Positions 1 to 64,000 of a stretch of DNA of 64,000 nucleotides are shown here, piece after piece. The stretch's first letter is position 1. Every line of letters begins with the position of its first letter. Made by a program: the position numbers and the translations under genes. Source of the DNA: Akkermansiaceae bacterium (GTDB lineage: Bacteria > Verrucomicrobiota > Verrucomicrobiia > Verrucomicrobiales > Akkermansiaceae); assembly GCA_021200315.1 (NCBI GenBank), contig JAJQGU010000073.1:20012-84011 (forward strand), given 5' to 3'. A model generated the notes under the pieces. It ran no database searches. It saw nothing but the letters and a program-made list of their open reading frames with translations, and had not been told where the DNA came from.

Positions 1-1
1 G

Positions 2-250
2 ACACTTGCGCCGTTCAGCGTTTCGGCCGTGATTCTTTCCATCGCTTCGCTGGACTACCTAGGGTTCGGCTTGCCGGACACTTGCGCAAGCTGGGGACGG
101 TTGCTCAATGACGGCCTTGCCAATCTTTCATCTCCGTGGATCGTCACTTCGGGCTTTGCCGCATTGGCGATCTCCCTTCTGCTCGTTACCTTCACAGGGG
201 AAGCAGTTCGGGAAGCATTTGATCCTAAAAGAATTTCATGTTACAAATGA
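2..250 (+). CDS. Peptide ABC transporter permease, YejE/DppC-like, C-terminal part (5' end outside window)
   Basis: Frame 2 is open from the window edge (TLAPFSVSAVILSIASLDYLGFGLP...); LDYLGFGLP, ANL..PW and GEAVREAFDPK match the C-terminus of YejE-type permeases; followed by SBP and ATPase genes. Confidence 0.85.
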   Translation, partial: TLAPFSVSAVILSIASLDYLGFGLPDTCASWGRLLNDGLANLSSPWIVTSGFAALAISLLLVTFTGEAVREAFDPKRISCYK

Positions 251-2457
251 ATCTTCCGGGCCGTTCGTTTCTTCGCCTGCTTCCTTTCCTGCTTCTGCCG
301 GGGCTCTGTTCCTGCGGCGATTCAAAGAACGAACAGGGGTATGGCTGGAAACCTTCGGCAGATTCCGTGATGCCGCTTGCCTTTCCGCACGGAGAAGATG
401 GGGAGGGCGCACTGCCGGATTACGTGCGCGCTTGGCGCATGCCCCCCGGTTTTGCCGCCGCACAGGGCGCTCCCGATTTCCCCACCCGCTGGAATCGGCG
501 TGTGCGCCAGTGGGTGGCGGATGCTCTTGCAGAAGAGGACGCACGGGCCGCCCGTGCCGCTTCCTCCGCCGGGGACGGAAGTACGGCGGCGGAAGCGTCC
601 CGGAAACGCCGCGAACGGCTGCTTTCCCGCGCCGCCGGGCCGGATTACCTTCGCTTCCTCCCCAGCCGTGAACTTCCAGAGAATCTGACATGGGAAAGCA
701 ACTGGGGAGAACCTGACATCGGCGACCCCCGCGCCCGCAAAGGCGGCGTCATGCGCATCGCCTCCGCCCGCTCCTATCCGAACACCTTCCGAGTCATGGG
801 ACCGAACAGTGACAACAGCTTCAAAGGCATGCTGCACGACGACGTCAACATGGATCTCGTGATGATCCATCCCGGCACCGGACGGTTTATCCCTGGGTTG
901 GCCGATCGCTGGGCCATTGCCGACGGAGGAAGCACAGTTTACTTTCATATTGACGCCGCGGCCGCCTTTTCGGATGGACGCCCCGTGACCACGCGCGATT
1001 TCGTGGCGGCGCTTTTTCTGCGCACCTCGGAGCCCGCCGCCTCGTCCCGGTACACCAATTTATATCTTGCCACCATTTCGGGCATTACGATTTATGGGGA
1101 CAAGACGCTTGCCGTGCACTTCCCCGCGCCGAATCCCATGCCCTTGGCGAATGCCTGCATCCCCTGCGATCCCGCCCATTTTTACAGTGAATTCGGCCCA
1201 GATTTCGCGGAGAAATACCAGTGGCGCATTCCCCCCGTCACGGGCGGTTATGTGGCGGATCCCGAGGGGATCGTGTTCGGAAGACACATCCGCATGAAAC
1301 GCGTGCGCGAGTGGTGGGCCCGCGACCGCCGCTACACGCGTTACTCCTGCAATGTGGATTTCATTGACTACGCCTTTTACTCCGAGCTTCAGAAGATCAG
1401 GGAACTTTTCCGCATCGGTGAACTCGACGCCATCTCCGTCCGCGAACCGGAATACTGGTACGAGGGACTTGAAATCGCTGAAGTGCATCACGGCTACATC
1501 CGCCGCATCCAGTTTCACAACATCTGGCCGCGGTCACCTTATGGATTTTACTTGAATTGCTCGCGTCCTCCGTTCAACGACGTGAATATACGCTTGGGTT
1601 TTCAGCATTCGCTCAACATTGACCGTGTGATTGAAACCGTGTTCCGAGGGGACTATACACGCCTTCACACCAGCGCCACGGGATTCGGTGAGTTCACCAA
1701 CAATGAAATCCGAGCCCGCGAATATTCTCCGGCAAAAGCTCGGGAATACTTCGCCCGTGCTGGCTACACCGCTGTCGACAGGGATGGCCGGCTTTGCACC
1801 CCCGAAGGCAAGAGACTCGAGGCCGAGGTGTCGTGCATGCTCGATCCCTTCTACGCCAATTTCATGGCCATACTCAAGGAAGACGCCGCCCGATGCGGAC
1901 TTGAATTGCACGTGGAGCAGCTCGATAACACGGTGTTTTACCTCAAGACCATGGACAAAAAGGTGCAGGCCGCGGTATGGAACTGGGCTTTCACTCCGCC
2001 CATTCCCATCTTTCGGGAATACTTCCATTCGTCCCTCGCCTTCGATGAAGACGGCAGACCCGTCCTCGGCTCCAACAACATCACCGCCACAGCCGATGCT
2101 CAGATGGATCGTTTGCTGGATGACGAAACATTTGCCGTCACGGCCGAGGCGGCCCGCGATGCTTCCCGCGCCATTCAGCAACGTATACACGACCTCGGAG
2201 TCTGGGTGCCGGGGTGGACGACCACTTTCCGCCGTATTGCCTGCTGGCGCTGGGTACAGTGGCCGGACTGCCCAGGCAATCGGTTTTGTCCGCCCCGCTT
2301 CCACGATCCTCTCGACAGCCATCTCTATTGGATCGACGGAGATGAAAAGGAACGCACTTTTCGAGCCAAAGCGCGCGGGGAGCCTATGCCGGAGGAAGAA
2401 CTTCTCATCCCCGTTCCCGATACGGAAGGGCAGAGGGGCCCCGCCGATCGCGTTTAG
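238..2457 (+). CDS. Extracellular peptide-binding lipoprotein, YejA/OppA-like (SBP family 5)
   Basis: Lipobox LCSC after hydrophobic signal; family 5 SBP segments (GGVMRIASARSYPNTFRVMGPNS, LADRWAIADGGSTVYFHID, DAISVREPEYWYEGLEI); overlaps the permease by 13 nt. Confidence 0.88.
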   Translation: MLQMNLPGRSFLRLLPFLLLPGLCSCGDSKNEQGYGWKPSADSVMPLAFPHGEDGEGALPDYVRAWRMPPGFAAAQGAPDFPTRWNRRVRQWVADALAEEDARAARAASSAGDGSTAAEASRKRRERLLSRAAGPDYLRFLPSRELPENLTWESNWGEPDIGDPRARKGGVMRIASARSYPNTFRVMGPNSDNSFKGMLHDDVNMDLVMIHPGTGRFIPGLADRWAIADGGSTVYFHIDAAAAFSDGRPVTTRDFVAALFLRTSEPAASSRYTNLYLATISGITIYGDKTLAVHFPAPNPMPLANACIPCDPAHFYSEFGPDFAEKYQWRIPPVTGGYVADPEGIVFGRHIRMKRVREWWARDRRYTRYSCNVDFIDYAFYSELQKIRELFRIGELDAISVREPEYWYEGLEIAEVHHGYIRRIQFHNIWPRSPYGFYLNCSRPPFNDVNIRLGFQHSLNIDRVIETVFRGDYTRLHTSATGFGEFTNNEIRAREYSPAKAREYFARAGYTAVDRDGRLCTPEGKRLEAEVSCMLDPFYANFMAILKEDAARCGLELHVEQLDNTVFYLKTMDKKVQAAVWNWAFTPPIPIFREYFHSSLAFDEDGRPVLGSNNITATADAQMDRLLDDETFAVTAEAARDASRAIQQRIHDLGVWVPGWTTTFRRIACWRWVQWPDCPGNRFCPPRFHDPLDSHLYWIDGDEKERTFRAKARGEPMPEEELLIPVPDTEGQRGPADRV

Positions 2458-2481
2458 AAATCCCCACTCCGGAAAATATTC

Positions 2482-3456
2482 ATGAAAACTCTCCTTTCTA
2501 TTCGCAATCTCATCACGGCATTCCAGACAGGGAACTCCCTGCTCACCGCAGTGGATGGCGTTAGTCTCGATGTCCCCGAGGGCTCTTGCGTGGGTATTGT
2601 AGGGGAATCCGGCTGCGGGAAGAGCGTTGCGGCCATGTCCATCGTACGCCTGCTTCCCCGGCCTGCCGGGCGCATCCTCGGCGGAAGCATCAAGTTTGAA
2701 GGCCGCGATCTTGTCCCGCTCTCTTCCGATGAGATGAATGCCGTCCGAGGCGGGCGCATCGGCGTCATTTTCCAAGAACCCATGACGGCGCTGAATCCCG
2801 TGCACACCATAGGGCGCCAAATTGCCGAACCTCTCATGATCCACAATGGAATGAACTCCGGCGAAGCCCTTTCCGCGGCTGAAGATATCCTTCGCCGCGT
2901 CCGGATACCGGATCCCGTGAGGAGGCTCTCCGAGTATCCCCACCAGCTCTCCGGCGGCATGAGACAGCGCGTCGTGATCGCCATCGCCCTGGCGTGCAAC
3001 CCCCGGCTCATCATTGCCGATGAACCCACCACCGCACTCGATGTCACCGTGCAGGCGCAAGTGCTCTCCCTTCTTCGTGAGCTGAGAGAAGAGAGCGGTT
3101 CGGCCTGCCTTCTCATCACTCATGACATGGGCGTCATTGCACAGCAGTGCGACCGCGTGGCCGTGATGTATGCGGGGCGCATTGTCGAACTGGCTGATGT
3201 GGGCGAGCTTTTCTCGCATCCGCGTCACGCATATACACAAGGGCTTCTGCGGTCTATCCCATCGATGTCTCTCCCCCGCAAAACGCGTCTCTTCACCATC
3301 CCCGGCCACGTCGCGCCTCTCGATGAGCTGGTCGGGGGATGCCGTTTCTGTCAGCGTATGGGGCGTGCGGGTGAGACTCTTCATCGGCGGCCCCTCCTTA
3401 CCGAAATAAGCCCCGGCCACTGGGTCGAGGCCTGCCCCCTTTGTCTGTTGCCATGA
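2482..3456 (+). CDS. Peptide ABC transporter ATP-binding protein (DppD/OppD-like)
   Basis: Walker A GESGCGKS, signature LSGGMRQR, Walker B LIIADEPTTALD, C-terminal oligopeptide-transporter Cys motif region. Confidence 0.93.
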   Translation: MKTLLSIRNLITAFQTGNSLLTAVDGVSLDVPEGSCVGIVGESGCGKSVAAMSIVRLLPRPAGRILGGSIKFEGRDLVPLSSDEMNAVRGGRIGVIFQEPMTALNPVHTIGRQIAEPLMIHNGMNSGEALSAAEDILRRVRIPDPVRRLSEYPHQLSGGMRQRVVIAIALACNPRLIIADEPTTALDVTVQAQVLSLLRELREESGSACLLITHDMGVIAQQCDRVAVMYAGRIVELADVGELFSHPRHAYTQGLLRSIPSMSLPRKTRLFTIPGHVAPLDELVGGCRFCQRMGRAGETLHRRPLLTEISPGHWVEACPLCLLP

Positions 3457-4487
3457 ACGCATCCATCGCCTGTCAGCCGATTTTGCTGCGCGTCGAGCAC
3501 CTCCGAACACTCCTTCCTGTGCGCACGGGGATCTTCGGCCGGACCACCGATTGGGTGCGGGCTGTAGACGACATCAGTTTCGAGCTTTCTCCCGGTGAAA
3601 CCATCGGTCTTGTGGGTGAGTCCGGCTGTGGGAAATCCACCCTCGGACGCACACTCGTGCGCCTGTTGAAACCAGCTTCAGGCCGCGTTCTCTTCCGAGA
3701 CATCGATATCGCCGCCATGAGTGAACGCCGTCTGCGGCCGCTGCGAAGGCACATTCAGATGGTTTTTCAGGATCCGTCGGATTCCCTGGATCAGCGCATG
3801 AGCATCGGCCAGATTGTCGCCGAACCTCTCGTGATCAGGAAAATCGGCTCCCCCGGCGAACGCCGGCGCCTCGTGCTTTCGCTCTTGGAGCGCGTGGGGC
3901 TGCCCACCGGCGCGGCGGACCGCTTCCCGTTTGAATTTTCGGGTGGACAGCGCCAGCGCATCGGCATAGCCCGTGCGCTGGCTCTCAGTCCTGAAATTCT
4001 GATCTTGGATGAGCCTGTCTCCGCCCTCGATGTTTCCGTGCGTTCACAGATCCTGAATCTGCTGCTTGACCTGCAGGAGGAGAGAAACCTCGCCTACTTG
4101 TTCGTTTCGCATGATTTATCTGTGGTCCATCACGTCTCGGACCGAATTCTGGTCATGTATCTCGGCCGGATTGTCGAGAGCGCGCCGGCGGACGAGCTCT
4201 GCAGGCATCCGCTTCACGCCTATACCAAAGCTCTGCTGACTGCCGTCCCTAAAGCGGATCCATCATATCGCAGCGTGCCTCCCCCCCTTTCCGGCGATAT
4301 TCCGTCCGCTCTCGATCCTCCGTCGGGTTCCGCATTCGGATACCGCATCAATCATCCACGTTATCCGGAAACCAAGACCATGGATCTGACTCCCGTGGAA
4401 ATCTCTCCCGGCCACTATGTCGCTCCTGATCCCTGCGCTCTCGCGGAAGAGGATTGGAACAAAATAAAGCCCGCCGACCTGTTGTAG
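3453..4487 (+). CDS. Peptide ABC transporter ATP-binding protein (DppF/OppF-like)
   Basis: Walker A GESGCGKS, FSGGQRQR, ILILDEPVSALDVSVRSQILNLL; ATGA 4-nt overlap with preceding ATPase supports start at 3453. Confidence 0.93.
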   Translation: MNASIACQPILLRVEHLRTLLPVRTGIFGRTTDWVRAVDDISFELSPGETIGLVGESGCGKSTLGRTLVRLLKPASGRVLFRDIDIAAMSERRLRPLRRHIQMVFQDPSDSLDQRMSIGQIVAEPLVIRKIGSPGERRRLVLSLLERVGLPTGAADRFPFEFSGGQRQRIGIARALALSPEILILDEPVSALDVSVRSQILNLLLDLQEERNLAYLFVSHDLSVVHHVSDRILVMYLGRIVESAPADELCRHPLHAYTKALLTAVPKADPSYRSVPPPLSGDIPSALDPPSGSAFGYRINHPRYPETKTMDLTPVEISPGHYVAPDPCALAEEDWNKIKPADLL

Positions 4488-4690
4488 ATCACGTCGGCAT
4501 GCGGAAATCATGCGCTCAATATGCCCGTAACGAGTGTATAATATGTTTGACCACAGGAGGGAGCCCGCGTTCGGTCTGCCGCGGGCAACGACTTTCCGAG
4601 AGCTTTCGGACAAGGGGAAATGGAAATATTTTGAGCCGATCTCAGTTTTTGCTTGCGTTTGAAGCGGGAAAATGCTATTTAAAATCCACC

Positions 4691-5125
4691 ATGAAGCGCA
4701 CAGTTCTTTCAGCTCTGATTCTCTTGGGCACAGCGGCCGCGGCGTATGCCGACATTCAGGCTCCTCCCGCCTCGGAATATACGGCCACCCGCAAACTTGG
4801 CCGGGCCTTGGGCAATATTATTTATGCCGTCGAGGAGATCCCCACCACGATGGTTCGCTGGAATTCGAATGAGGGGGATTATGCGGGCTGGTCCGTGGGC
4901 ATTGTAGAGGGTTTTTCCCGCACATTTGAACGCATTGGCTATGGCTTTTATGAATTGGTGACTTTCTGGGCTCCCACCTACAAATGCACTTATCGTCCTC
5001 CTTATCAGGGCAGCTGCGGCCGCAACGGCCTCCGGGAATACAATACGTGGTCCGGCTTTACGGAATTTCCGCAGGAGCTGGGATTTCAAAGCTATTACCG
5101 ATATTCTCGAGTGACGACTGATTGA
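4691..5125 (+). CDS. Exosortase system-associated protein, TIGR04073-like, secreted
   Basis: Signal peptide MKRTVLSALILLGTAAAAYA; RKLGRALGNIIYAVEEIPTTM...GYGFYELVTFWAPTY resembles TIGR04073 family (RKLGRG..N......E.P / G.YE..TF). Confidence 0.7.
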   Translation: MKRTVLSALILLGTAAAAYADIQAPPASEYTATRKLGRALGNIIYAVEEIPTTMVRWNSNEGDYAGWSVGIVEGFSRTFERIGYGFYELVTFWAPTYKCTYRPPYQGSCGRNGLREYNTWSGFTEFPQELGFQSYYRYSRVTTD

Positions 5126-5189
5126 TGGCTTTCATGGCCGCTTTCGGGAAATATTTTGCTGTATAATTATAATGCGCTGAGAGAGGTAA

Positions 5190-5975
5190 ATGATTTTCCG
5201 GCAGATCCGTGGCGCCACAAGCATTATCACGTTTAAAGGCAAGAAATTTTTAATTGATCCGTTTCTTGCTCCGAGAGGAACAGTGCCTTCTGTTCCTTCT
5301 CCGTACAATGACTCACCCAATCCGTTGGTAGATTTGCCCGTTCCTGTCAGCGAGATAATTGCGGTGGATGCGGTCATTGTTACTCATATGCATCATTTTG
5401 ACCATTTTGATGATTGCGCCGCCAAGGCTTTGCCTGAAGGCATGCCAATGTTTGTCCAATCCGAAAAAGAGAGCGGGGATATGCGCAACTTGGGCTTTGC
5501 GGACGTGACGGTGCTGACAGAGAGGGGTGTGAACTTTCAGGATGTGACACTCTATCGGACAGATGCCTTGCATGGAGATGGAGTGACTGCGGCCTACTAT
5601 TACAGAAAATACGGTTTCCCTTCCGATGCTTGTGGAGTTGTGTTCAAAGCACTGGGGGAAAAGGTGTTCTATGTGGCGGGCGATACGCTTTGGTATGATG
5701 GTGTGCGTCGGGCCATCGAGAAGCATACCCCTGAGATCATTGCCCTAAACGCTGCCAATGCTCAGATGTATGACGGCACGCCAATTCTTATGGGAGTGGA
5801 TGGTGTAAAAGAAGTCGCATTGGCAGCTCCCGATGCCGTTCTCATTGCTACTCACATGGATGCGGTCAATCATGCCCGTTTAAGCCGGCGAGGCTTGAGG
5901 AAATTCGCAAAAGTTGCCGGATTGGAACAGCGGCTTTACATACCAGAGGATGGAGAATCCGTTTCCTTTTGTTGA
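5190..5975 (+). CDS. MBL-fold metallo-hydrolase (UlaG-like)
   Basis: FLIDPFLAPRG, VTHMHHFDHFD metal-binding region, FYVAGDTLWYDGV, ATHMDAVNH; SD-like GAGAGG before ATG. Confidence 0.85.
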   Translation: MIFRQIRGATSIITFKGKKFLIDPFLAPRGTVPSVPSPYNDSPNPLVDLPVPVSEIIAVDAVIVTHMHHFDHFDDCAAKALPEGMPMFVQSEKESGDMRNLGFADVTVLTERGVNFQDVTLYRTDALHGDGVTAAYYYRKYGFPSDACGVVFKALGEKVFYVAGDTLWYDGVRRAIEKHTPEIIALNAANAQMYDGTPILMGVDGVKEVALAAPDAVLIATHMDAVNHARLSRRGLRKFAKVAGLEQRLYIPEDGESVSFC

Positions 5976-5985
5976 CCGTGAGTCA

Positions 5986-6019
5986 GAGCCCGGCAGGATT
6001 TCTGTCGGGGCTCGTTTTT
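5986..6019 (+). terminator. Rho-independent terminator after the MBL-fold gene
   Basis: GAGCCCGGCAG-GATTT-CTGTCGGGGCTC hairpin followed by GTTTTT. Confidence 0.6.
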
Positions 6020-6305
6020 ACTTGGGCAGGGACGTGTAAGTGAGGAAAGGGGACTGAGTTCACATCAGAGACAATGGCTTATTTAAAGGCTCAAGCGGAA
6101 TTTGATTTGCGGGAGGAAAGGGAGCTCAGCCGCCTTCGGATTTGGGGGCTGTTTGGAAGCCATATTCCGTAATAACGTTAGGGTGAGACCGTTCCAATGT
6201 ATAAACCGTTTATGTCGGCATATTCTGCGAACGTGGCGCATTCTGTCACGGAGAAGGCTTTTTTCGATTCAGAGACGCTTTCCGGCAATTCTAGGCGGGT
6301 GTGCC

Positions 6306-7217
6306 ATGTTTGAGAGTCTTTTCCAAGACCGTGGCCTGTCGCTCGATCGGTTGAGAACTCTCGCAGAGGTCTCTCGCGCCGGCTCGATCGTCGGCGCCGC
6401 CCCGGGAGACGCCTCCCGTCAGAGCCTTTTTTCGCGCCAGATCAAGGAGCTGGAGGAGTTTTTCGGGGTATCTCTCGCGTATCGTGCGGGCAGAAAGCTC
6501 AAGCTCACCAAGGAGGGCAGGGAGCTTGTGGCCGTTTCCAATGAGTTCTTTGTCGCTCTGGGAGATTTTCGCCGCCGCACGAAGAATGCGGCTTGTCATT
6601 TCATCATCGGCAGCGGGGAGAGCCTCCTTGCCTGGCTGGTCGCTCCGGCGCTGTCTTCTCCTGAGTTGCGCGGACAGCAGGCATCCCTTTCGTATCGCAA
6701 TATGCGCAGCCGCGAAGTGGCCGGTGCGTTGATCGACATGGAAATCGATCTCGGTATCTTGAGACGGGATGTCCTTCCGTCTTCCGTATTGGAAAGCCGG
6801 GAGGCGCCCGCTGTTTCGTATGCGCTTTACGTCCCCCGTGAAATGATGCCGGAAAAGGCCGACTTCGAGTGGCTGATCCGGAATCGCCCCGTGGTGTCGC
6901 TTGACGAGACCACCGCTTTTTACAAAAAACTTTCGGGAAATCTTGCGGGCGCGGGGCTTCAAATAACCTCATTCAGCGGAACGCCGTCATTCACTTGCGC
7001 CGCGTCAATGATGAAAAGCCGCGCCTTTGCGGCGATACTGCCCGATCTGGCCGAGATTGATCTTGATGAATCCTTTGTCAGAGTGGAACATCCATTGTTC
7101 CATGCCCTTCACCGCGATCTTGTGATCGCTTGGAATCCCCGCCTTCTGCGGGTGCGCCCCGGTGTGGAGAGATTCATCAATGCCTTCCACGAAGCCATCA
7201 GGAAGAGGGGCGCGTGA
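6306..7217 (+). CDS. LysR-family transcriptional regulator
   Basis: N-terminal HTH (LDRLRTLAEVSRAGSIVGAA...RQSLFSRQIKELEEFFGVSLAYRAGRKLKLTKEG); annotated start at 6306 rather than ORF start 6102. Confidence 0.8.
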   Translation: MFESLFQDRGLSLDRLRTLAEVSRAGSIVGAAPGDASRQSLFSRQIKELEEFFGVSLAYRAGRKLKLTKEGRELVAVSNEFFVALGDFRRRTKNAACHFIIGSGESLLAWLVAPALSSPELRGQQASLSYRNMRSREVAGALIDMEIDLGILRRDVLPSSVLESREAPAVSYALYVPREMMPEKADFEWLIRNRPVVSLDETTAFYKKLSGNLAGAGLQITSFSGTPSFTCAASMMKSRAFAAILPDLAEIDLDESFVRVEHPLFHALHRDLVIAWNPRLLRVRPGVERFINAFHEAIRKRGA

Positions 7218-7259
7218 CCTGATGCGCCGTTACAGACCCGCCTGTCGGGGACAGAGGCT

Positions 7260-8483
7260 TTATTGGGGCAGATTCTGCTGCTGTCGGCGCTGGATTCGGC
7301 GGTGACTCTCTGCCGCCTTGAAGTTGTAGACTGGTTTGAGGATGCAGCGGGTTTCCACACTATCGCCGATGTGGTTGAGAATGTCCTCCATGCTTTTGTA
7401 GGCCATGGGCGCCTCATCGAGCGTCTCGGGGCAGACGGAGCTGGTATAGATCCCTTGCATGGAGCCGCGAAAGTCCTCCATGGTGAGGTGTTCCAAGGCG
7501 GCGGTGCGGCTCATCACACGTCCTGCGCCGTGTGGGGCGGATTGATTCCAGTCTTCATTGCCGAGACCTGTGCCGAGAATGCAGCCGTCCCTCATGTTGA
7601 GGGGGATGAGCAGCCGCTCATTCTTCTTTGCGGAGATTGCCCCCTTGCGCACGATGTTCGATTCGTGGTCAATGTAGTTATGGATCGTGTGGAATTGATC
7701 CTGCACCTCCCATCCCATGCGTTCGACAATCGTGCGTGCGATGAGCTCCCGGTTCCGGTTGGCGAACATCTGGCAGATTTTCATGTCATGCAGATAGCGC
7801 ATACGAGCCTCTCCTTCGAGGTAGCAGAGCGCGGCAGGAATTGACGCAGGGGGCTCGATGGCGTCAATGGCCGCTTGAATTTCTGTGCGGCGGCCCGCGG
7901 CGCGGTATTCAGCAATGAGCGCCTTCACGAATTCGAGATAACGGGTATTCCCATGAAGAGTGACGACGGCCTCCTTTTGATAGAGATCCGCCACTTGTTT
8001 TCCGAGATTTCTGCTGCCCGTATGGATGATGAGGTACATATTCCCTTCTTCATCACGATCGAGCTCGATAAAATGATTGCCCCCGCCCAGGCTGCCGAGG
8101 CTTCGGCGGAGGTAGTCGGGTTTACTGAGCAGGGCTTTGCAGTGCATGGCTTCGAGCTCGTCGAAGGCGTCAAGCTCGTTTCGGTTCACTGCAAATCCCG
8201 AGGGGACGTTTCGACGGATGGTATCATCGAGTTCGGCGAGGTCAGCCTGCAATTTGCCGAGGCATGTGCAGAGCATTCCGCAGCCGATGTCCACACCCAC
8301 GATATTGGGAATCACCTTTTCTCCCAAATCCGCGGTAAAACCGATCACACAACCCTTGCCTGCATGAACGTCGGGCATGATGCGCACCTTGCAGTCGGAA
8401 AAGGCCGGCTGCTCCATGAGCGCGTCGATCTGTCTGCGGGACTTTTCATCGATCTGCTCGGCGAATATTTTGAGATCCTTCAT
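7260..8483 (-). CDS. rtcB: RNA-splicing ligase RtcB family
   Basis: MPDVHAGKGCVIGFTADLG, VGVDIGCGMLC, GSLGGGNHFIEL, HTGSRNLGKQV, SAKKNERLLIPLNMRDG, GAGRVMSRTAA. Confidence 0.93.
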   Translation of the reverse strand: MKDLKIFAEQIDEKSRRQIDALMEQPAFSDCKVRIMPDVHAGKGCVIGFTADLGEKVIPNIVGVDIGCGMLCTCLGKLQADLAELDDTIRRNVPSGFAVNRNELDAFDELEAMHCKALLSKPDYLRRSLGSLGGGNHFIELDRDEEGNMYLIIHTGSRNLGKQVADLYQKEAVVTLHGNTRYLEFVKALIAEYRAAGRRTEIQAAIDAIEPPASIPAALCYLEGEARMRYLHDMKICQMFANRNRELIARTIVERMGWEVQDQFHTIHNYIDHESNIVRKGAISAKKNERLLIPLNMRDGCILGTGLGNEDWNQSAPHGAGRVMSRTAALEHLTMEDFRGSMQGIYTSSVCPETLDEAPMAYKSMEDILNHIGDSVETRCILKPVYNFKAAESHRRIQRRQQQNLPQ

Positions 8484-8662
8484 GGAAATAATCTACGGCA
8501 GTTTCCCGCAAATATCCATGCCGATTTTTTCAGGAAGTCTTACTCCAAAGTCATGAACTGGCAAAAGAACGGGAGAGTGAAAACACGCTGCCGTAGAGGG
8601 ATGCCGAATCGTGGAATATCCTCCGCTCTTGGAGAACATCAGACTGCCTGTTGAAGAAATGA

Positions 8663-8690
8663 TTGACATGAAACTCACTCCTGCTACAAT
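8663..8690 (+). promoter_or_regulatory. Sigma70-type promoter for the 8704 gene
   Basis: TTGACA (8663-8668), 16-nt spacer, TACAAT (8685-8690), 13 nt before ATG 8704. Confidence 0.65.
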
Positions 8691-8703
8691 TCCCCTTTGC
8701 ATC

Positions 8704-9168
8704 ATGAAAACAATCACGATACTTCCATTTGCCGTTGCATTGGGCGGTGCTCTTGCCGCACAGGAGGCTGCTCCCGCTCCCGCGAGCGAGCCGCAGATGA
8801 CGGTACAATCCCCCTCTTCCACGCCAGACAAGAATGCTGCGGAGGCTCTTGTGAAAGAAATTCTCGAGTGTTTCTCCGAATTGAGCGATGCTCTCAACAA
8901 CGTGACGGACAAGACCAGCGCGGATGCCGCCGCGGCTCGTGTGGAAGAAATTGCCGCAGCGCTGAAGAGCGTTCAGGAAAAAGGCCGGGCTCTGGGAGAT
9001 CCGACTCCTGAAGTGCAGGAAGAGATTAAGCAGAAGTACGCCTCCCAGTTTGAGGAGACTCTTGGGAAGTTCCTGCAGGCGAGCATCAAGGCGAGTATCA
9101 ACGATTTTTATGGTTCAGAACGCCTTTTGGAGGTTTTTCAAGAGCTGAACGCCGGGTTTGAACCCTGA
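8704..9168 (+). CDS. Small secreted hypothetical protein (154 aa)
   Basis: Signal peptide MKTITILPFAVALGGALAAQEA; predicted helical remainder; start 8704 supported by promoter position. Confidence 0.65.
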   Translation: MKTITILPFAVALGGALAAQEAAPAPASEPQMTVQSPSSTPDKNAAEALVKEILECFSELSDALNNVTDKTSADAAAARVEEIAAALKSVQEKGRALGDPTPEVQEEIKQKYASQFEETLGKFLQASIKASINDFYGSERLLEVFQELNAGFEP

Positions 9169-9212
9169 TTTTTTCTTGGCTCCTTCGGTGAAGTGGGCTT
9201 TGTTTCTTATTT

Positions 9213-11180
9213 CTACAACTCATTGCGGGCGATGGCTCGCGAGGTGCGCTCAATTTCTTCGCTGAGTTCGGCCCAGCGGGTGAACGAAGCCTCAAGTCCT
9301 CTGTCGAGCTCCTGAAATTCCTTCGTGAGAGCATTTAAGCGCTTGGCGTCCGAGAGAACATCCGGCTGTCCGAGTTCGGAGATGACGGCCGCCTTGCGTG
9401 CCTCTCTGGCGGCGATGCTTTGTTCGAGGCTTTCAAGTTCAGTTTGGAGTGGTTTCAGGAACCGGGTCTTCCTGCGGCGCAATTCGGCCTCGGCACGGCG
9501 TTTTTCCCGGCGGCCGCCGCCTCCTGTCGGCCGAGCAGCGGAAGAGGCAGAGAATGGAGCCGCTTCTCTTTCCGCGGTTTCCAAATAGTTGCTGACGTTG
9601 CCGTAGAAAAGGCGGGGGGGCAGACCCGGGCGGAATTCAAGCACTTTGTTGACGATGGGATCGAGAAAGGAACGATTGTGAGAAACGATGCAATATGAGC
9701 CCGGGTATTCGAGCAGAGCCTTTTGAAGCACGCTTTGCGACTGGAAATCAAGATGATTCGTCGGCTCGTCCATGATGAGGAAGTTGGCCGGCTTCAGCAG
9801 CATGCACACGAGCGCCACGCGGGAACGCTCGCCCCCCGAGAGTACGCCGATGCGCTTGAATACGTCATCTCCGCGAAAGAGAAAACACCCGAGAATGTTG
9901 CGCACGATGGGAGCCGTTCTGGCCGAGGCGGCGGCGGTGACGCATTCAAGTACAGTCTGCCCGGGGTCGAGCACATCGGCGTGAGTCTGTGAGAAAAAGG
10001 CCGTTTCGGTGTGGCTCCCGAAAGTGTGCGCACCTGAATCCGGCGCCTCCGCGGCGGAGAGGATGCGCGTAAATGTTGATTTTCCCGCGCCGTTCACGCC
10101 TACGATGGCAATGCGGTCGCCCTTTTCTATGACGAAAGAGAAGTCGCGCAGAAGTTCAATGCTGCCATATGCCTTTGACACCGAATCGAGCCGCACAACC
10201 ACATGCCCGCCCGGCGGCGGATCGGGGAAGCGGAAATTCATGACCGCGTCGTCATCTTCAAGCTCGATGAGTTCGATCTTCTCAAGCTGCTTGATGCGCG
10301 ATTGCACAAGCGATGCTTTAGTGGCCTTGGCACGGAACCGATCGATGAATTCGCGGGTTTTGGCAAGCTCGCGCTGCTGAGCCTTGTATTGGCGCCGGAG
10401 GATTTCCCGGCGCTCCCTGCTTTCTTTCAGAAAGGATGAGAAATTGCCGGAGTACTCTTCGGCTCGTCCATGGTGGAAGGCAATCGTGCGGGTGACGAGA
10501 GAGTCGAGCAGGGCAATGTCATGCGAAATGATTGCCACGGCTCCGCGGAATCCCTTGAGGTACTGTTCCATCCATCGCTGTGAACGGATGTCGAGGTGAT
10601 TGGTGGGTTCGTCGAGCAACAAGACATCCGGATTTCCCAGAAACAATTTGGCCAGCGCAATGCGCATCTGCCAGCCGCCGGAAAACTCGCCGCAGTCGCG
10701 TTCGAAGTCCTCCTCGTGAAATCCGAGCCCGCGCAGGATGGCTTCCGCGCGCGGCCGGAGTTTCGAGAGCTCGTTGTCGTGCAGTTGCAGTTCAAGTGTC
10801 CCGATCTGATCCAGCAATGAGGCGTATTCGGGAGAGTCGGCAGGCAGGACGCTCATCTGGTCGGACAGGGCTTCCACCCGTGCGGCCGCTTCGAGAAGAC
10901 CGCCGGCCGCGCTCAGCGTTTCCTCGTACAGAGAGCGGCCCGAGACGTGGATCCCTTCTTGCGGCAGGTAGCCCACGCGTGCGCCGGCAGACAGAAGCAC
11001 CCGCCCCGAATCCGGTTCCATCGTCCCAGCAATGCACTTCATCAGGGTGGATTTTCCCGCGCCGTTCTGCCCGGCAAAGGCAAGCCGTTCCCCCTCATTC
11101 ACCGTGAAGGACAGATCGTCGAACAGCACGCGGGCTGCGTACTGAATGTGCAGGTTCTGTACTGCGAATACCACTTTCAC
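9213..11180 (-). CDS. ABC-F family ATP-binding protein (Uup/YheS/EttA-like)
   Basis: Two ABC domains with GQNGAGKST / GVNGAGKST, FSGGWQMR and LSGGERSR, DEPTNHLD twice, no TM segments, C-terminal coiled-coil; GTG start. Confidence 0.93.
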   Translation of the reverse strand: MKVVFAVQNLHIQYAARVLFDDLSFTVNEGERLAFAGQNGAGKSTLMKCIAGTMEPDSGRVLLSAGARVGYLPQEGIHVSGRSLYEETLSAAGGLLEAAARVEALSDQMSVLPADSPEYASLLDQIGTLELQLHDNELSKLRPRAEAILRGLGFHEEDFERDCGEFSGGWQMRIALAKLFLGNPDVLLLDEPTNHLDIRSQRWMEQYLKGFRGAVAIISHDIALLDSLVTRTIAFHHGRAEEYSGNFSSFLKESRERREILRRQYKAQQRELAKTREFIDRFRAKATKASLVQSRIKQLEKIELIELEDDDAVMNFRFPDPPPGGHVVVRLDSVSKAYGSIELLRDFSFVIEKGDRIAIVGVNGAGKSTFTRILSAAEAPDSGAHTFGSHTETAFFSQTHADVLDPGQTVLECVTAAASARTAPIVRNILGCFLFRGDDVFKRIGVLSGGERSRVALVCMLLKPANFLIMDEPTNHLDFQSQSVLQKALLEYPGSYCIVSHNRSFLDPIVNKVLEFRPGLPPRLFYGNVSNYLETAEREAAPFSASSAARPTGGGGRREKRRAEAELRRRKTRFLKPLQTELESLEQSIAAREARKAAVISELGQPDVLSDAKRLNALTKEFQELDRGLEASFTRWAELSEEIERTSRAIARNEL

Positions 11181-11262
11181 TCATTTGGCGGGAGCCGGAT
11201 GTCCGGACAACGTGCCGGCGCTTTCCGCGGAACGGTTCACCAATCCCCCCGCATTCTGTTTC

Positions 11263-11787
11263 TCATTTCCCCAGAACCTTGTTCCACTTGGCAATACGCC
11301 CCTTCTGCTCATCAAATAAATCGGAGCAATCGTCCTGAATTTCAATCGTCTGAATCGTGTCGCCCTGGCGGATGGCGTTCACCACAGCCTGGTCTTCCTT
11401 ACCGTGCACCCTGCCGAAGACAGTATGCTTGCCGTCGAGCCACGGGGTCTCCGTGTGAGTAATGAAGAATTGCGAACCGTTCGTTCCCAAACCATCCCAT
11501 GCCTTGCCGGCATTGGCCATTGAGAGCGTGCCGGGGGCGTCGTGTTTCAGGTCGGGGCGGCATTCGTCGTCAAAGCGGTAGCCGGGGCCTCCCCGTCCGG
11601 TGCCTTCGGGGCAGCCGCCTTGAATCATGAAATCGGCGATCACGCGATGGAAGGAGAGTCCATCGTAAAAGCCATGCCGCGCCAAGTTGAGAAACGACGC
11701 GGCGGTGACAGGCGTTCTCGAGGCGAACACCGTCAGTTTGATGTCGCCCTTGGAGGTTTTGATCGTGATATTTTTGTCGGTGGCCAT
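11263..11787 (-). CDS. Cyclophilin-type peptidyl-prolyl cis-trans isomerase
   Basis: [37 protein letters not shown]...[24 protein letters not shown]. Confidence 0.93.
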
Positions 11788-11938
11788 GCGCACAGGGTAA
11801 CAAAGACGGGTATCGAATGCAAGGCTTGATGAAGAACAGACGCATCACGGAGACATGCCCGACGGCGTTTTGCCCTGCCTCCCCCGCGTGAGGGGAAAGG
11901 CGTAGGCGGCGCTGCGCCCGTATAGCCGGGCTTGGCGG

Positions 11939-12709
11939 TCAGGAAGGAAGTGTGAGATGCGCTTTCCATGTGCGGACGGCATGGGCGATTTCTTCGGAAA
12001 CTTGAGCCTGCGGCTTGACGAAGGAGGGGGTGAACCATGGAAAGGCTCCCACGAGGTCGTGAATAACCACCACTTCGCCGTCGCTGGTGCCATGGCCGGC
12101 TCCGATGCCGATGGTGGGTATGGGGCTGCGGGCTGTGATGCGTCTGGCAGTGGAGCCTTTGGTGCACTCCACCACGGCGGCAAAGGCGCCGGCGGCGGCT
12201 ATGGCGGAGATGTCCTCCATCAAGGCGGCCGCTTCCTCTTCGCTTCTGCCTTTCATTTTATAGCCGCCCTCTTCGAGCACTTTTTGGGGGAGGAGGCCGA
12301 TGTGGCCCATTACGGGAATACCTGCCGCCCTGATGGCCGCGATGTGCGGCGCTTTCTCAACGCCTCCTTCAAGTTTCACGGCTCCTGCCCCGGTGGCCGC
12401 CAAAGTGCGTGCCGATTTCACGGCCTGATCAGGCGTATCGTAGGTGTGGATAGGCATGTCGACTACCACGAGCGCGGTTTTGACGGCGCGCGCTACCATT
12501 TCGCCGTGGTGAATCATGTGGGGGAGTGTGACGTGCGTGGTATCCGGATAGCCCATTACGACCATTCCGAGGGAATCGCCCACGAGGATGATGTCCACGC
12601 CGGTTTCATCGAGCAGGCGCGCCGTCGGATAGTCGTAGGCGGTCAGCATGGCAATGGGGCGCACTCCGCGAAGCGCCTGAATGCGTGCAATGGTTTCAGT
12701 GGTGTTCAT
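11939..12709 (-). CDS. panB: 3-methyl-2-oxobutanoate hydroxymethyltransferase
   Basis: MLTAYDYPTARLLDETGVDIILVGDSLGMVVMGYPDT, VKLEGG, GHIGLLPQ, IPTIGIGAG. Confidence 0.96.
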   Translation of the reverse strand: MNTTETIARIQALRGVRPIAMLTAYDYPTARLLDETGVDIILVGDSLGMVVMGYPDTTHVTLPHMIHHGEMVARAVKTALVVVDMPIHTYDTPDQAVKSARTLAATGAGAVKLEGGVEKAPHIAAIRAAGIPVMGHIGLLPQKVLEEGGYKMKGRSEEEAAALMEDISAIAAAGAFAAVVECTKGSTARRITARSPIPTIGIGAGHGTSDGEVVVIHDLVGAFPWFTPSFVKPQAQVSEEIAHAVRTWKAHLTLPS

Positions 12710-13221
12710 GATTGCGAAAAAAGAATGGGTGCAGGCTCGGCGCCGTCCAGGGCGGCAAGCAGGGCGGCCACCGTATCGTTCTGTCCGGGAAGAACGAGCT
12801 TCGGCCGGATGTCCGCCAAGGGCTTCAGCACGAAGCGCCGGATGTGTGCCCGGGGATGAGGGAGGACAAGGCCGGGAAGATCGAGAGCGAGGGAGCCCAT
12901 GTAGAGAATATCCGCGTCAAGCGTGCGGGGAGCGCCATAAATGCCGGTGCGCATGCGTCCGGCCCGTTGTTCGAGGTCGTGACAAAAGGCAAGCAGAGTC
13001 AGGGGGCGCCAATCGCACTGTACTTCGGCCACGGCGTTGAGATAAGGGGGGGAGCCTGCCGGACAGCCTTGCGGAACCGTTTCGTAAACAGGGGAACAGA
13101 GCACCTGCCCGAAGGCGGATTCCAGCGCGGAGATCGCCTGCGCCAGATGTGCTGCACGGTCTCCCAGGTTGGATCCCAACGCGATCCCACAGGGAAGAGA
13201 AGCTGGGGAGAAACCAATCAT
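12706..13221 (-). CDS. folK: 2-amino-4-hydroxy-6-hydroxymethyldihydropteridine pyrophosphokinase
   Basis: ALGSNLGDRAAHL, RTLDADILYMGSLALDLPGLVLPHPRAHIRRFVLKPLADI; 4-nt overlap with panB; start at 13221 avoids dapB overlap. Confidence 0.92.
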   Translation of the reverse strand: MIGFSPASLPCGIALGSNLGDRAAHLAQAISALESAFGQVLCSPVYETVPQGCPAGSPPYLNAVAEVQCDWRPLTLLAFCHDLEQRAGRMRTGIYGAPRTLDADILYMGSLALDLPGLVLPHPRAHIRRFVLKPLADIRPKLVLPGQNDTVAALLAALDGAEPAPILFSQS

Positions 13222-13261
13222 GGCAATCAGGCTCCCGGGGCAGACCGGAAAAAAGGCGGAG

Positions 13262-14005
13262 TCAGGATTGCTCCCGCAGCCCCAACACGTCTTCCATGTC
13301 ATAGAGGCCGGTTCCTTTGCCTTGCAGCCAGAGGGCGGCGCGGACGGCGCCGGAAGCGAAGGTCATGCGGCTCGACGCCCTGTGTGTGAGCTCCACGCGT
13401 TCACCGTCGGCCGCAAATACAACGGTGTGATCCCCCACCACGTCGCCGCCGCGCATGCTGTGCATGCCGATTTCCCGCTGCTTCCGTGCGCCCACAAGAC
13501 CTTTCCGGCCGCAAGCCACATCCGCATCCGCACTGTAGCCGCGCGTTTTGCAGAGCTCTTCGGCCAGGCGTCGCGCCGTGCCCGAGGGGGCGTCAATCTT
13601 GTGGCGGTGGTGCATTTCGACAATCTCGATGTCGAAGGAGTCTCCGAGAATACGGGAAGCGTGCCGAGTCAGCCAGAAAAGGGTATTTACCCCTGCGGAA
13701 TAATTGGCGGCAAACACAATGGGAAGCTCTTTCGCCGCCTCGTCGATGGCCCGGCGTTCCTCCGCCGTATGCCCGGTGGTGCCGATCACCAGGGGTACCC
13801 GGCGCCGAATGGATTCCGCAAGCAGTTCCTTCGTGAAGCCGTGGAAGGAAAAGTCAATGGCGATATCGGCCTTCTCCAGGGCCGGGCCGAGCTCCTGCCC
13901 CGCATCGTGCGTGGCGGCCAGACGGGTGTCTGGGTTCTCTTCCACCGCCTGCCGCACAGCTTTGCCCATGCGCCCCGAAATACCTGTGACGAGAATGTTC
14001 AACAT
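13262..14005 (-). CDS. dapB: 4-hydroxy-tetrahydrodipicolinate reductase
   Basis: MLNILVTGISGRMGKAV, IGTTGHTAEE, FAANYSAGVNTLF, EIVEMHHRHKIDAPSGTA. Confidence 0.95.
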   Translation of the reverse strand: MLNILVTGISGRMGKAVRQAVEENPDTRLAATHDAGQELGPALEKADIAIDFSFHGFTKELLAESIRRRVPLVIGTTGHTAEERRAIDEAAKELPIVFAANYSAGVNTLFWLTRHASRILGDSFDIEIVEMHHRHKIDAPSGTARRLAEELCKTRGYSADADVACGRKGLVGARKQREIGMHSMRGGDVVGDHTVVFAADGERVELTHRASSRMTFASGAVRAALWLQGKGTGLYDMEDVLGLREQS

Positions 14006-14010
14006 GGCGA

Positions 14011-14892
14011 TCAGAGCAAGTGAAAGCGGTTCAGAAGCCCGCGGAGCACATCCTGCTTCTCTTCATGGAGAGGAGCGAGCGGCAGGCGGATATCCCATGA
14101 GATTTCACCGCGCAGGGCGAGAGCCGCCTTGATGGGCACGGGGTTCGTGTCGAGCGTCATCAAGCCTTTCATCAGCGGGTAGAACTTTTTCTGCAAGGCG
14201 CGTGCAGCGTTCATGTCGCCGGAGAGCGCAGCGTCCACAAGCCGCTTCATGAAATCGGGGGCGAGGTTCGACGTCACCGAGACAAGCCCCTGCGCCCCGC
14301 ACGAAATAAATGGCACCGCGAGCCCATCGTCGCCGCACAGGACGGAAAAATCATCCGGCAGCGCCTCACAGAGGCGGTTCACTCGGTCCACGCTGCCGCC
14401 GGCTTCTTTCACGGCAATGACATTCGGACAATCGGCGGCCAGCCGGACGATGACCTCCACGGGAATTTCGATGCCGCAGCGGCCCGGGATGCTGTAGAGC
14501 ATGACGGGCAGAGAGGTCGCTTCGGCCACCATGCGGAAGTGGCGGTACAGACCTTCCCGGGAGGGCTTGTTGTAATAGGGGCATACCTGCAATGTGCCGT
14601 GAGCGCCCATTTTTTCGGCATCGCGCGTCAGGGCAACGGCCTCTTCGGTGGAGTTGGAGCCCGTGCCGGCAATCACCTGCACCCGATCCCGGGCGGTCTC
14701 AATGGCCAGGCGAATGACATCCGCATGTTCCTTGTGCGAGAGGGTGGGCGATTCGCCCGTCGTTCCCACGGGGACGATCCCATCGACTCCGGCGGCAATC
14801 TGGCGTTCGATCAAGGCCTGATAGGCTTCGGCGTCCACCCTGCCGTCGCGAAAAGGTGTGATCAGTGCTGTGTAAAGACCGCAGTATTTCAT
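14011..14892 (-). CDS. dapA: 4-hydroxy-tetrahydrodipicolinate synthase
   Basis: GLYTALITPFRDG, GVDGIVPVGTTGESPTLSHKEH, YYNKPSREGLYRHF, YSIPGRCGIEI; start at MKYCG consistent with TATGCT -10 12 nt upstream. Confidence 0.95.
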   Translation of the reverse strand: MKYCGLYTALITPFRDGRVDAEAYQALIERQIAAGVDGIVPVGTTGESPTLSHKEHADVIRLAIETARDRVQVIAGTGSNSTEEAVALTRDAEKMGAHGTLQVCPYYNKPSREGLYRHFRMVAEATSLPVMLYSIPGRCGIEIPVEVIVRLAADCPNVIAVKEAGGSVDRVNRLCEALPDDFSVLCGDDGLAVPFISCGAQGLVSVTSNLAPDFMKRLVDAALSGDMNAARALQKKFYPLMKGLMTLDTNPVPIKAALALRGEISWDIRLPLAPLHEEKQDVLRGLLNRFHLL

Positions 14893-15040
14893 ATCTCGGC
14901 ATCGAGCATACCTCACCTGCCCGCGTTTGTCACGTCCATTTCCTCCCAATCTGCCGGAGAGCGGAGACATGGCAAGCCGGGCTTCCGAGTGCCCGTGCGT
15001 CCCGATGCGCTCCGCAGTTCCGAACCTCGCCGTTTTCCGT

Positions 15041-16690
15041 TCACAAGTAGTTTCCTATCGATCGAATCGTGCGATAAATTTCCCGGTGCTCGGCCAAGAG
15101 GGGGGCGAGCTGCTCCGTGTTGCGCGTCACTTTAAGACGCGGTTCGGTGAAGAGTTTGCGGTAAGCCGAGACGCGCGAGACGAGCAGTTGCTGCAGAGCC
15201 GGCCGCAGAATTTCGGTCACGGTCATTTGCAGCGGTGCGGAAAATTCTTCGATGCGGCGTTTCAGGCGCGCTTTCTCCCACCAGAGAATAGTGCAGCCGA
15301 TCAACCAAACCAGCGCACAGACGGAAAGACTCGCCAGCCCCAGCGTATGGTGGCCGAGTCCTCCGAAGATGCCGGCTGTGATGATGAAGAACAGAGTCAT
15401 GTAGATGATGCGCGTCATCCAAGTGATTTGCTCATGGCATATATTAATTAGAAACGGCTTGACGCCCAATTTATTCAGGGGTTTGTACATCATGTGCCCC
15501 AGTTCTCTGCGCAGTGTCTGCAATTCTTCTTCCAGCTGTTTCTCCGGGAATTCGCCTATATCGCATTCGAGCTTTTGTTTCATGCGGGGGCGAATCTGAA
15601 CCCAGTTTTCGCGGCAGGAAAAGATGAAAGCGCGGTCCTGCGCCTCTTGCCGCCTTTCAATCGCCCTGCGGACGAGATTGTAATATAATCCGTCGACCTT
15701 TTCTCCCAGGCGTTCGAGTTGAAGCATCTTGCCGGGCGTCACCAGAAAACCGAACCGCCAGGAGAGCATGTTCGACAAGTCGGGAACAAGTGACTGCACG
15801 ATATGCCCCAAGCCTTGAACCTGCCTGGGAATGCTTTCGGCCTGCTGGCGTTGAAAGACGTCGATCTCGCTGTCGATGCCGCTCAAAAAGCCGCTGTCTG
15901 TGCGAAGCATCTGATTGCGCCGCCGGAGTATGCTGGCCTGTTCGTCCAAGAGGTTCACTGCGGCCGTGTAGAGCCGGTGCAGATCACCCCTGAGCAGGGA
16001 GGGAGAATCGAGCGCATCCTGCACGCGCTCGGCGAAGACATCGAGACCCGTGCCTTGGATTGTCCCGCCGGGCGTTACTTGGTAGAGGGGCAGCTCTATG
16101 CCGAGGCGTTTCATACTCAGTTCCCGGATCTGCGCTTTGATCGTCCGGATGTCTTCGGGAGAGCGGCGGTCGCAGTGGGTCAGCGCAATGATGCGCAGAG
16201 TACGGAAGCCCTCCGGCAAGCCGGAGAGCAGCTCCCATGCGGAGGGGCACCAAGGGTTGTCGCCGCCCATGACCGCAATCACGAGATCGCTTTCCGCCAA
16301 AAGGGGAGCTATTGCCTGGCGCACGGCATTTTCGCGGCAATCGCCGGTGTCGACGAGCTCCAGCCGGTCGAGCTGGTAGTCCCCCAGAAACCGGGAATTC
16401 TCCGAATCGCCGTCGTCATTGCCGAGACGCCAGCGGATGAAGTGCGCTTTCATCTCATGGGCGGCGATGCAGGGAATGCCGAGCAGCCCGGCGATCAAAG
16501 ACGATTTGCCGCAGCCTTTTTCTCCGATGATGACAATGCGGCGCGTGCGCGCGACAAGAGCCAGCCTTTTTTCCACTTCGGGCGCCATGGCGGAAGGCTC
16601 GTCGGAGTCGATTTTCCGGCAAAGCTCCAGGGAGCGTCCGGCCCAATACCGCACGATGCTTTCTGTTCTTCTGAAATTGCGTTTCAGCAT
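15041..16690 (-). CDS. Dynamin-like / P-loop GTPase with C-terminal transmembrane hairpin (549 aa)
   Basis: Walker A GEKGCGKSS, Walker B-like LELVDTGD, G4-like LTHCD, long helical middle, two C-terminal hydrophobic segments (IIYMTLFFIITAGIFGGLG; LASLSVCALVWLIGCTILWW). Confidence 0.6.
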   Translation of the reverse strand: MLKRNFRRTESIVRYWAGRSLELCRKIDSDEPSAMAPEVEKRLALVARTRRIVIIGEKGCGKSSLIAGLLGIPCIAAHEMKAHFIRWRLGNDDGDSENSRFLGDYQLDRLELVDTGDCRENAVRQAIAPLLAESDLVIAVMGGDNPWCPSAWELLSGLPEGFRTLRIIALTHCDRRSPEDIRTIKAQIRELSMKRLGIELPLYQVTPGGTIQGTGLDVFAERVQDALDSPSLLRGDLHRLYTAAVNLLDEQASILRRRNQMLRTDSGFLSGIDSEIDVFQRQQAESIPRQVQGLGHIVQSLVPDLSNMLSWRFGFLVTPGKMLQLERLGEKVDGLYYNLVRRAIERRQEAQDRAFIFSCRENWVQIRPRMKQKLECDIGEFPEKQLEEELQTLRRELGHMMYKPLNKLGVKPFLINICHEQITWMTRIIYMTLFFIITAGIFGGLGHHTLGLASLSVCALVWLIGCTILWWEKARLKRRIEEFSAPLQMTVTEILRPALQQLLVSRVSAYRKLFTEPRLKVTRNTEQLAPLLAEHREIYRTIRSIGNYL

Positions 16691-16905
16691 TCGCCCGCCC
16701 GGCGCACATAGTACTGAAAAGGACGGTGTCTGTCCACTCCAAAAGCGTTCTCTTCACCTGAAGAAGCGGCTTGCATTCCGTTCAGTCTGTGCACGCCTGC
16801 GCGGCAGCCTCCATGAAAAGCCCCGCTCTTCCGGCGGATTGGCGGGAGGATGTTCTCCCCCCCCCCCTCCTCCGGCTCGGGCGAACAGTTGGAGTTTAGA
16901 TTTGC

Positions 16906-18171
16906 ATGAGGAGCGGGTTGGGCTTACATGTTTCGTTCATGCCTTCTCCTGTCGACGAACCGCCGTGGACTGCCTGCCGCGTGCATTTCCTGATCGTGTT
17001 TCTGCTGGTAAGCTTCAATCTGCGCATGTCGTTTGCGGCGGCAGATCCTCTGCTGCTGTACCTGGAAAGAGATTTGAAGCTGAGCCTGACGGACAGCGGG
17101 ATTTTTGCCGTGCTGCCGGTGATGGTGCTGGGGGTGGCTTCGACGCTGGCAGCGAGACTGGTGTCGGTCATTCGTCCGCGCATGGTGGTTTTGATTTTTC
17201 TGGCCGTGGCCGTCTTGGGTGTTTTGTGGCGCAGCTACGGCGGCATGGTCGGTCTCTTTGGAGGAATGGTGTTCATCGGACTGGGATTGGGGGTGGTCGG
17301 CTCGGCCATCCTGGGGGTGCTGAAGGATGTGTTCCCGTTCCGTTCTGAAATGATCATGGGGGGCTACACGGCGTTTGTCTGTCTGGGCACTTCCGTGGGT
17401 TCCGGGTGTTCTCTGCCACTGGCGTCAGCGCTGGGCGGGTGGAAACCCGGCCTGGCCTTTTGGGCCGTCCCTCTGGCCGTGACTCTTCTTCTCTGGCTGG
17501 GAATGATGCATTACGGGAAAGACATGGGAAAAACCACTCATCGCAGGCTTCAGGCGAGCATACGGCCTCTGTTGGGGCAGAAAAAGGCATGGACGGTGTC
17601 CATCTTTTACCTTTTTCGAGTGGCGGGAGCCTATCTGCTGACCATCTGGCTGGCCTCCCTGATGCGCAGGCGCGGCATGAATGCCGACGAATCGGGATTT
17701 GTCCTTGCCTTGGCCACCTTGTGTCAAATCCCTTCGTCGCTGCTTTCCGGCAAGTGCGTGCAATGGCTGGGAGGGCAGGCCCGGCTGATGTTCGTCACCA
17801 TCCCTTTGTCCATTGCCGCCTGCTGGGGGCTGCTCTTCGGCTCTCTGTCCTGGTGGCCCTGTTTTTCGGTGATATTCGGGTTGTGCATCGGCTTCATTTT
17901 CACCCTGGGCATGGGGCTGATCGTACAACGCGCGGCAGATGAGGCGACTGTTGTTGCGCTGTCGGGGATGTCGCAGGGCGTCGGCTTCATCGCGGGCGGT
18001 CTGCTGGCCTGGGTCGGCAATTTCTGTGTGGGCTCGCCGCATGCGGAGCTGTACATTGCCGTCCTTTATACAGTCTACGGACTGGGTGGATTGGTGTTCG
18101 GCCTTCTGGCCGCCCGTCCCGGCATGGTGTCCGGAGCGGGAGAAAAGACACACGGGCAGCCGCAGGAGTGA
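16906..18171 (+). CDS. MFS transporter (CynX/NimT-like)
   Basis: About 12 hydrophobic segments; VSFNLRMSFAAADPLL...LSLTDSGIFAVLPVMVLG pattern typical of cyanate/nitrate-family MFS; exact start uncertain. Confidence 0.82.
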   Translation: MRSGLGLHVSFMPSPVDEPPWTACRVHFLIVFLLVSFNLRMSFAAADPLLLYLERDLKLSLTDSGIFAVLPVMVLGVASTLAARLVSVIRPRMVVLIFLAVAVLGVLWRSYGGMVGLFGGMVFIGLGLGVVGSAILGVLKDVFPFRSEMIMGGYTAFVCLGTSVGSGCSLPLASALGGWKPGLAFWAVPLAVTLLLWLGMMHYGKDMGKTTHRRLQASIRPLLGQKKAWTVSIFYLFRVAGAYLLTIWLASLMRRRGMNADESGFVLALATLCQIPSSLLSGKCVQWLGGQARLMFVTIPLSIAACWGLLFGSLSWWPCFSVIFGLCIGFIFTLGMGLIVQRAADEATVVALSGMSQGVGFIAGGLLAWVGNFCVGSPHAELYIAVLYTVYGLGGLVFGLLAARPGMVSGAGEKTHGQPQE

Positions 18172-18201
18172 AGAACGGCGCGGGGATGCCTTCTTTCGGC
18201 C

Positions 18202-18231
18202 TTGACTTCCATCAAAAGCATTTTATATAGT
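18202..18231 (+). promoter_or_regulatory. Sigma70-type promoter for the M16 fusion gene
   Basis: TTGACT (18202-18207), 18-nt spacer, TATAGT (18226-18231), 10 nt before ATG 18242. Confidence 0.55.
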
Positions 18232-18241
18232 AGACAGCGGT

Positions 18242-21200
18242 ATGAAGCTGCGAATGTCTCCCATACGTTGTTCATTGATTCTCCTGAGCTTGTGTTCTCT
18301 GCTCCACGCGCAGGGGACGGCACCGGCCGAGCCGCCCGCGGAGCGGCGGACGCCCGAATTCGCCAAGGAAGAATCGCTCCGTCAGGATCCGGAACTGGTC
18401 GTCGGGACGCTCCCCAACGGCCTGTCCTACATGATCCGTCCCACGGCGGAGCCGAAAGGGCGCATGAGTGTGCGGCTTTATGTGGATGTGGGCTCTCTCA
18501 ATGAAAATGAGAGCAACAGCGGCATTTCCCATTTCATTGAACATTTGGAATTCAATGGCAGCCGAACATTCAAGCGGGGCGAGCTCATCCCGGCGATGCA
18601 GCGCCTCGGTCTTGGATTCGGGGGAGATGCCAATGCCTACACGAGCCTTGAGCAAACCGTTTATATGCTCGATCTGCCCAACCTGAAGGACGAGACGGTG
18701 GATTTTGCCATGAAAATCATGCGCGACTTCGGCGACGGCGCGACGATGGATGCGGAAGCTATCGAAAAAGAGCGCGGAATCGTGGTGAGCGAGCTCAAGA
18801 CGCGGGATTCCCTGGCCTATCGAGCCATGGTGAATATGCTGGATTTCCAATTGCCGGGCACCCGTGCGGCGCATTTCCTCCCGATTGGCAGGGAGGAAAT
18901 CATCAACAGCATCACCAAACAGCAGGTGGATGATTATTATGGTACGCATTATGTGCCGGAAAACATGACTGTGATTCTCGCGGGGGACATTACGGTGGAG
19001 CAGGGCCGGGCATGGGTGGAAAAATACTTCGGTTCCATGGAACGCAAGGCCAAGCCGAAACCGCGCGACATCGGGGAGCTCAAACTGCCGCGTGAACTTC
19101 GCGCCAAGGTCTTCCCCAATCCGGAAGACGGTTTGGTGACGATTTTTGTCAATTCCATTTCTCCCGCCCGCAATGAGAAAGACACGGAAGCGCAGCGCCT
19201 CAAAGATCTGCCGCTCGAAATGGCCAATCTGATGCTCAATCTGCGGTTCGCCAAGATGGCACGGAAGGGCGATGCGCCCTTTTTGCAGGCCAAAATGGAT
19301 CAGGACACTCTTTTCAAGACGGCGGACGTGGCCTCGCTTGTCATCCGCTGCAATTCGGAACAATGGAGAGAGGCTCTCGAAGTGGCGGAACGCGAGCGGG
19401 CCGGCGCCTGCGTCTATGGGTTCAGCGATGCCGAATTCAAGGAAGCCTGTGCGGTGGTTGAGAACGCGCTGCTCAATTCCATCTCTTCATGGAAGACAGC
19501 TCGCGCGGAAGCCGTTGCCGCGCAGCTTATCGAATCCATCAGCGACGAAACGGTGCACACCGCTCCCGAAGAAGATCTCCGCATTTTCCGCAAGGCCAGA
19601 GAAACCATGACGCCCAAGGAGTGCCAGGAGGCTCTCCGCGGGGTGTGGAGGCCGGAAGGCTTCATCCCCTCGCCGACGGTCATGGCCACGGGCAAGACGC
19701 CTCCCGACATGACGGACGAGGCGTTGTTCCAAGCTTACACGCATGCGGCGGCGAAAGAGCCGGCCCGGCCTGAGGCTGTGGAAGAGAAGCCTTTTGCCTA
19801 TGAATGGGTCGGGGATCCCGGACGCGTCGTCTCCAGCACTGATCTCGATGATTTGGGCGTGAGACAGCTTGTCCTGAGCAACGGCGTGCGCGTGAATTTG
19901 AAGCCCACCCCCTATTCTCAGGGAGAGATTCTTGTGGCGGCGGCCATCGATGGCGGCCGCATGAGCCAGCCCGCCGGAAAACCCGGCTTGAACGCGCTCG
20001 CCGCGGCCGTGATCAACCAAGGGGGGCTCGAAGCGCATTCCGTCACTGATTTGCAGCGCATTTTCGCCGGGCGTACAGTCGCCTCAAACTTTTCGGTGGA
20101 TGACGAACGCTTTTTCTTCCAAGGCGCGACTACGCCGCGGGATCTCGAGCTGCACCTGAAGGTGTTGGCGGCGCGCATTCTGCATCCCGGCTACCGCCCC
20201 GAGGCCGAAATACAGTTCCGCCGCATGCTGCCGGCCGCTTATGCCCGGTTGACGCACGAGGCTTCGGGCGTATTCCGGACAAAGGCTCCGAGCATTCTTT
20301 CAGCCGGGGATGAACGGTTCTCCCAGCCCGAGCAGCGGGAAATGGAGAAACGGACGTCGCAGGAAGTGCGCGAATGGCTTTCCCCCTGGCTGCGCGAAGG
20401 CGCCTTGGAGGTGACCATCATCGGCGATTTCGACCCGGAAGAGGCCGGCAAGCTCGTCGAATCGACGTTGGGCGCGATGCCGCCGCGCTCCGAAAATGCC
20501 GTTGAGGTGCCGGATGCCCGGCGGACCGTCCGGACGACCGGCTGGAAAGACGTCCGCACACTTACTTGCGAGTCGTCCGTCGACAAGACCGTCGTGGCAC
20601 AAATCCTCCCCTGCGGCAATGGGCGCGACAGGCTCCGCAACCGCCGCCTGCAGATTCTTGGCAGGATCGTCAAGGAACGCGCTTTTGACGCGATTCGAGC
20701 CGAATTGGGCGAATCTTACGGTCCGACGGTCAGCGTGCAGCCCCGCGACGCCTACGAAGGCTTCGCCACCATGACGATCGCCAGCTCGGGCGTGCTGCGC
20801 AACCGGTACAAGGTCAATGCGGCCATCAATGTCATTGCCTCGCGCCTGGCTCAGGGAACCATCACGCAGGATGAACTGGATCGCGCGTTGAAGCCCCGCT
20901 TGGCCGATGTGGAGAAGGCCAAGCGCAGCAACGCTTTCTGGCTTGCCTTGGCTGTGAGCCAGGCGAGGCCCGAAGACCTGGAGCTCATCCGCGGCATGGA
21001 GCGGGATCTCCGGAGTATCACTCTCGATGAGATCAATGCGCTTGCACGCGAGGTGTTCGGCAGCGACAGCGCGGCGTCCTTCTACGTTCTGCCCGATTCC
21101 GTGCCCGGCCATGAGATCGGGGAAGGCACGTCGACCCCGGCGGACGATCCCGCCATTCATCCCGAAGCGCCGTCTGAAGTGCAGGCCGAGGCGGGATCGG

Positions 21201-22705
21201 CTTCGGGCGCCGCTTTTGCGCCGGGGAAGGCGGGAAGTTCCGGGTATGCGGTTCTGATCGGCGCTGAGACGGCCCGCAAGTCCGGCTGGCTCGAAGTTGC
21301 CGTCGAGCTGGCGACTCGGCACGGCGGAAAGGTGCTCGTTTCGCCGGGCGGCATTGAGGACGGCGCCGAGCTGCTCGAACGCGAGGCTCCCCGCTATCTT
21401 GCGGTGGTGGGCCGCGCCGGGGAATTCAATCGGGAGACCGTCAATTTCCTGCATCGGGTGACCCGCCGGTTTGACGCAGACCCTTACGGCGATTGCATCT
21501 GGGGCATCGTCACAGGCCCCGACGCCTCTGCGGCCATGAGGCTGGCGGAAGAACGGCCTCCCCTCGTCGTCAAGCGGGCGGGCGGCACGACCAATCTCTC
21601 CCCCGGCCGCTTTGAAACGTGCGTGTGCATTACAGACTGGGCTCCTTTTCTGGTACAGCAGACGCGCGACGGCGTCACTTGCAGCGTTATGTACGACAAG
21701 CAGACAACCGGGGAAGAATTCTCCCGGCGCATTCCCAAGGAAGGCGTCGTGTGGAAATTCGCCGACATGCTCGAGAATGACGCGCTCCAGCTTCTCGTCA
21801 CTTCGTCGCACGCCACGGTCTACAATCTCGAAATGCCTTTTGAGAAGGGACTCATCATCTCGGGGAAGGGGCGCTACCATGTGCTGACCATGGCCGATAA
21901 GCCCGAATATGCGGGCGCTCTCGCCCGCGAAAAGAACGAAGGCGAGCAGCCCATTCTCGAGCTGATCGGGCGGAAGAACTACCCGCAGATAAAGCCGGAC
22001 GGCGAAACGCGCATTTGGCTTGCGGCGGGCAACTGCCTGTTCGGCGATGCTCACAGCTCTCCCAATTCGATGGCGATCACGGCTTTAGGCAGTTACGGGT
22101 GCCGTCAGCTCGCCGGTTACACGGTTCCTTCCTGGTATGGAGCCGCGGGGTGGGGCGCGCTTCAGCTTTTCTTCGGCAATCACGACGCGTCAAGCTTTGC
22201 CGAGGCGTGTTATCTGAACAACCAGTTCATTCTCGAGCGCACACTGCGGGAGTATCCCCGTCTCATGAGCGTGAATTTCGACTTGCCCGAGCTGGGAGCC
22301 GATCTGGGGGCGCAGAGGCAGTTCATCTTCTCTCTGCTGCAGACGGGCTGCAAGCTCGACAGGGATGCGATGGGGCTCGTGCATGATCGGGACGTCTTTG
22401 CCTTCTATGGCGACCCGAAATGGACGGCCCGCCTCGACGAGTCGCGTGAGCAGTCTCCCTGGCATATCGTCCCCGGAGAGCGGGGGCTCGTCATTACGGC
22501 CAACGCCGACGCGGAAGGGCGCGTCGCCTTCTGGTTCCCCGAGCGGCTGGCGCAGCTGCCCGCAAAAGCCGTGCTCCGCACGCCCGCGGGGGAGCGGCCC
22601 CTTGAAGAGGCCGGCGTGTTGACGAACGATTTCCTTCTCATCCGCGAGCTCAAGCTCGGGAAGGGAGAAGCCGCCATCGTGGAATGGGCGGGGCAGGAGG
22701 GGTGA
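18242..22705 (+). CDS. M16 (pitrilysin/insulinase-like) zinc metalloprotease with about 490-aa C-terminal extra domain (1487 aa)
   Basis: Signal peptide; HFIEH inverted zinc motif with downstream E (KERGIVVSELK); second M16 unit; residues about 1001-1487 are a distinct alpha/beta-looking region. Confidence 0.85.
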   Translation: MKLRMSPIRCSLILLSLCSLLHAQGTAPAEPPAERRTPEFAKEESLRQDPELVVGTLPNGLSYMIRPTAEPKGRMSVRLYVDVGSLNENESNSGISHFIEHLEFNGSRTFKRGELIPAMQRLGLGFGGDANAYTSLEQTVYMLDLPNLKDETVDFAMKIMRDFGDGATMDAEAIEKERGIVVSELKTRDSLAYRAMVNMLDFQLPGTRAAHFLPIGREEIINSITKQQVDDYYGTHYVPENMTVILAGDITVEQGRAWVEKYFGSMERKAKPKPRDIGELKLPRELRAKVFPNPEDGLVTIFVNSISPARNEKDTEAQRLKDLPLEMANLMLNLRFAKMARKGDAPFLQAKMDQDTLFKTADVASLVIRCNSEQWREALEVAERERAGACVYGFSDAEFKEACAVVENALLNSISSWKTARAEAVAAQLIESISDETVHTAPEEDLRIFRKARETMTPKECQEALRGVWRPEGFIPSPTVMATGKTPPDMTDEALFQAYTHAAAKEPARPEAVEEKPFAYEWVGDPGRVVSSTDLDDLGVRQLVLSNGVRVNLKPTPYSQGEILVAAAIDGGRMSQPAGKPGLNALAAAVINQGGLEAHSVTDLQRIFAGRTVASNFSVDDERFFFQGATTPRDLELHLKVLAARILHPGYRPEAEIQFRRMLPAAYARLTHEASGVFRTKAPSILSAGDERFSQPEQREMEKRTSQEVREWLSPWLREGALEVTIIGDFDPEEAGKLVESTLGAMPPRSENAVEVPDARRTVRTTGWKDVRTLTCESSVDKTVVAQILPCGNGRDRLRNRRLQILGRIVKERAFDAIRAELGESYGPTVSVQPRDAYEGFATMTIASSGVLRNRYKVNAAINVIASRLAQGTITQDELDRALKPRLADVEKAKRSNAFWLALAVSQARPEDLELIRGMERDLRSITLDEINALAREVFGSDSAASFYVLPDSVPGHEIGEGTSTPADDPAIHPEAPSEVQAEAGSASGAAFAPGKAGSSGYAVLIGAETARKSGWLEVAVELATRHGGKVLVSPGGIEDGAELLEREAPRYLAVVGRAGEFNRETVNFLHRVTRRFDADPYGDCIWGIVTGPDASAAMRLAEERPPLVVKRAGGTTNLSPGRFETCVCITDWAPFLVQQTRDGVTCSVMYDKQTTGEEFSRRIPKEGVVWKFADMLENDALQLLVTSSHATVYNLEMPFEKGLIISGKGRYHVLTMADKPEYAGALAREKNEGEQPILELIGRKNYPQIKPDGETRIWLAAGNCLFGDAHSSPNSMAITALGSYGCRQLAGYTVPSWYGAAGWGALQLFFGNHDASSFAEACYLNNQFILERTLREYPRLMSVNFDLPELGADLGAQRQFIFSLLQTGCKLDRDAMGLVHDRDVFAFYGDPKWTARLDESREQSPWHIVPGERGLVITANADAEGRVAFWFPERLAQLPAKAVLRTPAGERPLEEAGVLTNDFLLIRELKLGKGEAAIVEWAGQEG

Positions 22706-22830
22706 CGCCTTCGGTTTCTCCTTTCGGGGACAGAAGAGGAGGGCGTATGGGGAGAGTGATGCGCTTCTACGGCCGGCTCCTCCTCGGGAAAAAACGCAGC
22801 ATGCCCGCTTTGCTTCCGTTCGAGCCCGGC

Positions 22831-24168
22831 CTATGTGATTCTTTTGATGAAAGCTTGTTCGTTCGCCTGCATCTCTTTGCGGAAGGCACCATAATCGCCG
22901 ACGTCCTGCGGAATTACCAGACCACAATTAACAACCGTTACATCCTCTCTCGGTGAAACGTCACTATCGTAGGTTGAACCTCTGTTCAGCCGGTACACAA
23001 CGTCTTCCTTCGACTGTTTTTCGGGATAGAGGAGATATCCCTTCTTCGCGTCAAAGCGGAACATGTATGCTAGAAGCTGCTGATAGTCTGAATTCTTGAG
23101 CTTTTTTTTGTACTTGGCGTCCGCGATGATGCGCCTTTCCTTGTCCTTGCTGATAAAGTCCGGATAAATCTCCGGCTCTTTTTTGTTATTTTGTTGTTCG
23201 GTAAACAGATGTTGAGTGCCTCTATGACGGCGGTTATCCGGATGATGAAATAGCTCGCTGATGAGCTCTGCCACGTACTCTTCCCATAGCCATGCCCCGT
23301 CAAATAGAACTCCGTAGATGCGGTGTGAGCCCGAACCCGGCCGGTGCCATGCCTGCTTTAATATCCAAATGCACAGGCGCTGCAGATCGCGATATTCATG
23401 GTAATAGGCGTGCCTGACCGGCATGCGGACATTTTCAGCGACGACTCTCATCTTGTCACAGGGATCGTACTTGGGAGTGGCTTCTCTCACACGCTCCGCC
23501 TCATCTCGCACTCCGGCAAGAATGCGATTGCCGAACTTTCGTTTGATGAACTCAATGGTGTGACGCACCAGCTCCATCAGGTAATTGTCGTCAGAATATT
23601 CCCGCCGGCTGTATGCCACATTCCCGATGAACGGGATATTCCGTGCGATATGCCTTGCAATGTCTATCGTGCCTCTGACTTTGCTGTCATTGTAGTGGTG
23701 GCGGATATAGGTTTTAAAAATCCCTTTTCTCAGCGCTCTTCTCAGATAATCCGGGAACAGGAGCAGAGGCAAATTCAGAATCCTCTCTTCTTGAGAAGCA
23801 TCGGTCGGCAGATCGATCCCTTTTGCGGGCCCCTTGGTAAGCAAATAGTGCAAGAAAGCATTACTGTCATTGCCTGCGAAGCAGGATGTGATAACAAGCC
23901 GTTCATTCTCCAAGCCAAGAAACCCCATGATATTTCCTGAAAGGTAATCAGAGCCATTGCTCCGAAGGATACGCTGCTCCCCACTTGAAGATGGCTCCTT
24001 TGCAGAATTGAGTGGAAAAATGAGCACCCCCTCGCTCTCAAGATCACTCAGTTTCTTGTCCGCGATCTTGCTGGTCAGGGCTGGGATTACATCGAAATTT
24101 TTTTGCGGCTCCGGGGTGTTATCCTTGATTGTGAGATGGTTATCCGTTTTCATCGCCGCCGTCATCAA
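22831..24168 (-). CDS. McrC-like 5-methylcytosine-type restriction nuclease subunit
   Basis: McrC family layout with LLFPDYLRRALRKGIFKTYI...KVRGTIDIARHI and PD-(D/E)xK motif IYPDFISKDKERRIIADAKYKK; 4-nt overlap with McrB-like gene. Confidence 0.88.
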   Translation of the reverse strand: MMTAAMKTDNHLTIKDNTPEPQKNFDVIPALTSKIADKKLSDLESEGVLIFPLNSAKEPSSSGEQRILRSNGSDYLSGNIMGFLGLENERLVITSCFAGNDSNAFLHYLLTKGPAKGIDLPTDASQEERILNLPLLLFPDYLRRALRKGIFKTYIRHHYNDSKVRGTIDIARHIARNIPFIGNVAYSRREYSDDNYLMELVRHTIEFIKRKFGNRILAGVRDEAERVREATPKYDPCDKMRVVAENVRMPVRHAYYHEYRDLQRLCIWILKQAWHRPGSGSHRIYGVLFDGAWLWEEYVAELISELFHHPDNRRHRGTQHLFTEQQNNKKEPEIYPDFISKDKERRIIADAKYKKKLKNSDYQQLLAYMFRFDAKKGYLLYPEKQSKEDVVYRLNRGSTYDSDVSPREDVTVVNCGLVIPQDVGDYGAFRKEMQANEQAFIKRIT

Positions 24169-25502
24169 TCTGACTTTTTATTATTTGCCCGCCGCATATC
24201 ATATGCATTTTTAAATTCATTCAGCACATCTTTTTTTTCTTCGCAATAGATGCCCTGAATATACATGCGCAGAAGCGGCTCAAGGTGGTCTTCCCACAGC
24301 CGTTTAAAGTCAAACTTGAGGCCTTCCAGTTTCAAAAAATATGCCGGGCCAATCTGATAGTATGCATTTAAGCCTTCTTCAGCCCTGATGCGATCATTCA
24401 ATGCCTTCATGCGGCTACGAGCTTCCGTTGCCTTATCGTCAAGAGTAGCCAGCATTTCATGGTTCTCGTCCGCTGGGAGCTCGATAAAGCGGAAGCGCCG
24501 CCGCATGGCAAAGTCGAAGCTGTCCACGGATTTGTCAATATCATTCATAGTGCCGATGATGTAGACATTCTCCGGTATGTAGAACTTCTCGTTAGGATCT
24601 GAATGAAGATTGGAATACTGCGTTTGGATCTCACATTTAGACCCCCGATAATCGGGATCTATGGCAAAGAACAGCTCCCCGAAGATCTTTGATATTTCCC
24701 CGCGGTTGATCTCGTCAATGATAAAGACGTACTCCTTTTCCTGACTTGTTTCGGGAGTCCGATTGGGATTCTCCTCTCGAATAGCTTTGCAGATCGCCCA
24801 ATAATAAGACAAGAGTTGATGGTTTCCTTTAAAGTTAGGAAGGACATTCTTAATGTCTTTGGGTTGTGGAAACTCTTTGCCGGATTCAAGTAGTTGCGCC
24901 ATATTCTTCATGTCTTTTTCGGTGAAGACTATATCAGATATTTTGTTATCTGGAACGTGGGCGGCATATTTCTCTTTGAAGATTGAGATTGTGAATTTTC
25001 TATTACGCTCCGGAGTATTTGTATACCGAGATAACTCCTGCCCACTTTCTTTCCATTTTTCAAGAAAATGTTCCAGCGTTTCTCGTGCTCCATACTCCCT
25101 TACATTTTCTCCGGTTTCCCGGGAATCTTTATCCTCTTTCTGGGCACGCTTAACAAATTCCATAAATATACCGTCCTTCCTTTCAAAGCCTATAGAACCG
25201 TCTTCTTTACCCTTTGTTGGCCGCAGCCCTTCCACAAAATCCGTATAATCATAGCTTGGGTGAAACTGGACGAATCCCGTCTGTTCCTTCTCCTGCTTGG
25301 TCAGCTCCCTCCAAACCTTGGTGCGACCCTGGCTGACAATATATGCGGCAATTTGGTTGGCCAGATAGGTCTTGCCGGTGCCCGGCGCGCCGTGGAAGAT
25401 GATGTTCTTCGAGGCGCGCAACATGTCAGAATAGCGAAGCACCGTGTTTCTTTCCGCAAGCGGTATCTTCTGCTGAGTGTTGTTCTTTTCTTGATCTTCC
25501 AT
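24165..25502 (-). CDS. McrB-like AAA+ GTPase/ATPase subunit
   Basis: GAPGTGKTYLANQIA, FVQFHPSYDYTDFVEGLRP, FIIDEINRGEISKIFGELFFAID, GTMNDIDKSVDSFDFAMRRRFRF. Confidence 0.93.
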   Translation of the reverse strand: MEDQEKNNTQQKIPLAERNTVLRYSDMLRASKNIIFHGAPGTGKTYLANQIAAYIVSQGRTKVWRELTKQEKEQTGFVQFHPSYDYTDFVEGLRPTKGKEDGSIGFERKDGIFMEFVKRAQKEDKDSRETGENVREYGARETLEHFLEKWKESGQELSRYTNTPERNRKFTISIFKEKYAAHVPDNKISDIVFTEKDMKNMAQLLESGKEFPQPKDIKNVLPNFKGNHQLLSYYWAICKAIREENPNRTPETSQEKEYVFIIDEINRGEISKIFGELFFAIDPDYRGSKCEIQTQYSNLHSDPNEKFYIPENVYIIGTMNDIDKSVDSFDFAMRRRFRFIELPADENHEMLATLDDKATEARSRMKALNDRIRAEEGLNAYYQIGPAYFLKLEGLKFDFKRLWEDHLEPLLRMYIQGIYCEEKKDVLNEFKNAYDMRRANNKKSD

Positions 25503-25623
25503 CGCAGTTCTCTTGTAACAATGCCTATATGGGCTATTCTAACACGCTTCCGTCAAGGCGCAAGGTCAATCTCCACACTTGGCACGGAGGCTCCCCTGCA
25601 TGGAGCAACCGCATCGCCCGTGT

Positions 25624-26436
25624 TCACGGCGCGTCCGCCGTGGTGCGGGCGTTCTTGTATCGGCGGATGTTCTCCAGCATGGTTTGGTACTGCGGAGCCT
25701 TTTCGCTGCCTTTTTCGTACCAGGCGTGGTATTTCCCGTCTTTCCAGCGGATCATGTACCAATGGGCGAAGGAACGCTTGTGCCCTTCGGGGTAGATCAC
25801 AGAAAGGCGAGCCGCCATTTCGGGAAAATCTTTCCAGTTGTCCCCGATGTCCTCGGGTTCCTTGAACATCAAATACCCTCCGCGGGCCCAGGGGTCGAGC
25901 AGAATGCACTCCGGCCATTCGCGTTCCCGGGCGGTCACGTAGACGCAGTTGTGTTCCGCGGCGCGGTTCTGGTCGCGCACGCAGCATCCCACGCGGAAGT
26001 ATTTGAGCGGGCGCCGCCGCAGCTCCCGATAGAGATCGTGCTGGTAGTGCCAGCAGAGGCCGCGGTCGCGGAAATTGCCGTTGATGAGCATGTTGTTCAT
26101 CCAGTTGGGAAGCACGGTGCGATTGAGGCGGGCGATTTCCGCCGAGGCGATATAGGCCGTATCGGCCAGCCATTTCGCCTCTTCGCGGGCGGCGGGATCA
26201 TTTTTGCGCTCCCCGGGCAGAAAATCCATGAACTTCCGCGCCAGCTCGGCGCGCTTCTCCACCGCCTTGGGCGTATGGACATAGCCCACCCCCGGCGCGA
26301 AACAGGAATTGAGGCAAAGCATGCAGAAAAGACAGGCCAGCAGGGCGGAAAGAAGGCGCGGCGCGGCGCCTTCCCGCCCGCCGCAAGGAAGAACCGCGGG
26401 CGAACCCGCGGCAATGGAGACTCCGGGGGACATCAT
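25624..26436 (-). CDS. Lipoprotein with possible transglutaminase-like Cys-His-Asp domain
   Basis: Hydrophobic segment then LNSC lipobox; GLCWHYQHDLYREL ... AEHNCVYVTA ... CILLDPWARGG order resembles a C-H-D triad; start uncertain; TATAAT 15 nt upstream of ATG. Confidence 0.6.
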   Translation of the reverse strand: MMSPGVSIAAGSPAVLPCGGREGAAPRLLSALLACLFCMLCLNSCFAPGVGYVHTPKAVEKRAELARKFMDFLPGERKNDPAAREEAKWLADTAYIASAEIARLNRTVLPNWMNNMLINGNFRDRGLCWHYQHDLYRELRRRPLKYFRVGCCVRDQNRAAEHNCVYVTAREREWPECILLDPWARGGYLMFKEPEDIGDNWKDFPEMAARLSVIYPEGHKRSFAHWYMIRWKDGKYHAWYEKGSEKAPQYQTMLENIRRYKNARTTADAP

Positions 26437-26452
26437 GCGGCGCGAAAGTGAA

Positions 26453-28867
26453 TTATACGCCCGCCGCGCGGTCAGCCTGCTGCAGCTCCCTGCGCAGGCC
26501 GTGCCGGCGCGAGCAGAAGAGCACCACCGGGGAAGCGATGTAGACGGAGGAATAGGTGCCCACGAGCACGCCCAGCAGCATGGTCACCGAAAAGTCGCGC
26601 ATGGACGGGCCGCCGAAAAGATAGAGACAGACAAGAACCGCCAAGGTGGAAGTCGACGTCAGCAAGGTGCGCGACAACGTGGAGTTGATGGCCTCGTTCA
26701 TGATCTCCTCCACCGATTCCGACGGCAGAGCCGAGCGGAGGCGCTCGCGGATGCGGTCGTAAATGATGATGGTGTCGTTGATCGAATAGCCGGCCACCGT
26801 CAGAAAGGCGCCTATATGAATGATGCTCAGCTCGCTGCCGGTCAGAATCACCAGCCCGATCACCGCCAGCATGTCGTGCAGTGTCGAAACGAGCGCCCCG
26901 AAGGAGAAGGACCATTCATAGCGCAAGGCCAAGTAGAGCATGATGCCGAGCATGCCGGCGATCAGAGCCCAGATGGCGGTGCGGAAGAACGTGCTGCCCA
27001 GCGAAGAGCTCACGCTTTCGATGGAGGGTGGCGCGAGTTCCCGCATGCCCGGCAGCTCGCGGTTGAGCGCGTCGATCACCTTTCTCGAATCGGTCTCGTC
27101 GGCGCAGCGGATCTTGAAATTGTCGGCCGTCTGGTCGTTTTTGAATTCCTGCGCCGTGGGCGTCTTTGAGAGAGACAGGGAGTTGACCACGCGTTCCACG
27201 TCTTTGAAGCGGACGAGCTGTTCGTCGCCCACGGGGATCACGTAGGTGACCGTCGAGCCGCCCATGAAATCGATGCCCAGACACTTGTCGCCGCGGAAAC
27301 CGGCGTAGGCGACGCACAGGAAGATCAGGCTCACGGAGCCCCAGCCGGCCAGGCGGCGCTGCTTCATGAAGTCGATGGTCTTCATGTTCTTGAAAACGTT
27401 GAGGAACCTCGGGTGATCCATCAGGCCGATCTTGTCGCCCCAGAAGAAGAGCACGCGCGTGACGACCAATGCGCCGATCATCGAAGTGAGAATGCCTACG
27501 GAAGTGGTGACGGCGAACCCTTTGATCGAACCGCTGGCCAGCCAGAAGAGAATCACGGCGGTGATCAGAGAGGTGATGTTCGCGTCAAAAATGGCGGAAA
27601 ACGCCTTCTCATAGGCATTGCGCAGCGCCATGGCAAATGTGCGTCCCATTTCTTTCTCTTCGCGCATGCGCTCGTAGATGAGCACGTTGGCATCCACCGC
27701 CACGCCCAGCGTCAGCACGATGCCGGCAATGCCGGGGAGCGTGAGCACGAAGCCGAACAGCGACATCAGGCCGAGGAGAATCAAGGCGTTGATCGTCAGG
27801 CCGACCATGGCCACAATGCCCGCTGAGCGGTAATAAACGAACACGAACAGGAAGATAGCCGCCAAACCCGCGATGCCCGAGAAGGCGCCCTGCTCCAGTG
27901 CGGCCTGGCCGAGCTGGGCGGAGACGTTCTTTTGCCCGAGCACCTTCAGATCGCTGCTCAGGGGGTTGGCCAGCGCCTTGGCGAGATCTTCGGCCTCGCC
28001 TTTGCCGTCGAGCCCGGAAATCTGGAAGTCCTTGCCCAGCACGTCCTGCACGGTCGGGGCGCTTTTCACTTTGTCGTTGAGCACCACGGCCAGGCGGTCG
28101 CGGCCAATCTGCATCCGGGAGGTGCGCTGGCGCATTTTGCCGGCGCCGTCATTGCTCAATGTCACGGCCACGATGCCCTTGCGCGAATAGTCCGGAGAGG
28201 CGGACTTCACATCCTTGCCCGTGATGTAGGTGCCCTGCTGCTGGGCGGCCAGCGCCGTTTGAATCCAGAGATGCTCCACGACGGGCTTGCCCGTTTTCTT
28301 GTCGAGCAGAGGCGCGCCGTCTTCGTCGAGCAGCGGGTATTCCATTTTTCGGTAGCCTGGAACCACCTTGCGGTCTTCCGCCTCAAGCTGGGCGGAATCG
28401 GGATGAACCGGCAGCAGCTCCAGCTTGGCCATCTTGGTGATGGTGCGGACAAGGCGGTCGATCTTCTCCGGATCCGTCTCCGGAATCTGAATCAGGATCT
28501 TGTTGTTGGTGTGAAGCACCTGCACTTCGCTCGTGCCCGTGGAGTCCAGGCGTTCGTTCAGAATCGTACACGCCTGATTCATGTCCTCTTCGGTCGGCTT
28601 TATTTCCACGCCGTTCTCAAACTTCGACTGCACTTCGAGAGTCAGCTCCACGCCGCCTTTGATGTCGATGCCGTAATTGATCCCCTGGTGGAAGAGCGAA
28701 GCGAGGGAAAACACCGATATGCCCAGGATGAAAAAGGTGCCGGCCGTCCTTTTCACGCGATCCTTCTCGGCGGCGAGATACCAGAAGAAGAGCCCCAGAA
28801 GAATGATGCCCGTCAGAAAAATGTACAGGGGATTGCTGAAGAAGCCGGAGATGAGGTCGGAAATCAT
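26453..28867 (-). CDS. secDF: Protein translocase SecDF fusion
   Basis: SecD part (GIDIKGGVELTLEVQ, GLAAIFLFVFVYYRSAG, GVAVDANVLIYERMREE) and SecF part (GIDFMGGSTVTYVI, GYSINDTIIIYDRIRE, SRTLLTSTSTLAVL) in one 804-aa ORF. Confidence 0.96.
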   Translation of the reverse strand: MISDLISGFFSNPLYIFLTGIILLGLFFWYLAAEKDRVKRTAGTFFILGISVFSLASLFHQGINYGIDIKGGVELTLEVQSKFENGVEIKPTEEDMNQACTILNERLDSTGTSEVQVLHTNNKILIQIPETDPEKIDRLVRTITKMAKLELLPVHPDSAQLEAEDRKVVPGYRKMEYPLLDEDGAPLLDKKTGKPVVEHLWIQTALAAQQQGTYITGKDVKSASPDYSRKGIVAVTLSNDGAGKMRQRTSRMQIGRDRLAVVLNDKVKSAPTVQDVLGKDFQISGLDGKGEAEDLAKALANPLSSDLKVLGQKNVSAQLGQAALEQGAFSGIAGLAAIFLFVFVYYRSAGIVAMVGLTINALILLGLMSLFGFVLTLPGIAGIVLTLGVAVDANVLIYERMREEKEMGRTFAMALRNAYEKAFSAIFDANITSLITAVILFWLASGSIKGFAVTTSVGILTSMIGALVVTRVLFFWGDKIGLMDHPRFLNVFKNMKTIDFMKQRRLAGWGSVSLIFLCVAYAGFRGDKCLGIDFMGGSTVTYVIPVGDEQLVRFKDVERVVNSLSLSKTPTAQEFKNDQTADNFKIRCADETDSRKVIDALNRELPGMRELAPPSIESVSSSLGSTFFRTAIWALIAGMLGIMLYLALRYEWSFSFGALVSTLHDMLAVIGLVILTGSELSIIHIGAFLTVAGYSINDTIIIYDRIRERLRSALPSESVEEIMNEAINSTLSRTLLTSTSTLAVLVCLYLFGGPSMRDFSVTMLLGVLVGTYSSVYIASPVVLFCSRRHGLRRELQQADRAAGV

Positions 28868-28896
28868 GGATGAGGGAGGGAAATAGCTCGGCGGCT

Positions 28897-28924
28897 ATTC
28901 TACCCGAGTTTCCGCCGGGGTCAA
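28897..28924 (-). promoter_or_regulatory. Sigma70-type promoter for secDF
   Basis: On minus strand TTGACC, 16-nt spacer, TAGAAT, about 29 nt before ATG. Confidence 0.55.
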
Positions 28925-29084
28925 GCGCTCAGCGCGCCATGCCGGAAAATCGGGAGCGGGGAGGGTATGGAGGAGGGCCGCCGCCGTCTTGTCGGGCGGA
29001 CGGGGGCATGCGCGTTTTCCCCGGCATGTCTTCTTTTAGGCTTGGAGGATCGGGAAAAGAGGGGCATACTGGGCGAACCGATTT

Positions 29085-30755
29085 ATGAGGAAGCTCCTTC
29101 GCCGCCATTTGAGCCTGATGCTCGCGCTGAGGTATCTGAACCCGCTGCGCACGATGTTTTCCGTGATTACGTTCATTTGTCTGCTGGGGGTAGCGTTGGG
29201 GGTGATGGTGCTGGTGGTGGTGCTTTCGGTGATGAGCGGTCTGCAGCGCGAGATGGAATCGCGCGTGCTGGCGTTTGCCCCGCACTTTCTGGTTTCGTAC
29301 TACGACGGAGAGCGTCGGGGCGTTCTGACCGAAGAGGAGACCGGCTGGCCGCAGATTGTCGAAAACATCAAAAGCCTGCCGGGCGTGGTGACGGCCTACC
29401 CCCAGTTGGAATGCGAGGCGGTGGCTCAATCGGAACGGGGCAGGGTGTCGTGTATGTTTCGGGCGATCGACAGCTCGAACGTCAATCAGATGGAAGCCCT
29501 TCAACCCCTGCTCCGGGAAGGGAGCTTCGATTTCGGCGCGGGGCTGGACGAGCAGGCCGTGCTCTCTGCTCAGACGGCGCGTTCCCTGGGCGTGGCCGTG
29601 GGCGACGTGCTGCATCTCACCCCGATCGGGAGCATGGACGAGGTTGCCCGCATCTACGCGTTGATCCAAAAACCTCTGGCCACTCATGAAGACCATGAGT
29701 TTATGGAGGAGGCGCGCACGCTTGTGGGCGTGGCGCAGGATTATGAGGTGAAAGTGGGGGGAGAGCGGATCGCCTCCCTGCGCAGCCATATGCGCCGTTT
29801 TGAACGGGGGCGCCTTCGCGACAGCGAATATGACGAATTGGTCTCTCTGTGGGAGCTTTTGGAAGAGGCGGCCCCGATGGGGGTGGGGGCGGAGACGGAG
29901 GTCTCGTTGACGCCCGAATTCCAGAAGGCATGGACGAAGAGCGCGGACGCGCTGGCTTCCCTTGACCGCGACAGGGAGGATGGGCGCGCCGTCAAAAGCA
30001 TCAGCGAATTCATCATGCCGGTGGATCTCGAGGTCATCGGCATTTACCAGCCTCCGGAAAACATGCCGGGGCCTGCCGTCTACGTGCCCATGGAAATCGG
30101 GCAGCAAATGCTGGGGTTCAACGCAGATGGCTCCAACGCGGTGCAGGGCATCGCCGTGCGCGTTCAGGATCCCAACAATCCCGGAGATCTCGGACGGCGG
30201 ATTGCCGACTGCCTGCCTCCCGGAATGGCGCCCTCTCCCGAAAGGCCGCAAGGCACTTTCTGGTCGATCACTCCGTGGCAGAAGAGCTTCGAAACGTGGT
30301 TCCGCCTGATCGCCAATGAACGAACCATGATGAGCTTCGTCCTTTCGACGATTGCCCTGATCGCCGCTTTCTGTATTATGGCGGTCATGTTCACCATGTC
30401 CATGCAGCGCAGAAGAGAGATTGCGGTCATGCAGGCTTTAGGCGCCACGCCTGCGGCCATTATGCGGATTTTCATCTGGCAGGGGGTGATCATCGGCTTG
30501 GCGGGGGCTGCGCTGGGGATTGCCCTGGCTCTGTTGGTGCTCCATTATCGATTGGAGATCCAAGGCTTTCTTGCCGGAATCGGATTGGATCCCTTCCCGA
30601 TGGAGGCGCACGGACTGTCGCTTCCGTGCCGCATTGAGCCGCGCGTTTTGCTGAACCAAGCGGTGCAGGCATTTCTGATGGTGACCATTGCGGCGACGAT
30701 TCCCGCCTTCCTGATCGCTCGGCAGGATCCGTCGAAAACACTTAGAGCCAATTGA
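29085..30755 (+). CDS. LolC/LolE/MacB-family ABC transporter permease
   Basis: N-terminal LALRYLNP...FSVITFICLLGVALGVMVLVVVLSVMSGLQREME, three C-terminal TM segments (FVLSTIALIAAFCIMAVMFTMSMQRRREIAVMQALGATPAAIMRIFIWQGVIIGLAGAALG). Confidence 0.9.
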   Translation: MRKLLRRHLSLMLALRYLNPLRTMFSVITFICLLGVALGVMVLVVVLSVMSGLQREMESRVLAFAPHFLVSYYDGERRGVLTEEETGWPQIVENIKSLPGVVTAYPQLECEAVAQSERGRVSCMFRAIDSSNVNQMEALQPLLREGSFDFGAGLDEQAVLSAQTARSLGVAVGDVLHLTPIGSMDEVARIYALIQKPLATHEDHEFMEEARTLVGVAQDYEVKVGGERIASLRSHMRRFERGRLRDSEYDELVSLWELLEEAAPMGVGAETEVSLTPEFQKAWTKSADALASLDRDREDGRAVKSISEFIMPVDLEVIGIYQPPENMPGPAVYVPMEIGQQMLGFNADGSNAVQGIAVRVQDPNNPGDLGRRIADCLPPGMAPSPERPQGTFWSITPWQKSFETWFRLIANERTMMSFVLSTIALIAAFCIMAVMFTMSMQRRREIAVMQALGATPAAIMRIFIWQGVIIGLAGAALGIALALLVLHYRLEIQGFLAGIGLDPFPMEAHGLSLPCRIEPRVLLNQAVQAFLMVTIAATIPAFLIARQDPSKTLRAN

Positions 30756-30759
30756 TCTT

Positions 30760-31635
30760 ATGGAAATTTATTGGATATCCGGAGGGAAAAAGTGCGGTCC
30801 GGCGATTGTGCCGGATCTTCTCCCCTTGCTTGAGAGCGGCGAGATTACCCCTGAAACCAAGGGTTGGCACAAAGGGTGCCCTGACTGGACTCCCCTGCGC
30901 GACCTGCCGGCGCTGGCCTTCTATTTTAAAGAGGATGGGAGGGAGGAATTCCCGCCGGTGGGAACGGACGACGCCGTCCCTTCAAGCGTCCGCGGCGCCT
31001 CTTTGCCCGATGCGGGCTCTGGGGAGACTGTGCCGACGGCGCCGATACAGGTGATCGCCGCGCCGCCGCCCGTTTTGAGGTTTCTGGCGCGCGTTCTTGA
31101 CAGCGTTTTGTATATGACGCTGGTTTTCGGACTGCTGCGTCTGCTGGGCGCACCATTTCATCCTCTTTACGGCACCCCGCTTTTATGGCTGCCCATGTAT
31201 TTTCTGGAAGGCTTCCTCCTGAGCCGTTACGGCGCGACTCCGGGCAAGATGCTTCTCGGCATTTCCGTGACGCGGCTTGATGGGCGCCGCCTTTCGGGAT
31301 CACAGGGGATCTATCGCGGCATTCAGGTGTTCCTGTTTGGCGTGGGGTTCATGTATTCCATTCTTCCTCTGTTTATGATGGCGATTTCATGGTACCAGGT
31401 GAGAATGCGCGGGGTGGCCACGTGGGACGCCCGGTTGGGTCTTGTGCCGCGCATGGCGTCCCATGTCGGCTCGGAACGCCTCTTGGCGGCTCTTCTGTTG
31501 GTTTTTGCCTGCATGGTCGCAGCCGGCATGTTGGTGCAGGCTTGGGTGCCGGACATGCTGGCCTGGATGAATGAGGCATTTGCCGGCGCGGGAACCGAAA
31601 TCCCCTCCTGGCTGAAAAACATGCTGAAGAATTGA
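30760..31635 (+). CDS. GYF_2 domain plus RDD family membrane protein
   Basis: N-terminal IYWISGGKKCGPAIVPDLLPLLESGEITPETKGWHKGCPDWTPLRDL (GYF_2-like), then RFLARVLDSVLYM and TPGKMLLGISV (RDD). Confidence 0.82.
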   Translation: MEIYWISGGKKCGPAIVPDLLPLLESGEITPETKGWHKGCPDWTPLRDLPALAFYFKEDGREEFPPVGTDDAVPSSVRGASLPDAGSGETVPTAPIQVIAAPPPVLRFLARVLDSVLYMTLVFGLLRLLGAPFHPLYGTPLLWLPMYFLEGFLLSRYGATPGKMLLGISVTRLDGRRLSGSQGIYRGIQVFLFGVGFMYSILPLFMMAISWYQVRMRGVATWDARLGLVPRMASHVGSERLLAALLLVFACMVAAGMLVQAWVPDMLAWMNEAFAGAGTEIPSWLKNMLKN

Positions 31636-31767
31636 TTGGTTGATAACCGGCGGAGTGTGAACAGGAAAAGAAGGGCAGCGAAGCCCCGGCGCCTGAAAAG
31701 GTGCGATGAATTCTCTTGACCTTTCGGGCGAATGGGGCTTTGATTCCTTTCCCGTTATTCTGCAGAC

Positions 31768-32118
31768 ATGCTTATATCGCAGCTCAAGTCAAAAATTCAT
31801 CGGGCCATGGTGACGCGTGGCGATGTCGAATATGAGGGCAGTATTGAAATTCCGCGGGATCTGATGGACGCATCGGGGCTTTGGCCCGGAGAAAAAGTGC
31901 TCGTCGCTTCCGTCACCACGGGCAACCGCTTTGAGACCTACGTGCTCGAAGGCCCTCCGGGAACGGGGCAGATCATTGTGAACGGAGGCGCGGCTCACTT
32001 GATCAAGGCGGGGGAACGCGTTGTTATTATGAGTTTCGCCTTGGATGACAAGCCCATCGTTCCGAAGAAGATCATTTGCAACGAACTCAACGAAATCATT
32101 TCCGAGACTTTACATTGA
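31768..32118 (+). CDS. panD: Aspartate 1-decarboxylase precursor
   Basis: MLISQLKSKIHRAMVTRGDVEYEGSIEIPRDLMD with GS self-cleavage site; GNRFETYVLEG; NGGAAHLIKAGERVVIMSF. Confidence 0.96.
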   Translation: MLISQLKSKIHRAMVTRGDVEYEGSIEIPRDLMDASGLWPGEKVLVASVTTGNRFETYVLEGPPGTGQIIVNGGAAHLIKAGERVVIMSFALDDKPIVPKKIICNELNEIISETLH

Positions 32119-32137
32119 CGCGTCTTTGAGCTATCCT
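32109..32137 (+). promoter_or_regulatory. Sigma70-type promoter for secG
   Basis: TTTACA (32109-32114), 17-nt spacer, TATCCT (32132-32137), 10 nt before ATG 32148; overlaps panD 3' end. Confidence 0.55.
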
Positions 32138-32147
32138 TTGCGCCGTC

Positions 32148-32642
32148 ATGCTTGATATCTGCATTTATCTTGTCTTTGCCATCCTTTTGATTGTTTGTGC
32201 CCTGCTGCTTCTCGTCGTGCTGATGCAGCGGCCGAAGCAGGAGGGTCTGGGGGCTGCCTTCGGTTCCCAGATGACGGATATGGCCTTCGGAGCCCGTACG
32301 ACGGACGTCTTGAAAAAGGGCACTGTGCTCTTCGGCACTCTGTTCATGGCGCTCAGTTTGGTGCTGACCATTCTGGTCACGAAGAAATTCTCCGGTGAGA
32401 AGTCGGATTTGGCGACTCGGGAGGTTCCCGCCGCCCAAGCGGCGGGAGAGGGTGGTGCGGCTGCGTCCGAGCCTGAGCCCGAGATCGATTTGAGTGCCAA
32501 GCTTGCGGCGCCTGAAGCGCAGGCGCCCGTTTCCGTGGATGCCGCCGTTCCGGCTGAGAGCGTGGAGAAGCCCGCCGAATCGGCAGAGAAAACCGCCCCC
32601 TCGCCTGAAGGCGCGCAGGCCGACATGCCTGCGGCGAATTGA
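32148..32642 (+). CDS. secG: Protein translocase subunit SecG with extended Ala/Glu/Pro-rich tail
   Basis: LLLVVLMQRPKQEGLGAAFGSQMTDMAFGARTTDVLKKGTVLFGTLFMALSLVLTI. Confidence 0.9.
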   Translation: MLDICIYLVFAILLIVCALLLLVVLMQRPKQEGLGAAFGSQMTDMAFGARTTDVLKKGTVLFGTLFMALSLVLTILVTKKFSGEKSDLATREVPAAQAAGEGGAAASEPEPEIDLSAKLAAPEAQAPVSVDAAVPAESVEKPAESAEKTAPSPEGAQADMPAAN

Positions 32643-32672
32643 TGCGGCGGGCTGTCCTTGTGTGATTGGGAA

Positions 32673-32703
32673 AGGCGCACCGCGGAAGGTGCTCTCCTTT
32701 TTT
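32673..32703 (+). terminator. Possible Rho-independent terminator after secG
   Basis: Imperfect GGCGCACC-GCGGAA-GGTGCTCTCC hairpin followed by TTTTTT. Confidence 0.4.
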
Positions 32704-32779
32704 CAATGCGCTGGGGAGGCGTTTCTCCTCGGTGCCGGCGCCGTTCGTGTGCGCGGGCGGTCTTTTGCGGCCCCCTGCG

Positions 32780-33550
32780 TCACTGCGCGTAGCTGTGAAC
32801 GGACTCCATGCCCGGCATTAGATTGACCACAAGGAACGTGACGATCAGCGCGGCAAAAGCGGCGAGCAGCAGGAGGCGGCGCACATGGGGGGAGGCGCCC
32901 GTGTGAGCGAGATGGAAATAGCCGAGGTAGAGAGCCCAAGTGATGAGGGACCACACCTCTTTCACATCCCAGGCCCAATAGCCGCTCCATGCGGCGTCCG
33001 CCCAGATGGCTCCGGACCACAAGCCGAAGCTCAGCAAGGGGAAGGCGAGCTTCACCGTGTCGTGAGCCGCCTGAGTGAGCCGGGCCTCGCGATGCCGGCT
33101 CCAACAGGCGCTGAGCGCGAGGAAGGCCGCCACCGTCAGCAGACCGTAGGAGACGATGTAGGCGGTCACGTGGGGCACGAACCAGGGCGATTGCAGCGCG
33201 GGCATCTGCCGCCATGATGCCTGGAAAGGCATGCACATCGCGCCGATGAGCGCGAGTATGCAGGCCGCCGCGTAGTGCGGCAGAAGCCAGCCGTGCCCCT
33301 GCGCTTTCGCGGAATACAGGTATGCCGGCCCCATCAGCAGGGGCACCAGACACATGACGTGATGCATGTTCCCGAAAGGCGGAGCCTGTGCGGCCGTCCA
33401 GTTGCACACAAAGAGCAGCAGCGATCCCCCCCATGCGATCGTGTAGAGCGCCCCCGCGCCGCGCACGCGTTCCCGGAGGAAGAAGGTGGCGGCGGCGGCG
33501 TACAGCGTGAGCAGAAGGAACGGGAGATAATGAATCAGGAAAACGGACAT
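32780..33550 (-). CDS. Cytochrome c biogenesis protein CcsA/CcmC-like
   Basis: Multi-TM; Trp-rich haem-handling motif SGYWAWDVKEVWSLITW; paired with ResB. Confidence 0.92.
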   Translation of the reverse strand: MSVFLIHYLPFLLLTLYAAAATFFLRERVRGAGALYTIAWGGSLLLFVCNWTAAQAPPFGNMHHVMCLVPLLMGPAYLYSAKAQGHGWLLPHYAAACILALIGAMCMPFQASWRQMPALQSPWFVPHVTAYIVSYGLLTVAAFLALSACWSRHREARLTQAAHDTVKLAFPLLSFGLWSGAIWADAAWSGYWAWDVKEVWSLITWALYLGYFHLAHTGASPHVRRLLLLAAFAALIVTFLVVNLMPGMESVHSYAQ

Positions 33551-33565
33551 GGCGCGTGAGTGGGA

Positions 33566-34741
33566 TCATTCATGGGGAAAATTGTCTCGCTGCTCCCGCG
33601 CGCGGCCTCGGCGCGGCGTCCAGCACCAGAATGCGGTGGAGACGAGGAGTGCGCCCATGCCGCCGAGCATCCAAGGCCGCCCGGGAGCGTACCGGGCCGT
33701 GAGATACACGCCGGGTCTGCCGTGAACCTCGCGGTAGTCCGCGAGGTAAAAGAGCCAGCCGCCCTGGGCGAGCGGCTCGTTGACGCGCACATGGCGTTTT
33801 TCATCCCGCCCGTTGGTCGTGACTGTGCAGAGAGCGTCATAGGACTTCACGGGGGCGGCTCCCTTCAGCAGCACGCGGCCGTCTTCCAGCACATACATCG
33901 GGTGCGGCATGCCGGAGAGCGTCTTGAGCCGGCCGAGCGGCACGTCGATCCCTTCTTCCACGTGCAGTACGCCCTCCCGCGGGGTGAGCTCCCGTTTCAA
34001 TTTCCACTGTCCCTCCTCGTAGGCGTAGAGGCCGCATGGCGCGTCGTCGTAATACTCCACCGAAAACCCGAGCAGACCGATCGAGAACCCGAACGGGTAC
34101 GAACGGCCTTCCTGATGCAGCCCGTGCTGCATGGGCACGGGGGCTCCCTCTTCGGCGGTGGTGAGAAACAGGGTGCCCTTCACCTCGCCCGCATAATCCG
34201 AAAAACAGCCTATTCCCATGACCGCCAGCGAAAAATGCGCAGCGGCCAGCCAGAGGCGCGCATCCATCAGGCGATGGACTCCCGCGGCGGCCACCCCCGC
34301 GATGCCCAGCAGAGCCAGAGCCGTCACCCACCGCCCGAGGCTGCCCAACCACTTCCACTCCCCGCTGAGGGCAAATTCAATGCCCGCTTTGGCGTACATC
34401 CACGCCCCGCAGAGACAGCCGGCCGCGATGAAGGCCAGCAAAGCCGCGGGGAGTAGCCGCAGCCACCGTTTCCCCGCCATTCTCGCCCCGGCACAGAGGC
34501 ACAGCAGGCCGATCAGCGCTCCCAGCGACAACAGAAAGCCGCTGTGATAGACCGCCGGAGCCCCGCCCAGGGGCCATGCCCCGGCGATCAGAATCACCAC
34601 CGCCGCGGCCTTCGCCGCGATGCCCGCCTTCAGCAATTTCCCATGCTTCCCCTGCATCGAGCCGGAACTGCCCGTTCGGCCCGGCTCCTCCGGAGCGGAA
34701 GTTTTCATCCCGATGCCCGTTTTCGAGGTGTTTTTCATCAA
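33566..34741 (-). CDS. ResB-like cytochrome c biogenesis protein
   Basis: Multi-TM then periplasmic region IGLLGFSVEYYDDAP...RVNEPLAQGGWLFYLADYREV...LGGMGALLVSTAFWCW; adjacent to CcsA. Confidence 0.8.
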   Translation of the reverse strand: MMKNTSKTGIGMKTSAPEEPGRTGSSGSMQGKHGKLLKAGIAAKAAAVVILIAGAWPLGGAPAVYHSGFLLSLGALIGLLCLCAGARMAGKRWLRLLPAALLAFIAAGCLCGAWMYAKAGIEFALSGEWKWLGSLGRWVTALALLGIAGVAAAGVHRLMDARLWLAAAHFSLAVMGIGCFSDYAGEVKGTLFLTTAEEGAPVPMQHGLHQEGRSYPFGFSIGLLGFSVEYYDDAPCGLYAYEEGQWKLKRELTPREGVLHVEEGIDVPLGRLKTLSGMPHPMYVLEDGRVLLKGAAPVKSYDALCTVTTNGRDEKRHVRVNEPLAQGGWLFYLADYREVHGRPGVYLTARYAPGRPWMLGGMGALLVSTAFWCWTPRRGRAREQRDNFPHE

Positions 34742-36447
34742 TCCAATTCGGTGTGAATGCGGTTGCGCTCCTGCTCGATTTGCTCCTCCGACGCGCCGAA
34801 CTGTTCCAACAGATGCGTCGCCATGGAGAGCGCCACCTCTTTTTCTCCCGAGAAGACCAGCGTGCCGAGTTGCCGTCTCATTCTGCGCGCGTCGGCCAAG
34901 TACACCGTGTGCACGAGAATCCGCAGGGAGCTGTTGAGCGAGCGGGCGGCGTCGATCACATCCCGCGCCAGGGCGCCGGAGGTCGAAATGATGAGCCCTT
35001 CGGCTTTTTCCGCTCCCGCCGCCTTGAGCACCTCCGACTGCGCCGCGTCCCCGTACACGGCCCGGACTCCGTCTCGGTGCAGCCTGCGCACCGTATCTAT
35101 GTTCATCTCGATCACGACCACCTCCACATGATTGTCCGTCAATATTCTGCTGATCACCTGCCCGGAAGGGCCGTACCCCACGATGATCACGCGCTGCCGG
35201 TCTTCCTCCTCGTCGGCGGGTTCGGGCGCGTCGTCACACGGCGCCGTTTCGCGGAACCCTCGCTTGCACAGAAAGCGGCAGATTTTCGGCAGACGTCCGT
35301 ATATCAGCGAATTGAGAGCGATGGAGACCACCGAGGCCGCGATCACTGCATGGTGCGTTTCGGGGGCAAGGAGCCCGTATCGCGTACCCATGGCCACCAG
35401 AATGAAAGAAAATTCGCCGATCTGGGCGAGCGCGGCGGCCACCGAAAGCGAGAGCCTCAGAGGCTTGCGGAGAAGGCGCACCACAGCGAACGCGGCCAAG
35501 GGCTTGCCGGCCATCACGATGCCCAGCGTCACCAAGGCGAGAGGCCACCCATCGAGCAGCGAGACGGGATCGAACATCATGCCCACGGACACGAAGAACA
35601 GCACCGCGAACGCGTCCCGCATCGGCAGAGCGTCCGCCGCCGCCCGCGCGCTGAAGTCCGATTGCCCCACCGCCATGCCGCTCAGGAAGGCTCCCAGCAC
35701 CATCGAGGCTCCGAAAAATTCCGCTGAAATCACCGCGATGCCGATCGCCAGCACGAGCACGGCCAGTGTGAAGAGATCGCGCGTACCCGTTCGGGCCACC
35801 CACGTCAGCAGCCGGGGGATGAGATGCCGCCCCGCCCACAGCATGACCGCCAGCAGCAGGACGAGCTTCGCCAGCATCGCCCCAGCCGAGCCCGCCAGGC
35901 TCCATGCGCTCCGCGCCTCGCGTCCGGGCTCAAGGAGCAGGGGCAGAAAGACCATCAGCAGAATCGTGAACAAGTCCTCCACAACCAGCCACCCCACGGC
36001 CACATGCCCCCCCGGAGTGTGAAGCTCCCGGTGGTCGGAGAGCACGCGCGTCAGAACTACGGTGCTGGCCACGGAAATGGACATGCCGTAGACGACGCCG
36101 GCCTCCCATCCCCAGCCGAATGCGTGCGCCGCTGCCGCGCCCAGAGCCGTGGAGGCGGCGATCTGCGCGATCGCCCCCGGCAGAGCCACCCGCTGCACCG
36201 CGATCAGATCCCTCAGATGAAAATGCAGCCCCACGCCGAACATCAGCAGAATCACGCCGATCTCGGCAAACTGGTTCACCGTGTCTTGGTCGATCTGGAT
36301 GCCCGGCGTGTGAGAGCCGACGAGCATCCCGGCCACCAAGTACCCCACCAGGGGAGAACATCGCAATTTCCGGGCGATGTATCCCAGCAGCAGCGCGGCG
36401 GTCAGACCGCCGGCCAGCGCGTAAATCAAGTCGAGATTGTGAGACAT
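34738..36447 (-). CDS. CPA2-family monovalent cation:proton antiporter with TrkA-N domain (KefB/YbaL-like)
   Basis: CSPLVGYLVAGMLVG, FAEIGVILLMFGVGLHF, AALAQIGEFSFIL, VIIVGYGPSGQVISRIL. Confidence 0.92.
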   Translation of the reverse strand: MSHNLDLIYALAGGLTAALLLGYIARKLRCSPLVGYLVAGMLVGSHTPGIQIDQDTVNQFAEIGVILLMFGVGLHFHLRDLIAVQRVALPGAIAQIAASTALGAAAAHAFGWGWEAGVVYGMSISVASTVVLTRVLSDHRELHTPGGHVAVGWLVVEDLFTILLMVFLPLLLEPGREARSAWSLAGSAGAMLAKLVLLLAVMLWAGRHLIPRLLTWVARTGTRDLFTLAVLVLAIGIAVISAEFFGASMVLGAFLSGMAVGQSDFSARAAADALPMRDAFAVLFFVSVGMMFDPVSLLDGWPLALVTLGIVMAGKPLAAFAVVRLLRKPLRLSLSVAAALAQIGEFSFILVAMGTRYGLLAPETHHAVIAASVVSIALNSLIYGRLPKICRFLCKRGFRETAPCDDAPEPADEEEDRQRVIIVGYGPSGQVISRILTDNHVEVVVIEMNIDTVRRLHRDGVRAVYGDAAQSEVLKAAGAEKAEGLIISTSGALARDVIDAARSLNSSLRILVHTVYLADARRMRRQLGTLVFSGEKEVALSMATHLLEQFGASEEQIEQERNRIHTELD

Positions 36448-36581
36448 GGGGCACTTCGAGTGTATCCTCCCTCCCCGTCGCTGTCAAGGCGCCGCGGCGT
36501 CACTTCCCAGACTTCCCGGCGGCGGCGTCCGTTCCGCTGATTTTTCTTTTTTCCCCGGGCGGGGGCATTTATACTGGCGCC

Positions 36582-37616
<1,035 letters not shown>

Positions 37617-37696
37617 ATGAAATCAGTTGGATTTGCCATTCAACGCTCGGGCGCGGAAGGTCGTCCCACTTCCGAAACACACCCCCGTACGACACC

Positions 37697-38005
37697 ATGC
37701 CCGAATTCGCTACAGCCTTCTCCGGCCTGCAGGCCGATAGAAAATTGACCCATCAGGAGCTCGTCCGCGCCGTTCGTTTCATGATCGCCGCGGAATACGA
37801 AGCCATTCAGCTCTACACGCAGCTGGCAGACTCGACCGACAACGGCCTTGCCCGGGCCGTCCTGCGGGAAATCTCCGACGAAGAGCGCGAACACGCCGGG
37901 GAATTCTACCGCCTTCTTCAGGAGCTGTCCCCCGATGAAGAGTCTTTCTACGAAGAGGGGCGCCATGAAACGCAGGAGAAGATCGACCGGCTGAAGGCGC
38001 AGTGA
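37697..38005 (+). CDS. Small ferritin-like/rubrerythrin-family protein (102 aa)
   Basis: Two-helix ferritin-like pattern MIAAEYEAIQLYTQL ... EISDEEREHAGEF (E...ExxH). Confidence 0.8.
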   Translation: MPEFATAFSGLQADRKLTHQELVRAVRFMIAAEYEAIQLYTQLADSTDNGLARAVLREISDEEREHAGEFYRLLQELSPDEESFYEEGRHETQEKIDRLKAQ

Positions 38006-38093
38006 CGCCGCCCGTGAGGGGGCGGCTGCCGCGCCGGCTCCGGGTGGGCTCGCCAGGGCTTGCCCGCCGCCTGCGGAGATTGTGCGGTACTCT

Positions 38094-39170
38094 CTACGCA
38101 CGGAAGAAGACGCCGTGCCGGTGGAGCGACGCCATCAGAGCCCAGACGAGAAGAATGGAGGCGGCAGCGAGCGCGGCGCCCTGCCATTCGGCCGGCGCGA
38201 GCAGGCGGCAGACCCCCGCGAAGAGGCGGTGGGTGAGCGCTCCGAAGTCGATCAGGTGCGTGACCAGGTAGCAGGCGAGCGCGTTCATGCCGATGACGCG
38301 CAGGGGGAATGTGGCCTTGGCTCCCAGCGGGGCGGCGTCCGCCAGCAGCCGGAAGAGTGCGAGCAGCGCGATGGAAATTCCTGCGGAGGCCAGCACGAAA
38401 GAGACTGTCCAGATGTTCTTGACGCAGGGGTAGCCCAGTTGCGGCAGAACGAGATAACCGAGGCAGAAGAGCGCGCCGCCGGCGAGCGGCAGCGCGAGTG
38501 CGCGCTGCGTCGGACCAGCCGCATGGCGCAGCCAGCAGCCGCTCAGCAGACCGAGCAGGTTGAGGGCAATGGACGAGACGACGCAGAGCACGCCTTCGGG
38601 ATCGTAGCTGCCGCTGTGCAGCCGGCCGGGCAGAAGGGCTTGGTCGATGCGGGCGTTGAGGCACCCCTCCGGCGTGAAGTCGCCGTAGAGGCATTGCCCA
38701 ATGCCGACGAACGCCAACGCCAGCGCCGCTCCGGCCAGTGCGCCGCGCCAGCCTGCGAGGAGGTACGCGAGACCCCCGCCGAAACAGGAAAGCCCGATGA
38801 GCCCGAGCACGGAAGCGCAGCGCATGCCGGCGTCGAGTGTCACTGCGCCGTTGACCGCCCAGCCGAGCGCGATCAGCGCCGCCGCGCGCCGGGCGAGCCT
38901 CCATGCCGCCTCCCGCCGCGTTTTGCGGCGCGCCAGGGAGAAGGACATCGACACGCCCGCGAGAAAGGTGAAGAGGGGGAAGATGAGGTCGTAGAGCCGC
39001 AGCCCCTCCCATGGGCTGTGGGAAAATTGCTCTGCCAGTGCGTGTGCCCAGCCGCTCCCGGGGTTGGCTTCCGCCAGCGCAAAGGCCAGTGCATCCAGCC
39101 CGGCGATGCAGAGCATGTCCAGCCCGCGCAGGGCGTCGAGAGATGCAAGCCGGCTTGTCGTCGCGTTCAC
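38094..39170 (-). CDS. NagX / DUF5009-like acyltransferase-type membrane protein
   Basis: RLASLDALRGLDMLCI, YDLIFPLFTFLAGVSMSFSL, FPLRVIGMNALACYL; GTG start at 39170 inferred from VNATTSRLASLDALRG. Confidence 0.85.
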   Translation of the reverse strand: MNATTSRLASLDALRGLDMLCIAGLDALAFALAEANPGSGWAHALAEQFSHSPWEGLRLYDLIFPLFTFLAGVSMSFSLARRKTRREAAWRLARRAAALIALGWAVNGAVTLDAGMRCASVLGLIGLSCFGGGLAYLLAGWRGALAGAALALAFVGIGQCLYGDFTPEGCLNARIDQALLPGRLHSGSYDPEGVLCVVSSIALNLLGLLSGCWLRHAAGPTQRALALPLAGGALFCLGYLVLPQLGYPCVKNIWTVSFVLASAGISIALLALFRLLADAAPLGAKATFPLRVIGMNALACYLVTHLIDFGALTHRLFAGVCRLLAPAEWQGAALAAASILLVWALMASLHRHGVFFRA

Positions 39171-39317
39171 CGCGGCAGTATAGACCGCGCCGCGCCGGAA
39201 GACAAGCCCCGGAACTCCCGTCCGGGCGGCAGGGAGCAGGCGTCTCTCCTTTCGAAAGGATGCGGAATTTATGATGGACGCGGGTGCAAAATCCGCTGAA
39301 CTTGCTCCCCGTTTTTC

Positions 39318-39683
39318 TTGCGGAGCGGCTGCGCGTTCCCAATCAACTGTCAAAATGAAAAATTCCTTGAAAAGAAAGCGCACTGCGGCGTTTGCCGTGC
39401 TCCATGCGTTTCCGCCGCCCGGTATCGTCTGGGCTGTTGCTGGATCTCTGGAGAAGGCGTGGAGCATGACTGCACGAAAGCGGTGCGTTGGTACCGCAAA
39501 GCTGCGGAACAGGGACATGCTGGTGCGCAGTGCAATCTGGGATGTTGTTATTTTAACGGATATGGTGTAAAACAGAATAGGGAAGAAGCGGTGTGCTGGC
39601 GGCGGAAGGCTACGGAACAGGGACATGCTCATGCAAAGGAATTCTTGAAGCTGAGGGAGCGGCCGGGCATGGCGCCGACCTGA
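39318..39683 (+). pseudogene. Sel1-repeat fragment (short or degenerate SLR protein)
   Basis: ARYRLGCCWISGEGVEHDCTKAVRWYRKAAEQGHAGAQCNLGCCYFNGYGVKQNREEAVCWRRKATEQGHAHA: about two Sel1 repeats with no clear signal peptide or intact N-terminus. Confidence 0.6.
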
Positions 39684-39797
39684 AATTTCCCGTGAGCAGA
39701 GAGGGGCTTTTTGGCGGAGCTCGCCGTGCTGCATTGAATGAATATGGCAGGCGCCTCGTTTCGATTCGGGCTTGGCTCACCCTCCGGCGCGGAAAGC

Positions 39798-39831
39798 GAA
39801 ACCGCCGGCGGCTCATGCCGCCGGCGGTTTC
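39798..39831 (-). terminator. Strong perfect hairpin directly downstream of tRNA-Pro
   Basis: GAAACCGCCGGCGGC-TCAT-GCCGCCGGCGGTTTC: perfect 15-bp stem, 4-nt loop, 4 nt from the encoded CCA end. Confidence 0.65.
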
Positions 39832-39835
39832 CAAA

Positions 39836-39912
39836 TGGTCGGGCTAGCGGGATTCGAACCCACGACCCCTTGCACCCCATGCAAGTGCGCTACCAGACTG
39901 CGCTACAGCCCG
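39836..39912 (-). tRNA. tRNA-Pro (anticodon GGG), CCA encoded
   Basis: Minus strand CGGGCTGTAGCGCAGTCTGGTAGCGCACTTGCATGGGGTGCAAGGGGTCGTGGGTTCGAATCCCGCTAGCCCGACCA; acceptor CGGGCTG/TAGCCCG, loop ATGGGGT gives GGG, GTTCGAATC T-loop. Confidence 0.97.
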
Positions 39913-40011
39913 TCTTTCATCTCCGGAGGGGAAGCCTGCGGAGCACGGGGGATCCTACCTTCTTTTTTACTCTTGTCAATACATTTTTTTCGTGGCAAGA
40001 TAATTTTTGCC

Positions 40012-41055
40012 ATGAAACGAGTGAAAGTCGCCGTCGCAGGAGCGAGCGGATATACCGGGCAGGAATTGCTCAGAATACTTTTGCGCCATCGCGGGGCGGA
40101 GCTCGTGTGCGCCACCTCCCGCCAGTATGCGGGCCGTCGATTGGGAGAAGTCTTCCCCCGATTCCGGCAGGTGCCGGGCGCGGAGCTCCCCTTCACGGAT
40201 TCGGATGTGCGGGCCATCGCGGCCACGGGAGCCGAAGCCGCCTTTCTGGCTCTGCCTCACGGGGTGTCCTCGTCATATGCGCGCGGGCTGGTGGACGCGG
40301 GCGTGAAAGTGATTGACCTGAGCGCGGACTTCCGGCTGAACGATCCCGCCGTTTACGAGGAATACTACGGCAAGGCCCATCCCGATCCCGACCTGCTGAA
40401 GGAGGCCGTCTACGGCATGCCCGAGTGGCGGAGCGGGGAAATCCGCACGGCGCGGATCATCGCTTCGCCCGGCTGCTACCCCACGAGCATCCTCCTGCCC
40501 CTGATTCCGCTGCTCAGAGCGGGGCTTCTGAGGACGAAAGGCATCGTGGTCAATTCGGCCAGCGGCGTGACGGGAGCGGGCCGCAAGGCGGACATTTCGC
40601 TGCTTTTCTGCGAGTGCAACGAAAGCATGCGCGCCTACGGGATACCCAAACATCGGCACCTCAGCGAGATCGAGCAGGAGCTCGGCGCGGCGGCCGGGGA
40701 GGCGGTCAGGATCTCCTTCACGCCGCATCTCGTCCCGCTCAATTCCGGAATATGCACCACCATCAGCGCGGAGCTCCGGGAGGGGGCCGATCCCGCCCTC
40801 GTCGGCCGCGCCTTGGAGGAAGCCTATGCGCGGGCTCCGTTTGTGCGTTTGTTGGGGCGGAACGCGTGTCCGGACACCAAGAATGTCTCGAGAACCAACT
40901 TTGTGGACATAGGGTGGGCCTGGGACGAGCGCACCGGCCGCGTGCTGCTGCTGAGCGCCGAGGACAACGTGGTCAAGGGCGCAGGCGGCCAGGGCGTGCA
41001 TGCGTTCAACGTGCTTTTTGGCTTTGACGAGACGGAGGGGCTCTGGATTCTGTGA
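40012..41055 (+). CDS. argC: N-acetyl-gamma-glutamyl-phosphate reductase
   Basis: VAVAGASGYTGQELLRIL, VIDLSADFRL, YGMPE, IASPGCYPTSILLPL, GVTGAGRKA, PHLVPLNSGICTTI. Confidence 0.96.
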   Translation: MKRVKVAVAGASGYTGQELLRILLRHRGAELVCATSRQYAGRRLGEVFPRFRQVPGAELPFTDSDVRAIAATGAEAAFLALPHGVSSSYARGLVDAGVKVIDLSADFRLNDPAVYEEYYGKAHPDPDLLKEAVYGMPEWRSGEIRTARIIASPGCYPTSILLPLIPLLRAGLLRTKGIVVNSASGVTGAGRKADISLLFCECNESMRAYGIPKHRHLSEIEQELGAAAGEAVRISFTPHLVPLNSGICTTISAELREGADPALVGRALEEAYARAPFVRLLGRNACPDTKNVSRTNFVDIGWAWDERTGRVLLLSAEDNVVKGAGGQGVHAFNVLFGFDETEGLWIL

Positions 41056-42494
41056 GGAGCGGGCGGTTGAAAGAGAGTTCGCCTTTCCCGATGGCCACGA
41101 GCGGCACACTCAAGCCCGTTCTTCTGATCGTCGACGACGAGTCGTCGACGCTGCGGGCGCTGAGCATGGCTCTGGACGCGCATTACGACGTCTATACGGC
41201 TTCGAGCTGTCAGCAGGCGAAAGCCGTGCTGGAGAGCGAACCGGTGGAGCTCGTGCTCACCGATCTGCGCCTGGGCGGGGATTCCGGCATGGATATACTC
41301 GAAATGACGCGGGAGTTCCCCAAGCCTCCGCAATGCATCATCATGACGGCCTACGGTTCCGTGGACGCGGCCGTGGAGGCCATGAAGCGCGGCGCCTACA
41401 CGTTCGTCACCAAGCCGCTCAATCTCGACGAGGTGGAAATGCTCCTCCTCCGCGCCTACCGCGCCTCCGCGCTCGAAGAGGAGAACAAGGATCTTCACCA
41501 CCGCCTCGCGCCCTCGGGCGGGCTTGACAAACTGCTGGGGAATACGCCCTGCATGGAGGCCATCTTCAACAAGATCAGGCGCGCGGCGCCCAGCAGATCC
41601 ACCGTCCTCATCGAGGGAGAAAGCGGCACCGGCAAAGAACTTGTCGCCCAGGCCATTCATGTCCTTTCCGGCCGGCCGAAGGAAAAATTTGTGGCGGTCA
41701 ATTGTTCGGCTCTTTCTCCGCAGCTGCTGGAGAGCGAACTCTTCGGCCATGAGAGAGGCGCTTTCACCGGCGCCGCCCAGAGACGCATCGGGCGCTTTGA
41801 GCAGGCGAGCGGCGGGACGCTTTTTCTCGACGAAATCGGCGAGATCGAGCCGTCGGTGCAGGTGAAGCTGCTCCGCGTCCTGGCGGAAAAGAAGATCGAG
41901 CGGGTCGGCTCCAACGATTCCGTGCCCGTGGACGTGCGCGTGGTCGCAGCCACCAACAAGCGGCTGGAGGAGCTGGTCGCTGCCGGCACCTTCCGCGAAG
42001 ATCTCTTCTTTCGTCTGAACGTCATCACGATTCAGATGCCGCCCCTGAGGGAGCGCCGGGACGACATCGTCCTGCTCGCCCAGGCTTTCCTGAAGGAATT
42101 CTGCGCGGAGAACGGCAAAAAGGGCAAGACGTTTTCCCGGGAGACGCTGGACGTCCTGCGAGCCTGCGACTGGCCCGGGAATGTCCGGCAGCTCCGCACG
42201 GCCGTCGAGCACGGAGTGATCATGTCCGACGGGGATACGATCACGCCCGAAGACCTTCCCGCGCTGCCTTCCGTCCGGGAGGAGTGGGAGAATAGCGGCG
42301 CCCGGGGGGAATTTGGGCTTGAAACCCGCCCTGATTTCAATCTACAATCACTCGAGAAAAAAACCATCTACGCGGCTCTGCGCTTTGTCGGGGGCAGCCG
42401 TACACGCGCCGCAGAACTGCTGGGAATCAGCCGCCGCACTCTCCAAAGAAAGCTGAACGAATACATCGAATCAGACAAACAATCCTCACCCTGA
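41052..42494 (+). CDS. Sigma-54-dependent response regulator (NtrC family)
   Basis: Receiver VLLIVDDESSTLRAL...LVLTDLRLG...IIMTAYGSVDAAVEAMKRGAYTFVTKP; AAA+ GESGTGKELVAQAIH, ELFGHERGAFTGA; Fis-type HTH RTRAAELLGISRRTLQRKLNE; GTG 41052 or ATG 41091 start. Confidence 0.95.
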   Translation: MRSGRLKESSPFPMATSGTLKPVLLIVDDESSTLRALSMALDAHYDVYTASSCQQAKAVLESEPVELVLTDLRLGGDSGMDILEMTREFPKPPQCIIMTAYGSVDAAVEAMKRGAYTFVTKPLNLDEVEMLLLRAYRASALEEENKDLHHRLAPSGGLDKLLGNTPCMEAIFNKIRRAAPSRSTVLIEGESGTGKELVAQAIHVLSGRPKEKFVAVNCSALSPQLLESELFGHERGAFTGAAQRRIGRFEQASGGTLFLDEIGEIEPSVQVKLLRVLAEKKIERVGSNDSVPVDVRVVAATNKRLEELVAAGTFREDLFFRLNVITIQMPPLRERRDDIVLLAQAFLKEFCAENGKKGKTFSRETLDVLRACDWPGNVRQLRTAVEHGVIMSDGDTITPEDLPALPSVREEWENSGARGEFGLETRPDFNLQSLEKKTIYAALRFVGGSRTRAAELLGISRRTLQRKLNEYIESDKQSSP

Positions 42495-42502
42495 GCAGAA
42501 TT

Positions 42503-44314
42503 ATGTCAACACAATCCGGAAATCAGAACGTCATCCGCATATTGATCGCCATTCTCGCGCTCTTTCTCACGGCCTTCCAGCTGATCTTCACCTTCCGCGG
42601 CCTCGATCAGCCCGCCGCGATGGATCAGGCGCAGATCGCCCGCGAGCTTGCCCGCGGCAATGGGCTGACGACAAAAATGCTGCGTCCCGTCGACGTGGTG
42701 GAGTCGTCGCAGGCGAACGAGGAATACAACCCGCTGCACGCCCGGGACACCACCTATGCGCCTCTTGCGATTCTGGCGGATGCGGTGGCCTTGAAGGTGA
42801 CCGGGATGGACGATCCCAAGAACATCAATATGACGGAGGCGAGCGGCAATATCTATGCCCCCGATCGAGTGATCGCCGCCGTCTCGTCCCTGTTCTTTCT
42901 GTTGGCTCTCGTGCTGATGTTCTTTTTCCTGCGGGATTTGTTCGACGAGCTGATCGCGTCCATTTGCGTCATATTCGTCACATTGAGCAATCTGTTCCTT
43001 CAGTTCGCGGTGAGCGGGCTGCCGCAGATGCTGATGCTCTGTCTGTTCATCGGCTCCTGCCACGCTCTTCTGATGGCGGTGCGCGCGTCCGTCGCACAGC
43101 GCGGCGCCGAGCAGCTGCAATGGCTCTGCGCGAGCTCGGTGCTCATGGCTCTCGTCTGCCTTTCCGGCTGGCTCGGAGTCTGGCCCCTGATCGGGCTGGC
43201 CATTTTCATAGGCATCTATTTCCGCCCCCGGGGGGTATACAGCCTGATTCCGATTGCGGCGGTCGTTCTTCTTTCCGGCTGGTTTCTGATCAGAAACAAA
43301 ATATGGACGGGATCGCTGTTCGGGAACGCCGCGTACAGCATCTACAACACCTTCGGCGTGGGAGAGGAGAACATCATGCGGGCGTCGGAGCAGAGCGCCG
43401 TGCCTTTCCAGGCTTCGGATTTTATACTGAAGCTTCTCGGCTTCTCGCTGTCTCAGATGGACAATCTCTACGCCAACCTGGGCTCCATCGTCGTCACGCC
43501 GTTCTTTTTCCTCGCGCTGCTTCATTCTTTCAAGAAGCCCGAAGTGCAGGCCATCAAGTGGGCCACCTTCAGCATGTGGACGGCGGCCACGATAGGAATG
43601 ACGCTCTACGGCACTCATCAGGCGTTTTCCGCCGGGCAGCTGAATGTTCTGTTCGCGCCTCTCATGAGCGCGTTCGGCCTTTCTCTCGTGCTGATCATGC
43701 TGGCGCGGCTCCGAATGGGCGAAGGCGAGAAATTCGCCCGCAATTTCGTCATTTTCTGCCTCATCCTCATTTCTTCCGGCTCCTTCCTGTTCCGTCTGCC
43801 GGGCGAGCTGCGCATCGGCCTGTGGACTTCGGAAAAGGGCATCCCCCAATGGCCGCCCTATTATCCGCCCGCTCTTTCAGGGAAACTCAACAGCATGACC
43901 GACAGCAAGAAAATCATCATGTCCGATATGCCTTGGGCCGTCGCCTGGTATGCGGACCGGCACGCCCTGTGGCTCCCCAAGCGCATCGAGGAGCTGGAAA
44001 GCAAAATCATGCCCGTTCTTGAGAGAAAACATACCGATATTCAGGGGATAGTGATTTCTCCCGTCTCTCACTCCACGACAGGCATGAGCGGCATTTACAC
44101 CAATTACGGGGATTTCGCTCCCCTGGTCATGGAAGGCATGCTGCTGGCTCTTTCGCCCAAGCACAACTTCCGCTACGTGGAGCTCTTCCACGAGAAGGAG
44201 GGCGCCGACACACCTCTCGGAACATGGGTGTCCAACACGGGGAAGTTCAACGATATCACCAGCCTTCTGGGAGCCCAGCTTCTTTACTATGGAAAAAAAG
44301 AAACCGCATACTGA
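42503..44314 (+). CDS. GT39/ArnT-like polytopic membrane protein
   Basis: N-terminal TM then GLDQPAAMDQAQIARELARGNGLTTKMLRP (GT39-like first loop with acidic residues), multiple TMs, C-terminal soluble part. Confidence 0.65.
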   Translation: MSTQSGNQNVIRILIAILALFLTAFQLIFTFRGLDQPAAMDQAQIARELARGNGLTTKMLRPVDVVESSQANEEYNPLHARDTTYAPLAILADAVALKVTGMDDPKNINMTEASGNIYAPDRVIAAVSSLFFLLALVLMFFFLRDLFDELIASICVIFVTLSNLFLQFAVSGLPQMLMLCLFIGSCHALLMAVRASVAQRGAEQLQWLCASSVLMALVCLSGWLGVWPLIGLAIFIGIYFRPRGVYSLIPIAAVVLLSGWFLIRNKIWTGSLFGNAAYSIYNTFGVGEENIMRASEQSAVPFQASDFILKLLGFSLSQMDNLYANLGSIVVTPFFFLALLHSFKKPEVQAIKWATFSMWTAATIGMTLYGTHQAFSAGQLNVLFAPLMSAFGLSLVLIMLARLRMGEGEKFARNFVIFCLILISSGSFLFRLPGELRIGLWTSEKGIPQWPPYYPPALSGKLNSMTDSKKIIMSDMPWAVAWYADRHALWLPKRIEELESKIMPVLERKHTDIQGIVISPVSHSTTGMSGIYTNYGDFAPLVMEGMLLALSPKHNFRYVELFHEKEGADTPLGTWVSNTGKFNDITSLLGAQLLYYGKKETAY

Positions 44315-44591
44315 CACCGAAATGGATGTTCACGCCCACGACAAATCCGCGCTCAGTTTCGGGCAGATCATCTCCCGCATCGAGACCATCAACGAGAAAA
44401 TGGATGATCCGGCCATTGAGCTTGAAGAAATGATTTCCCTGTACGAAGAGGGTCTCAAGCTGATCCGCCGCGGGCGCGAAATACTCTCGCAAGCCGATCT
44501 GCGAATCCAAAAGCTCGAATTGAGTCAGAAGGAGGAAGAGTCCCGGCAGGAGCCCGCGCAGGCAGATGACGATGAGTTCACCCTCCTTTGA
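44289..44591 (+). CDS. xseB: Exodeoxyribonuclease VII small subunit
   Basis: LSFGQIISRIETINEKMDDPAIELEEMISLYEEGLKLIRRGREILSQADLRIQKLE. Confidence 0.88.
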   Translation: MEKKKPHTDTEMDVHAHDKSALSFGQIISRIETINEKMDDPAIELEEMISLYEEGLKLIRRGREILSQADLRIQKLELSQKEEESRQEPAQADDDEFTLL

Positions 44592-46488
44592 GCTTCCGCC
44601 CCTTCTTGCGGGAATCTCCGCCCCGGAAGACGTGCGGAAGCTCGCCCCGGAGCAGCTGCCCCGTCTGGCTGAGGAGATCCGCACGGTGCTGATCCGCACG
44701 CTGTCGCAGACGGGGGGTCACCTCGCCCCCAATTTGGGGATTGTGGAGCTCAGCATCGCCCTGCATATAGTTTTTGAGACGCCGCGCGACAAGATCCTCT
44801 TCGACGTCTCCCACCAGTCGTATGTCCATAAACTCTTGACGGGGAGGGCGCCGATGCTGCATACAATCCGCCAGTTCGGCGGGCTTTCCGGATTTGCGAA
44901 GAGGAGCGAATCCCCCCATGACGCCTACGGGGCGGGGCATGCCGGCACGGCTCTTTCCGCCGGGCTGGGCATGGCGGCCGCGCGCGACCTTCAGGGCGAC
45001 GATTACCACGTGGTCTCCGTGGCGGGGGACGGCGCCTTCACCTGCGGCACCACGCTCGAGGCTCTCAACAACATCTCCACCACCACGCGCCGCTTTATTG
45101 TCATTCTCAACGACAACGAATGGTCCATCGATCGCAATGTCGGCGCTTTGGCACACTATTTTGCCGGCCTTCAGGCCACGGAGACATTCACCTGGCTGCG
45201 CGACAAATCCCGGCAGTTTCTGGAGCGTCTGGCCGGCGCCGAGGTCAAGAAACAGGCGGAAAAACTGATTGTCGCGGCACGGGGCCTCATTTCTCCATCC
45301 AGCTTCTTTGAACATCTGGGGCTTACATACTACGGGCCCATCGACGGGCACGATCTCGGGAAGCTCTGCAAGATTCTTCGTATCATCAAGTCGAGGAACG
45401 AACTCGCCATTCTGCATATCATCACGGAGAAAGGGCGTGGCTACAAGCCGGCTCTCGACAATCCGAGCAAGTTCCACGGGGTGGGGAAATACGAGATCGC
45501 CAACGGGAATGTCTGCGCTTCGCCTGTTCCCACGTATTCCGAGCAATTTGCCCGCTGTCTGATCCGCATGGCGGAAGACGATCCCAAAATCACGGCGATC
45601 ACGGCGGCCATGCCCACCGGCACCATGCTCAATCTTTTCCGCGAACAGTTCCCCAAGCGCTTTTACGATGTCGGCATCGCCGAGGAGCATGCGGCGCTGT
45701 TCGCCTGCGGTCTCGCCGCCCAGGGGTTCAAGCCCTATGTGGCCATTTATTCCACCTTCATGCAGCGCTGCGTCGATATGATCGAACATGACGCCGCCCT
45801 GCAGGCGCTGCCCGTCAAGTTCTGCATGGACCGCGCGGGACTTTCGCCCAATGACGGCCCCACTCATCACGGCCTTTTCGACATCGCGATGCTCCGCTGC
45901 ATTCCCGGTCTCGTATTGATGCAGCCGAAGGACGAAGCTGAATTCGCCCGCATGCTCAAGACGATGAACGAATACAACGACGGCCCCTCGGCCATCCGCT
46001 ACCCCCGAGGCGCCGGAGAGGGCGTCCCCGTGCCCGGCCGCCCGGAATCCATTCCCGTCGGGCGCGCCGAGATCCTTCACGATGGTGCGGGGGTGGCCAT
46101 TTTCGCGCTGGGAAACCAGTGCAGGACAGCGGAGAAGGTGCGCGGACTGCTCCGCGGGCGGGGAGTGGATGCCGCCGTCGTGAACGCCCGCTTTGTCTCC
46201 CCGCTTGACGGGGAGTGCCTGCGGGCCTTCGCCGCTAAATGCGCTTTGTTCTGCACTCTCGAAGATCATGTCGTCTCGGGAGGGTTCGGCTCCGCCGTGC
46301 TCGAATATCTCAATGCCTGCAATCTCCGCGTTCCTCTGGAAATCGTCGGCTGGCCGGATGCGTTCGTCGAGCATGGCTCCGATCGCCTCCTTCGTGAAAA
46401 ATACGGACTTACTCCGGAAGCCATTGCCGAGAGGCTTCTCGGGCGGCTTGAGGGCGGCTCCCCGGCCGCGCCGCCTCCCTCCGCCTGA
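44566..46488 (+). CDS. dxs: 1-deoxy-D-xylulose-5-phosphate synthase
   Basis: GGHLAPNLGIVELSIALH, FDVSHQSYVHKLLTGR, GDGAFTCGTTLEALNN, FYDVGIAEEHAALFACGLAAQG, DRAGLSPNDGPTHHGLFDI; start 44566 or 44572. Confidence 0.93.
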   Translation: MTMSSPSFELPPLLAGISAPEDVRKLAPEQLPRLAEEIRTVLIRTLSQTGGHLAPNLGIVELSIALHIVFETPRDKILFDVSHQSYVHKLLTGRAPMLHTIRQFGGLSGFAKRSESPHDAYGAGHAGTALSAGLGMAAARDLQGDDYHVVSVAGDGAFTCGTTLEALNNISTTTRRFIVILNDNEWSIDRNVGALAHYFAGLQATETFTWLRDKSRQFLERLAGAEVKKQAEKLIVAARGLISPSSFFEHLGLTYYGPIDGHDLGKLCKILRIIKSRNELAILHIITEKGRGYKPALDNPSKFHGVGKYEIANGNVCASPVPTYSEQFARCLIRMAEDDPKITAITAAMPTGTMLNLFREQFPKRFYDVGIAEEHAALFACGLAAQGFKPYVAIYSTFMQRCVDMIEHDAALQALPVKFCMDRAGLSPNDGPTHHGLFDIAMLRCIPGLVLMQPKDEAEFARMLKTMNEYNDGPSAIRYPRGAGEGVPVPGRPESIPVGRAEILHDGAGVAIFALGNQCRTAEKVRGLLRGRGVDAAVVNARFVSPLDGECLRAFAAKCALFCTLEDHVVSGGFGSAVLEYLNACNLRVPLEIVGWPDAFVEHGSDRLLREKYGLTPEAIAERLLGRLEGGSPAAPPPSA

Positions 46489-46519
46489 CGTTGAACGGAT
46501 CGCTCCGCAGCAAAGACCG

Positions 46520-47050
46520 ATGATCACCGACGACGGCACGATTCTCAGAACGCACGCGCTGGGGGAGAGCGGCCTCATCGTCGTCTGGAGCACCTATGAG
46601 CACGGCGTCATGCGCACGGCGGCGCGGGGCGCGCTGCGCCCCGGCGGCGCGTTTTCCGGCCGGCTCGATCTCTTCCACGCGTGCGAACTCGAATGGACTC
46701 CGCCCCGGCGCGGAAATCTCTGCGCTCTGACGGGAGTCCGGCTGAAATCCCCCCGCCTGAATCTGCGGAAGGATCTTTCCGCTTTGCGCCTCGCCGGGTA
46801 TATGGTGCAGCTGCTCGTCGGCACCGTCGAGCAGCGGACTCCCATTCCGGAATTCCATGTACTGCTCGAGCGCGCGCTGGATTACCTGGACGCCCATGGG
46901 GCGAGTCTGCGCCTGATGACGCATTTTGAAAAGCGTCTGGCGGAAAAGCACGGCGTCCTCGCGCCCGGGCGGAATCCCGCCGATTGTCTGGAGGGCTGTT
47001 TCGGCCGCCTTCCCTCCGGGCGGGACGCCCTGATGCGCCTTCTTTCCTGA
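46520..47050 (+). CDS. recO: DNA repair protein RecO-like
   Basis: TILRTHALGESGLIVVWSTYEHGVMRTAARGALRP...FSGRLDLFHACELEW and helical C-terminus; RecO OB-fold pattern. Confidence 0.75.
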   Translation: MITDDGTILRTHALGESGLIVVWSTYEHGVMRTAARGALRPGGAFSGRLDLFHACELEWTPPRRGNLCALTGVRLKSPRLNLRKDLSALRLAGYMVQLLVGTVEQRTPIPEFHVLLERALDYLDAHGASLRLMTHFEKRLAEKHGVLAPGRNPADCLEGCFGRLPSGRDALMRLLS

Positions 47051-47132
47051 AGGGATGCCGCGCGCTGATCGGCCGGCTCTTGCCATTTCATGCCGCATGT
47101 GATAAATTGAGGGCTCACCCGCATTAACCACA

Positions 47133-48683
47133 ATGGCTGATCAAGTACGTTTCTTCGATACGACCCTGCGAGACGGGGAACAATGTCCCGGAGCCTCCAT
47201 GAACCTCCGCCAGAAGCTCGAAGTGGCGCGTCAGCTTGAAAAGCTGCGCATCGACGTCATCGAGGCCGGCTTCCCCTGCATTTCCGACGGAGACTTTGAG
47301 GCGGTGCACACCATCGCCGCCGAAATAAAGGGGTGCGTCATTGCCGCTCTTGCCCGCTGCGTTCCGTCGGATATCGAGTCGGCGGCGCGTGCCGTGGCTC
47401 CGGCCGGCGGACGGGGGCGCATCCATACCTTTCTGGCCACCAGCCCTCTGCATCGCGAATTCAAGCTCAGGAAGAGCAAGGAAGAGATCCTGCGGATGGC
47501 GGTGGAGGGGGTTCGGCTGGCCAAGTCGTTTGTCGATGATGTGGAATTTTCGGCGGAAGACGCGACGCGCACCGAGCAGGAGTTTCTCGCCCAAGTCGTT
47601 GAAGCCGTGATCGAGGCCGGCGCGACCACGGTCAATATTCCCGATACGGTCGGCTATACGACGCCCGGCGAGTATTTCGGGATGATACGCCGTCTGAAGG
47701 AGCGCGTCCCCAACATTGAGCGCGCGGTCATCTCCGTGCACTGCCACAATGATCTCGGCCTCGCCGTCGCCAATTCCCTGGCGGCCGTCAATGCCGGGGC
47801 CCGCCAGGTGGAGGGGACGATCAACGGCATCGGGGAACGGGCCGGGAACGCCGCCCTCGAAGAAGTGATCATGGCCATCAGCACCCGCCCGGGATCTTTT
47901 GGCGCCGTCACCCACAATATCGACATCCGCGAAATCGTCAAGACCTCCCGGGTCGTCGCCCGGATGAGCGGCCTGTCCGTGCAGCGGTCGAAGGCCATCG
48001 TGGGCGAAAACGCTTTCGCCCACGGATCCGGCATTCACCAGCACGGCATTCTCGCCAAGCGCGAAACCTATGAAATCATAGACCCCGCGTCCATCGGCTG
48101 GGGAGAAACGGAGCTTCCTCTCACCAAGCACTCGGGCCGCGCCGCCGTAAAGCAGCGCCTCGAGAAGCTCGGGCATGTGCTCACCGAGACGGAACTTCAG
48201 CATGTTTTCGAACGTTTCAAACGGATCGGCGATTCGAAAAAATTCGTTTACGACGACGATCTCTCGTCCCTCGTGAACGATTCTCTGGATATGCACGACG
48301 GCCTCTGGAGCATGGATTTCATCCAGTTTGTCGCCGGCACGAGCGCTCGTCCCACGGCCACGGTGCGCCTCGTCAAGGCCGGCAGGAGCATGGAGGAGTC
48401 CTCGACGGGGAACGGCCCGGTGGATGCCGCGTTCAAGGCCATTGACCGCATTACCCGGACGAAGGGCACGCTGGCGGAATATCAGGTGCGGGCCACCTCC
48501 CAAGGGCGCGATGCCCTCGGAGAAGTGACGCTCAAAATCGATTTCGGCACGGGCCGCCCCATCCCCGGCAAGGGCGCCGCCACGGACGTGGTCGAGGCGT
48601 CCGCCCGCGCCTACCTGAATGCCGTGAACCGCTCCCTGTCCGCCTCCGTGCAGGCGGAACGCCCCTGCCGGCCGGACGCTTAG
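47133..48683 (+). CDS. leuA: 2-isopropylmalate synthase
   Basis: VRFFDTTLRDGEQCPGASM, IEAGFPCISDGDFEAV, VSVHCHNDLGLAVANSLAAVNAGARQVEGTINGIGERAGNAALEE, GSGIHQHGILA. Confidence 0.96.
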   Translation: MADQVRFFDTTLRDGEQCPGASMNLRQKLEVARQLEKLRIDVIEAGFPCISDGDFEAVHTIAAEIKGCVIAALARCVPSDIESAARAVAPAGGRGRIHTFLATSPLHREFKLRKSKEEILRMAVEGVRLAKSFVDDVEFSAEDATRTEQEFLAQVVEAVIEAGATTVNIPDTVGYTTPGEYFGMIRRLKERVPNIERAVISVHCHNDLGLAVANSLAAVNAGARQVEGTINGIGERAGNAALEEVIMAISTRPGSFGAVTHNIDIREIVKTSRVVARMSGLSVQRSKAIVGENAFAHGSGIHQHGILAKRETYEIIDPASIGWGETELPLTKHSGRAAVKQRLEKLGHVLTETELQHVFERFKRIGDSKKFVYDDDLSSLVNDSLDMHDGLWSMDFIQFVAGTSARPTATVRLVKAGRSMEESSTGNGPVDAAFKAIDRITRTKGTLAEYQVRATSQGRDALGEVTLKIDFGTGRPIPGKGAATDVVEASARAYLNAVNRSLSASVQAERPCRPDA

Positions 48684-48703
48684 TTCTTTTCTCTTCTCCA
48701 GCC

Positions 48704-49270
48704 ATGAATCCGCCGCTTCCGCGCATCATCGCCGGCCTGGGCAATCCGGGCAGGTCCTATGCGCTCACGCGCCACAATGTCGGATTCATGGCGCTCGATC
48801 GTCTGGCGCGCTACTGGGGGTGCGGATTCAGGGAAGACAAGGCGCGCGGGGGCGAGCTCGCCGCCGGACCGGGGGTGCTGCTCGTCAAACCGCAGACTTA
48901 TATGAATGAATCCGGCCGGTGCGTGGGGCCGCTGGCCCGCTATTTCAAAATCCCGCCGGATCAGGTGTTTGTGATCTACGACGACATGGCCTTTCCGCTC
49001 GGCAAGCTGAGGCTCCGTCCGGGAGGCTCCTCCGGCGGGCATAACGGCATGAAGTCGATCATTTCCCATTTGGGAACCGATCGGTTCCCCCGGCTGCGCA
49101 TCGGCATCGGCGCCGCCGAAGGGCGGGGAATGGTCTCGCACGTGCTCGGCGACTTCCGCCCGGAGGAACGCGGCCTTCTCGAACTCGCGCTCGATCGTGC
49201 GCTCGAAGCTTCTCTCTTCGCCGTGAAACACGGGATCGAAGCCGCCGCGAACAAGTATAATCCGGATTGA
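48704..49270 (+). CDS. pth: Peptidyl-tRNA hydrolase
   Basis: IIAGLGNPGRSYALTRHNVGFMALD, LVKPQTYMNESGRCV, VIYDDMAFPLGKLRLRPGGSSGGHNGMKSI. Confidence 0.96.
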   Translation: MNPPLPRIIAGLGNPGRSYALTRHNVGFMALDRLARYWGCGFREDKARGGELAAGPGVLLVKPQTYMNESGRCVGPLARYFKIPPDQVFVIYDDMAFPLGKLRLRPGGSSGGHNGMKSIISHLGTDRFPRLRIGIGAAEGRGMVSHVLGDFRPEERGLLELALDRALEASLFAVKHGIEAAANKYNPD

Positions 49271-49464
49271 ACGCGGCACCGGCGGGCCGGTGCCGCGCAT
49301 GTCACCGGCGTTTCGGTTTGGTCTCTTTCCGTTTCACCTCCTTGGCGCCGGGGCCCGTTTTGGAACGTCCGGCGGTGGAGCCGTCCGGGTTGTAATGGGT
49401 GATGGCGGCGCCGTTCGGCCCGGGTTCGTGTTTGAAAAACATATTCCGCGCGCCACTGCACGGA

Positions 49465-49494
49465 TTGACCGGAAAGGGCGGTTCGTGCTATACT
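49465..49494 (+). promoter_or_regulatory. Sigma70-type promoter for lipA
   Basis: TTGACC (49465-49470), 18-nt spacer, TATACT (49489-49494), 11 nt before ATG 49506. Confidence 0.6.
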
Positions 49495-49505
49495 CCCTCC
49501 CGGAT

Positions 49506-50468
49506 ATGGGATGCAACCCCCGCGAAGAAACGCACACGGCCGCACACGAACGCAAGCCTTCATGGATCAAAGTGCGTCTGCCCAACGGACGCGCCTTTCA
49601 GGAGGTCCGCCGCATGGTCGAGGGCAAAAGCCTTTTCACCGTGTGCGAAGAGGCGCTTTGCCCCAACCGTTACGAATGCTGGAGTTACGGTACGGCCACT
49701 TTCATGGTGTGCGGCGATATCTGCACGAGAGCCTGCGGGTTCTGCGCCGTCAAGACGGCCCGGCCCCGTCCGCTTGATCCCGGCGAGCCGGAGCGCGTGG
49801 CCGATGCCGTGGCCCGCATGAAACTGCGCCATGCCGTGATCACCATGACCACGCGCGACGATCTCCCCGACGGCGCTTCCGGCCATATCGCCGCCACCGT
49901 CCGGGCCATTCGCAGAGCCAGTCCGCGGACGATCATAGAAGTGCTCGTCTCCGACATGAAGGGCGAAGAGGCTTCCATCCGCACGATCATGGCGGCGCAC
50001 CCCCATATTTTCAACCATAATCTCGAGACCGTCGAACGCCTTTCTCCCCTCGTGCGTTTTCGCGCCAAATACCGGCTCTCTCTCAAAGTGCTGCAAATGG
50101 CTCTCGAAATCGCGCACGGGAAGGTCGCCACCAAGAGCGGCATCATGCTCGGCCTCGGCGAAACGAGGGAAGAGGTGCTCCGGACTATGGACGACCTTCT
50201 CCTCCATGGCGTTACGGTGCTCACTATGGGGCAGTATCTGCGTCCCAGCGCAAAGCATCTTCCCGTGATTGACTACATACGCCCCGGACAATTCGACGAA
50301 TACCGCGCCATTGCCCTTGCCAAAGGCTTCCGGCACGTGGCCGCCGGGCCTCTCATTCGCAGTTCGCATCACGACGCCAATTTCGCCCCCGAAGCCGACG
50401 TGCTGGACGCGATCAACGAAGAGCTCCGCGCCTCGGGCGAGCTGCCGGCAATGGATGACGGGGCCTGA
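49506..50468 (+). CDS. lipA: Lipoyl synthase (radical SAM)
   Basis: EALCPNRYECWSYGTATFMVCGDICTRACGFCAVKTARP, VITMTTRDDLPDGAS, FNHNLETVERL, GLGETREEVL, MGQYLRPSAKHLPV. Confidence 0.96.
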   Translation: MGCNPREETHTAAHERKPSWIKVRLPNGRAFQEVRRMVEGKSLFTVCEEALCPNRYECWSYGTATFMVCGDICTRACGFCAVKTARPRPLDPGEPERVADAVARMKLRHAVITMTTRDDLPDGASGHIAATVRAIRRASPRTIIEVLVSDMKGEEASIRTIMAAHPHIFNHNLETVERLSPLVRFRAKYRLSLKVLQMALEIAHGKVATKSGIMLGLGETREEVLRTMDDLLLHGVTVLTMGQYLRPSAKHLPVIDYIRPGQFDEYRAIALAKGFRHVAAGPLIRSSHHDANFAPEADVLDAINEELRASGELPAMDDGA

Positions 50469-50547
50469 CCCGGCCTCGTTTCGTCTCCGCCCGGCGCTCC
50501 CTGCTGGCCGCATGCGCCGCGAAGTCATGTCCGCGGAAGATTCCGTC

Positions 50548-50575
50548 TTGACATTGATTTCTGTTTCCGTAGAAT
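50548..50575 (+). promoter_or_regulatory. Sigma70-type promoter for rpmE2
   Basis: TTGACA (50548-50553), 16-nt spacer, TAGAAT (50570-50575). Confidence 0.65.
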
Positions 50576-50611
50576 CTCTCCCGCCCTGCGTCGGTAACGC
50601 AGCACCAGTTT

Positions 50612-50884
50612 ATGAAAGCAGACATCCATCCCAAGTACAATCCCGTTGTGTTCGTGGACATCACCACGGGCCGCCGCTTCGTCACCCGTTCCACGGTCAG
50701 CTCTTCCAAGACGGAAATGATCGACGGCGTGGAGCACTATGTGGTTTCCTGCGGCATCACCTCCGATTCGCACCCGTTCTTTACGGGAAAGAGTCAGTTT
50801 GTCGATACGGAAGGGCGCATTGATAAATTCCAGAAGCGCTTCGGCGCTGTGCGCCGCACCAAGAAGCCGACGCTCAGCAAGTAA
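50612..50884 (+). CDS. rpmE2: 50S ribosomal protein L31 type B
   Basis: MKADIHPKYNPVVFVDITTGRRFVTRSTV...EYYV-like VEHYVVSCGITSDSHPFFTGKSQFVDTEGRIDKFQKRFG. Confidence 0.95.
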   Translation: MKADIHPKYNPVVFVDITTGRRFVTRSTVSSSKTEMIDGVEHYVVSCGITSDSHPFFTGKSQFVDTEGRIDKFQKRFGAVRRTKKPTLSK

Positions 50885-50902
50885 TCCCGTCCGCAGACCG
50901 AA

Positions 50903-50928
50903 GCCCGCCCGAAGGAAGGCGGGCTTTC
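50903..50928 (+). terminator. Rho-independent terminator after rpmE2
   Basis: GCCCGCC-CGAAGGAA-GGCGGGC followed by TTTCC. Confidence 0.5.
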
Positions 50929-51069
50929 CGCGTCCGCGTGACTGCCGGGGTGAACCCCGTGGGAAGGGGATCCCGGGTTTTGGTCTGCAATGTGTTCAGA
51001 ATCACATTGTTTTGTTTATCCGCCGGAGGGAGCGCGCCGTCCCGTCTTTCCGCTCTCCCTCAAATAGCC

Positions 51070-51098
51070 TTGATTTAAGAGAGGCGATTCGGTATCTT
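51070..51098 (+). promoter_or_regulatory. Sigma70-type promoter for coaE-rho
   Basis: TTGATT (51070-51075), 17-nt spacer, TATCTT (51093-51098), 7 nt before GTG 51106. Confidence 0.6.
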
Positions 51099-51105
51099 AG
51101 CGCTC

Positions 51106-52989
<1,884 letters not shown>

Positions 52990-53034
52990 ACCGCAGGCGG
53001 GGCGGGGGGGAAGCGGACATCCCCCGGCGGGGAG

Positions 53035-53064
53035 AAAAAAGAGCCCGCCCGCCGGGCGGCGGGC
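53035..53064 (-). terminator. Rho-independent terminator for GH29 gene
   Basis: On minus strand GCCCGCC...GGCGGGC hairpin followed by TC-TTTTTT. Confidence 0.55.
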
Positions 53065-53074
53065 CGCGGAGGAA

Positions 53075-55138
53075 CTACTCGCCCAGGACGTCGATTTCCG
53101 CGGCTGTCACGCAGCTGCCTTCAATGGCTCTTGCGGCGGTGAAGCGAAAGAAGCGGATGCCGGCGTGAGGCGCGGGGAATGTGACATCCAGCTTGATCGG
53201 GTTGGCGCGGAGATTGGAGAATTCGCCTTCGGCCGCTTTTGTCCATGACCTGCCGTCGCGGCTGACTTCGAAGATGTAGCGGTCCGTCATCCCCTCCGGG
53301 GATGCGTCTTGGCGGGGCAGATAAGAAAAGCCCGTGACCTTGTGGGGCCTGCCCATATCGACCGTGAAGGATTGGGGTGCGGCTCCCTTCGATTGCCAGA
53401 ATGTCGTTTCCGAATCGTCCAACGCGGCCGCGGGGCTGCCGGAGGTGGCCGATTTCACTTTCCAGCCTGTTTTGCAGAGGCCGAAGGACGCCTCGGAGAC
53501 GGGGCCGAGTTTTCCCCCGCTGAAAACGCAGCGGGCCTTGACGACGCCGCTCCTGTTGAATTTTTTCCCCGGCGTGTACGTCGGGGAGCCGGCGTTGGGT
53601 TCGCTGCCGTCGGTGGTGTAGACGATCCTGCTCCTGCCGGCGGCCGAAATGCGCAGGTCGGCGCCTTTGCGGGCGATCACCGGCCCGGCCAGCGGGGCGG
53701 GGCGGCGGAAAAGCGAGAGTTCGGAAATGCAGGGCGTCGCCTGGCTGCCCGTGATGTTCAGGCGGATTTTGCCGGTGGTCACCGGTTTTTTCAGGCGGCG
53801 GAGCACTTGGTTGCCGATGGTCCGGCCGCCGTTGTCGATCATGATCCATTTTCCGTCTACGAACGCCTCGATCGTGAAGGAGTCGACGCGCTGGCCGAGG
53901 CGGATCTGTTCCCGCAGGCGGACGACGTCGAACGTGGCGGGAGCCGGCAGAGTGATCTCGGCCGAGGGAGTGAGGTTGTCGTCCTCCACGGCCCAGTAGC
54001 TTTCGATGTCGCCGTCGGTCAGGTTCGAGGCCGAGAAGCGCTTGTCGCCGCCCCGCACCTGAGTCGGCTTCACCGCGGCACCCAAGGCGAAATCCTTTGC
54101 GTAGAGCTGATCCCGCGCTTCCTTGAATTCGAGCAGCCGGCTGACGTCGGCCGGGTCGAGCCTGCCGGAGCGGTCGGCCGCCACGTTGAGAATCAGGTTG
54201 GCGCCCCGGCCCACGGAATCGAACCATACGTCCATCAGCGTTTCGAGGGATTTGACTTTTGACGCCTGATCCGGATGCCAGAACCATCCCGCGCCGTTGA
54301 TCGGGGTGTCGGCTTCCGCGGGCGTCCAGCGTTCTCCGCCGCGCACGCCCGTCCCGCCGCCTCCGCCGCCGGATCCCACTGTGCTCCAATGAGGATAGTT
54401 CACGTGCCCTTTCTCGGAACCGCCCCAGCGGGCGTCGCCCCGCGAGCCCGCGCCCCAGATGATGCAGTCGGGCTGGAGCTCCCGGATCATGGAGACGATT
54501 TTTTCAAAGTTGTAGTACTGGTCGGCGCTGCCGATGCTGCGCTTTTCCTTTGCCCCGCCGTAGTACCCGTCGCCGCCGTTGGCGCCGTCGAACCAGATCT
54601 CGAATATGGGGCCGTAGAGAGTCAGCAGTTCGCGGATCTGCCCGTAGTAGACGTCCAGATAGCCGGGACGCCCGTATTCGGCGTTGTTGCGATCCCAGGG
54701 GCTGAGATAGGTGCCGAATCGGATGCCCTGTTCTCTGCACGCGTCGGCGAATTCTTTCACCACGTCGCCCCTGCCGTTTTTCCACGGGCTTTTGGTGATG
54801 TTGTGTCCGGTCGTTTTCGTGGGCCAGGCGCAGAAGCCGTCGTGATGCTTGGCGGTGTAGATCATGCCCTTCATGCCGGCTTTCCGGAACGTCGCGGCGA
54901 TGTCCGAGGCGTTGAATTGGTCGGGCCTGAACAGTTTGGGACTTTCGTTCCCGTATCCCCACTCGCGGCCGGTGTACGTGTTCAGGCCGAAGTGGATGAA
55001 TGCGTAATACTCCATCCTCTGCCACGCCACCTGCTGATCCGTGGGCACGGCGCCGAAAGGTTCCGGCGCCTCGGCGGCTTCGCTCGGAGAGGCGAGAAGA
55101 AGGAAAACGGCCAGAACCGACACGCGGCAGATTTTCAT
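53075..55138 (-). CDS. Secreted GH29 alpha-L-fucosidase with C-terminal F5/8-type (CBM32-like) domains
   Basis: WQRMEYYAFIHFGLNTYTGREWG, YTAKHHDGFCAWPTKTT, FEIWFDGANGG (nucleophile region), chitobiase C-like IVYTTDGSEPNAGSPTYTP, discoidin-like VTGFSYLPRQD...RFFRFTAARAIEG. Confidence 0.93.
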   Translation of the reverse strand: MKICRVSVLAVFLLLASPSEAAEAPEPFGAVPTDQQVAWQRMEYYAFIHFGLNTYTGREWGYGNESPKLFRPDQFNASDIAATFRKAGMKGMIYTAKHHDGFCAWPTKTTGHNITKSPWKNGRGDVVKEFADACREQGIRFGTYLSPWDRNNAEYGRPGYLDVYYGQIRELLTLYGPIFEIWFDGANGGDGYYGGAKEKRSIGSADQYYNFEKIVSMIRELQPDCIIWGAGSRGDARWGGSEKGHVNYPHWSTVGSGGGGGGTGVRGGERWTPAEADTPINGAGWFWHPDQASKVKSLETLMDVWFDSVGRGANLILNVAADRSGRLDPADVSRLLEFKEARDQLYAKDFALGAAVKPTQVRGGDKRFSASNLTDGDIESYWAVEDDNLTPSAEITLPAPATFDVVRLREQIRLGQRVDSFTIEAFVDGKWIMIDNGGRTIGNQVLRRLKKPVTTGKIRLNITGSQATPCISELSLFRRPAPLAGPVIARKGADLRISAAGRSRIVYTTDGSEPNAGSPTYTPGKKFNRSGVVKARCVFSGGKLGPVSEASFGLCKTGWKVKSATSGSPAAALDDSETTFWQSKGAAPQSFTVDMGRPHKVTGFSYLPRQDASPEGMTDRYIFEVSRDGRSWTKAAEGEFSNLRANPIKLDVTFPAPHAGIRFFRFTAARAIEGSCVTAAEIDVLGE

Positions 55139-55291
55139 ACCTGCCGCAGTTTATCCGATTCTCCAGAGGATGGCAAGAAGAATCGGCGCTCCGCGCGGGA
55201 TGCGCCCTCCCGTGCGCCCGCGCCGCCGCGGGCGGCCGAACGGTTTGAGCTAACTTCTCGCGGCGGGGCGCAGCGGGCGTATGCTGGAAAC

Positions 55292-55699
55292 ATGACCAGC
55301 GAATTCGAAATACAGACCGTTCAGGAGAGACAGTTCCGCTGCATTTCCCGCCACAAGGGCTCCGGGGAGGCTTGGAACACCGACATCCCTCTGAAGCTCG
55401 GGGGATTGGGCTTTTTCGCCTCGCCCGCCGATACGCTTGCCGCGGCGGCGTCTTCATGCATGATGAGCATGATGACGTTTCTGGCGGCTCGGAAAAATGC
55501 CGACCTCACCGGCATGAAGATCGACGCCGCAGCCGGGGGCGAGGACGGCATGATCAGGCACCTCGCTTTCCGCATCACCGTGCCGCTTGAAGGTACCCAT
55601 CCCCTCCGCCGCGTGCTCGAAGAGGCGGCCGGCGGCTGCCCCGTCCGCAAGTCCCTTCATCCGGATGTCGAAGTGCGGACGGAGTGGGTGTGGAAATAG
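55292..55699 (+). CDS. OsmC-family protein
   Basis: GGLGFFASPADTLAAAASSCMMSMMTFLA, MKIDAAAGGED, LEEAAGGCPVRKSL; TATGCT -10 ends 6 nt before ATG. Confidence 0.88.
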   Translation: MTSEFEIQTVQERQFRCISRHKGSGEAWNTDIPLKLGGLGFFASPADTLAAAASSCMMSMMTFLAARKNADLTGMKIDAAAGGEDGMIRHLAFRITVPLEGTHPLRRVLEEAAGGCPVRKSLHPDVEVRTEWVWK

Positions 55700-55737
55700 G
55701 CGGGAAATCCGGCGGCCGCGCCCCGGCGGATCTCCTT

Positions 55738-58173
55738 TCAGGCGTTTTCGGGAGCCGCCGGGCTCCGCCGGGCCGGGGCGGAGGAGGAGGGAACGATCCT
55801 CTTCTCTTCGCCGTTGACGATGACTGTGACGGCTTCGGGAGCGGCGTCCGGCGACAGGATCCTGTAGCCGGTGACTCTGCCGTCCTTCCATGTGATGTCG
55901 ACCGTGAGGCTGCCGCGGGCCTTGAGTCCCTTGACCGATCCATGATTCCATGCGGAGGGCAGGGCAGGCAGCAGCTCGATCTTGCCGGCGTGGGACTGCA
56001 GAAGCATTTCGGTCATGCCTGCGGTGATGCCGTAGGTGCCGTCGAACTGAAGCGGCGGATGGGTGGTGATCATGTTGTCGAGCATGTTGAAGCGGATGAG
56101 ATTCCGCACCATTTCATAGGCGTTTTCCCCGCTGCGGAGGCGGGCCCAGAGAGCCGTGCGCCAAGGCCAGGTCCACGAACGGCGGCAGTCGCCGGTCGTG
56201 CCGCGCAGTTCGAGGGATTTTGCCGCGGCTTTCGCGATTTCGGGCGTTTTCTCGTACGAGATAATCGCGCCGGGATACACGCCGAAAAGATGCGAAGTGT
56301 GGCGATGCCCCGAGACGAGGCGGGGGCGGTCGATCATCCATTCCTGAAGATAGCCCTGCGGTGAAATCCTGTGCAGATGGAGGCGGTCGCGCTTCCGTGC
56401 GAGCTGGGACGCCCAGCCGCTGTCCGCCTTGAGCGTGTTGGCGGCGTTGATGGTGATGTCGAAAAGTTCCCAGATGAGCTGCTGGTCGTGGGCGACGCCG
56501 TCCTCATGAGGCCCCTGCTCGGGAGACCAGCCGTTGGGGGCGACGAGAGTGCCGGCCTTGATGCCCTTGAGCTGGCCGAGGTCGGCGCGGCGGTCGGAGG
56601 AGGAGAAACCGGCGCCGTCCGTGCCGAGCTCCTTCAGGTAATCTTCCCAGAATTGGCAGACTTCCTTCATCATGGGGTATGCCTGGTTTTTGAGGAACGC
56701 CTTGTCTCGGGTGAAGAGGTAGTGTTCCCACATGTGGAGGGCGTACCAGGCGGAAGAGCCGATGTTCCACTCCCAGGCGCTGCCTCCCCAGATGTTCTGA
56801 GAAGTGCGGGCCGTCCAGCCGCGCACGGGGCCGCCGGCGGAGGTGCGGAAGGCCGCGCTGCTTCTGGTGGCGCCGCGCAGTATGGGCGCCATGGCCGTAA
56901 TGTAGTTCAGCAGAGGTTCGTGGCACTCGGACAGATTGGCCGCCTCGGCGCCCCAGTAGCACATCTGGAGGTTGATGTTGTTGTGGTAATCCGAGGCCCA
57001 GGCCGGGGTGACGCTGTTGTTCCAGATGCCCTGGAGGTTGGCGGGCAGATTGCCGGGGCGCGAACCCGCGATGAGCATATATCGGCCGTATTGGTAGACG
57101 GTGGATTCGAGTTCGGGGTCGGCGGGGTCGTCGGCGTAGGCTCTGATGCGCTGATCGGTGGGCAGAGCCGCCTTCGCGCCGGAGGATTTGCCGAGGTCGA
57201 GCTTTACGCGGTCAAAAAGACTCCTGTAGAATGCGGTGTGATCTTTTTGCAGATCTTTGGGGGATTTTTTGACGGCCTTGGACAGAATGGCCTTATTGCG
57301 CACGTGCGGGGAGGTCCCTTTCCAGTTTTTCGAAGCGTCCATCACGTAGTTGGTGGCCATGGAAATAATGATCGTCAGGCTCTGCGCGCCTTCGATCTCG
57401 AGGAAGGGCGCGTTGGAAAGGTCGGCCGAAACTTCCCCCCTGGCGCTCGCGGGGGTCAGAGTCCGTTTCCCGCCTTTGGCGGTGATCCTGCCTTTTTGGG
57501 GAATAGCCGCGGCCACGGCTTCGAATTCGAGTCCGTTGCTGAGAGTTCCGGACATGGTCAGCGTGCTGCCGGCGGCGGAGACGGCGGATTTTACGGACGG
57601 TTTGAAGGCGAGCCTCGCATTGAGTTTGCCGGGAGCCGTCTCGCAGTGCATGACGATCACTTGAGCGGGTTCGCTGGCGAAGATGGTGCGCTTGAAAGGA
57701 ATGCCGGCCCTTTCGTAGTTCACGCGGGCGATGCCGTTTCTGAGGTCGAGCGAGCGGGTGTAGTTCCGCGTCTCTCCCCCGCCGCCGAAGTCAATGAGCA
57801 GATCTCCGAAGGGCAGGTAACAGCCGAATTGGTCTTTCCCCGCTTCCGGACCGTATTTGTAGGCGAATCCCGAGGACGAACCTCCGCTCCAGAGGCTTAT
57901 TTCGTTCAGGGCGAGGCGCTCCGTCGTGTCGCCGCCGAACACCATGGCGCCGATGCGGCCGTTGCCGATGGGCAGAGCCTGCCGTTCCCACGGATTGTCG
58001 GGGTTGTTTTGTTCGTCGCCGAGGTTGTTCGCTTTGTCCGTTCCCCAGGGGAGCTTCATATCGCGTACGCGCGCGGGCCGGTCGTACCAGAGAAAATTGC
58101 GCGAGGGGTTGTTCTCCGCGGAGTCCGCGGCCGGGACGAGGCCGGCCAGGAGAAGAAAAAGGGAAGCTTTCAT
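55738..58173 (-). CDS. Secreted GH95 alpha-L-fucosidase (alpha-1,2-L-fucosidase type)
   Basis: Signal peptide MKASLFLLLAGLVPAADS; WERQALPIGNGRIGAMVFGG...RLALNEISLWSGG, NLPANLQGIWNNSVTPAWASDYHNNINLQMCYWGAEAANLSE, HRHTSHLFGVYPG. Confidence 0.95.
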   Translation of the reverse strand: MKASLFLLLAGLVPAADSAENNPSRNFLWYDRPARVRDMKLPWGTDKANNLGDEQNNPDNPWERQALPIGNGRIGAMVFGGDTTERLALNEISLWSGGSSSGFAYKYGPEAGKDQFGCYLPFGDLLIDFGGGGETRNYTRSLDLRNGIARVNYERAGIPFKRTIFASEPAQVIVMHCETAPGKLNARLAFKPSVKSAVSAAGSTLTMSGTLSNGLEFEAVAAAIPQKGRITAKGGKRTLTPASARGEVSADLSNAPFLEIEGAQSLTIIISMATNYVMDASKNWKGTSPHVRNKAILSKAVKKSPKDLQKDHTAFYRSLFDRVKLDLGKSSGAKAALPTDQRIRAYADDPADPELESTVYQYGRYMLIAGSRPGNLPANLQGIWNNSVTPAWASDYHNNINLQMCYWGAEAANLSECHEPLLNYITAMAPILRGATRSSAAFRTSAGGPVRGWTARTSQNIWGGSAWEWNIGSSAWYALHMWEHYLFTRDKAFLKNQAYPMMKEVCQFWEDYLKELGTDGAGFSSSDRRADLGQLKGIKAGTLVAPNGWSPEQGPHEDGVAHDQQLIWELFDITINAANTLKADSGWASQLARKRDRLHLHRISPQGYLQEWMIDRPRLVSGHRHTSHLFGVYPGAIISYEKTPEIAKAAAKSLELRGTTGDCRRSWTWPWRTALWARLRSGENAYEMVRNLIRFNMLDNMITTHPPLQFDGTYGITAGMTEMLLQSHAGKIELLPALPSAWNHGSVKGLKARGSLTVDITWKDGRVTGYRILSPDAAPEAVTVIVNGEEKRIVPSSSAPARRSPAAPENA

Positions 58174-58230
58174 GAAATGATTTGAGATGCGGTGAGCGGT
58201 GCTCATTAAAGTACGGAGGAGCGGGACGGC

Positions 58231-59235
58231 TTATTTCATCGGGGTATTGAGAAAGCGGCGGAGCATTTTGCGGTCCGGCGAGGCCATGGGAAGTTTTTCG
58301 AGCGTTTCCGTGCCGATCCATTCCTCGCCGGGACGAGCCTGGGCGGGATCGCCGGACGCGTAGAGAAGGCGCGTGATTTTGTAGCGGGTGACGCTGTATT
58401 TCTGCCTGCACAGCAGGGGAAGGCCGCGCGTGCTCTCGGCGTTTCGGCGGGGAAGGCGGTACATGCCCTGGTGCCTTTTGCCCTCGGCCTGTTTTTCGAC
58501 GAGTACGCCTCGGGGGGTGACGCAGAGAAGGTCGTGATGCGTCTCTTCCACGTGCGGAGGGCGTGCGGTCTTGACGGGAAGCGCCTCCGGATTTTCGGCG
58601 AGGCAGTGTTCCCGGCAGGGGCAGAGCAGGCAGTCCGGCCGATGAGGCAGGCAGAAGGTCTGCCCCAGCTCCATGAGGGCGGAGTTGAAGACGCGGGGGC
58701 GCCGGCGGTCGAGCAATTCCTCCGCCCGCCGCCGGAGCCGCCGGCGTCCCTCGGCGGAATCCGCGGGCGTGAAGTCGTTGTCCAGGCGGGTCAGTACGCG
58801 GGCCGCGTTGGCGTCGACGAGGGGTGCGGGCAGATCGAACGCGAAGGAAAGCAGCGCGCCCGCCGTGTATTCGCCGATGCCCGGCAGGCGGCGCAGCAGT
58901 CCGGCGTCGCGGGGGAACGCGCCGCCGTATTGTTTGCAGACTGCCCGCGCAGCCGCCCGCAGCGAGCGCACGCGGGTGTAGTAGCCGAGTCCCTCCCACG
59001 AGCGGAGAGCCTCTTCCTCGGTGGCGTCGGCCAACGCGGCCGGGGTGGGGAAACGAGCCATCCATGCCGCATAGCGGTTGAGAACAGCCGGGATAGTCGT
59101 CTGCTGCAGCATGACCTCCGAGACGAGGATGGCCCAGGGATCCCGGGTCTCGCGCCAGGGGTAGCTCCTGCCGGAGGTCTCGAACCAGCGCGTCAGGGCG
59201 CGGGTGATGGCGGAGCTGCGTTCGCTCTCTGTCAT
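58231..59235 (-). CDS. mutY: A/G-specific adenine glycosylase
   Basis: YPWRETRDPWAILVSEVMLQQTTI, LGYYTRVRSLRAAA, LPGIGEYTAGALLSFAFD, VDANAARVLTRL, FeS Cys set CLPHRPDCLLCPCREHC; 4-nt overlap with aroE. Confidence 0.95.
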   Translation of the reverse strand: MTESERSSAITRALTRWFETSGRSYPWRETRDPWAILVSEVMLQQTTIPAVLNRYAAWMARFPTPAALADATEEEALRSWEGLGYYTRVRSLRAAARAVCKQYGGAFPRDAGLLRRLPGIGEYTAGALLSFAFDLPAPLVDANAARVLTRLDNDFTPADSAEGRRRLRRRAEELLDRRRPRVFNSALMELGQTFCLPHRPDCLLCPCREHCLAENPEALPVKTARPPHVEETHHDLLCVTPRGVLVEKQAEGKRHQGMYRLPRRNAESTRGLPLLCRQKYSVTRYKITRLLYASGDPAQARPGEEWIGTETLEKLPMASPDRKMLRRFLNTPMK

Positions 59236-60134
59236 GATTCGCTTGCGGCGGCGAGCGCCTTTGCCATGGCGTCGGCGTCGGGCTCCCGGTTCGGAAACCA
59301 GAGCCGGAAGGCGCCGATGCCCTGATGCAGCAGCATGCCTTCTCCGCCGGCCACCCTGAGGCCGCGCTTGCGGGCGAGCCTTTGCAGGGGCGTGTCGTGC
59401 GTCACGAGGTCGTAGACCGCGAGGCCGGGATGAAGAGCTTCCTGAGGCAGGGGCAGGGGGTCGTCCTCCCGCAGGCCGAGCGAGGTGGCCTGGATGAGCA
59501 GCTCGGCCTTTTTCGCGGCCCTGATCACCCCGGCGGCGTCTTCGGAGGACAGGCGGGATACCGCGCCCGGCCGATGCCGTGCCAGCTGCGCGCAAAGCCC
59601 GTCGAGCTTCTCCAGCGTGCGGTTGACGAGAACGAGGCCGGCGCAGCGCTCGAGCGCGCACTGACAGGCCAGAGACGTGCCCGCGCCCCCGCCTGCGCCC
59701 AGAAGCACGATGCGGCGGCTGTGCAGGGTGAGGTTCATTTCCTGCCGCAGCGCCGTCGAAAAGCCGGGGCCGTCTGTGTTGGCGCCTTCGATTTCGTCCC
59801 CCCGGAAAATGAACGTGTTGACCGAGCCGCTGAGCTCGGCGAGGGGATCGAGGCGCATGGCCATAGCCCAGGCCCGCTTCTTGAAGGGCACAGTGACGTT
59901 GGCGCCGAAAAAGCCCAGACCGCGGAGGCGGTGCACGACGGTCTCGAATTCGTCTTCCCCGGCCAGGACGCGGATGTAGGAGACGGGGATGCCGGCCGCG
60001 TCGAGGGCGGCCTGCTGCAATTGGGGGGATTTTGAATGGGCGATGGGATTGCCGATCACGGCCAGACGAGCCCGCGGCTCTCTTCGCCGGAATTCCTCCG
60101 ACAGGAGGTCGGAGCATGTGTAATAGCCATTCAT
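59232..60134 (-). CDS. aroE: Shikimate dehydrogenase
   Basis: VIGNPIAHSKSPQLQQAALDAAG, FFGANVTVPFKKRAW, LSGSVNTFIF, NTDGPGF, LLGAGGGAGTSLA. Confidence 0.95.
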   Translation of the reverse strand: MNGYYTCSDLLSEEFRRREPRARLAVIGNPIAHSKSPQLQQAALDAAGIPVSYIRVLAGEDEFETVVHRLRGLGFFGANVTVPFKKRAWAMAMRLDPLAELSGSVNTFIFRGDEIEGANTDGPGFSTALRQEMNLTLHSRRIVLLGAGGGAGTSLACQCALERCAGLVLVNRTLEKLDGLCAQLARHRPGAVSRLSSEDAAGVIRAAKKAELLIQATSLGLREDDPLPLPQEALHPGLAVYDLVTHDTPLQRLARKRGLRVAGGEGMLLHQGIGAFRLWFPNREPDADAMAKALAAASES

Positions 60135-60162
60135 ATGAGAATGGAAACGCGTTTGCCGTGCG

Positions 60163-60954
60163 TCATCCGCGGTCGTCGAGCGAGCGGATGATTTCCATGT
60201 CGTAATGAGTGTTCAGATAGATGTCGATGGGATCCGGGCAGGGGCACTCCTTTTCCAGCCTGCGCTCTTCGCGCAGAGTGCGGCGGGCGGTTTCGGCCTC
60301 TTCCCGGCCGAGTTTGCCGTCGCCGTTCCGATCGAACCGTTCGAGCAGTTCCCTGCGGAGTTCGGTGAACAACTTTTCCGCCTCGCTCATGAGCGCCCTG
60401 TTCTCTTCGGGGCCGATTCTGCCGTCGCCGTCCGCGTCGAATCGTTCCAAAAGGAGCTTTCCCGTCAGCAGCGCGAGAGGCCCTCCCCGTTCCGGGGGAG
60501 GAGGGGACGAGGGCCGCCCGGACTCCCCGCCGCGCGGCTTCGGGCGGTGCGCCTCCTTCCCCTGCCGTCCGCGCAGGGCTTTCATCATGGCTGCGTGTTC
60601 GTCTTCGCCGAGCCTGCCGTCGCCGTTCGTGTCGAAGCGGCGCAGCAGAGACATTTCGGCGTCTTTGCGCGCTTCCTCGGCATCGCGGATGAGACGCATC
60701 GCTTCGCTTTCGTCGATCAGGCCGTTGCCGTCCAAATCGTATTTGTCGAGCAGCAGCTGGCGGATCAGCATGGTGCGCGCCGTATGCGCCCGGGAGGAAG
60801 GGGGCGGTTCGTCTCTCCGATGTTCGCCCCGCTGGTCGCGCGTCTCCCGTACGCCCGCGGCCGGCCCGCCCGTTCCGAAGGGAACCGCCGCGGCGATATC
60901 CTGCACGGGCAGCGCGAGCAGCCCGAGGGCGGCCATGGACAAGACAGGCTTCAT
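60163..60954 (-). CDS. Secreted EF-hand protein (four EF-hand-like loops)
   Basis: Signal peptide MKPVLSMAALGLLALPVQDIAAA; DLDGNGLIDESE, DTNGDGRLGEDE, DADGDGRIGPEE, DRNGDGKLGREE. Confidence 0.85.
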   Translation of the reverse strand: MKPVLSMAALGLLALPVQDIAAAVPFGTGGPAAGVRETRDQRGEHRRDEPPPSSRAHTARTMLIRQLLLDKYDLDGNGLIDESEAMRLIRDAEEARKDAEMSLLRRFDTNGDGRLGEDEHAAMMKALRGRQGKEAHRPKPRGGESGRPSSPPPPERGGPLALLTGKLLLERFDADGDGRIGPEENRALMSEAEKLFTELRRELLERFDRNGDGKLGREEAETARRTLREERRLEKECPCPDPIDIYLNTHYDMEIIRSLDDRG

Positions 60955-61010
60955 ATTCTTCCCTGAAACACCGCGGGAAGGGCAAAGTTGCGCCGCTCTC
61001 CCGCCGGTTC

Positions 61011-61559
61011 TCATTTCTTCTCCGCGTTCAGCACGTGGGCGATCGCCTCCTTCTGGAGAGTGATCTCCAAGCCGCTGGCGATCTCGAGTCCGACTGTCGC
61101 GTCGCTCACTTTGCGGACGACGCCGTGGATGCCGGCGTTCGTGATCACCTTGCTGCCGACCTTGAGCGAGTTGATGCGGGCCTGCTGCTCCTTCTGCGCC
61201 TTGCGCTGGGGACGGATGAAGAGCATGTAGAGGATGATGAAGAGCAGCGCGAAAGTGATGAGACCGCTGTATTGTTCGTAGCCCGAGGGCTGCGGGGCGT
61301 CTCCCCTGGCCGGCCGGGCGGCGGCGCCCTGCGCGGACTCGGGCACGGGAGCCGGCGCGGTGCCGGTTTCCGCCAAATCCGCGGGCGCGGAGGCTCTCTC
61401 TGATGAATTCGCCGAGTCCAGGCTGGGGACGCCTGCCGTGGCGGCGCTTTGCTGCTGTTCGGGCTGCTGTTGTTCCGCGGGGGCGGCTTCCTGGGCGGCT
61501 GCGGGGAACGCGATTCCGAGCGCGATCGCGGCCGCGGCGAGATGACGGATTTTTTTCAT
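61011..61559 (-). CDS. yajC: Preprotein translocase subunit YajC with long N-terminal extension
   Basis: LITFALLFIILYMLFIRPQRKAQKEQQARINSLKVGSKVITNAGIHGVVRKVSD; extra signal-like and Q/E/A/P-rich N-terminus. Confidence 0.92.
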   Translation of the reverse strand: MKKIRHLAAAAIALGIAFPAAAQEAAPAEQQQPEQQQSAATAGVPSLDSANSSERASAPADLAETGTAPAPVPESAQGAAARPARGDAPQPSGYEQYSGLITFALLFIILYMLFIRPQRKAQKEQQARINSLKVGSKVITNAGIHGVVRKVSDATVGLEIASGLEITLQKEAIAHVLNAEKK

Positions 61560-62686
61560 GATATGTTGTTTGCTTGATATTGCGAGATGAAGGCGCCCTT
61601 GAAGGCGCCGAATTCGCCGGACTCGATCGCGCTTCTCGCCTGCGCCATCAGCCGGAGGTAGAAGGAAAGATTTTGGAATGAGAGGAGCCGCAGAGCCAGA
61701 ACCTCTCCCGCGCGGAAGAAATGCCGCACGGCCGCGCGCGGGAAGCGGGAGACGTGGGGCGGGGACGCGGGGTCGAGAGGCCGTGTGTCGAGTTCCCATT
61801 TCTTGTTCCTGATGTGGACGGGGCCGTCGGGGGTGAGCGCGATGCCGTGCCGGGCGAGGCGCGTGGGCATGACGCAGTCGAACATGTCGATGCCCCGTTC
61901 GATCATTTCGAGCATCTGGACGGGGGTGCCCAGTCCCATTGCGTAGCGGGGTTTGTCTTCCGGCAGCCACGGGACGGAGTTATCGATGGCCCGCAGCATT
62001 TCGCTTTCCGGTTCCCCCACGGAGACGCCGCCCACCGCATAGCCGTCGAAATCCATGGCGCGCAGTTCGAGAGCGCATTTTTTGCGCAGGTCGGCGTAGG
62101 CAGAGCCCTGCACGATGCCGAAGCGGCTCTGCGCACACGCGCCCGAGGCCGGCTTGTGCGCGTCCGCCCAGCCGCGGCAGCGCTCCGCCCAGCGCAGGGT
62201 GAGCCCGAGGGATTTCTCCGCGTAGTCCCGTCCGCAGGGATAGGGAGGGCACTCGTCGAAGAGCATGGCGATGTCGCTGCCCAGCAGAGCTTGAATTTCC
62301 ATCGATTTCTCGGGCGTGAGCAGCATGTGCGCGCCGTCGATGTGGTTCTGGAAGCGCACGCCCTCTTCGGTGATTTTGCGCAGCCGTGCGAGAGACCACA
62401 CCTGAAAGCCTCCGGAATCGGTGAGTATGGGGCCGTCCCATCCCGTCAGGGCGTGGAGGCCGCCCAGCGAGGCGATTTGTTCCGCGCCGGGGCGCAGGGA
62501 AAGATGATACGTGTTGCCGAGGATAATCTCCGCGCCGAGTTCGCGCAGTTCTTCCGGGTGGAGCGTTTTCACCGTGCCCTGCGTGCCCACGGGCATGAAA
62601 GCCGGTGTTTGGACGTCGCCGTGGGGCAGATGGAGCACGCCCCGCCGCGCTCCGCTCGGATCGGTCTGAAGAAGGGAGAAACTCAT
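61556..62686 (-). CDS. tgt: Queuine tRNA-ribosyltransferase
   Basis: PAFMPVGTQGTVKTLHPEEL, ILGNTYHLSLRPG, GPILTDSGGFQVWSLARLRKITEEGVRF, YAMGLGTPVQMLEMIERGIDMFDCVMPTRLARHG. Confidence 0.96.
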   Translation of the reverse strand: MSFSLLQTDPSGARRGVLHLPHGDVQTPAFMPVGTQGTVKTLHPEELRELGAEIILGNTYHLSLRPGAEQIASLGGLHALTGWDGPILTDSGGFQVWSLARLRKITEEGVRFQNHIDGAHMLLTPEKSMEIQALLGSDIAMLFDECPPYPCGRDYAEKSLGLTLRWAERCRGWADAHKPASGACAQSRFGIVQGSAYADLRKKCALELRAMDFDGYAVGGVSVGEPESEMLRAIDNSVPWLPEDKPRYAMGLGTPVQMLEMIERGIDMFDCVMPTRLARHGIALTPDGPVHIRNKKWELDTRPLDPASPPHVSRFPRAAVRHFFRAGEVLALRLLSFQNLSFYLRLMAQARSAIESGEFGAFKGAFISQYQANNIS

Positions 62687-63276
62687 GCCGCGTCAGCTTT
62701 CCGGAAGCGTGCGCGGAAGATTTCCCTCCCTTTCGCTTCCCATTGCCGTTGAAAGTCCGTTTTGGGGTAGAAAAAGGCGTCTTCGCTCCATTCGAGGCGG
62801 AGGAAGAGCCCGCTCCCCGCCATGCGCTCGTTCACCCATTCGAAATATTCCCGGTGATCCGTCTTGAAGAGAAACTCGCCGCCCGGCGCCAGAGCGCGGT
62901 GCAGCACGGGCGGAAAGTCGGCCTGCACCAGGCGTTTCTTGTGCTTCTTCTTTTTCGGCCAGGGATCGGGGAAAAGGTAGTGCAGACGGGTGATGAGGCC
63001 CGGTTTCAGGAACCATTCGAGAAAGTACCGGCTTTCGATCCGAAGCACCCGCACATTGCGGAGCCCCGCGCGCTCCGCCGCGCGGCACGCAATCTTCGCC
63101 CGCCCCTCCAGACGCTCCACCCCCAGGAACAGCCGCTCCGGATGGCGCCGCGCCATTGCGCTCAAAAACCCGCCCTCTCCGCAGCCCAAATCGACTTCGC
63201 ACACTTCGCCGTCCCCGAAAATTTCGGCGGCTGAATGCGTGCGGAAGTAGTCGTCTGGCACAAATGAGGCGTTCAT
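62683..63276 (-). CDS. trmB: tRNA (guanine-N7-)-methyltransferase
   Basis: CEVDLGCGEGGFLSAMARRHPERLFLGVER, YLFPDPWPKKKKHKKRLVQADF. Confidence 0.94.
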   Translation of the reverse strand: MNASFVPDDYFRTHSAAEIFGDGEVCEVDLGCGEGGFLSAMARRHPERLFLGVERLEGRAKIACRAAERAGLRNVRVLRIESRYFLEWFLKPGLITRLHYLFPDPWPKKKKHKKRLVQADFPPVLHRALAPGGEFLFKTDHREYFEWVNERMAGSGLFLRLEWSEDAFFYPKTDFQRQWEAKGREIFRARFRKADAA

Positions 63277-63285
63277 CGGCGCGCC

Positions 63286-63314
63286 ATTCTAGGAAATGTG
63301 CGGGATAAAGTCAA
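63286..63314 (-). promoter_or_regulatory. Sigma70-type promoter for the trmB operon
   Basis: On minus strand TTGACT, 17-nt spacer, TAGAAT, 9 nt before ATG 63276. Confidence 0.65.
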
Positions 63315-63396
63315 AAATTATCCGCGGCTGTATTGGATTCAGTGCTGAGAGCTGAGTTTGGAGTTGGAGGTGATGCGGGCCGGGGAGAAGTGGAGT

Positions 63397-63418
63397 GGGA
63401 GGGGAAGGGAAATTCGGG
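63397..63418 (+). other. Canonical G-quadruplex motif in purine-rich intergenic tract
   Basis: GGG-A-GGGG-AA-GGG-AAATTC-GGG. Confidence 0.6.
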
Positions 63419-63456
63419 AGGTGAGGGGGAGGAGCCGGAGGGAGCGGCGATGCATG

Positions 63457-63473
63457 GCGGATTTTGAATCCGC
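63457..63473. repeat. Short palindromic element, copy A
   Basis: GCGGATTTTGAATCCGC: 7-bp stem, TTG loop; inverted partner at 63637. Confidence 0.7.
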
Positions 63474-63636
63474 TGTCAACCCGAAAATTCAAATTCTTTT
63501 GAAGGCAAACTATCTGCGCCCCAATTTCATTTCGTGAATTTCAGCCTGAATTTATATAATGGCGTTATGTATTTTTAGGAAGAAATGTTGTATTCGGAAT
63601 GAATTACATGCGAATTTCAGGAGGCGTTTCTGTATG

Positions 63637-63653
63637 GCGGATTCAAAATCCGC
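63637..63653. repeat. Short palindromic element, copy B (inverse orientation to copy A)
   Basis: GCGGATTCAAAATCCGC, exact reverse complement of copy A; starts 180 nt after copy A. Confidence 0.7.
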
Positions 63654-63779
63654 TATGCTTTCTTTCGTCCTTTGGGCGCGGGGAGCGGTTTTCTCCCCGC
63701 TCTCCCTCCTCCGCCGCGGGATGCGGCGCGGGTGCGCGGACACTCACATAACCCCATCCCAATAAAAATTAACTCATTT

Positions 63780-64000
63780 ATGAAGAAGTCCATTATTGCT
63801 CTCGCTCTCCTCTCGTCCGCCGCCCTGGCCGCCGAGATCCCCACGACTACTGATGTCACCTACTATACGGGGGACACAAACGGCACCGTCAACTGGACAC
63901 CATCCCTCTCCGGAGATGATCCAGACTCTCTCGACTCGTGGGCGTTTACGTTCACGGTGAGCGTGACGACCACAGATTCGAGTACCAAGCCGCTCATCAG
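63780..64000 (+). CDS. N-terminus of a secreted protein (3' end outside window)
   Basis: ATG at 63780: MKKSIIALALLSSAALAAEIPTTTDVTYYTGDTNGTVNWTPSLSGDDPDSLDSWAFTFTVSVTTTDSSTKPLI; open to window edge. Confidence 0.75.
   Translation, partial: MKKSIIALALLSSAALAAEIPTTTDVTYYTGDTNGTVNWTPSLSGDDPDSLDSWAFTFTVSVTTTDSSTKPLI

Follow-up and report, generated by a model that had tools for sequence, protein, structure and literature searches.

A candidate gingipain-related cysteine peptidase domain joined to an M16 zinc protease in Akkermansia, and its relatives in other PVC bacteria

A gene at positions 18242..22705 (+) of the window (the whole stretch of 64,000 nucleotides analysed here) was found to encode a 1487-aa protein in which family libraries recognise only an M16 protease and whose C-terminal third is predicted to be a gingipain-like domain. 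On the basis of sequence comparison and structural modelling, this domain is assigned to a C25-related family of clan CD which is new and unnamed in the databases searched, and a search of the open-access literature found no paper naming or describing it. The fold, the conserved His/Cys dyad and the association with M16, by fusion or adjacency, in one Akkermansia clade are computed results. The reading that we prefer, with a probability of roughly 0.7, is that residues ~1000–1487 constitute a C25-related cysteine peptidase domain which would be exported to the periplasm and cooperate there with the M16 part of the same chain.

The gene comprises a signal peptide, a two-half M16 unit, a linker and the gingipain-like domain with its Ig-like tail, all coordinates of its parts being on the forward strand (+). 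A probable Sec signal peptide, MKLRMSPIRCSLILLSLCSLLHAQ (18242..18313), opens the chain, with cleavage placed by eye near HA/QG. Pfam analysis of the ORF returned PF00675 at residues 69–192 and two PF05193 stretches, one of which (residues 223–403) makes up, with PF00675, the catalytic half of the M16 unit (18446..19450). This half carries the zinc motif HFIEH (residues 97–101, 18530–18544) and, downstream of it, ERGIVVSE from residue 177 (18770–18793). The second half (19880..21120, approximate limits) is degenerate with no HxxEH, and was recognised from the PF05193 stretches and from the match of residues 46–938 to 9ldy ("Peptidase, M16 family"; E 7.9e-55) in a PDB sequence search. The HxxEH motif, the downstream Glu and the two-half chain are all features of M16 metallopeptidases, in agreement with the preliminary description of this DNA, which had proposed an N-terminal M16 unit with a degenerate second half.

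In the same search, residues 45–648 matched PqqL (6ofs, E 4.4e-51). The HxxEH site is common to 6ofs, 9ldy and the M16 part of the window protein, and the chains of the former two (913–916 aa) stop about where this part stops; they are without a C-terminal cysteine-peptidase-like domain, whereas the window protein has one. PqqL-type M16 enzymes act in the periplasm. Their being the closest relatives of the M16 part favours the periplasm as the most likely destination of the protein after export via its Sec signal peptide; the protein had previously been called "secreted", and periplasmic is the more likely description.

A low-complexity linker, PADDPAIHPEAPSEVQAEAGSASGAAFAPGKAG (21143..21241), was delimited by sequence following the M16 unit, and residues 1–9 of the structural model (990–998 of the protein) have a pLDDT below 50. 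The last ~490–500 residues, described earlier as not M16, gave no matches in Pfam, NCBIfam or PDB sequences by direct sequence and profile searches. From alignment and model, an N-terminal four-strand subdomain was placed at 21242..21550, with the invariant residues D1080 and D1084 (DPYGDCIWGIVTG). It is followed by the catalytic-type subdomain (21551..22423; alignment, model and fold match), which contains the strands ending in His1190 and Cys1265, a GYTVPSWYGAAGWG loop and the FYGDPKW terminus. Alignment and profile comparison point to His1190, within LLVTSSHATVYNLEMPF (codon 21809..21811), as the predicted catalytic histidine and to Cys1265, within RIWLAAGNCLFGDA (codon 22034..22036), as the predicted nucleophile, both at exactly the positions for which they had first been named. 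The remainder of the protein is a C-terminal all-beta (Ig-like) segment, as in RgpB and Kgp (22424..22702; predicted secondary structure and Foldseek), which is absent from several Kiritimatiellota-type members of the family.

A single-sequence structure prediction was unusable (pLDDT 41) and was replaced by an AlphaFold model of the domain for which 63 aligned family sequences served as input, with a pLDDT of 94.4 and a pTM of 0.93. Four PDB chains were matched by Foldseek with E <0.001, every one of them a gingipain with a probability of 1.00; these were RgpB (4ief, E 4.5e-8 and 8.8e-8) and Kgp (6i9a, E 6.1e-8; 4rbm, E 3.7e-7). SAVED-CHAT and separase appeared below significance, and legumain was absent among the matches listed. 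As the TM-scores against the gingipains were 0.36–0.49 and the rmsd large, the likeness is one of topology and not of detail, and in the model both domain placement and details differ from those of the gingipains.

The layout of C25 consists of a four-strand N-subdomain, a caspase-like subdomain in which His and Cys stand at the ends of strands, and an Ig-like domain of ~84 residues (PMC4357240, where the histidine is printed as His221 but its flanking residues imply 211). The model displays the same succession of four-strand N-subdomain, caspase-like C-subdomain and Ig-like domain. His201 (model numbering) follows strand 195–198 and Cys276 follows the later core strand 268–272, both residues standing just past the C-terminal ends of core strands of a caspase/gingipain-like fold, as in clan CD. 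A strand-His followed by a strand-Cys, within a possible gingipain- or caspase-like domain, had been read from the letters in the preliminary description; the model reproduces this arrangement, and the significant fold matches are to gingipains R and K and to no other fold.

Relationships within clan CD were analysed using hhalign, with a C25 reference set of aligned PF01364-picked domains from Verrucomicrobiota-group genomes and with C14, C11 and CHAT collections as comparison sets. The broad family alignment (A1) matched C25 with a score of 36.9 (E 6e-4 local, ~1e-6 global), and the DWQ-type members alone with a score of 40.4 (E 2e-4). The motif GHATxxxW is paired with C25 GHGxxxW and GNCLxG with CxxG, so that dyad pairs with dyad, and in the global alignment the GDP ends of the family and C25 coincide as well. 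The maximum score of 40 column-permuted controls was 21.8 and that of a reversed control 17.5, and comparisons with C14, C11 and CHAT gave scores of 12.3–22.0 (P 0.06–0.75). These last three have the general dyad logic in common with the family but score at control level, and were rejected as nearest relatives; of the clan CD families first put forward, C25 is therefore retained and C14 is not. Given that C25–C14, C25–C11 and C14–C11 score 36.5–38.9 in the same test, C25 is the family closest to the domain, and the two are about as far apart as recognised clan CD families are from each other. The profile signal was lost with an Akkermansia-heavy alignment (A3; E 0.22), and detection of C25 therefore depends on the inclusion of distant members. 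There was no PF01364 match for the window domain nor for 30 family members, and judged by score the domain is not a member of PF01364.

When compared to the C25 gingipains RgpB and Kgp (PF01364), the family has in common the predicted N-subdomain, caspase-like subdomain and Ig-like tail, and also His then Cys at strand ends, with GH...W, C..G and a terminal GDP in identical order. Unlike C25, it possesses the motifs GNCL and GYTxPxWxGxxGW and is fused to M16 or transglutaminase-like domains. RgpB has Asp163 as the acidic S1 residue for P1 Arg, and an inhibitory N-terminal prodomain of 229 aa. A prodomain of the gingipain type is absent from the family, and in many stand-alone members the signal peptide is followed closely by the domain. 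The spacing between His and Cys ranges from 49 to 77 residues across the family, whereas it is 33 in the first sequence of the C25 reference set. The 75 residues of the window copy are unusually long, as had been remarked at the outset, but since the family spans this range they represent an insertion and do not form an objection.

Of the 388 genomes of the phylum-level group that were searched, 72 encode the domain; they comprise the window's own genome, 21 congeners and genomes from many other families, in which it mostly occurs as a stand-alone protein. A scan of named genomes recovered it from Akkermansia, other Verrucomicrobiota (e.g., Haloferula), Opitutales, Kiritimatiellae, Lentisphaerae and Planctomycetota, and the phyla represented are Verrucomicrobiota, Kiritimatiellota, Lentisphaerota and Planctomycetota; none was found in the plasmid records searched. 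Thirty diverse members, 20–49% identical to the window domain, were aligned over 589 columns, of which 13 are invariant, His1190, Gly1263, Asn1264, Cys1265 and Leu1266 being among them. In a second set from named genomes (n = 63, partly overlapping the first), His was present in 60 and Cys in 62. The two residues singled out in the preliminary description are thus conserved among homologues, and their pattern is not due to chance, because they belong to just 13 invariant columns at low identity and are kept in the second set. Arg replaces His in three Planctomycetota/Phycisphaerales members (L123, L124, and L135; SGRAT for SGHAT) in which Cys is retained.

In a tree of 102 domains, all M16-linked members were located inside one Akkermansia clade, and fusion or adjacency to M16 is restricted to this clade. 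Most M16-linked loci are fusions, and the locus survey and the tree both show that the M16 fusion seen in the window is real and common in Akkermansia. The window genus is taken to be Akkermansia, and the nearest neighbor of the window copy in the tree is A. glycaniphila; the window copy itself has a long branch (0.70). Seven pairs had M16 and the domain as apparently separate genes (L059, L067, L069, L070, L080, L087, and L111). Four of these loci, belonging to three lineages (L059, L067, L087, and L111), seemingly contain true adjacent genes, and there the domain gene begins with its own signal-peptide-like start. L069 was rejected as a separate pair because its M16 part is interrupted by a frameshift, and frameshifts may also account for L070 and L080. 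Two loci within the M16-linked clade (L096 and L114) had no M16 gene in the ~6 kb examined.

The M16 zinc motif was intact in every sampled full-length fusion. Cys has been lost in six members of one Akkermansia subclade (L019, L020, L021, L025, L100, and L101), two of which are also without His, although the frames are open and the M16 HxxEH is intact. Judging from these sequences, the domain of this subclade is likely to be a natural pseudo-peptidase, and the loss of Cys in six members indicates that the domain can persist without catalysis and that some species can do without it. The same six members would be consistent with the Akkermansia domain in general, the window copy included, being a non-catalytic accessory of M16 with a role in docking, regulation or structural support. 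We consider this unlikely, as nearly every other fusion and every adjacent-gene form has both His and Cys. The window copy itself retains both residues and is probably an active cysteine peptidase.

The peptidase reading, in which catalysis, the place of the protein in the cell and the joint action of both sites are inferred, runs as follows. The Sec signal peptide would export the chain, most likely to the periplasm, where Cys1265 would act as nucleophile and His1190 as general base. The gingipain-like domain would serve as an endopeptidase making the first cuts in polypeptides that are imported or misfolded, leaving the resulting oligopeptides to be cut by the M16 chamber of PqqL/insulinase type.

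Other fusions were observed in PVC bacteria outside Akkermansia, where Transglut_core is fused at either end of the domain or encoded by an adjacent gene (L037, L038, L045, L049, L123, L124, L130, L132, and L135; L119:1168–2451), and in the five that were aligned the Cys of SCTG and the His of GNH are conserved. A GH127 beta-L-arabinofuranosidase-like enzyme precedes the domain in one long open frame (L046:828–4670), and EF-hand-like DANRDGFLEMSEL / DANHDGAIAMDDL segments precede it in the ORFs of L116 and L119.

The sortase-like step of type IX secretion is performed by PorU, a C25-related protein. It could be envisaged that the domain acts as a sortase or transpeptidase of C25 type resembling PorU, or as a processing enzyme for the release or anchoring of exported proteins, and not as a degradative endopeptidase, given that type IX secretion includes such a step (PMC4560394) and that the repeated transglutaminase-like fusions could fit acyl transfer. 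However, the partner in Akkermansia is an M16 of the degradative PqqL type, and the sampled stand-alone members showed neither a conserved gene neighborhood nor a common secretion or anchoring theme, which makes this role improbable. A function of His and Cys in metal or cofactor binding, or in some other hydrolase whose alpha/beta fold is related or convergent, would accord with the moderate TM-scores and with the Arg of the Phycisphaerales members, but is highly improbable in view of the C25 motif order over the whole length and the specific C25 profile match above controls.

If the domain is indeed a C25-related peptidase, then Akkermansia, a prominent gut genus that lives in mucus, would possess a cysteine peptidase of the gingipain type, for which Porphyromonas has so far been the best-known source, and a C25-related family not yet listed would be added for the PVC phyla. 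Separate genes, fusion and Cys-lost fusion form a natural series suited to testing the role of each active site. We see about even odds for the broader proposal that this PVC clan CD family, repeatedly joined to peptidase-like enzymes, with M16 as partner in Akkermansia and papain-fold transglutaminase-like domains in the others, provides single-chain two-step machines for degrading or modifying proteins, the Akkermansia form being a dual metallo/cysteine protease.

Amuc_0576 is a peptidase of the outer-membrane fraction which is higher on mucin (PMC4960237); it was considered as a counterpart of the window gene, but the connection could not be made. An McrBC-type pair consisting of a PF10117 protein and an AAA_5 protein lies next door to the gene (22831–25502, −), and a P-loop GTPase-like membrane protein (GEKGCGKSS) with no Pfam match is encoded at 15041–16690 (−) of the window.
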